Source: Anaerolineae bacterium (GTDB lineage: Bacteria; Chloroflexota; Anaerolineae; Anaerolineales; RBG-16-64-43). From it: a stretch of 34,298 nucleotides of DNA. How positions within the stretch are numbered: the first letter of the stretch is position 1; the number at the start of each line of letters is the position of its first letter. A program made the translations under genes and the position numbers. Positions 1-34,298 of the stretch are shown here, one piece after another. Location: assembly GCA_003141675.1 (NCBI GenBank), contig PLND01000100.1, positions 1 to 34,298 of the forward strand, read 5' to 3'. Below the pieces are notes generated by a model. It ran no database searches. It saw nothing but the letters and a program-made list of their open reading frames with translations, and was not told the origin of the DNA.

Positions 1-171
1 GATCTGGTCATTGCCCAGAAACCCGGCGACATGGGTTTCTTCGCATTCGAGATGGCCATGGCCTATTTGAACGGTGTGACCAGCATTCCGAAGCACATTC
101 CCACCGGGTATGCGGTCATCACGCGCGATAATATGGACGACCCCAACATCGCTAAATTCTTCTACCAATAA
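1..171 (+). CDS. Sugar ABC transporter substrate-binding protein, C-terminal fragment
   Basis: The window opens inside this gene; 56 residues and a TAA stop are visible. The tail contains an AQKPGDMGFFAFEMA stretch followed by a TGYAVITRDN segment. This matches the C-terminal lobe of periplasmic sugar-binding proteins of the ribose/rhamnose type (peripla_BP_4 family), where the TG-x-V-x-T-x-DN region ends the fold. A permease and an ATPase of the same transporter type follow on the same strand, which supports the call. The protein would capture the sugar outside the membrane and deliver it to the permease. The substrate cannot be read from this fragment. Confidence 0.75.
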   Translation, partial: DLVIAQKPGDMGFFAFEMAMAYLNGVTSIPKHIPTGYAVITRDNMDDPNIAKFFYQ

Positions 172-187
172 ACTTGTCGGGTAGGTG

Positions 188-216
188 ATCCAGGGGGGCG
201 AAAAGCCCCCCTGGAT
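188..216 (+). terminator. Perfect 12-bp hairpin after the sugar-binding gene
   Basis: ATCCAGGGGGGC and GCCCCCCTGGAT form a perfect 12-bp GC-rich stem around a GAAAA loop, 16 bases after the stop codon. No long T-run follows, so it may be an attenuator or an mRNA 3'-end stabiliser rather than a full terminator. Such structures commonly give higher expression of the binding protein than of the downstream membrane genes. Confidence 0.6.
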
Positions 217-296
217 CTGCTTCTCCCTGTCCGCAGTCTGCCAACAAAATTTCTCATCGGAAAGTAATGCTGTTCCAGCGTTCGAAGCTGTTATTC

Positions 297-325
297 TTGT
301 CGATTGATAGGACTTCCGATACAAT
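297..325 (+). promoter_or_regulatory. Candidate sigma70 promoter for the permease-ATPase genes
   Basis: TTGTCG (297-302) and TACAAT (320-325) are separated by 17 bases, about 100 bases before the permease start. The -10 box is good and the -35 box is moderate. It lies after the hairpin that ends the binding-protein transcript. Confidence 0.4.
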
Positions 326-423
326 GTTTTTTACACGGGAATTCACAAATACAAGGATGCGGATTTGATTATTGCGTGTGTCTTCATGCGCGGTGACGAT
401 TTTCAGTTTCTCGGGAGCGCCTC

Positions 424-1536
424 ATGACCGACACCGAACTCGCGACACCCTCCGGTTCCAAGAAAAGCCGTGCCGAAAGGCTGAGCACCATCCGTAAAGC
501 CTGGCCCTGGTTCTTCTTGATCCTGATGGTCGTCGTTTTTGCCATCATCTCTAAAAACGCCAACAATGTTAATTTTCTTAATTATCGCAGTGTCCAGGGG
601 ATCCTGGTCTACGCCACGCAGATCCTTCTGATCGGTTTGGCGGAAACGATTATCATCATCAGCGGCAACGGCGGGATCGACCTTTCGGTTCACTATTCCC
701 TGGGATTGGCTGCCGTGGTGGCGGCATTCGTCATGCGCGCTATGTTTGCTGCCAGCCTTCCACCCGTCCTAACGATTGGAACGGGTTTCTTGGCCGGCAT
801 CCTGATCTGTATTATCCCCGGCTGGGTGAATGGAACGCTGGTTGCAAAAGTTAAAGTACCCCCCTTCATCAGCACACTCGGGATGGGCTACGTGGTTTAC
901 GGGATCGCGCTACTCCTCTCCCGGGGACAGGCGATTGCCGACCAGCCGGACTACCTCGCCCAGATCGGAAACGGCAACCTGTTGTATTACTGGCCGAAGC
1001 ATGGCTTCACTTTCTTCAAGGTCCCTGCGGGGGCGGCTCCGGCGGATCTGCAGCAAATCATCCCGCTGATCCCCAACGTCGTTGCCATCACCCTGCTGGT
1101 GACCATAGCCGTCTGGTTCATCCTGGCGAAGACTCAATTCGGCCAGCACATCTACGCCATCGGCGGCAATATCCAAGCCTCCATTCGATCCGGCATCCCG
1201 GTAGCCAGCACGCTGACGCGGGCCTATATTTTGGCGGCCATCCTGGCCGGCATTGCCGGGGTGATCTGGACTGCCCGCTTCACCAGCGGCGCATCCAATG
1301 CCGGTGAGCCGACTTTGCTCTTTGCCATTGCTGCGGTCGTGATCGGCGGAACGAGCATGTTTGGCGGCGAGGGGAGCGTCGTCGGGACGGTGATCGGCGC
1401 CCTGATCATCGCCACCATCCAATATGGCCTGGTCGTGTTGGGCCAGCAGCCGTACTGGCAGTATGTGACAGTCGGTGTCGTGGTGATCATCGCCGTGATC
1501 GTCGACCAGTTGGGCCGGGCGCTGGAGCACTCTTAG
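424..1536 (+). CDS. Sugar ABC transporter permease (RbsC-like)
   Basis: A 370-residue, highly hydrophobic protein with about nine or ten membrane segments, of the BPD_transp_2 permease family that imports ribose, xylose and related sugars. The SGNGGIDLSVHYSLGLAA region near residues 80-98 matches the conserved motif of this family, which usually reads G-x-DLSVG. The C-terminal AVVIGGTSMFGGEGSVVGTVIGA segment (about residues 305-330) is the typical motif thought to contact the ATPase. The N-terminal 35 residues are a charged cytoplasmic tail. The ATPase gene follows after 14 bases, so the two are almost certainly co-transcribed. Substrate is inferred only from the catabolic genes downstream. 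Confidence 0.88.
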   Translation: MTDTELATPSGSKKSRAERLSTIRKAWPWFFLILMVVVFAIISKNANNVNFLNYRSVQGILVYATQILLIGLAETIIIISGNGGIDLSVHYSLGLAAVVAAFVMRAMFAASLPPVLTIGTGFLAGILICIIPGWVNGTLVAKVKVPPFISTLGMGYVVYGIALLLSRGQAIADQPDYLAQIGNGNLLYYWPKHGFTFFKVPAGAAPADLQQIIPLIPNVVAITLLVTIAVWFILAKTQFGQHIYAIGGNIQASIRSGIPVASTLTRAYILAAILAGIAGVIWTARFTSGASNAGEPTLLFAIAAVVIGGTSMFGGEGSVVGTVIGALIIATIQYGLVVLGQQPYWQYVTVGVVVIIAVIVDQLGRALEHS

Positions 1537-1550
1537 AAAGAAGGTTTCCC

Positions 1551-2510
1551 ATGGAACCCATCCTGCGGGCAGTCAACCTCACGAAAAAATTCGGCGGATT
1601 GGTCGCCGTGGACAACGTCAGCTTTGACGTGAGCCCAGGCGAAGTGATCGGCCTGGTCGGAGACAATGGCGCGGGCAAATCCACTTTTATCAAAATGATC
1701 TCCGGCGTATACCAGCCGGACGGTGGCGAGATTTTTTTCAATGGCAAAAAAGTCAGCTTTGCCGACCCGCGCGACGCCCGCGACCAAGGCATTGAGACCA
1801 TCTACCAAGACCTGGCACTGGCGGAGAACCTGGACGTGGGCGCAAACATTTTCCTGGGCCGCGAGTTAAAAAAGAAATTCTTCTCGGAATTTATCAGCCG
1901 GATATTGTTCAGCGCCGTCCTGGGCTTGCCGCTGGCGGTATTGTTTGCCTGGGCCGCCTTCCATTTCTTCCAATGGCCCGGGCTGTTATTGGGTATGCTG
2001 ACCGGCCTGGGTTTGGGCTCCGTGCTCGGCTGGCTCTTCGCGTGTGTTACCCAACTCGTCGATCGACGCAAGATGGCCGGCGAATCGGCCGGCGCGCTAA
2101 AGCGGCTGGATATCGAAATCCCTTCGCTTACCCAGCAAGTGCGCAATCTGTCGGGTGGACAGCGTCAGTCCGTCGCCATTGCGCGCTCGATCTACTGGAA
2201 CGCCAGGATGATGATCATGGACGAACCGACCGCCGCCCTGGGCGTTTCCGAACAGCGCAAAGTATTAACCCTGGTGCGCACGTTGGCCAGTCAGGGCGTG
2301 CCGGTTATCATCATTAGCCATAACATGCAGGATGTTTTTGCGGTGGCAGACCGAATTGTAATTCTACGCCGCGGCAAGAAAGTCGGCGAGCAGATCGCCG
2401 CAAAAACGACGCCCGATAAAATCGTCAGCTTGATGGTCGGCGCCGAAACCGTCCATAAAATGGGCGTGATCCCCAGGGCGCTCGAAAACAATGGCAGCGC
2501 CAAGGTCTGA
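1551..2510 (+). CDS. Sugar ABC transporter ATPase with an inserted membrane hairpin
   Basis: A 319-residue, single-domain ABC ATPase of the sugar-importer type. Walker A is GDNGAGKST (residues 37-45), the Q-loop glutamine is near 86, the signature is LSGGQRQ (200-206), Walker B is MMIMDEP with D224 and E225, and the H-loop His is near 257. All catalytic motifs are intact. Unlike RbsA it has only one nucleotide-binding domain, like FrcA. The odd part is residues about 111-170, between the FLGREL segment and DRRKM. Relatives as remembered have a short soluble linker there; here there are about 60 very hydrophobic residues that could form two membrane helices. SD-like AAGAAGG precedes the ATG. 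It would power the upstream permease. Confidence 0.88.
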   Translation: MEPILRAVNLTKKFGGLVAVDNVSFDVSPGEVIGLVGDNGAGKSTFIKMISGVYQPDGGEIFFNGKKVSFADPRDARDQGIETIYQDLALAENLDVGANIFLGRELKKKFFSEFISRILFSAVLGLPLAVLFAWAAFHFFQWPGLLLGMLTGLGLGSVLGWLFACVTQLVDRRKMAGESAGALKRLDIEIPSLTQQVRNLSGGQRQSVAIARSIYWNARMMIMDEPTAALGVSEQRKVLTLVRTLASQGVPVIIISHNMQDVFAVADRIVILRRGKKVGEQIAAKTTPDKIVSLMVGAETVHKMGVIPRALENNGSAKV

Positions 2511-2633
2511 TGGATGCAAAAGGAAGGAAGATTGAAGAGACAATCCGTGAATTGAAAGACCGATAACTGCTCTGACCTTGACATGTATCCCCAGATATCG
2601 CTTTCTCATGAAAGCCGGGAAAGATGCTATTCC

Positions 2634-2668
2634 AGGGGTCTGCGGCAGTGGTGTTGCCGCAGACCCCT
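2634..2668 (+). terminator. Perfect 14-bp hairpin before the isomerase gene
   Basis: AGGGGTCTGCGGCA and its exact reverse complement flank a 7-base loop in the gap after the ATPase gene. The downstream sequence is AAACATTCTG with no T-run, so intrinsic termination is uncertain. It may separate transporter from catabolic expression. Its position also argues that the isomerase does not start at the upstream ATG at 2624, because the hairpin would then lie in the coding region. Confidence 0.55.
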
Positions 2669-2695
2669 AAACATTCTGCGAATTGGATAATTTCT

Positions 2696-3385
2696 GTGAA
2701 ACGTTCGGAAATCAATGCGATCATGCAAAAAGCGGATGACTTTATTCAAAGCCGCGGTTTTTACCTGCCCCCTTTTGCTTACTGGACGCCTGACGCCTGG
2801 ACGAGGAAAGGACCGGAGGCGAGCGAGATCGTCGAGAACAAGCTCGGCTGGGACATTACCGACTTCGGTCAGGGTGATTTCCACCGTATCGGGTTATTCT
2901 TATTCACGATCCGCAACGGCAATGTCCAAAACTGGCAGACATTAACGGGCAAACTGTACGCCGAGAAAATCATGATCGTGGAAGACGGCCAGGTCACGCC
3001 AATGCATTTCCATTGGAGGAAAATGGAAGACATCATCAACCGTGGCGGCGGGGAACTCCTCATCCAGCTTTACCACGCCACCGCCGATGAGCAGCTCGAC
3101 GAGAAAAACGCGGTGCACGTTTCCGTGGACGGCCTTCAGCGCACGCTCGAACCCGGCGATACAGTCCGGCTCATTCCCGGGGAGAGTATCTCCCTCCAAC
3201 CGCGGTGTTACCACAAATTTTGGGGCCAAGGGCGCGTCTTGATCGGCGAGGTGTCGCTGGTCAACGACGATCAGCATGACAATCGTTTTTACGAGCCGCT
3301 CGGCCGCTTCCCGGAAATTGACGAAGACGCGCCGCCGCTCCACCTGCTGTGCAGCGACTACGCCCGTTACTTTAAAGGGAAATAG
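2696..3385 (+). CDS. D-lyxose isomerase family cupin
   Basis: A 229-residue protein starting at GTG 2696, which gives the family-typical N-terminus MKRSEINAIMQKADDF followed by PPFAYW. An ATG at 2624 is in frame but lies upstream of a strong hairpin. The metal-binding cupin core shows MHFHW (His 104 and 106) with ED at 111-112 and NRGGGE, plus a later PRCYHKFWG. This matches the D-lyxose ketol-isomerase family (formerly DUF1498), Mn-dependent enzymes that interconvert D-lyxose and D-xylulose and, in many members, D-mannose and D-fructose. A fructokinase-type ROK protein downstream fits either route. The stop is followed within 10 bases by the PfkB kinase gene. Confidence 0.82.
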   Translation: MKRSEINAIMQKADDFIQSRGFYLPPFAYWTPDAWTRKGPEASEIVENKLGWDITDFGQGDFHRIGLFLFTIRNGNVQNWQTLTGKLYAEKIMIVEDGQVTPMHFHWRKMEDIINRGGGELLIQLYHATADEQLDEKNAVHVSVDGLQRTLEPGDTVRLIPGESISLQPRCYHKFWGQGRVLIGEVSLVNDDQHDNRFYEPLGRFPEIDEDAPPLHLLCSDYARYFKGK

Positions 3386-3392
3386 AGACGTG

Positions 3393-4574
3393 ATGGAAAA
3401 GGACTTAAGCGCCGTCGTCGCCGGTCACATCTGCCTGGATATTATCCCAGCCATGCCGGCATTCCCGCCCGGAGGATTTAAGGAGACTTTCCTGCCGGGG
3501 CACCTGCTCGAGGTCGGCGCGGCGGCGTTGTCTCTTGGCGGGGCGGTTTCCAATACCGGATTGGCTCTCCGGCGCCTGGGGATTCCCGCCCAGCTCATCT
3601 GCAAAATCGGTGCAGACACTTTCGGACGGATCGTGCGGGGGTTGATCGACTCGTACGGCCCCGGCCTGGCAGCGGGCATCGTGGTAGACCCGCAGGCGGC
3701 CACTTCCTACTCGATGATTGTCAGCCCGCCGGACGTGGATCGTATCATCCTGCACTACCCGGGGGCCAATCATTCCTTCAGCGCCGACGATATCGACTAT
3801 CCATTGGTCAGCCGGACCGCCTTGTTTCACTTCGGCTATCCGCCGGTTATGCGCAGGATGTATTCCCAGGATGGCCAGGGATTGGTGGATTTGTTCCGCA
3901 CGGTCAAACAGACGGGGGCGACCGCCTCGCTGGATATGTGCTATCCCGATCCGGCGGTCGAGGGCGGCCAGGCGGACTGGGCAACCATTCTGAAAGCCAC
4001 CCTGCCTTGGGTGGATATTTTCCTGCCGAGTATTGAAGAGCTGCTGCTGATGCTGCACCGTGGCGACTTCGAGCGGCTCTCGGCAAGTGGCAGTCTACTG
4101 GATCAGGTGACTCCCTCCCTTCTCCATGGCCTGAGCGACGAGTTGCTCGAGATGGGCGTTCCTCTGGTGGTCATCAAGCTTGGCGCGCGCGGCCTGTATC
4201 TGCGTACGGCCGGCCGCAAAGCGATCGAAAGGTTGGGGCGTGCCGCGCCGGACGATCCGGCCGCCTGGGCGGAGAAAGAGCTCTGGGCTCCCTGCTTCCG
4301 AGTCCAGGTAGAGGGAACCACTGGCGCCGGGGATGCCACCGTCGCGGGATTTCTATCCGCACTGCTGCGCGGCCTGGGCCCCGAGCTGGCTGTTGAGGCG
4401 GCAGTGGCGGTCGGCGCCTGCAACGTGGAGGCTGCCGACGCGGTGAGCGGACTACTCAGCTGGGACGCCACCCTCGAACGCATCCACGCCGGTTGGGAGC
4501 GCTTGCCGCTGCGCCTGGAGGATCCGGCTTGGAGCTGGGACCAGTCCGACCAAGTGTGGCGCAGGGAGCGGTGA
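3393..4574 (+). CDS. PfkB-family sugar kinase
   Basis: A 393-residue cytoplasmic kinase of the ribokinase/PfkB superfamily. The glycine-rich sugar-binding motif LGGAVSNTGLALRRLG lies near residues 48-63. The anion-hole and catalytic-base motif GTTGAGDATVAGF is near 308-320, with D314 as the expected catalytic aspartate. The reading frame is open upstream to 3276, but that part overlaps the isomerase gene; ATG 3393 is 7 bases after its stop. The protein is longer than the usual 300-330 residues because of an extended segment before the ATP site. Substrate is unknown; a sugar or sugar phosphate from the same pathway is likely. Confidence 0.85.
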   Translation: MEKDLSAVVAGHICLDIIPAMPAFPPGGFKETFLPGHLLEVGAAALSLGGAVSNTGLALRRLGIPAQLICKIGADTFGRIVRGLIDSYGPGLAAGIVVDPQAATSYSMIVSPPDVDRIILHYPGANHSFSADDIDYPLVSRTALFHFGYPPVMRRMYSQDGQGLVDLFRTVKQTGATASLDMCYPDPAVEGGQADWATILKATLPWVDIFLPSIEELLLMLHRGDFERLSASGSLLDQVTPSLLHGLSDELLEMGVPLVVIKLGARGLYLRTAGRKAIERLGRAAPDDPAAWAEKELWAPCFRVQVEGTTGAGDATVAGFLSALLRGLGPELAVEAAVAVGACNVEAADAVSGLLSWDATLERIHAGWERLPLRLEDPAWSWDQSDQVWRRER

Positions 4575-4596
4575 TCCTACCTGTTGAAGAGGGATC

Positions 4597-4743
4597 ATGG
4601 AACGCGAAACGAGAGACATTTTTTATCTCAGACTATTATTTCCGGTATCCGGGCACGGCGGTTTTAACGTCGGCGCGTTCTCACCGCGCGATCCCCCGCT
4701 GATCCACGCCGTTCTCGAGGCTGCCGATTATCTAAAGGAATGA
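4597..4743 (+). pseudogene. Remnant of a class II (tagatose/fructose-bisphosphate type) aldolase
   Basis: A 48-codon ORF with an SD-like GAGGG before ATG 4597. Its second half, GFNVGAFSPRDPPLIHAV followed by LEAADYL, resembles the N-terminal strand and helix of class II aldolases, which are normally about 280 residues or more. It stops with TGA, just where the family would continue with the catalytic barrel. The last bases (AAAGGAATGA) double as the Shine-Dalgarno of the next gene, as if a deletion joined the aldolase 5' end to that gene. It could still be translated as a short peptide that couples translation. Family assignment is from memory of the motif. Confidence 0.45.
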
Positions 4744-4746
4744 ACC

Positions 4747-5802
4747 ATGCCTGAACTGTGGGGAACGAAGTACACCCGTGCGGAATTGGCGGAACGCCTC
4801 GGAGACTTGCGCCAGCTGGCCGACGTGCGGCCGTTCGAATTTTCGGACGGACTCGAGCGCGGCACGCGCGGAGTCTCCATCCGCAATGCTGCCGGATTGG
4901 CCTTCCGTGTCCTGCTCGACCGGGGCATGAGCCTGTACGACCTCCAGTTCCGGGGCGTGCCCGTTCCCTTCCTGAGCGCGGCCGGCGCCGTCCATCCCGC
5001 CTATTCCGATCCGGCCGGGACCGGCTGGCTGCGCACCTGGCCCGGTGGTTTCTTGACCTCCTGCGGGTTGACCCAGGTCGGCAGTCCCTGCCGCGACGGC
5101 CAAGAGGAGTTGGGATTGCACGGCCGGGTGGCTGGCCTACCGGCGGAGAACACCGCTTGGGGAGCGGATTGGCAAGAGGACGACTATCTGCTGTGGGTGG
5201 AGGGAGAGGTGCGTGAGTCGGTCGTTTTCGGGGAAAACCTTCTGATCCGTCGGCGGATCTGGACCAGGCTAGAAACCCCGTGCCTTTGGATCGAAGACCG
5301 GGTCGAGAACCAGGGTTTCAAGGCGGCCCCCCACATGTTCCTGCAGCACTTCAACCTGGGATTCCCTCTGGTAGGGAGCGCCGCCCGCCTAATTCTCCCG
5401 GAGCATTCCACTCGGCCGCGCGACGAGAGCGCCGCAGCCGGCTTGGCGGACTGCTTGTCGTTCAGCGATCCGGTCGCGGACTTTCCTGAGCAGGTTTTTT
5501 ACCACGATCTGTCGGCGGATGCGGATGGGCGCGCCGAGATCAGCCTGGTCAACACCGCCTTCAACGGCGGACAGGGGTTAGGCCTGTCCCTGCGATATGC
5601 CAAAAAACAGTATCCGGTTTTCGTTGAATGGAAGATGATGCGGGCGGGGACATACGTCGTGGGTCTGGAGCCTTCCAATTGCCGGGTCGAGGGCCGCGCC
5701 GCCGAGCGCGCATCCGGCAGGCTGCAATTTCTCCAGCCCGGGGAAGTCCGGCGGTATGCAATCGAAGTGGAATTTTTCGAACCTGGGAGAAGTGCGCAAT
5801 GA
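4747..5802 (+). CDS. DUF4432 aldose 1-epimerase-like protein
   Basis: A 351-residue soluble protein starting three bases after the aldolase remnant, with AAAGGA as SD. Features typical of DUF4432, a branch of the galactose-mutarotase-like fold, are visible: [20 protein letters not shown] near residues 55-75, [15 protein letters not shown] near 98-112, a LGLHGRV histidine motif near 121-127, and [13 protein letters not shown] near 197-209. Members sit in carbohydrate operons and probably act on or bind a sugar anomer, but their reaction is poorly defined. The stop overlaps the ROK gene start by ATGA, showing translational coupling. Confidence 0.8.
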
Positions 5803-6698
5803 AGCGACTCTATGGCGGCATCGAAGCCGGCGGCACAAAGTTCGTCTGCATGGTCGCAACCGGCCCGGACGATGTGGTTGAGGAGAAACGTTTCCCCACC
5901 GCCAGCCCGGAAGAAACCATCCAGCAGACGAATTCCTTTTTTGCACCGTACGCCCGGCGGGGAGAACTTGCCGCATTGGGAATCGCTTCCTTCGGCCCGG
6001 TGGATCTCAACCCCGCCTCGCCGACATACGGCTACATCACCACTACTCCGAAAACCGACTGGAATAATGTGGATCTGCAAGGCGGCGTCTCGCGGGCGCT
6101 GGAATTACCCGTCGTTTTGGATACGGACGTCAATGCGGCTGCCTTAGGTGAACATTACTGGACGGCGGAAAATAACTTGCTCGATCCCTTCGTCTACATC
6201 ACGGTAGGGACCGGGATCGGGGTGGGAGTCCTGGCCAACGGCCGGCCGGTGCACGGGCTGGTCCACATCGAAGCCGGTCATTTCGCCATCCCCCACGACC
6301 GGCAAAAAGACCCGTTCCCGGGATCCTGTCCCTATCATGGCGACTGCTTGGAAGGATTGGGCTCGGGCACGGCAATCCATCGCCGCTGGGGCAAGAACGC
6401 AGAAGCCCTGCCGGATTCCCATCCGGCCTGGGAGCTGGAATCGGAGTACATTGCCCTGGCCTTGATCAACCTGATCTACGCTTATTCCCCCCAGCGGATC
6501 GTGCTGGGAGGCGGCGTTTCCCAGCATGCCGGTCTACACGAGATTGTGCGCCGAAAGGTGCAACAAGGCCTGAATGGATATATTCAATCGCCCATGCTAT
6601 TGAAGGCGATTGATGAATATATTGTCCCGCCTTCCCTTGGGAACAGATCGGGAGTATTGGGAGCAATCGCCATGGCAATTGATCTGGTGAAATCCTAA
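5799..6698 (+). CDS. ROK-family fructokinase
   Basis: A 299-residue sugar kinase. The N-terminal phosphate-binding motif GGIEAGGTK (residues 6-14) followed by FVC is typical of the fructokinase branch of the ROK family. The catalytic Asp sits in [12 protein letters not shown] (D110), and the structural zinc motif is formed by HIEAGH (H161) and [10 protein letters not shown] (C177, H180, C183). The start is the ATG overlapping the previous stop (ATGA). With the isomerase upstream this would give ketose formation and then phosphorylation to the 6-phosphate. It is the last gene of the cluster; no clear terminator is visible in the 49 bases before the convergent gene. Confidence 0.87.
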
Positions 6699-6747
6699 TC
6701 CAAGATTAGGGCGTTCCGTACTGGAGTGAAAACCGCCTCACACATTG

Positions 6748-7101
6748 TTAATTCAGGCCATCCGTCCCATCGGAACTATTATTTATTTGAAAGGTCAGAG
6801 CACGCTGTGCCAATTGTAAATAAAATATAGCCCCCGGGTCCACTCTACCCTCTGCCTGCACTCGTTCGTGATGGCGATGGATTTCCCCGCGTACGTAATG
6901 GGTTCTCACGGGGTTATGGAATCCGTCCATTGACGCCCGGATGACGCGATGCCCGCGCCGCTCGAGTTCGTCCCGCAACGAATCGGCCAGCGTCGTCTTG
7001 CCCACCACGTCGACGCCGTTCATCGCGACCGATAGGGTGCGGGAGGTTTTTCTTCGGTGGATGTACCCGGCAATTTCATGGACGGCCTGATCGTCGTTCA
7101 T
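6748..7101 (-). pseudogene. Truncated uridine-kinase-like P-loop kinase
   Basis: 117 codons from the ATG that overlaps the methyltransferase stop (ATGA). The first 75 or so residues are clearly kinase-like: Walker A GVDVVGKTTLADSL, then VIRASMDGFHNPVRTHYVRGE, the nucleoside-binding segment of uridine-kinase-like proteins. Homology ends abruptly at RGE; relatives continue with a tyrosine-rich SPEGYYxDSF segment and another 100 or more residues. The remaining 40 codons look unrelated. A frameshift or deletion has probably removed the catalytic C-terminal part, so the product is likely inactive. Confidence 0.6.
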
Positions 7102-7802
7102 GCCGGATTCACAAATGTTCCCTCGCCGTGAATAAAATAATGCAGCGTTTCGCCGACGGTTGTGTTCCATCCCAGCCGGAGCAGCCGCTCCTGCAACTCG
7201 TCGCGTGCGTAAAAAATCTTCACGACCCGGAATTCCCGTCCGTCGTTAAGCCGCCGGAGGGCTTCACCCTGCACTAGGTCGACGAGGGTATGGTCGCGCG
7301 CGGCGGAGGTTGGCTCGAACTTCGAGTCGACGAAAAACATCCGCCCGCCGGGCTTGAGCGCATCGGCGATCATTCGCCAGAAGGATTCGAACCGCTGTGG
7401 GGGAACATGGGATAGCCAGAATCCGAAGAAGACGACGTCGAACCGTTCCTTCGGCCGCCAGCTGAAGAGGTCGACCTGCGCATACTCAACCTTCGAAGAA
7501 TGCAATCGTTGCTGATTTAATTCCAGCGCTTCCGGCGCGGCATCCACCGCCGTGATGCGGCCGGCGGTCGCAACCAGCTGTTCAGTCCACAACCCGGTGC
7601 CGCAGGCCAGTTCCAGAACGTCGCCGGCGGGATGGAACCGATCGAGCGCCGTACGCACCATCGCGACTTCCTCGAACCACCGCGCGTTGGCCTCCGGTCC
7701 GCGATCGTAGCGCCCCCGGCGGAGAAACCACTCGTCGTATTCGGGCGCCCGGGCACGGTAGTACGCGATTTGTTGGCGGATCAGTTCGTCGAGGGAATCC
7801 AT
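7098..7802 (-). CDS. Class I SAM-dependent methyltransferase
   Basis: A 234-residue Rossmann-fold methyltransferase. Motif I is VLELACGTGLWT, followed by an acidic ITAVDAAPEALEL strand (motif II), a VDLF segment, and FDVVFFGFWLSHVP and LKPGGRMFFVDS (motifs IV-VI). It resembles small-molecule methyltransferases of the Methyltransf_11/25 type. The acceptor is not predictable. It is translationally coupled to the truncated kinase downstream. The upstream region holds an imperfect TATAAA box inside the palindrome GCCTTATAAAGGC, possibly promoter or operator. Confidence 0.85.
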   Translation of the reverse strand: MDSLDELIRQQIAYYRARAPEYDEWFLRRGRYDRGPEANARWFEEVAMVRTALDRFHPAGDVLELACGTGLWTEQLVATAGRITAVDAAPEALELNQQRLHSSKVEYAQVDLFSWRPKERFDVVFFGFWLSHVPPQRFESFWRMIADALKPGGRMFFVDSKFEPTSAARDHTLVDLVQGEALRRLNDGREFRVVKIFYARDELQERLLRLGWNTTVGETLHYFIHGEGTFVNPA

Positions 7803-7854
7803 TTGCCGCGATTTCCCTGGAAGCCTTTATAAGGCTGCGGAAAAACAAGATAGA

Positions 7855-7890
7855 TGTCATTGCGAGCGATCGAAGGGAGCGAAGCCCCGG
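7855..7890. repeat. Partial copy of a dispersed intergenic repeat
   Basis: The stretch beginning TGTCATTGCGAGCGATCGAAG and continuing with GGAGCGAAGC resembles one end of the larger inverted-end element at 14568-14729 (TGTCATTC-type terminus and CGCTTCGCTC-type interior). It lies between two genes and encodes nothing obvious. Confidence 0.4.
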
Positions 7891-7929
7891 CCCCTACTCT
7901 GCAAGATTTGCATTTGCCGGGGCGGCGCG

Positions 7930-8571
7930 TCAGGCCTTCCGCAGCAGGAGCCGCATATACAGCCAGCACAATCCAAAAGCCAGAGCCAGGCCAAATATGA
8001 GATCGGCGATGTAATGCTGTTTGATCAGCACCGTAGAGGCAACGATCAATGCGGTCCAGATCGCCACCGGGATTCCGACCCGGCGGTCCGTCCGCCACCA
8101 GTGGATCGCGAGGATTGTGGAAACCGACGTGTGCAGGCTGGGGAAACAGTTGAATGGATTGTCGCCGGCGTAGACGTCGCGGATCATCCGGGTGAACAGG
8201 TCGGTGCCCAGGAGCACCGGACGGATCACCTCCGACTGCGCGAAAAAATAAAAACCGTAGCTGATCATCATCACCGTGATGACCGCCAGGCAGGCGGATT
8301 GAAACACCTTCGTCCGGAAGAGGAGGAAGAGGATGAGGGTTGCATAAACAAACGGATTGAGGGAGACGTATGGGATGACGAAGATGGGAACCACCGGCAG
8401 AGCGGTGTCGATGGGGGTTATTAAATTCAAAACCGCCGGCCCGTGGTTCAAGAGGGTGTAGATTTCGTTGCTGAGAAATACACCGACGGCCAGCAGGATG
8501 CAGATCCCCGCATTGGCCCATCCGGTTCCGAAAACGCCCGCGCCGAAAAGTTGTTTGAGTTTGAGCTTCAT
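7930..8571 (-). CDS. PAP2-superfamily membrane phosphatase
   Basis: A 213-residue integral membrane protein with about six hydrophobic segments. The PAP2 catalytic motifs are visible: CFPSLHTS (motif 2, with the His acid) and KQHYIADLIFG (motif 3, with the His nucleophile); motif 1 is represented by a VIRPVLLG segment. It resembles inositol-phosphorylceramide/inositolphosphotransferase-type PAP2 proteins that act on lipid phosphates at the membrane. Start ATG 8571 has AAAGGA as SD and a TATAAT box 36 bases upstream. Confidence 0.85.
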   Translation of the reverse strand: MKLKLKQLFGAGVFGTGWANAGICILLAVGVFLSNEIYTLLNHGPAVLNLITPIDTALPVVPIFVIPYVSLNPFVYATLILFLLFRTKVFQSACLAVITVMMISYGFYFFAQSEVIRPVLLGTDLFTRMIRDVYAGDNPFNCFPSLHTSVSTILAIHWWRTDRRVGIPVAIWTALIVASTVLIKQHYIADLIFGLALAFGLCWLYMRLLLRKA

Positions 8572-8606
8572 GGGTATCCTTTCATCGTCCAGCGGATCAA
8601 CCGGAA

Positions 8607-8612
8607 ATTATA
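8607..8612 (-). promoter_or_regulatory. -10 box for the PAP2 gene
   Basis: TATAAT on the minus strand in the 76-base gap between the hydrolase and PAP2 genes. No convincing -35 box is seen at the right spacing. Confidence 0.4.
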
Positions 8613-8647
8613 CTGCCGGCGCCTCCGTCGGTTCCGGGGCGCGACAC

Positions 8648-9565
8648 TCAGCCCGGCGAACCAAAGTTTGCGCCGGGGAGCTCTTCCATGAACGCCCGCA
8701 CCGCCTCCAGGAAGCGCGCGGATTGATCGCGGTGGATACTGTGGCCCGCCCCGGCGATATGCGCGATGCTGAGATGCGGCACCATCGCCCGCAAGCTGGC
8801 GGCTTGCACATCGGTGACGATCGCGCCCCGCTCCGGATCGGCCGTGAGGAGCAGCACCGGACAGATGATTCCCCGCAGCAGCTGCGGCCAATCCACCTCG
8901 GCCGGAACATCCTCGTGGAAGAAACTGGGGCTCAGACGTGTTTTAGAATCGGCCCACGGGATCAAATCTTCCTCCGGCCAGTTGGGCGCTGCAAGGTGCT
9001 GGGCGGCGATAATTTCACTGCGCGAATGGCGCCGGAACCCTGCGATCCATTCCTTGGATTGCGCGCGCCACTGGGCGGTGAACGGCGGGGGGGAATCTTT
9101 CATCCACCACGCAGGCGGGTCTTCGAGGAGTACGGCGCCCGGGAGGTCCGGATGCCGGCCCGCCAGCGCCAGCACCGTGATCGCTCCCATCGAATGGCCG
9201 AGCACGATCGGACGGCGCAGCTTCAGGCCCGCAATCACGCCCGCCAGGTCGTCTGCCTGGTCGAGCGGCCCGTAACCCCGTGAGGGCGCTTCCGATCGCC
9301 CGTGTCCGCGCGCGTCCACCATCACGACGTCGTACGATCCCTCGAGCGCGCGGGCGACGGACGTCCAGCACAGGCCGTCGTCGGAAAATCCGTGCGCCAG
9401 AACGAGAGGCGGTTTGTCGCCGCCAGTCCGGTAATAGTGCAGACGGATTCCGTTCGCCCAGATATCTCCGGACGGCCAGGCCGGCGCAACCGCGTTCCGG
9501 CTTCCGCGGCCGGGGGCGGGATCCGAATTATCCTTGGAACTGCCGGCGCCCGGTTTATTTAACAA
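8648..9565 (-). CDS. Alpha/beta hydrolase
   Basis: A 305-residue alpha/beta hydrolase fold enzyme. Oxyanion motif LAHGFSDDG lies near residues 56-64, MVDARGHGRS near 82-91, the nucleophile elbow is GHSMGA with Ser125, and the catalytic His is in GAGHSIHRD near the C-terminus. The called start is TTG 9565, which overlaps the OsmC stop and has GAAGG seven bases upstream; a later start would still keep the fold since residues 1-30 are low-complexity. It is probably co-transcribed with osmC. Substrate unknown; an esterase or similar. Confidence 0.85.
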   Translation of the reverse strand: MLNKPGAGSSKDNSDPAPGRGSRNAVAPAWPSGDIWANGIRLHYYRTGGDKPPLVLAHGFSDDGLCWTSVARALEGSYDVVMVDARGHGRSEAPSRGYGPLDQADDLAGVIAGLKLRRPIVLGHSMGAITVLALAGRHPDLPGAVLLEDPPAWWMKDSPPPFTAQWRAQSKEWIAGFRRHSRSEIIAAQHLAAPNWPEEDLIPWADSKTRLSPSFFHEDVPAEVDWPQLLRGIICPVLLLTADPERGAIVTDVQAASLRAMVPHLSIAHIAGAGHSIHRDQSARFLEAVRAFMEELPGANFGSPG

Positions 9566-9974
9566 GCGTCGCCTTCAGCCGGATTTCCACACCGGTCAGG
9601 GCTTTGGATACCGGGCAATTCTTTTTGGTGTCTTCCGCGTATCGCTGAAAGGCCGCATCGTCCAATTTGGGAACGTCGGCATCCGTCGCGAGTTCGATCA
9701 GGGTGATTTTAGGACCCGCGTCCAGATGAACGGTGGCCGTTGTTGCGATCCGGCGGGGGATGAAGCCCGCCGACGAGAGCGCCCCAGATAAAGCCATCGA
9801 AAAACAGCCGGCATGCGCCGCGCCGAGCAATTCCTCCGGGTTCGTTCCCGGGCCGGATTCAAAACGCGAGGCAAACGAGAACGGCCCCTCGAATGCGCCG
9901 CTGCCCAGTTTCATGGTGCCGGACCCTTCCTTTATTGTTCCCTTCCACTCCGCGAATGAAATTCGAGTCGCCAT
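9555..9974 (-). CDS. OsmC-family peroxiredoxin
   Basis: A 139-residue OsmC-type thiol peroxidase. The two reactive cysteines are in HAGCFSMAL (C57) and KKNCPVSKAL (C120), and the NPEELLGAAHAGC core is textbook for the family. It reduces organic hydroperoxides and protects against oxidative stress. Start ATG 9974 has a perfect AAGGAGG Shine-Dalgarno, and a TTGCCG/TATAAT promoter lies about 70-100 bases upstream. The hydrolase gene overlaps its 3' end. Confidence 0.9.
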   Translation of the reverse strand: MATRISFAEWKGTIKEGSGTMKLGSGAFEGPFSFASRFESGPGTNPEELLGAAHAGCFSMALSGALSSAGFIPRRIATTATVHLDAGPKITLIELATDADVPKLDDAAFQRYAEDTKKNCPVSKALTGVEIRLKATLVK

Positions 9975-10042
9975 GATTCCTCCTTATCTCCGGCATACGC
10001 ACTCATTGCCGACCACGCCGATGCCGAGCGTGTGGTATGTTG

Positions 10043-10070
10043 ATTATAGTGCGGCTGTCAAACTCGGCAA
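10043..10070 (-). promoter_or_regulatory. Candidate sigma70 promoter for osmC
   Basis: TTGCCG (10070-10065) and TATAAT (10048-10043) with a 16-base spacer on the minus strand, leaving a leader of roughly 60 bases. A TTGACA also occurs at 10061-10056, but it is too close to the -10 box to act as its partner. Confidence 0.5.
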
Positions 10071-10120
10071 CGCGATATTTGCAGTGCGGTCCGAATTAAC
10101 GTAAATACCAAGGATTCGTC

Positions 10121-10975
10121 TCACGCCAAGGGCAGGTTGCTCGCAACGCATGTAACCCGGTCATGATAGGAAGTGATCGCTTCGATATCGGGATCGACAT
10201 CCGCAGCGCCCAATTGCCGGATCAGCCGACAGGTGGAATATTTCGATATGACGGCTTCATATTTCTTTTCCCATTGGCGGTAGTCCGCTTCGACGCGTGG
10301 ATTTTCCCACGGGAATCGATCCCGAGGCTGGCGAAAGCCGCAGCGCCAGGGCTTGGGCGTGAGCCGCGCTCGGAAGCATTCCTGCGCTTTGCACAGGCGG
10401 ACGTATAACGGATCGCTTTCCAACTCGCCCAGAATGCCCAGCGCAGTTTCGCTTTTCGGATCAAACACGGTGTTGGTGATCAGGCAGCGTAAACCCGCGA
10501 AGGTCGCGTAGATCCGGATCCCGTATTCGGGATGTTTCCCCGCCCAGGTTTCCACTTTCTGCACGGCCGGCAAATATTTGTCGGCGACTGGCGAATCTTT
10601 TTCGCCGCCGCCGAACCATCCCGCTTTTTGGGGTTTGGGCGGTTCGGGAATGTCGATATCGATGAACATGGCGTTGGTCGAATTTAAAATTAGTGAGCCA
10701 TAAGCGTTTCGCGTGATAATGCCGACCTCGTTCTGGAAGGGGGTTTGGATCGACCCTTTTATTTCCTCCCGCAGGGGCCGGTCGGCGTAGCCGTACCGGT
10801 CGAGCGTTTCCCCCCGCAAAACCTTTTCGGCGATCTCGGCCGCGCGGGACTCCGCTTTTTGCCGGGCATCGTCAACGCTCGCGTCCGACCATTGCCAGTT
10901 GATCACATTAAAATTCCCCTTGCCCGGCCGCGCGACAATTTTTTTTCCTTTGGCCCAGTATTTTGGAATGATCAT
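10121..10975 (-). CDS. Conserved-looking hypothetical protein
   Basis: A 284-residue soluble protein with no assigned function that I can name. Start ATG 10975 (MIIPKYWAKG) has the SD GAGGAACG; the frame is open further upstream, but that part overlaps the flavodoxin gene. Distinctive segments are MFIDIDIPEPP (a D-x-D pair, near residues 98-108), GIRIYATFAGLRCLITN, and the Cys/Arg-rich KAQECFRARLTPKPWRCG. I recall such a KAQECFRARLTPKPWRCG block in uncharacterised bacterial proteins, but cannot confirm it. The acidic pair after a hydrophobic strand is reminiscent of metal-dependent nucleotidyltransferases; this is speculation. Confidence 0.75.
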   Translation of the reverse strand: MIIPKYWAKGKKIVARPGKGNFNVINWQWSDASVDDARQKAESRAAEIAEKVLRGETLDRYGYADRPLREEIKGSIQTPFQNEVGIITRNAYGSLILNSTNAMFIDIDIPEPPKPQKAGWFGGGEKDSPVADKYLPAVQKVETWAGKHPEYGIRIYATFAGLRCLITNTVFDPKSETALGILGELESDPLYVRLCKAQECFRARLTPKPWRCGFRQPRDRFPWENPRVEADYRQWEKKYEAVISKYSTCRLIRQLGAADVDPDIEAITSYHDRVTCVASNLPLA

Positions 10976-11061
10976 ATTCGTTCCTCGTCGGAGAATATCC
11001 AGCGTGGAGCAAGAATCGACCGCCGGGATTTTTTGATCTGGGGCGATGCGTCCGGGTTGGG

Positions 11062-11562
11062 TTATACCTTCATCGCCTGCGCGAGGTCCGCCCCCCAGGC
11101 GCGCGCTTTTTCGATTTCGCCTTCGCGCAGCGGACCGTATTTTCCCTTGACGATGAAGCGCCGGGGTTTGGCGAGCGGGCTGTACCCCTTGCTTTCCAAC
11201 CCGCGTTCGATCCCGCCCGTCGAACCGCCCGGCGACCACCAGATGCGGGTTTCGAAGGCGGCCGAACGGCCGCGCCCGGCGGCCAGCGCGTCGAGCCAGG
11301 AGCGCATCGACGGCTGCGAGGTATCGGGCGGCACGTTCTCCCTGACCTTGCCGGCTTCGATCGTTTGGATCATGCGGTCCGACGGCACGCTGAAGCCGAG
11401 CACCGGCGCGCCTGCCACGATGATGTCGACGCCCGCGAGCGCGGCAGTGTTCGCCTCGGCGGTGGAGAGCGCTTTTGCGCCGGATCCGAGGCCTTCCGCG
11501 ATGGCGCGGGCGACCGCGGCGGTGTTCCCCCAGAGGGATTCGTATACGACGATGGCTTTCAT
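11062..11562 (-). CDS. Flavodoxin-domain protein
   Basis: A 166-residue protein starting at ATG 11562 with the SD AAGGAAAAGGCGG. The N-terminal FMN phosphate-binding loop is VVYESLWGNTAAVARAIA (about residues 4-21), then a VDIIVAGAPVLGF strand and loop. This matches flavodoxin/WrbA-like FMN proteins. The frame stays open to an ATG at 11697, adding 45 residues of unrelated charged sequence; the internal start with the strong SD and the family-typical N-terminus is preferred. It likely carries FMN for electron transfer. Confidence 0.82.
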   Translation of the reverse strand: MKAIVVYESLWGNTAAVARAIAEGLGSGAKALSTAEANTAALAGVDIIVAGAPVLGFSVPSDRMIQTIEAGKVRENVPPDTSQPSMRSWLDALAAGRGRSAAFETRIWWSPGGSTGGIERGLESKGYSPLAKPRRFIVKGKYGPLREGEIEKARAWGADLAQAMKV

Positions 11563-11828
11563 GGCATCCGCCTTTTCCTTATGAGAATTGCTGACCGGGC
11601 CGTTCCGAACGGTTTCCCAAAGCAATCGCCCGATTATTTCATCAGGGATGCTTCGCAGGAATCTTCGCGCGTAATCTTCGGTCCAAGAATAGTTCATACT
11701 CGCCGCTCAAATGCATTGTATCCCGATACGGTTACGCCATTCGCGACGTTCGCCGGGTCGACCAGAAAAGCGCCGTCCTTTTTATAATCCACCCAACGCT
11801 CGGGAAGGGACTGCCTCTTCCTTCGCCC

Positions 11829-12593
11829 TCAAAAGAAGCCACTCCCCGGATTGCCTTGCAGCAATTGGTAGCTTTGGAATGCCAAAAAGCCGAACAGCAG
11901 CGCAACAAACGGATTGCCCAGTAGTATCAAGCCCGCAACGGCGCACACGGCGCCGGAGGCAACCGATAGCCGAAGCGCGTTGCGCGCTCCATTCCATGGA
12001 TCGGATCGGATGAGAAGCGTGCGCGCGATATTCCCGCCATCGAGCGGGAAGACGGGAAGCAGATTGATCAATCCCCAGAAAACATTTACCCAGAGAAAAG
12101 TGTTCGCGATCAAAGCCGCAATTCCGAGGTTCACGGAAAACCCGACGACGGGCAGCGGAAGGATGCCGAGCAATAATGTCACGCCAACGGATCCGCCTAC
12201 CGCGGCGGCAACTCCCATCACGATCGCGGAGAGCAGAAACCCCGCGCCGGGGCCGGACAGCGAGATGAGCACCTCCTGGCCGGGAGTCAGCGGCACGACA
12301 ACCGGACGGTTCCCCCACCAAAAAGGCTCAGCCGAAGTCAATCCGCCGCCGATGTGTAATACGATCTGCGGAACCTGTCCATAGCGGCGCATCGTCAGCG
12401 CGTGTCCCAACTCGTGAACCAGGATAGATACAAACACCGCCGGGATCCAGATCAGCAGGCCGATCAGGCTGCCGGATGAGGCTCCCAGGAGGGCAGTCAT
12501 CAACCAAAAGAGCGGATGAACGCGGACCGGAATCCCGATAAGCGTGAAGCGAAGATCGTACCGAGTGGGGGGAGGTTGTGAGAAGAGGAGCAT
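11829..12593 (-). CDS. Site-2 protease (M50) family membrane metalloprotease
   Basis: A 254-residue protein with about six membrane segments. The zinc site HELGH (H60, E61, H64) lies in the second hydrophobic segment, and the distal ligand motif NLLPVFPLDGG is about 130 residues later. Both are hallmarks of the compact, CBS-less M50 subfamily. It would cut membrane proteins within the bilayer; the target is unknown. The start codon lies only nine bases after a TATAAT box, so the mRNA is probably leaderless. Confidence 0.9.
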   Translation of the reverse strand: MLLFSQPPPTRYDLRFTLIGIPVRVHPLFWLMTALLGASSGSLIGLLIWIPAVFVSILVHELGHALTMRRYGQVPQIVLHIGGGLTSAEPFWWGNRPVVVPLTPGQEVLISLSGPGAGFLLSAIVMGVAAAVGGSVGVTLLLGILPLPVVGFSVNLGIAALIANTFLWVNVFWGLINLLPVFPLDGGNIARTLLIRSDPWNGARNALRLSVASGAVCAVAGLILLGNPFVALLFGFLAFQSYQLLQGNPGSGFF

Positions 12594-12602
12594 GGAGCCG
12601 GT

Positions 12603-12631
12603 ATTATAAAGATTCTATTCCGAATGGACAA
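12603..12631 (-). promoter_or_regulatory. Strong sigma70-type promoter for the site-2 protease
   Basis: TTGTCC (12631-12626), a 17-base spacer and TATAAT (12608-12603) on the minus strand. The ATG at 12593 begins nine bases after the -10 box, leaving little or no 5' leader. Confidence 0.6.
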
Positions 12632-12697
12632 ATCGCGGGGTTTATGAAAAAGCCGAAAATGTTAATTCATAGTCAACGTTGTAGAAGCTTGTATATT

Positions 12698-13480
12698 TCA
12701 TATTTTGTGCGCCACAATCTGCCAAAACCTCGCCAAGAGGGTGTACGGATATTTTTCGGTTAGCGCGTACTCAAGCCGCTTGATCTTTTCCCACACCTCG
12801 GGGTTCGACTTCGTTTCATTATCGCCCCAATAGTCGCTCAGGCAGCGGATCCCGTAGCCGGCGTCGAAGGCAAGACCGGCATTCGGCAGCATTGCGCGCA
12901 TTTCCTCAGCCGAGTATTCCGTCACCGTCGCATGGAACATCCGATTCTGATACATCCGGGCATCGATTTGCCCAAGGGCTTTGTCCAAGTCCTTTTCAAG
13001 GAAAGCCGTTGCGTATGGTATGCAGTATCGATTGGGGCTAATCAGCGACAGAATTCCGCCCGGAAGCAGAACCGTGGAAAGCTTGGAGAGCAGGCAGGGA
13101 ACGTCCGCGACGTATTGCAGCACATTGTGGCACAGAACCACATCGAATCGCGGCTGGGGGAAGGTCCGGTCTATCTCGGTTACATCCACGGCATGGAATC
13201 GGAATTTATCCGCCAGCCTCTCGCGGGCCACATTCGCTTTGGCGGCCTTTAGCATCTCTTCAGAGTAGTCTGCCAGATCGATCCGATGGCCATCGCGCGC
13301 GAGGGAAATCGAATCCACGCCGCTACCACCCCCCGCATCAAGGATATGTAGCGGTTTATGCGGCAGGTGCTTCCTCAGGTTGCTCAAACCGATCTCGGTC
13401 TTGAGCTGCATCCAGGGCAGATCGTTTTCAGTGATCCACCGGTCGATCGATTCGTCAAAAACAGAATGAGGAGTGTTCAT
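12698..13480 (-). CDS. CmoM/SmtA-like SAM-dependent methyltransferase
   Basis: A 260-residue methyltransferase from ATG 13480; a TTG 33 bases upstream is possible but has no SD. Motif I is ILDAGGGSGVDS, followed by IDLADYSEEM and FDVVLCHNVLQYVAD, then LLPGGILSLISPN. The C-terminal part with GIRCLSDYW and LEYALTEKYPYTLLARF strongly recalls E. coli CmoM, which methylates carboxymethoxyuridine in the tRNA wobble position (its GVRVFHDY and LETRYCRQEPY blocks). tRNA modification is therefore a reasonable but unproven role; other small substrates remain possible. Confidence 0.8.
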   Translation of the reverse strand: MNTPHSVFDESIDRWITENDLPWMQLKTEIGLSNLRKHLPHKPLHILDAGGGSGVDSISLARDGHRIDLADYSEEMLKAAKANVARERLADKFRFHAVDVTEIDRTFPQPRFDVVLCHNVLQYVADVPCLLSKLSTVLLPGGILSLISPNRYCIPYATAFLEKDLDKALGQIDARMYQNRMFHATVTEYSAEEMRAMLPNAGLAFDAGYGIRCLSDYWGDNETKSNPEVWEKIKRLEYALTEKYPYTLLARFWQIVAHKI

Positions 13481-13547
13481 TGTCGATATCCGAACGGAAT
13501 CGCCGGCCGCCAAGAAGGGCTGCCGGGATGTCTTCTTTCCTTTTTTT

Positions 13548-14537
13548 TCACTGCCCCATCCAGCGGTACTCCAATTTTGGCGCGAGCAGATCGCTTAGGA
13601 AATTCTCTGGGAGGATGCTCTGGTTGAAGCGCCCGGAAAGAAGAGCCGAGACGAGCGATAGGGCCGGCGGGGCGAGGTGGATCACCCGTGGCGTGCCATT
13701 AATCCCGCCCAGCGCGGTGGCTTTGGCGAGCGCATCCTTTTCATAACCCAGCGCGTCGACCAGCCCGAGGGCGAGCGCCTGCCTTCCCGTGAACACGCGT
13801 CCGTCAGCCAGTTCGCGAACTTTATCGGCGGGCATGTGCCGGCCGTCGGCTACGATCTGAATGAATGATCCATACGTTTCGTCGATCACTTTCTGCCAGA
13901 GCGCCTGCTCCTCATCGGTCATCGGCCGGTACAAGCTGCCCATGTCTTTTACCGCGCCGGATTTGATCACCGCGACGGTCACGCCCAGATTCTTCATCAG
14001 CTGCGAAGCTTCCGGAAATTCGCTGATCACGCCGATCGAGCCGGTGAGCGTGTTGGGGTTGGCGACGAGGTATTGCCCGGCCATGCTGATATAGTAGCCG
14101 CCCGAAGCGTCCAGTTCGCCCATCGAAACAACGATCGGCTTGCCGCATCCCTTGAGCGCGTGATAGATCTCGTCGCTGGCCACAACCGATCCGCCCGGGC
14201 TGTTGATCCGCAGAAGGATCGCCTTTACCTCGGAATCCGACGCGGCCTGTTGAACAAGCGGGATGATGTCCCCCGAGACGGCGGATGAACTCAGGCCGAT
14301 CGAGCCGGACGAACCGCCGACGATCTCGCCGTCGATGTCAATGACCGCCACCGCCGGGCCGCTCTGCGGCCCGGAGACGTGCGATTCGCTTTGGGCGCTG
14401 CCGGTCGAGGCCAACCCGCTCATCGAAGCCAAACTGAAAAGACACACCGCGGCGACACACGCCAGTCCGAGAAATGGCAGCAAGAATCCGACCGCCGCGC
14501 CGCCCAGCGCCCACAAAGGGGATCGATTGGTTTGCAT
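13548..14537 (-). CDS. sppA: Signal peptide peptidase SppA (S49)
   Basis: A 329-residue membrane-anchored serine protease. Start ATG 14537 has GGGAGG as SD; the upstream open frame runs through an intergenic repeat. One N-terminal membrane helix (about residues 10-35) is followed by an extracytoplasmic S49 domain. The core contains AILLRINSPGGSV, the nucleophile Ser in GELDASGGYY, NPNTLTGSIGVI, and the general-base Lys in KSGAVKDMGS, followed by YRPMTDEE. This is the short bacterial SppA form with one protease domain. It degrades cleaved signal peptides in the membrane. Confidence 0.9.
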   Translation of the reverse strand: MQTNRSPLWALGGAAVGFLLPFLGLACVAAVCLFSLASMSGLASTGSAQSESHVSGPQSGPAVAVIDIDGEIVGGSSGSIGLSSSAVSGDIIPLVQQAASDSEVKAILLRINSPGGSVVASDEIYHALKGCGKPIVVSMGELDASGGYYISMAGQYLVANPNTLTGSIGVISEFPEASQLMKNLGVTVAVIKSGAVKDMGSLYRPMTDEEQALWQKVIDETYGSFIQIVADGRHMPADKVRELADGRVFTGRQALALGLVDALGYEKDALAKATALGGINGTPRVIHLAPPALSLVSALLSGRFNQSILPENFLSDLLAPKLEYRWMGQ

Positions 14538-14567
14538 GGTTGCCTCCCGGGAATTCGAACCTATATC

Positions 14568-14729
14568 TGTCATTCGGACCCCGGTGGGGTCCCGGGGCGA
14601 ACCACGCATTAACGGGGCAAGGAATCGGTGACTCTTTCCCGATCCGTTCGTCTTACGTATTTCGCGTTAGCGATTTCTTCCCTCGCTTCGCTCGGGACAG
14701 GCGGGGTCAAAAGGCCCCTCGGAATGACA
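14568..14729. repeat. MITE-like intergenic element with inverted ends
   Basis: About 162 bases bounded by TGTCATTCGGA on the left and TCGGAATGACA on the right, inverted repeats matching at 10 of 11 positions. The interior has small hairpins (GGACCCC-GGT-GGGGTCC at 14576-14592) and the palindrome-like CCCTCGCTTCGCTCGGG. It fills most of the gap of about 315 bases between sppA and the nuoA remnant. No transposase is present, so it would be non-autonomous. Confidence 0.55.
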
Positions 14730-14851
14730 TCATAAGTTCGGTTTTCAGTATCCATTATATCGACAATCCGTTGCGCGCACGCCCCCGCCGCTTTGATATT
14801 TCCTTCGACACCTGCTGCCATTCCGTCCAACTCCTCCCGGAACAATGACAG

Positions 14852-15098
14852 ATGATTTCCGATTGGGCGTTTATCGGCATCTTCCTCATCCTGTCGATTT
14901 TTTCCCCTTCGTTTCCATATTGGCCGGCGTGTTGCTGGGTCCGCACAAGCCCGGCCGGGTGAAAGCCCAAATTTACGAATGCGGAAGTGAAACCCGCGGC
15001 CCGTCGCGCATTCAATTTCACGCATCGTATTACCTCTACGCGCTGGTGTTCCTGATCTTCGACGTCGAGGTCGTGTTCCTCTTCCCCTGGGCGGTCGC
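14852..15098 (+). pseudogene. nuoA: nuoA remnant (complex I subunit A), frameshifted
   Basis: The first codons from ATG 14852 read MISDWAFIGIFLILSIF, a typical NuoA first helix. A one-base loss in the T-run near 14898 shifts the frame, and the rest continues with FVSILAGVLLGPHKPG, AQIYECGSE, and SYYLYALVFLIFDVEVVFLF then PWAV. These are hallmarks of NuoA, the membrane subunit of NADH:quinone oxidoreductase. The third membrane helix of NuoA is missing; instead the sequence runs into an out-of-frame piece of nuoN. No other nuo genes are present, so this gene is non-functional as it stands unless the shift is a sequencing error. Confidence 0.75.
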
Positions 15099-15239
15099 TA
15101 TGGAAAGATCCCCCTCTACGCCGCCGGCGAGGCCAATCTTACCGGACTGGCCGCCATTGCGGCGGTCAACCCCGTCATCGGACTGTACTACTACCTCTCG
15201 GTTTTAAAGGCGGTCTCCGTTTTCCGTTCGGAACAGTAG
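15099..15239 (+). pseudogene. nuoN: nuoN C-terminal remnant joined to nuoA
   Basis: In the third frame, reading from TAT 15099 to TAG 15237-15239, the sequence gives YGKIPLYAAGEANLTGL, then AAIAAVNPVIGLYYYLSVLK and AVSVFRSEQ. The N-x-VIGLYYYLxVLK pattern is the signature of a late helix in NuoN, the antiporter-like last subunit of the complex I operon. It is not NuoA sequence. The simplest reading is that a deletion removed everything between the middle of nuoA and the end of nuoN, leaving a scar. A misassembly could produce the same picture. Confidence 0.6.
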
Positions 15240-15276
15240 CAAACCTCGTTTTCCTTTATTACTCCGACGCGTATGG

Positions 15277-15282
15277 TAGAAT
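15277..15282 (+). promoter_or_regulatory. -10 box of the ATP synthase operon
   Basis: TAGAAT within GTATGGTAGAATTC, eight bases before GTG 15291 and eleven before ATG 15294. It makes the in-frame ATG at 15273 an unlikely start since it lies before the -10 box. The -35 region (TTTATT at 15255-15260) is weak. Confidence 0.45.
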
Positions 15283-15293
15283 TCCCCCCCGTG

Positions 15294-15590
15294 ATGCGGG
15301 ATCCGACGGAAAAACCCCGGCCGCGTGCGCTGAGCACTTCGCAGATCGCCTCGCTGGTTGCCCAAACCGGATGTCTGGTTTTTGTCGCTATTTTCGCTTT
15401 TTTGGGCATCGGCATCTGGCTGGATAGAGCCCTGAATACGCGTCCGCTCTTTATGCTCCTGCTGGTCTTGGGCAGCATGCCGCTTACGCTGTATGTGCTC
15501 TATCGATTGACCATTCGCGCGGTATCCAAAGCGCTGCAACCTCCGCCCTCCGAGGTCAAGGGAATCGATGTCGACGACGACGAATCGTAA
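15294..15590 (+). CDS. AtpI/AtpZ-like ATP synthase accessory protein
   Basis: A 98-residue protein with two predicted membrane helices (LVFVAIFAFLGIGIWLD and LFMLLLVLGSMPLTLYVLY) separated by a short loop. The GIWLD motif at the end of helix 1 is typical of the AtpZ/AtpI family encoded just before atpB. It is thought to help assemble the c-ring or to carry Mg or Ca ions. The start is ATG 15294 (GTG 15291 is equally possible), chosen because a -10 box lies at 15277-15282. The end overlaps the atpB start by 23 bases. Confidence 0.75.
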   Translation: MRDPTEKPRPRALSTSQIASLVAQTGCLVFVAIFAFLGIGIWLDRALNTRPLFMLLLVLGSMPLTLYVLYRLTIRAVSKALQPPPSEVKGIDVDDDES

Positions 15591-16635
15591 GTGGAAATAC
15601 GGCTTCAAACGCTGGATCGTGCTGGCGCTGATCATCGCGTCGGGCGTGGTGGCGTTCGCCGGCCCGCGCTGGTTCGCGCCGCTGGCGCCGATCAAGCCGC
15701 CGATCAGCATGCCGGCTGAGGAGATCGGGCCGGGTGCTTTCCTCATTCCGTCGTTCTCGGTAGGTTCTTTCCGCTTCCCGGGCGTTCCCTTCACCAACAC
15801 GGTCCTGTCCACGCTGCTGACCGATGCGCTCCTTCTGGCGATCGCGCTTTTTGTTGTGCGCCCCTTTGTGCGCGGGAAGAATCCCGTTCCACCGAAACTG
15901 TACGCGGGGTTCGAGATGCTGATCGAATATTTCTGGAACCTGGCGGAATCATCGGCCGGCGTTAAATGGGCGCGGAGGTTTTTCCCGATCGTCATGACGA
16001 TTTTCCTGCTGATCGTCGTCGCCAACACCATTAAAATGCTCCCGGGATACGAAACCTTCGGGTGGCTCAAGCCGGTGGCGGCGGGGAGTGCGGAGAAATC
16101 CAACAGCGTGGTTCCCATTATCGGTAATCTGTACGCGCTGGTGCCGTCCGCTCCGGCTGCCGTTTCCGCCGGAGGCGCACCGGCCGCGCCCGCCCAGGCG
16201 ATGTATGCGTTGCTGCCCTTCTTACGGGGATCATCCACGGATTTGAATTTTCCGGCGGCCCTGGCCGTGTTCACCGTGGGATGCATCTTCGTCTTCGGTT
16301 TCTGGTCGCAAAAAGGCGCCTTCCTGGGCAAGTACTTCCCCTTCGGACGGATGATCGCCATTCCGCTCTTCGGGACGATCGACTTTATCGTAGGGCTGCT
16401 GGAGTTCCTGTTGGAGTTCGTAAAAATTATTTCGCTCTCTCTCCGGTTGTTCTTCAACATCTTCGCCGGCGGGGTGCTATTGCTGATCATGGGCTCGATG
16501 GTGGCGGTCATCATTCCCGCCGGGCTTTCCGCATTCGAGCTGTTCGTCGGTGCGATCCAAGCGTATGTGTTTGCCATGTTGGCAGTGATTTTCTTCCAGC
16601 AGGCGATCGCCGGCCATTCGGAAGAAGGGCACTGA
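15568..16635 (+). CDS. atpB: ATP synthase Fo subunit a
   Basis: A 355-residue membrane protein. The essential arginine of the proton half-channels is in LSLRLFFNIFAGG (R293), and the conserved glutamine of the last helix is in FVGAIQAYVFAML (Q331). The family is usually 230-280 residues; the extra length comes from an N-terminal extension and a loop of about 65 residues (160-225, rich in Ala, Pro and Ser). Subunit a conducts protons to the c-ring. The gene overlaps the AtpI-like gene and is followed after 50 bases by atpE. Confidence 0.93.
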   Translation: MSTTTNRKWKYGFKRWIVLALIIASGVVAFAGPRWFAPLAPIKPPISMPAEEIGPGAFLIPSFSVGSFRFPGVPFTNTVLSTLLTDALLLAIALFVVRPFVRGKNPVPPKLYAGFEMLIEYFWNLAESSAGVKWARRFFPIVMTIFLLIVVANTIKMLPGYETFGWLKPVAAGSAEKSNSVVPIIGNLYALVPSAPAAVSAGGAPAAPAQAMYALLPFLRGSSTDLNFPAALAVFTVGCIFVFGFWSQKGAFLGKYFPFGRMIAIPLFGTIDFIVGLLEFLLEFVKIISLSLRLFFNIFAGGVLLLIMGSMVAVIIPAGLSAFELFVGAIQAYVFAMLAVIFFQQAIAGHSEEGH

Positions 16636-16685
16636 GCCCTTCCCGGCAGCGACCGTCGGCTATTTTCCAAGTACGGAGGCTTTCG

Positions 16686-16931
16686 ATGGATCCCAGGTTT
16701 CCCGATATCTTTCTGCAATCGATGCGGTACATAGGGGCGGGTTTGGCGATGATCGGCGCGACCGGCGCCGGGGTGGGCATCGGCCTAGTGGCGATGGGCG
16801 GCGTCCAATCCATCGGCCGCAATCCGGACGCCACGTCGACGATTCTCACCTATATGCTCCTGGGCATCGTCTTCTCTGAAACGATCGCGATCTACGCCAT
16901 GGCCATGGCGATGATTATTTTGTTTGTGTAA
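16686..16931 (+). CDS. atpE: ATP synthase Fo subunit c
   Basis: An 81-residue hairpin of two helices. Helix 1 has the packing motif GATGAGVGIG, the polar loop is RNPD (residues 45-48), and helix 2 holds the ion-binding glutamate E65 in VFSETIAIY. The Na-binding glutamine of sodium-type c-rings is not visible in helix 1, so proton coupling is more likely. The start with SD CGGAGG fits the family length; the frame is open far upstream inside atpB. Confidence 0.93.
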   Translation: MDPRFPDIFLQSMRYIGAGLAMIGATGAGVGIGLVAMGGVQSIGRNPDATSTILTYMLLGIVFSETIAIYAMAMAMIILFV

Positions 16932-16943
16932 AAGAGGCGTCTT

Positions 16944-17687
16944 ATGGAGAAGCTGGGATTAAATTTAGGAACCTTTCTTTTCTACCTCTTCAATTTTGTG
17001 GCGCTCATGATCGTTCTCAGCGCCTGGATCTACCAGCCGGTCGTGAAGGCGCTGGAAGACCGCCGCCAGAAGATCGCCAAGGGATTGGAAGACGCCCAGG
17101 TTGCGGCCAGCGCCCGGGCCAAGGCGGAGACCGACGCGCAGCACGTCCTCGGGCTGGCGCAGCAGGAAGCCTCCCGCAAGCTCCGCGAGGCGACGGAGAA
17201 CGCGGAAAAGGCGGCGCAGGAAGTGCGCGCGGCGGCGGAGAAAGACATCGCCGCGCTGCGTGAGTCCGCCGCGGCCGACATCCGCTCCCAGCGCGATAGG
17301 ATGTTGGCGGAGGTCCGTCCCGAGGTGGCCGCCCTCGCCATCGCCGCGACCCAGAAACTCATCGGCGAGGCGCTCGATGAGAAACGCCAACGGGCACTGA
17401 TCGACGAGTTTTTTAGCGGTGTGAAGTCGGGAAAAGTGGTGCTGCTCGAGGAAACCGGCGAGACGCCCTCCGCCGCGGAAGCCGAGGTAGTGAGCGCGTT
17501 GCCCCTTACCGAATCCGAGCAATCTTCCATCCGCGCCGAAGTGGGCCGGAAGGCGGGCGCGGGGGTGCGGATCACGTTTCAGGTGGATCCGGACGTGCTG
17601 GGGGGATTGAAGGTCCGCATCGGGGACCGCGTCATCGACGGAACAGTGGCCGGCCGGATCGACAATCTGCGAAAAACGATGCAATAG
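16944..17687 (+). CDS. atpF: ATP synthase subunit b fused to delta C-terminal domain
   Basis: A 247-residue protein. One N-terminal membrane helix (about residues 10-30) is followed by a long Ala/Glu/Lys/Arg-rich coiled coil (40-165), as in subunit b. The last 65 residues (about 180-247) contain LPLTESEQ and VDPDVLGGLKVRIGDRVIDG, which is the C-terminal signature of subunit delta (AtpH). The N-terminal helical-bundle domain of delta, which grips the alpha subunits, is not present. The peripheral stalk is thus partly made as one chain. In a complete operon atpA, atpG, atpD and atpC should follow, but here murE does. Confidence 0.88.
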   Translation: MEKLGLNLGTFLFYLFNFVALMIVLSAWIYQPVVKALEDRRQKIAKGLEDAQVAASARAKAETDAQHVLGLAQQEASRKLREATENAEKAAQEVRAAAEKDIAALRESAAADIRSQRDRMLAEVRPEVAALAIAATQKLIGEALDEKRQRALIDEFFSGVKSGKVVLLEETGETPSAAEAEVVSALPLTESEQSSIRAEVGRKAGAGVRITFQVDPDVLGGLKVRIGDRVIDGTVAGRIDNLRKTMQ

Positions 17688-17802
17688 GCGGGCGGAAGAA
17701 TCTCCATAAGCTTCGCCGCCCCATCCCCTCCTCTCGGGCGTGGCAAAACAGCGAAAGCTGCTTCCACCGGAAGCCTTAATCCGGCCCTAACTTTATCCCG
17801 GG

Positions 17803-17808
17803 TATAAT
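17803..17808 (+). promoter_or_regulatory. -10 box for murE
   Basis: TATAAT in CGGGTATAATCGCGG, 21 bases before ATG 17830 and six before an in-frame TTG. No convincing -35 is visible. Its presence suggests murE has its own promoter rather than belonging to the atp operon. Confidence 0.5.
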
Positions 17809-17829
17809 CGCGGCTTGGATTCCGCCGTT

Positions 17830-19395
17830 ATGCGCCTTTCCGAGCTGACCTCCGCTCTGCCGTCCGGCTCCCTTCCTCCGGGGATTGACCGGGAAATTAC
17901 CGGCGTGTCGTACGATTCACGCCGGATCAAGCCCGGAAATATTTTCGTGGCCTGCCCCGGGGAAAAGGCGGACGGACAGGCGTTCATTCCGCAGGCAATT
18001 TCCGCCGGAGCGGCGGTGGTTATGGGCGAGCGCGAGCAACCGGGATTGACGGTTCCCTACATCCGCGTTGCGGAGGCGCGCCTGGCGCTCGGGCTGATTT
18101 CAGCGGCGTGGTTCGGTTTTCCATCACGCCGGATGGTAATGATCGGGGTGACCGGAACCGACGGAAAAACGACCACGGTCAACCTGATTTACAACATTCT
18201 AAAAAATGCCGGAATTCGCGCCGGGATGATCAGTACGGTCGGCGCGGTGATCGACGGGCTCGAAATGGACACCGGCTTTCATGTGACCACACCGGATTCC
18301 ACGACGCTACAGGGGTATCTGGCGCAGATGGCGGACGCCGGACTCACCCATTGCGTTTTGGAAGTAACCTCGCACGGATTGGCTCAGCAGCGCGTGGCGG
18401 GTTGCGATTTCGACGTGGCGGCGCTGACCAATATCACCCGCGAGCATCTCGATTACCACGGCACCTTCGAAGCCTACCGCGCCGTGAAGGCGGGTCTTTT
18501 TACCAGGCTTGGGTCCGCACCGGCCAAACCGTTTTTTGCGGCGCGGATGGCGGTTCTCAACGCCGACGATCCGTCTTTTGAGTACCTGCGTGCCCAGGTT
18601 ATGGTTCCGGTCGTTACGTACGGCCGGCGGCAACCGGCGGACTTCTCCGGCAAGGACGTGCGCGCGGATGGGGATGGAATTCGTCTGATGGTCCACACGC
18701 CGGCCGGAGAGATCCCGGTCGAGTGCGGGCACACGGGCGTTTATAATTCGGATAACATTCTCGCCGCAATGGCGGTGGCGGTAGCGGCCCTCGGCGTGAG
18801 CCCCGGGACGGCGGCCGAAGCGATCGCGTCCATGCCGGGCGTGCCCGGGCGATGGGAGAAAATCGACCTGGGCCAGGAGTTCGCTGCGATCGTGGATTTT
18901 GCGCATACGCCCAACGCGCTTCGCGCCGTGCTTGAAGCCGTGCGAACGCAAACCCGGGATCACGGCCGGGTGATCGCCGTCTTCGGCTCGGCCGGTTTGC
19001 GCGACCGCGAGAAACGCCCCCGGCTGGCGGCGGCCGGCATCGACCTGGCGGACCTGACCGTGCTGACCGCCGAAGACCCGCGCTCGGAGTCGCTTACCTC
19101 CATTCTCGAGGAGATGGCCGCCGGCGCGCGCGCCCACGGAGGCGTGGAAGGAAAGACGTTCTTCCGAATTCCGGACCGCGGAGCGGCGCTGCGTTTTGCC
19201 GTGCAGTCGGCCCGCAAGGGAGACGTAGTGATTGCTTGCGGAAAGGGACATGAACAGTCGATGTGCTTCGGCGAGGTAGAATATCCGTGGGATGACCGCC
19301 GGGCGTTACGCGCCGCGCTGGCCGGGCGTTTGGGAGTTCCCGGTCCGGTGATGCCGGTGTTGCCCACATCAAATGGCGTGAAGGAGGAGATTTGA
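17830..19395 (+). CDS. murE: UDP-N-acetylmuramoyl-tripeptide synthetase MurE
   Basis: A 521-residue Mur ligase. The N-terminal UDP-binding domain has VSYDSRRIKPGNIFV, the ATP-binding P-loop is TGTDGKTTT (108-116), and the central domain has VTTPDSTTLQ, LEVTSHGL and LTNITREHLDYH. The C-terminal domain shows VFGSAGLRDREKRP, TAEDPRSE and GKGHEQ. It adds the third amino acid of the peptidoglycan stem. The EDPR sequence occupies the place of the DNPR motif that recognises diaminopimelate; the Arg is kept but the Asn is changed, so the amino acid used (diaminopimelate or another diamino acid) is not certain. An alternative TTG start lies 15 bases upstream. The stop overlaps the next gene. Confidence 0.88.
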   Translation: MRLSELTSALPSGSLPPGIDREITGVSYDSRRIKPGNIFVACPGEKADGQAFIPQAISAGAAVVMGEREQPGLTVPYIRVAEARLALGLISAAWFGFPSRRMVMIGVTGTDGKTTTVNLIYNILKNAGIRAGMISTVGAVIDGLEMDTGFHVTTPDSTTLQGYLAQMADAGLTHCVLEVTSHGLAQQRVAGCDFDVAALTNITREHLDYHGTFEAYRAVKAGLFTRLGSAPAKPFFAARMAVLNADDPSFEYLRAQVMVPVVTYGRRQPADFSGKDVRADGDGIRLMVHTPAGEIPVECGHTGVYNSDNILAAMAVAVAALGVSPGTAAEAIASMPGVPGRWEKIDLGQEFAAIVDFAHTPNALRAVLEAVRTQTRDHGRVIAVFGSAGLRDREKRPRLAAAGIDLADLTVLTAEDPRSESLTSILEEMAAGARAHGGVEGKTFFRIPDRGAALRFAVQSARKGDVVIACGKGHEQSMCFGEVEYPWDDRRALRAALAGRLGVPGPVMPVLPTSNGVKEEI

Positions 19396-20687
19396 TCCGA
19401 CGTATAGCTCGAAAACACTTGTTTATTTTCATCGCTCCGGCAGTGCTGGTCGTTTTGACCTCCTGCGGGAAGACCACGCCCACGGAGTTTTCGATGCGCG
19501 GGTTTGGAACTCCGGTCAGTACGGTGGCGAATTGGACAAACCCGCCTCCGATGGTCATCGATCGCACAAAGATTTATATCGCCGATTTTCAGACCGTCGC
19601 AGGCGAGTTCCGGGTACAGCTACTGGCCGATAAGGCCCCCTTCACGGTGAACAGTTTTGTGTTTCTGGCCCGCCAGGGGTTCTACAATAACACCACCTTC
19701 CACCGGGTGATTCAGGATTTCATGGCTCAGGGGGGCGATCCGACCGGGACCGGAAGCGGAGGCCCCGGCTATGCATTCGATGATGAAATTTCCCCGGACC
19801 TGAAATTCGACAAACCGGGCGTGATGGCCATGGCCAATTCCGGGCCGAACACCAATGGCAGCCAGTTCTTCATCACCTTTACTACCCAATCGGCATTGGA
19901 CGGCCGCTACACGATCTTTGGCCAGGTGGTCTCGGGGATGGACGTAGTGCTTAAGCTCAAGCTTCGGGACCCCTCAACTTCGCCGACCTTCACCGGCGAT
20001 GCGCTCTATTCGGTGACGATCTCGGAAAGTCCGATCAGCCTGCTTCCCGGACCCACGCCCACGCCCACGCTCCATTCCCCGGCCCAGACGCCGGGCGTGC
20101 ACTCCTTTGCGACCATGTCGGTGACCGCGCGCGCCAACCTGTTTACCGGACCGCCCCCCATGACGATCGACGTCACCCATACCTATCAGGCGATCGTCGA
20201 CACCACCAAGGGCAGACTGGTCTTCGACCTTGACGCCGCGGACGCGCCGCAGAGCGTCAACAACTTCGTGGTTCTGGCGCAAATGGGTTTTTGGGATAAC
20301 TTCCCGATCAACTACGTCAAGGGGCACGATTTCATCCTAACCGGAGAGCCGGCGGGACTGCAGGACAGCGATATCGGTTACACCCTGCCGATTGAAAAAG
20401 GACTCTCCAACGAGGCTGGATCGCTCGGATATTGGATTTCCACAGGCAATACGCTTTCCAGCGGCAGCCAACTGTACATTCTGATGGTGGGTCACAAAGA
20501 ATTAGACGGGAAGAATACGGCCTTCGGAAGAATCGCCGGGAAAGACGGTTTAGTCCTGGCCAATCAACTCACGATGGATGATCGCATCCTGTCCATCACC
20601 ATTATCGACAATCCCTCGACCCCGACGATGGCGCCGACAACGACACCGACACCGACGCCGACCTTGACGCCGACGCAAACGAAATAA
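19392..20687 (+). CDS. Two-domain cyclophilin-type PPIase lipoprotein
   Basis: A 431-residue exported protein. The start is TTG 19392 overlapping the murE stop (TTGA), with the perfect SD AAGGAGG. A signal peptide ends in the lipobox LTSC (Cys25). Residues about 55-215 form an intact cyclophilin domain with FHRVIQDFMAQGGDPTG and MANSGPNTNGSQFFIT. A Pro/Thr linker (PGPTPTPT) leads to a second cyclophilin-like domain (about 245-405) that lacks the FHR and QFFIT motifs and may be only a binding fold. The C-terminus is a Thr/Pro tail. It probably assists folding of secreted proteins at the cell surface. Confidence 0.85.
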   Translation: MIRRIARKHLFIFIAPAVLVVLTSCGKTTPTEFSMRGFGTPVSTVANWTNPPPMVIDRTKIYIADFQTVAGEFRVQLLADKAPFTVNSFVFLARQGFYNNTTFHRVIQDFMAQGGDPTGTGSGGPGYAFDDEISPDLKFDKPGVMAMANSGPNTNGSQFFITFTTQSALDGRYTIFGQVVSGMDVVLKLKLRDPSTSPTFTGDALYSVTISESPISLLPGPTPTPTLHSPAQTPGVHSFATMSVTARANLFTGPPPMTIDVTHTYQAIVDTTKGRLVFDLDAADAPQSVNNFVVLAQMGFWDNFPINYVKGHDFILTGEPAGLQDSDIGYTLPIEKGLSNEAGSLGYWISTGNTLSSGSQLYILMVGHKELDGKNTAFGRIAGKDGLVLANQLTMDDRILSITIIDNPSTPTMAPTTTPTPTPTLTPTQTK

Positions 20688-20709
20688 ATTTCCACGCCGA
20701 TTGTCTGCC

Positions 20710-20747
20710 AATGGCCGGCGGTATCTCCGCCGGCCATTTTCTTTTTC
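20710..20747 (+). terminator. Rho-independent terminator after the PPIase gene
   Basis: AATGGCCGGCGG pairs perfectly with CCGCCGGCCATT around a TATCT loop, followed by TTTTCTTTTTC. It closes the murE-PPIase transcript. Confidence 0.85.
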
Positions 20748-20863
20748 TCTCGAGTATCCCCCCGTTCCCGGAAGACCGTAAAAGAAGCTTGCAGAACCCG
20801 CCCTGGTCTCGGCAATGACATTCCTGCCCGCCCATTCCGGCGGCGGTTTTCCTTCCCCCGCGG

Positions 20864-20892
20864 TTGCACCCCGGCGAGCGAACGCATACAAT
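20864..20892 (+). promoter_or_regulatory. Sigma70 promoter for the first lipoprotein gene
   Basis: TTGCAC (20864-20869), a 17-base spacer and TACAAT (20887-20892). Transcription would begin near 20899, so the coding start must be downstream, in agreement with GTG 20942. Confidence 0.65.
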
Positions 20893-20941
20893 GGAAGCGG
20901 ATCGTTGCTCGCAAGTTGCTGCTTCCTCTGCGGGAGATGCC

Positions 20942-22318
20942 GTGGCGCAAAGCCTTCCTCTTCGAAAGCCTATTCTTTCATTTCTTACTCTGATGCTGCT
21001 TGTACTCGGATGCACCCTGACCGGCGCGGGGACCGCGAATCTGGCCGCCACGCAAACCGCATTGGCGCACGCCGTCATCCAATATTCCACTTCAGCCGGC
21101 GGTTCGCCTACGCCGATGTCAACTCCCATGCCAGGATCGCGGATCGCGCCGTCCCCGACCCGCACCCAGACCCCGGCATTCACACCGACCGCATCGTCCA
21201 CCGCCACGCAAACCGCAACCTTGACCGTGGTTCACCTGTCCACGCCGCCGGGAGAAAGCGGAACGACCCGCTATATTATAGATCCCGTCGCGAAGGACTA
21301 TGCTGCGCAGAAGCGGGCACCCGCCGGCGCGGACGTTTATGCGGGCAACCGCTACGAGCGCCCATTTACCGCGGAGACGATGGACTATCTTCCGGATGTG
21401 GACCTGGAGCGGGTGGAACTGCGGATCGATTCGCCGTGGGTTTACGTCACCTTCCAGTTCGTCGCCGCGCGGCCGGATGGGATCGGGAAGACGATGTACG
21501 GCGCGGAGTTCGACACCAACAAGGACGGCCGCGGGGATTACCTGGTATGGGGAGCCTCGCCCTCCGATGGGAATTGGACTGCAACCGGTGTGGAAGTATG
21601 GAAGGATTCGGATTACGACGTCGGCGGGCCCCGTCCGCAGCTCAGCGACGCTCCCTGGACAGGCGGGAACGGGTACGACCGGAAAATATTTATCGGAGGG
21701 CAGGGGGCGGACCCAGACTTGGCGTGGATCCGACAAATCGAGGACGGAGCCAAGGTGCAGCTGGCGTTTAAATATTCCGCGATCGGCAACGCGCCGCAAT
21801 TTTTATGGAACGGTCTGGCGGACTGGGGCGTGCGCCGGCCGGATTGGTTTGATTACAACGACCATTTCACGCAGGCCGACGCCGGCTCGCCGCTGCCGAT
21901 CCAGTCGGATTTCTACCCGCTCAAGGCGCTCTGGGGCGTTGACAACACTTGCCATGACGCGTATGGGTTCACTCCCACCGGCATGGAACCCGGCCTTTGC
22001 CAGTATTATGGAAGGATATCCGGCCAACTCTGTTGGGATATCAATCATACCGGCACGTGCGATGCAACTGAGCTAAGTCCGGCGTCCATCGCGGGCGACG
22101 CGATATCCCTCGGGCAGGGCGCGTGCCCAGCTTCCGGTTTTAAATCAACGGTGACCGATTCCCAAGGCCGGTATTCAATAACCGATCTTCCGGCGGGAAC
22201 CTATTGCCTCGGTTTTAAGCATGTTCCCGCGCCGGGATTCCTGATAAATCCCAATCCAATGACCGTGACCCTAGCACCGGGAGAAGCGAAGGCCGTCAAT
22301 TTAAGCATCCCCTGGTAA
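20942..22318 (+). CDS. Surface lipoprotein with Ca-loop-like and SdrD B-like domains (copy 1)
   Basis: A 458-residue lipoprotein starting at GTG 20942 with GGGAG as SD; the open frame begins at 20864, but that lies in the -35 box. The signal peptide ends in LVLGC (Cys24). A Ser/Thr/Pro linker (about 50-100) precedes a domain of about 250 residues that I do not recognise, containing YGAEFDTNKDGRGDYLVWG (a Ca-binding-loop-like D-x-N-x-DG-x-GD) and VEVWKDSDYDVGG. The C-terminal 90 residues (ISGQLCWDINHTG, then TDSQGRYSITDLPAGTYCL) resemble SdrD B or carboxypeptidase-regulatory-like beta sandwiches. The next gene encodes a close paralogue. Function unknown; probably surface exposed. Confidence 0.8.
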   Translation: MAQSLPLRKPILSFLTLMLLVLGCTLTGAGTANLAATQTALAHAVIQYSTSAGGSPTPMSTPMPGSRIAPSPTRTQTPAFTPTASSTATQTATLTVVHLSTPPGESGTTRYIIDPVAKDYAAQKRAPAGADVYAGNRYERPFTAETMDYLPDVDLERVELRIDSPWVYVTFQFVAARPDGIGKTMYGAEFDTNKDGRGDYLVWGASPSDGNWTATGVEVWKDSDYDVGGPRPQLSDAPWTGGNGYDRKIFIGGQGADPDLAWIRQIEDGAKVQLAFKYSAIGNAPQFLWNGLADWGVRRPDWFDYNDHFTQADAGSPLPIQSDFYPLKALWGVDNTCHDAYGFTPTGMEPGLCQYYGRISGQLCWDINHTGTCDATELSPASIAGDAISLGQGACPASGFKSTVTDSQGRYSITDLPAGTYCLGFKHVPAPGFLINPNPMTVTLAPGEAKAVNLSIPW

Positions 22319-22428
22319 GCGGGATGTCGGAGCGTAACGGGACTTGCGCGCGCGGTATTCGAACGGAGAAACGTGGGTACTACCGGATCGACAAACCGGA
22401 AATTGATTTATTTCCAGGAGGGAATTTC

Positions 22429-23775
22429 ATGCCAACCAACTTCCACAAATTATTCGCGTTCTTCCTTTTGGGTGCGGTCTTGCTCTTGATGGGGTGCAAC
22501 CTGTCCGGCGCGGCGGCGGGAGGAACCTCGGCCGTCACGTCTGGATCGGAATCAACCGTTCCGCCGGGTTCGGCGTTTACCGAAACGGCGGGCGCGTCGA
22601 CTCCGTCCGACACACAACCGCCGACGAAGACCCCGAATCCGACAGCGACTTACACGATCGTCCACCTGATGACCCCGGTCGACACCAGCGGAACCACGCG
22701 CTTCATCACCGACCTCAAGACCAAGGACTATGCGGCGCAAAAGAAGGCAATCGGCGGCGATGATTTTTCGACCAACCGCTACGAACGGCCGTTCACCGCC
22801 AAGGAGATGGTCTATCTTCCCGACGTGGACCTGACGCGGGTGGAGATGAAAATACAGTCGCCGTGGGTGTATATCACCTTCGAGTTTGCCGGGCCGCGCG
22901 CAGAGGGCATCGGGCAGACGATGTACGGGGCCGAGTTCGACACCAACCGGGACGGCCGCGGGGAATACTTGGTATGGGGCGCCTCGCCGCCCAGCGGGAC
23001 ATGGACCACCGACGGTGTGGAAGTATGGAAGGATACGAACTTTGACGTGGGAGGCCCGACACCCCAGGTGACCAATGCCCCCTGGAACCTCGGCGACGGA
23101 TACGATAAAAGTTTGGTCGCGAGCGGCAAAGGCGACGACCCGGACCTGGCCTGGATCCGGCAGACCGAGGGCGGGGCGAAGGTGCAACTCGCCTTCAAAT
23201 ACTCCGCGATCGGCAACGCGCCGCAATTCCTATGGAACGGGCTGGCGGATGCCGGCGTGCGCAATCCAAAGTGGTTCGATTACAACGATCACTTTACCCA
23301 GGCGGAAGCGGGTTCCCCGTACCCGGTGCAGCCGACGTTATACCCCTTGAACGCCCTCTACGCGCTCGATAATACCTGCCGCGACCCGTTTGGGTTTACC
23401 CCGACGGGAACCGAACCGGGGTTGTGCGCGTACTTCGGCACTATTTCCGGAACAGTCTTCCGGGATCAGTATGCTCCAAATCCTCCGGCCACCATCGACA
23501 ATGGAATTCTCGATGCCAACGAACCGGTCTGGCCGCACGGCGGGATCAACCTCGGGCAGGGTGCCTGTCCTGCGTCAGGATATAAAACTGCCTCGATCGG
23601 ATCGTCCGGCACGTACTCGTTCCCGGGACTTCCGATCGGTGCGTACTGCATCCATTTCTCCCCAGGTGGTCCAACGGTTTATACCACCTCGCCGACAGAC
23701 GTCCCGGTCACTCTGGTCGCCGATGGACATGTGGTAGTCAACTTCGGAGTCGATTGGGTTGATGCACCGAGGTAG
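22429..23775 (+). CDS. Surface lipoprotein, tandem paralogue (copy 2)
   Basis: A 448-residue lipoprotein starting at ATG 22429 with SD AGGAGG; the frame is open to 22324, but the SD and signal peptide fix this start. The lipobox is LMGC (Cys23). It has the same plan as its neighbour: Thr/Pro linker, a shared unrecognised domain with YGAEFDTNRDGRGEYLVWG, and a C-terminal SdrD B-like domain (ISGTVFRDQ, then SSGTYSFPGLPIGAYCI). The segment AFKYSAIGNAPQFLWNGLAD is identical in both proteins, so this is a gene duplication. The transcript ends at the strong hairpin downstream. Confidence 0.8.
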   Translation: MPTNFHKLFAFFLLGAVLLLMGCNLSGAAAGGTSAVTSGSESTVPPGSAFTETAGASTPSDTQPPTKTPNPTATYTIVHLMTPVDTSGTTRFITDLKTKDYAAQKKAIGGDDFSTNRYERPFTAKEMVYLPDVDLTRVEMKIQSPWVYITFEFAGPRAEGIGQTMYGAEFDTNRDGRGEYLVWGASPPSGTWTTDGVEVWKDTNFDVGGPTPQVTNAPWNLGDGYDKSLVASGKGDDPDLAWIRQTEGGAKVQLAFKYSAIGNAPQFLWNGLADAGVRNPKWFDYNDHFTQAEAGSPYPVQPTLYPLNALYALDNTCRDPFGFTPTGTEPGLCAYFGTISGTVFRDQYAPNPPATIDNGILDANEPVWPHGGINLGQGACPASGYKTASIGSSGTYSFPGLPIGAYCIHFSPGGPTVYTTSPTDVPVTLVADGHVVVNFGVDWVDAPR

Positions 23776-23805
23776 GGAAAATTTATCAAGCGGAAAAAAT
23801 TAAAA

Positions 23806-23850
23806 ATAAAACATTCGGGACGGCTGCGATAGCCGTCCAGAATGTTTTAT
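23806..23850. terminator. Bidirectional terminator between convergent operons
   Basis: A long hairpin: AAAACATTC-G-GGACGGCT pairs with AGCCGTCC-A-GAATGTTTT around a 5-base loop, with one mismatch. A/T-rich tracts flank both sides (AAAAAATTAAAAATAAAA on the left, TTTTAT on the right), so it can end transcription from both the lipoprotein genes (+) and the operon of the MBL-like gene (-). Confidence 0.85.
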
Positions 23851-23919
23851 CTGTGGAATTAATTGGCCGGGGCTTTTTCGGGAGCTGGCCCCCATTCCGC
23901 TAACGCGCAGGGTCCACGA

Positions 23920-24804
23920 TTAGCCCGAACCTGCGCGCTCCACGGGGGCAGGCGCATGCTCGCGTTCCCACAGCACGCGCAGGCCGATCTGCAGGCGGCG
24001 CGACAGAAAATCCTTGCGCTCGGCGGGGAACGTGAAAAATTCCAAGAGCGATTGCGACGCGAGGACGATGTCCTTTTGCGGATCGCTTTTTTCCCGGATC
24101 GCGGCCGCTTTTCGCTGGGCTGCGCGCAGGAAGTTGGCGAACTTCGTCACCGCTTCGGCGTCGATCCAGCCGCCGTGCGAGCAGAACAGGCGACAATCCT
24201 TGAAGGGAGCGCGGCGCAGGAGAGCAAGAGTCTCCAGCCAGGCGTCGAACCGTCCTTCGTGCAGCAGCGGAGGCAGGGAAACCGAAACCGAATCGCCGAG
24301 AAAAAGGATTTCCTCGTCCGGAAGGTGGACCCAGCAGGCGCCGGGGGTGGTGGAGGGCGCGTGGCGGAGGATGACCGTCGCCGGATTCCAATGGAGAGTC
24401 ATCGAACCGTTGAACGCCATGGCGGGACGCGGCCAACGCAACGACATCGGATCGAGACCGTAGGAGGAGGCTTCCAGAGCAGCCAGCAGCGGACTGTTCT
24501 TGAATGAATCCTGTAGGGTTTTCATCGCGTCGGTGGTTTGCTGATGGGCCAGCAGCGTCGGCGGCTGCCCTTCGAATACGGATGCCAGATGGGCCGCGGC
24601 GAACGCGCGGTCGGGGGAGGCGTCCATCTGAATGATATAGGAAATCGTGCGGCTCTTGTCCAGAAGTTTCTTCTTCCAAATCTCCGCTTCGGTTGGAAGC
24701 AAAGGGGTATCCAGGCAGAGAATTCCGCGCGATCCCGTGACGGCGGCGACCGAATGTCCGCGGCAATTGGTTTCGACAAGGATGTGAGCGGGAAGTCTGG
24801 GCAT
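23920..24804 (-). CDS. Metallo-beta-lactamase-fold protein lacking the HxHxDH motif
   Basis: A 294-residue protein starting at ATG 24804 with GGAG as SD. The order of segments follows the MBL fold: ILVETNCRGHSVAAVTG and CLDTPLLPTEAEIW at the N-terminus, EEILFLGDSVSVSLPP in the middle and CSHGGWIDAEAV later. Where active enzymes have HxHxDH after the second strand, this protein reads DASPDR (residues 61-66), so three of the four ligands there are lost while the Asp of LGDS and the His of CSHGG remain. It is probably catalytically altered or a pseudoenzyme. It follows the histidine kinase by 20 bases and is likely its co-transcribed partner. Confidence 0.7.
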   Translation of the reverse strand: MPRLPAHILVETNCRGHSVAAVTGSRGILCLDTPLLPTEAEIWKKKLLDKSRTISYIIQMDASPDRAFAAAHLASVFEGQPPTLLAHQQTTDAMKTLQDSFKNSPLLAALEASSYGLDPMSLRWPRPAMAFNGSMTLHWNPATVILRHAPSTTPGACWVHLPDEEILFLGDSVSVSLPPLLHEGRFDAWLETLALLRRAPFKDCRLFCSHGGWIDAEAVTKFANFLRAAQRKAAAIREKSDPQKDIVLASQSLLEFFTFPAERKDFLSRRLQIGLRVLWEREHAPAPVERAGSG

Positions 24805-24824
24805 GCGTACTCCGGGTAAGGGGA

Positions 24825-27455
24825 TTAGGCGGGTGCAGTGGCTTCAGTAACTTCGGTGGCGGGAACCTGGGGCAGCAAAAAGCGGAACACCGCGCCGCCC
24901 TCGGCGGGGGAATCCACCCAGATGCGGCCGCCGTGCGCTTTCACCGCCAGGCGGCAAAAAGCCAGCCCGAGACCGAGCCCCTTGGGCGCGCCCACGCGCT
25001 CGATCCGGCTGTATTTATCGAAGATGCGGTGTCGTTCCTCGGTGGGAATCCCCGGACCGGAATCGGCCACCGAGAATAGCACCGATTGGTCAATGTTTTC
25101 CGCCGTCAGGCGGATGTTTCCGCCGCTGGGCGTGTATTTAACCGCATTGTCGAGCAGGTTGCTGATCACGCGCCGGATCATATCGGAATCGGCCTCGACG
25201 GCGGGCAGCGAGAGGGGGATGTGCATCTGCAGGATGATGCCCTTGCCTTCCGCCACCGGCTGGGCTTCCTCGACCGCCTCGGCGGCGAGCGCCGCCAGGG
25301 AAACCTTCGTTCGGCGGATTACCGCGCGTCCCTCTTCCAGCCGGCGCAGGTCGAGCAGCGAGTCGATCATTCTTGAAAGGCGGCGCGCCGAGCGCAGGGA
25401 AATCGACAGCAGCGAGCGGACCGTTTCATCGGCGGGCGGCGGGTCGTTGAGAAGCTGCAGGCTGGAAATCACGTTGCCCAGCGGCGAGCGCATATCGTGG
25501 AAAAGCATCGAAGTCAGATCGGAGCGCAGTTCGTCGAGTTCGGCCCGTTCGGCGATGTCGCGCACGATCCACTGGACCGTGTCCTGCTCCGACTCAGCCC
25601 CCGGGATGCGCTTGATATATAGTTCCACCGGTGCTTGATTGCCGCTCTTGGTGCGCAGACGAGTTTCGTAATTGCGCACATCCCCTTGCTTGATGTCGGC
25701 GAACCGCTGACCGAGCTTGCCGGTGTAGATCGGATGCAGGGCCTGGATGCGCAGCAGGAGGAGTTCCTCGCGCGAGTATCCGGTGAATTGCAGCGCGCGC
25801 GCATTGGCGTCGACGATCTTCCCGTCCAGGTCGGTGATCAGAATGGGATCGATGCTGTCCTGGAACAGGGTGAGATAGCGCTGTTCGGCAGAGCGCGTGG
25901 CGGCGAACAGCTGGGCGTGCCAAATGGCCGAAGCCGCGAGACCCGTGAGGTATTCCAGCACCTGCACCGAGGTTTCGCTGAACGCGCCGCGGCGCGGATT
26001 GATCACTTCCACCACGCCGAGGATTTTCTCGCGCAGCAGGATCGGGACGCAGGCGATGGCCCGCGTGGCGAATCCAGTCTGCTCGTCGACCTTGCCGTAG
26101 AAGCGATCGTCCAGGCGCGTATCCGCCACCACCAGCGGGCGGCCGTTTTGCACAACCCATCCGGCCACTCCCTGCCCGGGTTTAAGGCGCAGGTCCTTAA
26201 TCGAAGCGCTCTTGGGTCCGGTGGCGCTGCGGTATACAAGATCCCCGGTGGATTCTTCCGTCAGCGCGATCGAACCCGCCTCCACCCCCAGCAGCGAGAC
26301 CACCCGGCTCAGAACCTGGTTGAGCACCTCGTCCAGATCCAGGCTGGAGACGATCATACGCGTGGTTTCGGCCATGAGTGCCATGGTGCGAGTCTGCTGT
26401 TGGCTTTCGGCGTATAGCCGCGCGTTGGCAACCGCAGAGGCGGCCTGGTCGGCAAACGCCAGCACCAGCTGCGCATCGGCCTGGGTATAGGCATTGGGCA
26501 GGTAGCTGTCCACGGTGAGCACGCCCACCGGCTGGTCGAACATCAGGAGCGGGACGCCGAGCCAGCCGTGGATCTTCGAAGTTTCCGGAATATCATCGGA
26601 GCCCACCCAGCCCGGGTCGTTTTGCACGTCGTCGATGATCACGACCTTGCGTTCCTTGAATGTGCGCCAGGAAGGATTGTCTTTCTGGTAGGGGAATTGG
26701 AAATCCTGGATTTTGGAGGACTGTGAAAAGCCCCGCGAGGCCGCGACCCGCAGCATATCGCCGCTGAGGAGAAGCAGCGAGGCTGAATCGAACTTGACCA
26801 CCTGCGAAAGCTGGTCGAGGATGAGCGGGAATACTTTCTCCGGCTCCAGCGAGGAGTTGATCGTCCGAGCCACTTCCTGGAGCGTCAGGGCGAACATGCG
26901 CCGCTGGTGCTCGAGCGTATACAGCCGCGCGTTTTCCACGGCCAGGCCGACTGTTTCCGCGATCGCCGCCACCAGTTGCATGTCTTCACTGGAAAAATGG
27001 CTGGGCGAGGGATGCACCAGCGTCATCACCCCGACCACGCCCTCGCGACCCTGCAGCGGCGCGCTGATCGCCGAACGGGTGGGCTGCGACGCGTGGGCAT
27101 GGGTTGGAACCGTGGCGGGGGCGGAGGGAATCCAGCGTGGATCGTTTTGCGTATCCTCGACCAGCGCCACCTTGCCGTTGGAAAGCACCCACCCGGCCAA
27201 TCCCTGGCGGAGAACCGGCGCCATTTGCTGGACGGCTTTGGGAATGATCGATCCACCCACCGCGACGGAAGCATCCAGAACTTTGCCGCCTTCCCCCACC
27301 ACCGCGATGCTTCCGCCTGCGGCGTTGAGGGATTCCACCATCAGCTCCAGCGTACGGCTGAGCACCTCGGAAAGGTCCAGATACCGCGAGAGCTCCCGGC
27401 TGAGGTTGTAAATGACTTCCAAATGCTGGCGAACACGGTCGCTTTCGATGTTCAC
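24825..27455 (-). CDS. Sensor histidine kinase with three GAF domains and a PAS domain
   Basis: An 876-residue cytoplasmic kinase with no membrane helix evident. Three GAF domains occupy about residues 25-190, 200-355 and 370-530; a PAS domain follows (about 540-650, ITDLDGKIVDANARALQFTGYS). The transmitter has the phospho-acceptor His653 in LFHDMRSPLGNV, an N-box NLLDNAVKYTP, G1 VADSGPGIP, an F-box IFDKYSR and G2 GLGLGLAF, so it appears fully active. It starts at GTG 27455, overlapping the recombinase-like gene stop (GTGA). No response regulator is encoded nearby, so the output partner is elsewhere or is one of the neighbours. Confidence 0.9.
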   Translation of the reverse strand: MNIESDRVRQHLEVIYNLSRELSRYLDLSEVLSRTLELMVESLNAAGGSIAVVGEGGKVLDASVAVGGSIIPKAVQQMAPVLRQGLAGWVLSNGKVALVEDTQNDPRWIPSAPATVPTHAHASQPTRSAISAPLQGREGVVGVMTLVHPSPSHFSSEDMQLVAAIAETVGLAVENARLYTLEHQRRMFALTLQEVARTINSSLEPEKVFPLILDQLSQVVKFDSASLLLLSGDMLRVAASRGFSQSSKIQDFQFPYQKDNPSWRTFKERKVVIIDDVQNDPGWVGSDDIPETSKIHGWLGVPLLMFDQPVGVLTVDSYLPNAYTQADAQLVLAFADQAASAVANARLYAESQQQTRTMALMAETTRMIVSSLDLDEVLNQVLSRVVSLLGVEAGSIALTEESTGDLVYRSATGPKSASIKDLRLKPGQGVAGWVVQNGRPLVVADTRLDDRFYGKVDEQTGFATRAIACVPILLREKILGVVEVINPRRGAFSETSVQVLEYLTGLAASAIWHAQLFAATRSAEQRYLTLFQDSIDPILITDLDGKIVDANARALQFTGYSREELLLLRIQALHPIYTGKLGQRFADIKQGDVRNYETRLRTKSGNQAPVELYIKRIPGAESEQDTVQWIVRDIAERAELDELRSDLTSMLFHDMRSPLGNVISSLQLLNDPPPADETVRSLLSISLRSARRLSRMIDSLLDLRRLEEGRAVIRRTKVSLAALAAEAVEEAQPVAEGKGIILQMHIPLSLPAVEADSDMIRRVISNLLDNAVKYTPSGGNIRLTAENIDQSVLFSVADSGPGIPTEERHRIFDKYSRIERVGAPKGLGLGLAFCRLAVKAHGGRIWVDSPAEGGAVFRFLLPQVPATEVTEATAPA

Positions 27456-28426
27456 GCGGCGTCCTCCATGGACAGCGAGTATAGCACATCGGGCGGACTT
27501 TCTTCCGGGACGGATTCCATTAATCGTTCAATTTTTTTCCCCACCTCGCGCCATTGCATCCGGCTCAGCCCGAGCTTTTGACGGACTGCGTCGGGTTCGA
27601 TCCCGCGCCGGCGGTCCAACACCGCGCATGTCCACCGGCACATATCGAAGGAAAGATGTTTGGAAAGCCCGGCGTGGCTGCCGATCTCTTCCAACAGGTA
27701 CTCCAGCCTCCGCGGGGACCAGGGGAAGACCCGGTCGGACGGATCATATTGCTCCCGATAGCGCGTGTAGGCATCCACCCAGTCGCGTGAGATCGCGATT
27801 TTCCGTTCCTTGAAGCGCTGACGGGGATTCCCATAGCGAACGAATATGTAGGGCTCGGCCCCGCCGGTTTCGACGTGGTTCATACGTAATCCGATACATT
27901 CCCCTTTTTTGATTCCGGCCTGGAGCAGCAGCGAAACCAAAACGAACGGCCGGTCGTCCGGCCGGCCCTGACCGGGAGCCGCGCGCATGGCGCGCGCCGC
28001 CGTCAGCACCCGCCGGGTTTCCTCGTGCGTGAGAATTTCCGGCAACGGGCTTTGGACCAGACGCTGGACGACGGATGCGGCCGGATCGGCGGCAAGGATG
28101 CCCTCTTCGGTGAGGTGGCGAAAGAAGGATTTGACGGAGGTGATTCTGCGTGAATAGGTTTTGGGGCTGCAGGGTACCCCGCGTTCGGTTTCCATCCACC
28201 GGAAGAACTCCTGCAAATCCCTGGTCGAGATCCCACCCACAGCGCGCCCGCCTCCCAGGTAGTGCAGCAATAGGCGGAGGTCGGTAGTAAAGGCGTTGAC
28301 CGTATTCCGGGCGTTGCCGCCTGAGCGCAGGGCCTGTTCCCAGACTGCGATCGCCGCGCTGAGGGAATCCTCCCCGCGCAAATCGCCCGTATTTTCCCTG
28401 GAAAGGCTTTCCGCAGATGGCGCCAT
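27452..28426 (-). CDS. Tyrosine-recombinase-fold protein without catalytic residues
   Basis: A 324-residue protein from ATG 28426; an upstream TTG lies in the -35 box of the promoter and is excluded. The N-terminal half (about 20-115) looks like a core-binding SAM-like domain (NTVNAFTTDLRLLLHYLGG, SPKTYSRRITSVKSFFRHL). The C-terminal half follows the catalytic domain of XerC/D, but the catalytic Arg I motif TGLRxSE is QAGIKKGEC (Lys173), the HxxRH box reads DMCRW (261-265), and the tyrosine region after LG reads LGLSRMQWREV with no Tyr. It should not cut DNA, but may bind it. It is translationally coupled to the histidine kinase. Confidence 0.75.
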   Translation of the reverse strand: MAPSAESLSRENTGDLRGEDSLSAAIAVWEQALRSGGNARNTVNAFTTDLRLLLHYLGGGRAVGGISTRDLQEFFRWMETERGVPCSPKTYSRRITSVKSFFRHLTEEGILAADPAASVVQRLVQSPLPEILTHEETRRVLTAARAMRAAPGQGRPDDRPFVLVSLLLQAGIKKGECIGLRMNHVETGGAEPYIFVRYGNPRQRFKERKIAISRDWVDAYTRYREQYDPSDRVFPWSPRRLEYLLEEIGSHAGLSKHLSFDMCRWTCAVLDRRRGIEPDAVRQKLGLSRMQWREVGKKIERLMESVPEESPPDVLYSLSMEDAA

Positions 28427-28490
28427 GGTGTCCGGGGGTTCCGAGGTCCTTTCCGGCCGGCGGAAGAGATGCCACCGGCGGATGGCATCC

Positions 28491-28519
28491 AATGTATGCC
28501 GGGCGGGTCGCAGAGTCAA
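28491..28519 (-). promoter_or_regulatory. Sigma70 promoter of the recombinase-like/kinase/MBL operon
   Basis: TTGACT (28519-28514), a 17-base spacer and TACATT (28496-28491) on the minus strand. Transcription would start near 28484, giving a leader of about 58 bases before ATG 28426. Confidence 0.6.
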
Positions 28520-28569
28520 GCACCGCAGAAAGCCTTCGGACCGCTCTTGGGGAATGCGATGAGGGGATT

Positions 28570-29793
28570 TCAGGAATTTAGAATTCCGTTCAGGAGGGTG
28601 TGAATGGCGTCGTAATTGGGCAAAACGACCATCTTGCCGTCGGGTGTGATCCAGTTATCTCCGTACGTATCCGGAATGAGCGTTACTCGTGTGATCGAAG
28701 AGATGGAGATGGACGTAGCAATATCGGCAAACGGGGTGATCGCATCCAGCGTCAGGTCGCTTTCGACGTAATTGGCGAGGGTAACGAAAAAGCCGGGAAT
28801 GTTGGAAAGCGCGTTCTTATTCAGCAGCGTCTGGGCGATCCCCAGGATCACCTCCTGCTGGCGCCGGACGCGGTCGAAATCGCTGGTTGTCTTTCGGGAG
28901 CGCACATACCATAGCGCCATTTCCCCATCCATATGATGCCACCCGGTTCCCAGGGAGAAGGTGCCCATTCCCTGCCGCTTGTCGGTCAGGCCGTATTGGG
29001 AATACACATCGATCCCGCCCAGGGTGTTGATCAGCGCCTGAAACCCCGAAAAGTCCATCAGGGCGTAATGGTCGATCGTCAGGCCGAAGTTGTACCGCAT
29101 CGTGTCTTGGAAGAGGCCGAAACCCCCGCCCGGATAGTTGAGGCGCATGCCCTCACCGAATGCTGCGTTGACCCGTTCCATGCCGTAGGCGGGGATGTAG
29201 ACGTACAAATCGCGCGGAAAAGAAATCAGCGCGGCGGTTTTGTTGGTCCGATTGAGCGTGAGGATCATGATCGTATCGGTGTTGAAGGAACCGCCGGCCG
29301 GTCGCACATCGCTTCCGAGCAGGGCGATGTTCAGGATGTCGTCACTGGTCTTGAATTCCTCCACCGGCTTGGGAACCTCGATCAACGGGGGATAGATCGG
29401 CCCGGCATACGGAGCCCAGGGAGGCGAGTCCCCGGGCAGGGTCGGTGTCCGGAGCGGGGAGACCGCAATCGGAGGCTCGGTGGGTGTGCTCTGACCTTCG
29501 GGTCCAAAGGGGGTCGAGGTGGACGTCGCCGGCAGGAAGGGAGTAGGAGTCAGGGTGGGCGGCCCCTCGCGCGCCGCGACAGGGGCGTACGACCGGATGC
29601 TCAAATAAAGAATGGAACACAACACAACCATGCCGAGCGATCCCCCCAGTAGAATGTATCGGATTTTAAGATATTTCCGCAGGGATCCCGCCGCGGGAAG
29701 GCGCGGGAGACGGATCCGTCTTCCGATTGATCCCACTTGGTTCAGGACTCGGCTGACGAGTTTTTTTAAAGAGGTGATCATCCGCTGAAACAT
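28570..29793 (-). CDS. LytR-CpsA-Psr (LCP) family cell-wall ligase
   Basis: A 407-residue membrane-anchored protein. A basic N-terminus is followed by one membrane helix (about residues 45-65), a Thr/Pro-rich linker (TPTPFLPATSTSTPF and beyond) and an extracellular LCP domain. LCP motifs are intact: LLGSDVR, TDTIMILTLNR, LISFPRDLYVYIP with the lipid-phosphate-binding Arg, RVNAAF and RVRRQQEVI. It would transfer glycopolymers from lipid carriers to the cell wall. The open frame extends to 30234, but a TATAAT box at 29806-29801 places the start at ATG 29793 (leaderless) or ATG 29781. Confidence 0.88.
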   Translation of the reverse strand: MFQRMITSLKKLVSRVLNQVGSIGRRIRLPRLPAAGSLRKYLKIRYILLGGSLGMVVLCSILYLSIRSYAPVAAREGPPTLTPTPFLPATSTSTPFGPEGQSTPTEPPIAVSPLRTPTLPGDSPPWAPYAGPIYPPLIEVPKPVEEFKTSDDILNIALLGSDVRPAGGSFNTDTIMILTLNRTNKTAALISFPRDLYVYIPAYGMERVNAAFGEGMRLNYPGGGFGLFQDTMRYNFGLTIDHYALMDFSGFQALINTLGGIDVYSQYGLTDKRQGMGTFSLGTGWHHMDGEMALWYVRSRKTTSDFDRVRRQQEVILGIAQTLLNKNALSNIPGFFVTLANYVESDLTLDAITPFADIATSISISSITRVTLIPDTYGDNWITPDGKMVVLPNYDAIHTLLNGILNS

Positions 29794-29800
29794 CCCGTGC

Positions 29801-29806
29801 ATTATA
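29801..29806 (-). promoter_or_regulatory. -10 box for the LCP gene
   Basis: TATAAT on the minus strand, seven bases before ATG 29793, implying a leaderless mRNA. A weak -35 (TTCTTC) lies 17 bases upstream. Confidence 0.5.
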
Positions 29807-30105
29807 CGACTGCTTCCGGGCAGGAAGAAAATCGCATTCCTTTGGGGCAAGCGACCTCCGAAAACTCTGGTTTCCGGATGATTCCGCAAATACTGTATGT
29901 CGAATGAAAAACCATCCGACAGGATGGCGTCGCATCCCCCGATTCTTCCGAGCAAGAGTCGTGCCTGCGGGCCGCCCATCCGGCGTTCGGTCTTCCTTTT
30001 AAAGGAGTCTTTCCGGATTACCGTGAATTTCACGGGGGAAAGAAGCTGGCGGCCGTCAGGATGACCAATAAACCCTATGCCGGCTGGATCGAATGAGTGC
30101 TGGGC
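29807..30105. other. Intergenic region between divergent LCP and rplS genes
   Basis: About 300 bases between two divergent promoters. It is open in one minus-strand frame but lacks codon patterns or motifs I recognise, and the -10 box of the LCP gene excludes it from that protein. I see no RNA gene or repeat here. Confidence 0.5.
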
Positions 30106-30137
30106 TTGACAGGCATATACTCGCTGTATGGTATAAT
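30106..30137 (+). promoter_or_regulatory. Promoter of rplS
   Basis: TTGACA (30106-30111) and TATAAT (30132-30137) with an upstream TGG extension of the -10 box. The spacer of 20 bases is longer than usual, so the extended -10 element may matter more than the -35. Confidence 0.65.
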
Positions 30138-30143
30138 CTGCCC

Positions 30144-30167
30144 GCCGTCCAGGATGTTTCTGGCGGC
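30144..30167 (+). promoter_or_regulatory. Hairpin in the rplS leader
   Basis: GCCG-T-CCAG pairs with CTGG-CGGC, with one bulged T and a 7-base loop, in the 59-base leader of the L19 gene. Ribosomal protein leaders often carry autoregulatory structures; whether this one binds L19 is unknown. Confidence 0.3.
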
Positions 30168-30196
30168 AAATTGCTGTCTTTCCAGGAAAAACCACG

Positions 30197-30550
30197 ATGA
30201 ATGAAAAAATCCGGGCATTACAAGCCGCCCCCAATCCGAACGTGCCGGAACTTAATCCCGGCGATACCGTCAGCGTTCACGTGAAAATCAAGGAAGGCGA
30301 CAAAGAGCGCATCCAGGAATTCCGCGGGACGGTCATCCGCATCCGCAAAGGCGGAGCCCAGGCGAATTTCACCGTGCGACGCGTGGCCTCGCACGGGATC
30401 GGCGTCGAGCGCACCTTCCCTTCGCGCTCGCCGAGCCTGGACAAGGTGGTGGTGCAGAAGGGCGCGCGGGTCCGTCGGGCGCAACTGTATTTCCTGCGCG
30501 GCCTGCGCGGAAAGCGCGCACGCCTGCACGGAAAGTCTGAAGGCGGCTGA
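30197..30550 (+). CDS. rplS: 50S ribosomal protein L19
   Basis: A 117-residue basic protein of the normal L19 length. Conserved blocks are [51 protein letters not shown] and ARLHGK near the end; the C-terminal region [14 protein letters not shown] is typical. L19 sits at the interface of the 30S and 50S subunits. It is transcribed alone from its own promoter and followed by a clear terminator, unlike the rpsP-trmD-rplS arrangement common elsewhere. Confidence 0.97.
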
Positions 30551-30572
30551 GAACGACCGAAATCCGAAAATG

Positions 30573-30604
30573 AACGCGGCCTGCAGGCCGCGTTTTTATT
30601 TTAA
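30573..30604 (+). terminator. Rho-independent terminator of rplS
   Basis: AACGCGGCC-TGCA-GGCCGCGTT, a perfect 9-bp stem, followed by TTTATTTTA. Confidence 0.9.
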
Positions 30605-30615
30605 GTCCAAGAGCT

Positions 30616-30723
30616 CCCCTCATCCGGCCTTCGGCCGCCTCCCGTCGTTTTACTCCGGGACAGGTTCTCCCAGCGCTTGCCCTCGCGCAGCGGGGGTATG
30701 CTGGGAAAAGGCTGGGATGAGGG
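30616..30723. repeat. Intergenic repeat-like element with inverted ends
   Basis: About 108 bases bounded by CCCTCATCC and GGATGAGGG, with GGCCTTCGGCC and CCCAGC/GCTGGG pairs inside. It resembles short dispersed intergenic palindromes seen in many genomes. It encodes nothing obvious. Confidence 0.45.
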
Positions 30724-30798
30724 CGGATTGGAAATAAAATTTTAAAATCTTGTTCATCCCGTAAATCCTGTCTATTCCAAGCGGAATTTCCAAGCAGG

Positions 30799-30804
30799 TA
30801 TAAT
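30799..30804 (+). promoter_or_regulatory. -10 box of murI
   Basis: TATAAT in AGGTATAATCG, seven bases before the ATG at 30812, so the transcript is probably leaderless. The -35 (TTCCAA) is weak. Confidence 0.5.
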
Positions 30805-30811
30805 CGAATTC

Positions 30812-31654
30812 ATGAACAATCAACCCATCGGGGTTTTTGATTCCGGCGTTGGAGGGCTCTCGGTGCTGACCGAGCTGCGTCGGCTGCTTCCGAACGAGGA
30901 ATATCTCTTTGTTGCGGATCAGGCGCACGTGCCCTATGGCCTGCGGTCGCGTGAGGAAGTGCGGCGCTACTGTTTTGGGATCGTCGATTTCCTCCTCCGG
31001 CATGGGTCCAAATTGGTCATCGTAGCCTGCAACACCGCATCGGCGGCCGCGCTGCAGCCGCTCCGGACGATCCACCCTGACATCCCCTTTGTGGGCATGG
31101 AGCCGGCAGTCAAACCGGCGGCGGAGGAGAGCCGCCGCGGCGTGATCGGGGTAATCGCCACGGAAGCCACCTTCCAGGGCGAGCTGTTTGCGAGCGTAGT
31201 GCACCGCTACGCCCGCGGGGTGAAGGTGGTTACGCATACCGTTCCCGGTTTGGTCGAGTGGATTGAAGCGGGGGAGACTGAAGGGCCGGCGCTGGAAGCC
31301 AGGCTGCGTTTGCAATTACAACCATTGTTGGACGCGGGGATCGACGAGTTGGTACTCGGTTGCACCCATTACCCTTTCGCCCGTCAGGCGCTGCAGAACG
31401 TCGTCGGACCGGACGTGAAAATCATCGATCCGGCTCCGGCCATCGCGCGACGCACGGCCCAGGTGCTTGCCAAACGCAATCTGTGTTCAGTGGACGGGGC
31501 GGGGTCGGTGCTGTGTTTTACCAGCGGGGATCCGGATGCGTTTTCCCGCATCAGCCGGAAATTGCTGGAGGTAGAACTGCCCGTCCGGGGGATTCGATGG
31601 CCGGCGGGCTCTGCCACGGAGGGGGAATTATTCGAATCAGAAGGCGAAGGATGA
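30812..31654 (+). CDS. murI: Glutamate racemase
   Basis: A 280-residue racemase that makes D-glutamate for peptidoglycan. The N-terminal FDSGVGGLSVL (D10, S11), the first catalytic cysteine in VACNTASA (C73) and the second in LGCTHYP (C184, with H186) are all present. Length is normal. There is no Shine-Dalgarno: a TATAAT box lies seven bases before the ATG. The stop overlaps the GNAT gene start (ATGA). Confidence 0.95.
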   Translation: MNNQPIGVFDSGVGGLSVLTELRRLLPNEEYLFVADQAHVPYGLRSREEVRRYCFGIVDFLLRHGSKLVIVACNTASAAALQPLRTIHPDIPFVGMEPAVKPAAEESRRGVIGVIATEATFQGELFASVVHRYARGVKVVTHTVPGLVEWIEAGETEGPALEARLRLQLQPLLDAGIDELVLGCTHYPFARQALQNVVGPDVKIIDPAPAIARRTAQVLAKRNLCSVDGAGSVLCFTSGDPDAFSRISRKLLEVELPVRGIRWPAGSATEGELFESEGEG

Positions 31655-32187
31655 AATACCGTTTTGCCGCCGTCGAGGACGTTCCTCTGCTGGCCCGGAT
31701 GAACCGCCAATTGACGGAAGACGAGGGGCATCGGAACAGATTTCATACGGACACCTGGTTCGAAGACAGGATGCGCGATTTTATCAATGGGAATTACCGT
31801 GCGATCCTTTTCGAACGGGAGGAACGGATCGTCGCGTATGCCCTGTTTACCGATCAAACGGAAAATATCGATACCGTTTATTTGCGGCAAATTTTTGTTG
31901 AGCGGTCCTGCCGGCGGCAGGGGATAGGCCGCGATGCGATCCGGATCCTGCAGGAAGAAATCTGGCCGGCGGAGAAACGCATCACGGTGGGCGCGTTGCA
32001 GGGAAACAGGGCCGCAATCGAATTCTACCGGGCGGTCGGGTTCCGACCATATTCGATCGAAATGGAATTGCCCCCGGCTCACACGGCGCCCCCGGCCCAC
32101 ACGGCGAAGCCGGGGCGGGCTGTCCTGAGCACGGAGTGCGAAGGAGAGCCGGGGCCGATGAGGACAGGCGATTTGGAAAAAGACTGA
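31651..32187 (+). CDS. GNAT-family N-acetyltransferase
   Basis: A 178-residue acetyltransferase. The acetyl-CoA-binding motif A is IFVERSCRRQGIGRDAIRIL, with the Arg/Gln-x-x-Gly-x-Gly pattern RRQGIG, and the C-terminal motif B is LQGNRAAIEFYRAVGFRPYS. The last 35 residues after MELPP are a repeat-derived tail (PPAHTA twice, then sequence encoded by a repeat-like stretch) and are probably not part of the fold. It overlaps murI by ATGA with AAGGCGAAGG as SD. Substrate unknown. Confidence 0.85.
   Translation: MKYRFAAVEDVPLLARMNRQLTEDEGHRNRFHTDTWFEDRMRDFINGNYRAILFEREERIVAYALFTDQTENIDTVYLRQIFVERSCRRQGIGRDAIRILQEEIWPAEKRITVGALQGNRAAIEFYRAVGFRPYSIEMELPPAHTAPPAHTAKPGRAVLSTECEGEPGPMRTGDLEKD
32070..32105 (+). 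repeat. Tandem duplication of 18 bases in the GNAT tail
   Basis: Two copies of GCCCCCGGCYCACACGGC in direct tandem with one difference, encoding PPAHTA twice at the C-terminus of the acetyltransferase. Confidence 0.75.
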
Positions 32188-32406
32188 TACTGCCACTTCC
32201 GAAAGAGATCCTTGTACGCGGATTTCGCGGATTGGATTATTTACTCCAAGTGTTTGCCAGATGAAGCGGAATACGCGGATGAAAAATAGATAATTTTTTT
32301 AAAACACATTCTCCTCGAAATCTGATAATTCCGGGGAATCTACGTACGAATTTCTCCTCAAATTGCAGCACAGAAAGCGACATCATCCGGCACCTCGGCT
32401 TGTATC

Positions 32407-32436
32407 TTGACCCGGATACGCCCGGAGTGCTACAAT
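32407..32436 (+). promoter_or_regulatory. Promoter of the initiator tRNA gene
   Basis: TTGACC (32407-32412), an 18-base spacer and TACAAT (32431-32436), 25 bases before the mature tRNA. Confidence 0.6.
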
Positions 32437-32461
32437 CCCGTTTCCATTGGGGGAACATTGA

Positions 32462-32533
32462 TGCGGGGTAGAGCAGTGGCAGCTCGTCGGGCTCATAACC
32501 CGGAGGTCCTAGGTTCGAATCCTAGCCCCGCTA
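32462..32533 (+). tRNA. Initiator tRNA-Met (CAT anticodon)
   Basis: All arms fold: acceptor GCGGGG/CCCCGC (six pairs), D arm GAGC/GCTC, anticodon stem with three consecutive G-C pairs around CTCATAA, and T arm CTAGG/CCTAG with TTCGAAT loop. The three G-C pairs and the unpaired position 1-72 (T and T) are hallmarks of the initiator. The 3' CCA is not encoded (CCT follows the discriminator A). A terminator follows directly, and an integrase gene begins 90 bases downstream. Confidence 0.92.
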
Positions 32534-32541
32534 CCTAGAAG

Positions 32542-32572
32542 AACCACTGACCGCGAGGCCGGTGGTTTTTTT
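32542..32572 (+). terminator. Rho-independent terminator after the tRNA
   Basis: AACCAC pairs with GTGGTT, extended by further inner pairs, and is followed by a run of seven T. It ends the tRNA transcript before the integrase gene. Confidence 0.8.
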
Positions 32573-32623
32573 GTAGCCCGGAGGTCACAGATAGGAATTT
32601 CTCATCCCGAAGGAGATTTTCCT

Positions 32624-33616
32624 ATGAACCACAGACCGCAATACTTAACGGTTTTCCAGGCGATAGAAGGCTTCATTCTTCACAAGAACGCGCAAGGACT
32701 CAGCCAGAGAACGGTCAGTAGTTATAAGGATATTCTTGAGCACTGGGCGGCGCGCATCGGTGGCGAGACCCAGGTTCCCAGCATTACCTCGCAAGACCTG
32801 AAACGCTACTTGGTCTGGAAAACAACCGAATACATCCCCATCCGCAAGAACGGAAAGAAGCACCCACTTTCACCCAAAACGACACGGAACATCTACGTCA
32901 CCTTCCAGTCTTTCTTCCGGTGGGTTGGCGAGGAATTTGAGTTTCACAGCCCGATGAAGGGAATCCCTGTTCCGAAGTTTGTATCACCTCCGGTCGAACC
33001 GTTCACAAAAGATGAAGTAGTATCCCTAATAAAAGCATGCGTTGAAAAACGAGAAAGCCGGCCATCTAACCGCCATGCATTCACCACGCGCCGGCCGTTC
33101 ACACTCCGGGATCAAACGGTCATCAAGTTCCTACTGGATACTGGCTTGCGCGCATCGGAATTCGCGAGTTTGCGGATTAGCGATGTGGATCTGGTAACCG
33201 GGCGGGTAATTATTCGCACCGGCAAAGAGGGCGGGGCGAAGGGCGGGCAGGGGCGGATTGTCTTTGTGGGCAATGAAATCCGGCGCTCTTTATGGAAATA
33301 TCTCAAGGACAGACCTGACGCACATGAACCGGAGGCACCGCTTTTTCTGAACAACCAGCAACAGCCATATTGCCGGAATAGCCTGCGGCTGTTCATCACC
33401 AAGCTCGGTAAGCGTCTGGGGATTAAAGCCCATCCGCACAAGTTTCGGCACACCTTCGCCATAAACTACCTACGCAACGGCGGGGACGTGTTCACATTGC
33501 AGGACCTTCTCGGCCACCACAGCTTGGAAATGGTGCGTCATTATGCCCGGCTGGCGGAAGTGGATATCGCCGCGGCGCACAAGCGGGCGAGCCCGGTGGA
33601 TAATTGGAGACTGTGA
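32624..33616 (+). CDS. Tyrosine recombinase (phage/island integrase type)
   Basis: A 330-residue recombinase with SD AAGGAG. The N-terminal core-binding domain spans about residues 8-115. All catalytic residues are present: Arg176 in DTGLRASEF, Lys201 in the beta-hairpin TGKEGG, the HxxRH box HKFRH (272-276), His298 in LGHHS and nucleophile Tyr307 in VRHYARL. It is XerC/D-like in plan. Its position directly downstream of a tRNA gene and its neighbour, AT-rich DNA, suggest it inserted a genomic island at this tRNA. Confidence 0.92.
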   Translation: MNHRPQYLTVFQAIEGFILHKNAQGLSQRTVSSYKDILEHWAARIGGETQVPSITSQDLKRYLVWKTTEYIPIRKNGKKHPLSPKTTRNIYVTFQSFFRWVGEEFEFHSPMKGIPVPKFVSPPVEPFTKDEVVSLIKACVEKRESRPSNRHAFTTRRPFTLRDQTVIKFLLDTGLRASEFASLRISDVDLVTGRVIIRTGKEGGAKGGQGRIVFVGNEIRRSLWKYLKDRPDAHEPEAPLFLNNQQQPYCRNSLRLFITKLGKRLGIKAHPHKFRHTFAINYLRNGGDVFTLQDLLGHHSLEMVRHYARLAEVDIAAAHKRASPVDNWRL

Positions 33617-33901
33617 ATACGTTCTATGGGCTTTATTCGGACGACTTAAGACCACATTGATTGAGATGATCTTTCGTAATTATTTTGACCAGGTAGTTCT
33701 GGTTGCCAATAAATAAATATGTATTGGTTTCGCGAGTATTCTATATCCGGACGAGTGCTACTAAATTTATTTTTAGATTATTCCTATTCAGATTGTCGTA
33801 ATCTGAGTATTAAAGGTGGAAGGATGTCAAGGAAGTGAATCTATATATAATAAGGGGAATTATCGAAACTTACCCATTTGAAAAAGATGGAGCGAACGTC
33901 T
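33617..33901 (+). other. AT-rich leader region of the putative island
   Basis: 285 bases that are visibly richer in A and T than the rest of the window. A TATAAT (33846-33851) sits 51 bases before the next start and may be its -10 box; the -35 is weak. No gene or repeat is recognised. Confidence 0.4.
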
Positions 33902-34298
33902 ATGGAAAAGAAATATTTGAAGTTGCCCTGTCAAGAAGTCCCAAACCAATTGTTCCTTCATGCAATCGAACACTGCGAAAAAGATACTGAATTTGATCAA
34001 ATAATGGCCTTTCTATTAATTGATATTGGAGTCGAAACACTATTAAAATTCTATTTGTGCAATGAGATAAAAATTAATTATTCGAGTCTGGACAGAATTG
34101 AATACTATGATTTGGTGGATAAAATAGTTGAAATGACCGAATATAATTTGGAAGATTGTGATCTGCCAAAAATTATTTACTATCATAATATTCGAAATAA
34201 TATTTCTCATCTCAGAGACGATGTAATGACTAAAAAAACTTATGTAGAGGATTATAGTAAATTGGCTATAAAATTGATGAATGTGCTCTTAAATATTC
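33902..34298 (+). CDS. HEPN-like protein, 3' end outside the window
   Basis: 132 codons without a stop run off the right edge. ATG 33902 has GGAG as SD; another in-frame ATG is at 33887. The protein has an IMAFLLIDIGVETLLKFYL helix and later IIYYHNIRNNISHLRDDV. The R-N-x-x-x-H sequence IRNNISH matches the motif of HEPN-domain nucleases, and the helix pattern around it also fits. HEPN proteins are common in toxin-antitoxin, abortive infection and other defence systems. Codon use is strongly AT-biased, unlike the chromosome to the left. Because the gene is incomplete, partner and domain order cannot be seen. Confidence 0.6.
   Translation, partial: MEKKYLKLPCQEVPNQLFLHAIEHCEKDTEFDQIMAFLLIDIGVETLLKFYLCNEIKINYSSLDRIEYYDLVDKIVEMTEYNLEDCDLPKIIYYHNIRNNISHLRDDVMTKKTYVEDYSKLAIKLMNVLLNI

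Follow-up and report, generated by a model that had tools for sequence, protein, structure and literature searches.

Sequence comparisons place a degenerate tyrosine recombinase of Anaerolineae within an ancient, vertically inherited clade of single-copy proteins of the Chloroflexota. These Xer-type recombinase homologues, here called dead Xer, are most likely DNA-binding control proteins rather than enzymes. The reading that we favor, with somewhat better than even confidence, is that dead Xer would act as a sequence-specific, non-cleaving DNA-binding protein that reads an Xer/dif-type half-site and probably represses its own gene in most Anaerolineae. The window, that is the whole stretch of 34,298 nucleotides analyzed here, contains one member of the clade, and the features on which the discussion relies are the following.

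27452-28426, minus strand: non-catalytic Xer-type tyrosine recombinase homologue, 324 aa, from domain matches, an AlphaFold2 model and a tree
27908-27910, minus strand: codon of K173, at the position of Arg I; Lys in 82 of 82 aligned homologues
27632-27646, minus strand: DMCRW, residues 261-265, replacing HxxRH, with R264 as the retained Arg II; invariant in 82 of 82
28491-28519, minus strand: sigma-70-type promoter TTGACT-17-TACATT of the dead recombinase gene; conserved in three species
24825-27455, minus strand: sensor histidine kinase, GAF-GAF-GAF-PAS-HisKA-HATPase, 876 aa, GTG start; linkage limited to two genera
28570-30234, minus strand: LCP (LytR-CpsA-Psr) glycopolymer transferase, with a mechanical start (the true start is probably internal); upstream neighbor conserved in Anaerolineales

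Fold and catalytic positions of the window protein

The reading frame runs intact on the minus strand from an ATG at 28426 to a TGA at 27454-27452. The coordinates and the unbroken frame given by a first-pass annotation of this DNA therefore stand, with the strand to be given as minus. That annotation had also claimed a tyrosine recombinase fold. The protein matches the SAM-like core-binding domain Phage_int_SAM_1 (PF02899) at 35.5 bits and passes the Phage_integrase model (PF00589) marginally, at 28.0 bits for a cut-off of 27.1. Its AlphaFold2 model, computed with 82 homologues as input, has a mean pLDDT of 89.6, and Foldseek matches it to XerA, lambda Int, XerH, Cre, and the Tn1549 Int, with TM-scores of about 0.4-0.6 indicating that the placement of the two domains is unlike, or uncertain relative to, that of each solved structure. 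A tyrosine recombinase fold is thus predicted, as had been claimed, and the core-binding domain and the catalytic-domain fold place the protein in this superfamily. It is not an equivalog of XerC, XerD, or XerA (76 vs. 330 bits for TIGR02225, 69 vs. 220 for NF040815) and it lies far under all Xer equivalog cut-offs in NCBIfam. A search of viral contigs found no relatives, PHROGs returned only a generic integrase, and PADLOC returned nothing. Among structures, a profile match also showed an Xer-like N-terminal half in chain 14 of PDB 9i5v, a 401-aa protein named ribosome hibernation factor RaiA.

With respect to the catalytic set R-K-H-R-(H/W)-Y, Arg I is replaced by K173, the HxxRH box reads D261-M-C-R-W265, LGH has become LGL, and the position of the nucleophile carries no Tyr; both active-site His are thus missing. 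No residue could be assigned confidently as the beta-hairpin Lys, and a basic stretch, YKERK, is conserved near its expected position. In contrast, essentially all homologues retain two residues, Arg II (R264) and a Glu (E176) placed three positions beyond Arg I. Hence, the earlier claim that all key catalytic positions were lost holds for Arg I, both His, and Tyr but is overstated as a whole, because R264 and E176 remain. Realignment of 62 clade members recovered no intact R-K-H-R-H-Y set: one has Arg I, none has the HxxRH His, the LGH His, or the Tyr, 61 have Arg II, and all 62 have the Glu. In the comparison set, all catalytic residues are retained by 21 of 21 intact Xer proteins and by 4 of 4 proteins of the A2 family described below.

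Across 82 Anaerolineae sequences, K173, K174, E176, and the run S259-F-D-M-C-R-W-T-C267 are invariant, as are about 50 further columns, giving a total of about 60. Since the losses are invariant in the 82 homologues and define the clade, they are far above chance, and a motif that departs from the catalytic consensus yet never varies argues for a changed function, not for decay. The idea that C86, C177, C263, and C267 bind a metal was rejected, as the four Cys do not persist together beyond core Anaerolineales.

We regard it as very improbable that the protein still cleaves DNA with shifted residues, using the Lys or Arg that follows the Arg I position and a Tyr located 3-4 residues later in the Kted-like and weaker groups. 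Retention of Arg II and the Glu would fit such a scheme, as would the Tyr that members outside Anaerolineae have 12-13 residues past LGL instead of the usual 9. However, Anaerolineae members have no displaced Tyr, and the His of both HxxRH and LGH are gone throughout the clade. Even for the members with a displaced Tyr we do not think, from their sequences, that cleavage is likely, because the two His are missing. In the Kted-like group (loci L158-L176), HxxRH is replaced by QxLRD and the Tyr is displaced by three residues; a ComEC-like gene, named by eye, is often found downstream on the opposite strand.

Distribution and phylogeny in Chloroflexota

A profile search of 399 Chloroflexota genomes gave matches in 140, the weakest of which are canonical Xer proteins. 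The order of the window was surveyed in 121 Anaerolineales genomes that are at least 95% complete, and the dead recombinase occurs exactly once in 120 of them. Such single-copy occurrence, together with the roughly 60 invariant columns, implies strong selection. In a tree of 92 sequences, a quick tree with several long branches, all 62 degenerate proteins form one clade (SH-aLRT 100) outside the 21 canonical Xer proteins and the other recombinases, and its sub-clades track taxonomic families. The losses are therefore ancient and shared, and the protein is a conserved non-catalytic one, not a decaying integrase. That it could be a functionless remnant of such an integrase is hardly credible: the active site is degenerate and the gene carries in-frame stops in 4 of the 121 genomes, but a near-universal single copy, invariant columns that include the former active-site motif, and a conserved promoter of its own all speak against it.

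Other Xer proteins are unevenly distributed. In Anaerolineales, no genome of the 121 exceeds the curated cut-off of the canonical XerD model, and only five score above 200 bits. In a sample of the class, the XerD model finds matches in 59 of 61 genomes and exceeds its cut-off in 20, with XerC and XerD often paired and the dead protein alongside. A catalytically complete single Xer-like recombinase, A2, is found in 101 of the 121 Anaerolineales genomes, which rules out that the dead protein is the order's sole remaining Xer. The 20 genomes devoid of A2, the window's own among them, all retain the dead protein, which is therefore no obligate partner of A2. The window also encodes a second tyrosine recombinase (32624-33616), in which the R, HxxRH, LGH, and Tyr set is intact.

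Promoter, candidate half-site, and resemblance to dif

A promoter had been proposed for the gene, and the TTGACT-17-TACATT element at 28519-28491 is indeed conserved in three species. Of 43 loci from the wider order that have LCP upstream, 37 show a TTGACN-16/18-TANNNT promoter ahead of the gene (0.35 in shuffled sequences). Right behind the -10 box of these Anaerolineales promoters, commonly TAAACT, stands CTATACGMAA. The sequence CTATACGAAA is matched at 9 or 10 of its 10 positions in 57 of 80 loci, for 1.0 expected, and 69 of the 80 Anaerolineales loci carry the half-site CTAYACGMA, that is CTA[TC]ACG[AC]A, in the 230 bp before the gene, for 0.15 expected. The remaining 875 kb contain 14 more copies of this pattern, none of which follows a TTGAC promoter. 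At 28 of 75 sites, a weaker arm in inverted orientation, TKCGY, stands ahead of the half-site; this gives a two-arm form, TTCGY-TAAACTAT-ACGAA, whose 8-bp center covers the -10 box. In other families of Anaerolineae, the half-site is present in 9 of 27 loci (0.46 expected), mostly just past the -10 box, and four of these nine are reversed and read TTCGCATAA. Since both orientations occur, the site is more likely to be duplex DNA bound by a protein than part of an RNA leader.

At the scale of whole genomes, the 13-mer TAAACTATACGMA has 57 matches in the 121 genomes, 37 just upstream of the dead recombinase gene and 20 elsewhere. Its reversed control pattern has 35 matches, more than the 20 off-locus ones. 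Off-locus copies of the strict motif are thus no commoner than chance, and no second genomic target was found for it in these genomes, which would leave more degenerate targets, an architectural role, or sensing through the invariant pocket.

In the window's own family and species, no half-site can be recognized upstream of the gene. The half-site is nearly absent from the Kted-like group (1/20) and absent from the weaker groups (0/26). What applies to the window genome is therefore limited to the conclusion on the protein. The window does contain, immediately after the -10 box, a perfect 7-8-7 inverted repeat, GATGCCA-N8-TGGCATC (28468-28489), which was rejected as an operator since it is absent in the two nearest species.

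Where the half-site is present, we infer from its conserved position that it is bound by the dead protein itself, with repression as the outcome. According to this scheme, an Xer protein would have lost strand cleavage while keeping the two-domain, C-shaped DNA clamp and the phosphate-contacting Arg II, and the invariant K173/DMCRW pocket would have taken the place of the catalytic chemistry. The protein would then recognize YTATRCGMA (reverse complement TKCGYATAR) and, lying across the -10 box and the start region, would occlude the -10 box and repress its own promoter in most Anaerolineae. Conservation near the -10 box could in part reflect promoter constraint, yet the motif is absent from other flanking TTGAC promoters. 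The half-site could also belong to another regulator. As for the proposal that a recombinase fold has been reused as a non-catalytic DNA-binding protein, it is supported by the phylum-wide dead clade, its single-copy universality, and the Xer-like half-site in its own promoter.

The half-site also connects the dead protein to dif. Indeed, the XerC arm of dif has exactly the sequence TTCGCATAA in both Nitrosococcus oceani and Erwinia carotovora (dif arms: PMC2731167). In 16 of 20 further Anaerolineales genomes, A2 genes have a palindrome, TGCTTTCGATAA-GTATTA-TTATCGAAAGCA, 60-180 bp upstream (loci L239, L250, L238, and L285-L304), and its arms (TTTCGATAA) are similar to the dead gene's half-site. 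The geometry of the A2 site is dif-like, whereas the dead gene has a half-site upon a promoter, as would be expected if one protein recombines and the other regulates. A2 and its palindrome could thus be a gene-adjacent Xer/dif module standing in for XerCD. Gene-adjacent modules do exist, since XerS/difSL and XerH have their dif site beside the recombinase gene (PMC2731167, PMC5357621).

These resemblances bear on an unlikely, though not negligible, alternative in which the dead protein is a chromosome-maintenance factor. Here, a gene-adjacent dif module like XerS/difSL would have given rise to an Xer that does not cleave and that marks or shields a dif-type site, or pairs with an active Xer. 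The likeness of the half-site to a dif arm, the known gene-adjacent modules, and the presence in Anaerolineales, where canonical XerC/XerD is almost lost, of a different active Xer (A2) with its own dif-like palindrome are consistent with this role. Against it, the dead gene lies at 0.12-0.67 of the path from dnaA to the far side of the chromosome in 8 genomes, which excludes a location at the terminus (dif), and the dead protein is kept in the genomes that have no A2. Moreover, the strongly conserved element is a half-site that follows the promoter and not a full two-arm site. With no terminus-located 28-bp two-arm dif and a gene off the terminus, dead Xer is not part of an XerCD-dif system. 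Coming back to the self-repressing half-site reader, we suggest tentatively that catalysis was lost early, giving a phylum-wide reader of dif arms that would regulate itself and organize or report on the chromosome, and that Anaerolineales possibly swapped XerC/XerD for a single Xer with a gene-adjacent dif.

Gene neighborhood and comparison with known systems

As the first-pass annotation had stated, the kinase gene begins with a GTG that shares bases with the stop codon of the dead recombinase gene (GTGA), and this overlap is identical in the three closest genomes. From it, the dead protein had been proposed to be the DNA-binding response partner of the GAF kinase, made from a common transcript, an explanation that we now consider quite improbable. 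The overlap and the co-linear frames are conserved in three species, and no response regulator is seen beside the kinase. However, the three-GAF kinase is found downstream only in the window genome and in two genomes of a sister genus, and in none of about 150 other loci, though the dead protein is conserved there. A Pfam search found no receiver domain in the window protein, which, with a kinase pairing restricted to three genomes, does not belong to the two-component response regulators; the kinase is a later neighbor. A dedicated partnership therefore fails as a general mechanism, since lack of conserved linkage in related genomes was what the first-pass annotation itself had named as counting against it, and the overlap may be a local operon arrangement.

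The usual order in Anaerolineales is a 7TM-GAF kinase, a LysM protein, LCP, the dead recombinase, then a convergent tilS (for example L025 1606-6909 and L082 884-6885). This 7TM-GAF-type kinase, different from that of the window, occurs in roughly half of the Anaerolineales loci, some 4 kb upstream, the LysM and LCP genes lying in between. The cluster suggests a cell-envelope context. It is not kept outside Anaerolineales; in the window, LCP remains upstream.

Dead Xer resembles XerC/XerD, XerA, XerH, and XerS in its fold, its SAM-like domain, its type of half-site, and its single chromosomal copy, and the genes of XerS and XerH, like that of dead Xer, are often beside their own site. It differs from all of them in having no catalytic set and no full dif, in its position off the terminus, and in forming a separate clade. 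In other orders, it coexists with XerC/XerD. Streptococci have a chromosomal XerD-like protein (PRK02436 type) that is not known to be used for dif recombination. Its gene context is different from that of dead Xer, and the window protein has no NCBIfam match to NF002685. Annotation as XerC/XerD or integrase in the genomes with dead Xer is no evidence of dimer resolution or mobility, and the finding raises the question of how Anaerolineales resolve chromosome dimers.

In open-access full text, we found no description of the dead-Xer family, and a search for catalytically inactive, pseudoenzyme, or XerD-like recombinases found MrpR alone. MrpR (YopR), the master repressor of the Bacillus subtilis prophage SPbeta, is an experimentally proven dead tyrosine recombinase that represses through a 15-bp element (PMC10516654). 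According to the authors of that study, integrases can be repressors of their own synthesis, and tyrosine recombinases acting as transcription factors are probably more widespread (PMC10516654). The new type of signaling output announced by the first-pass annotation has therefore a precedent as regards reuse of the fold by a regulator, and its kinase part does not extend beyond the three genomes. Both proteins have the two-domain fold and have lost Arg I and His; MrpR does not recombine and binds DNA in a sequence-specific manner. For dead Xer, the residue loss is observed and the binding would follow from the conserved half-site. Descent from the MrpR family is not indicated, 8A0A being absent from the PDB profile matches at E<=0.001. 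In contrast with MrpR, a phage repressor with an SPBRE regulon in which Tyr and Lys are present, dead Xer is chromosomal, single-copy, and phylum-wide, devoid of the Tyr, and retains Arg II and the Glu. The one known regulator among non-catalytic tyrosine recombinases is a phage repressor, and the authors who described it guessed at more widespread recruitment; a chromosomal single-copy clade that nearly every Anaerolineales genome retains, together with its candidate operator, makes this guess directly testable.
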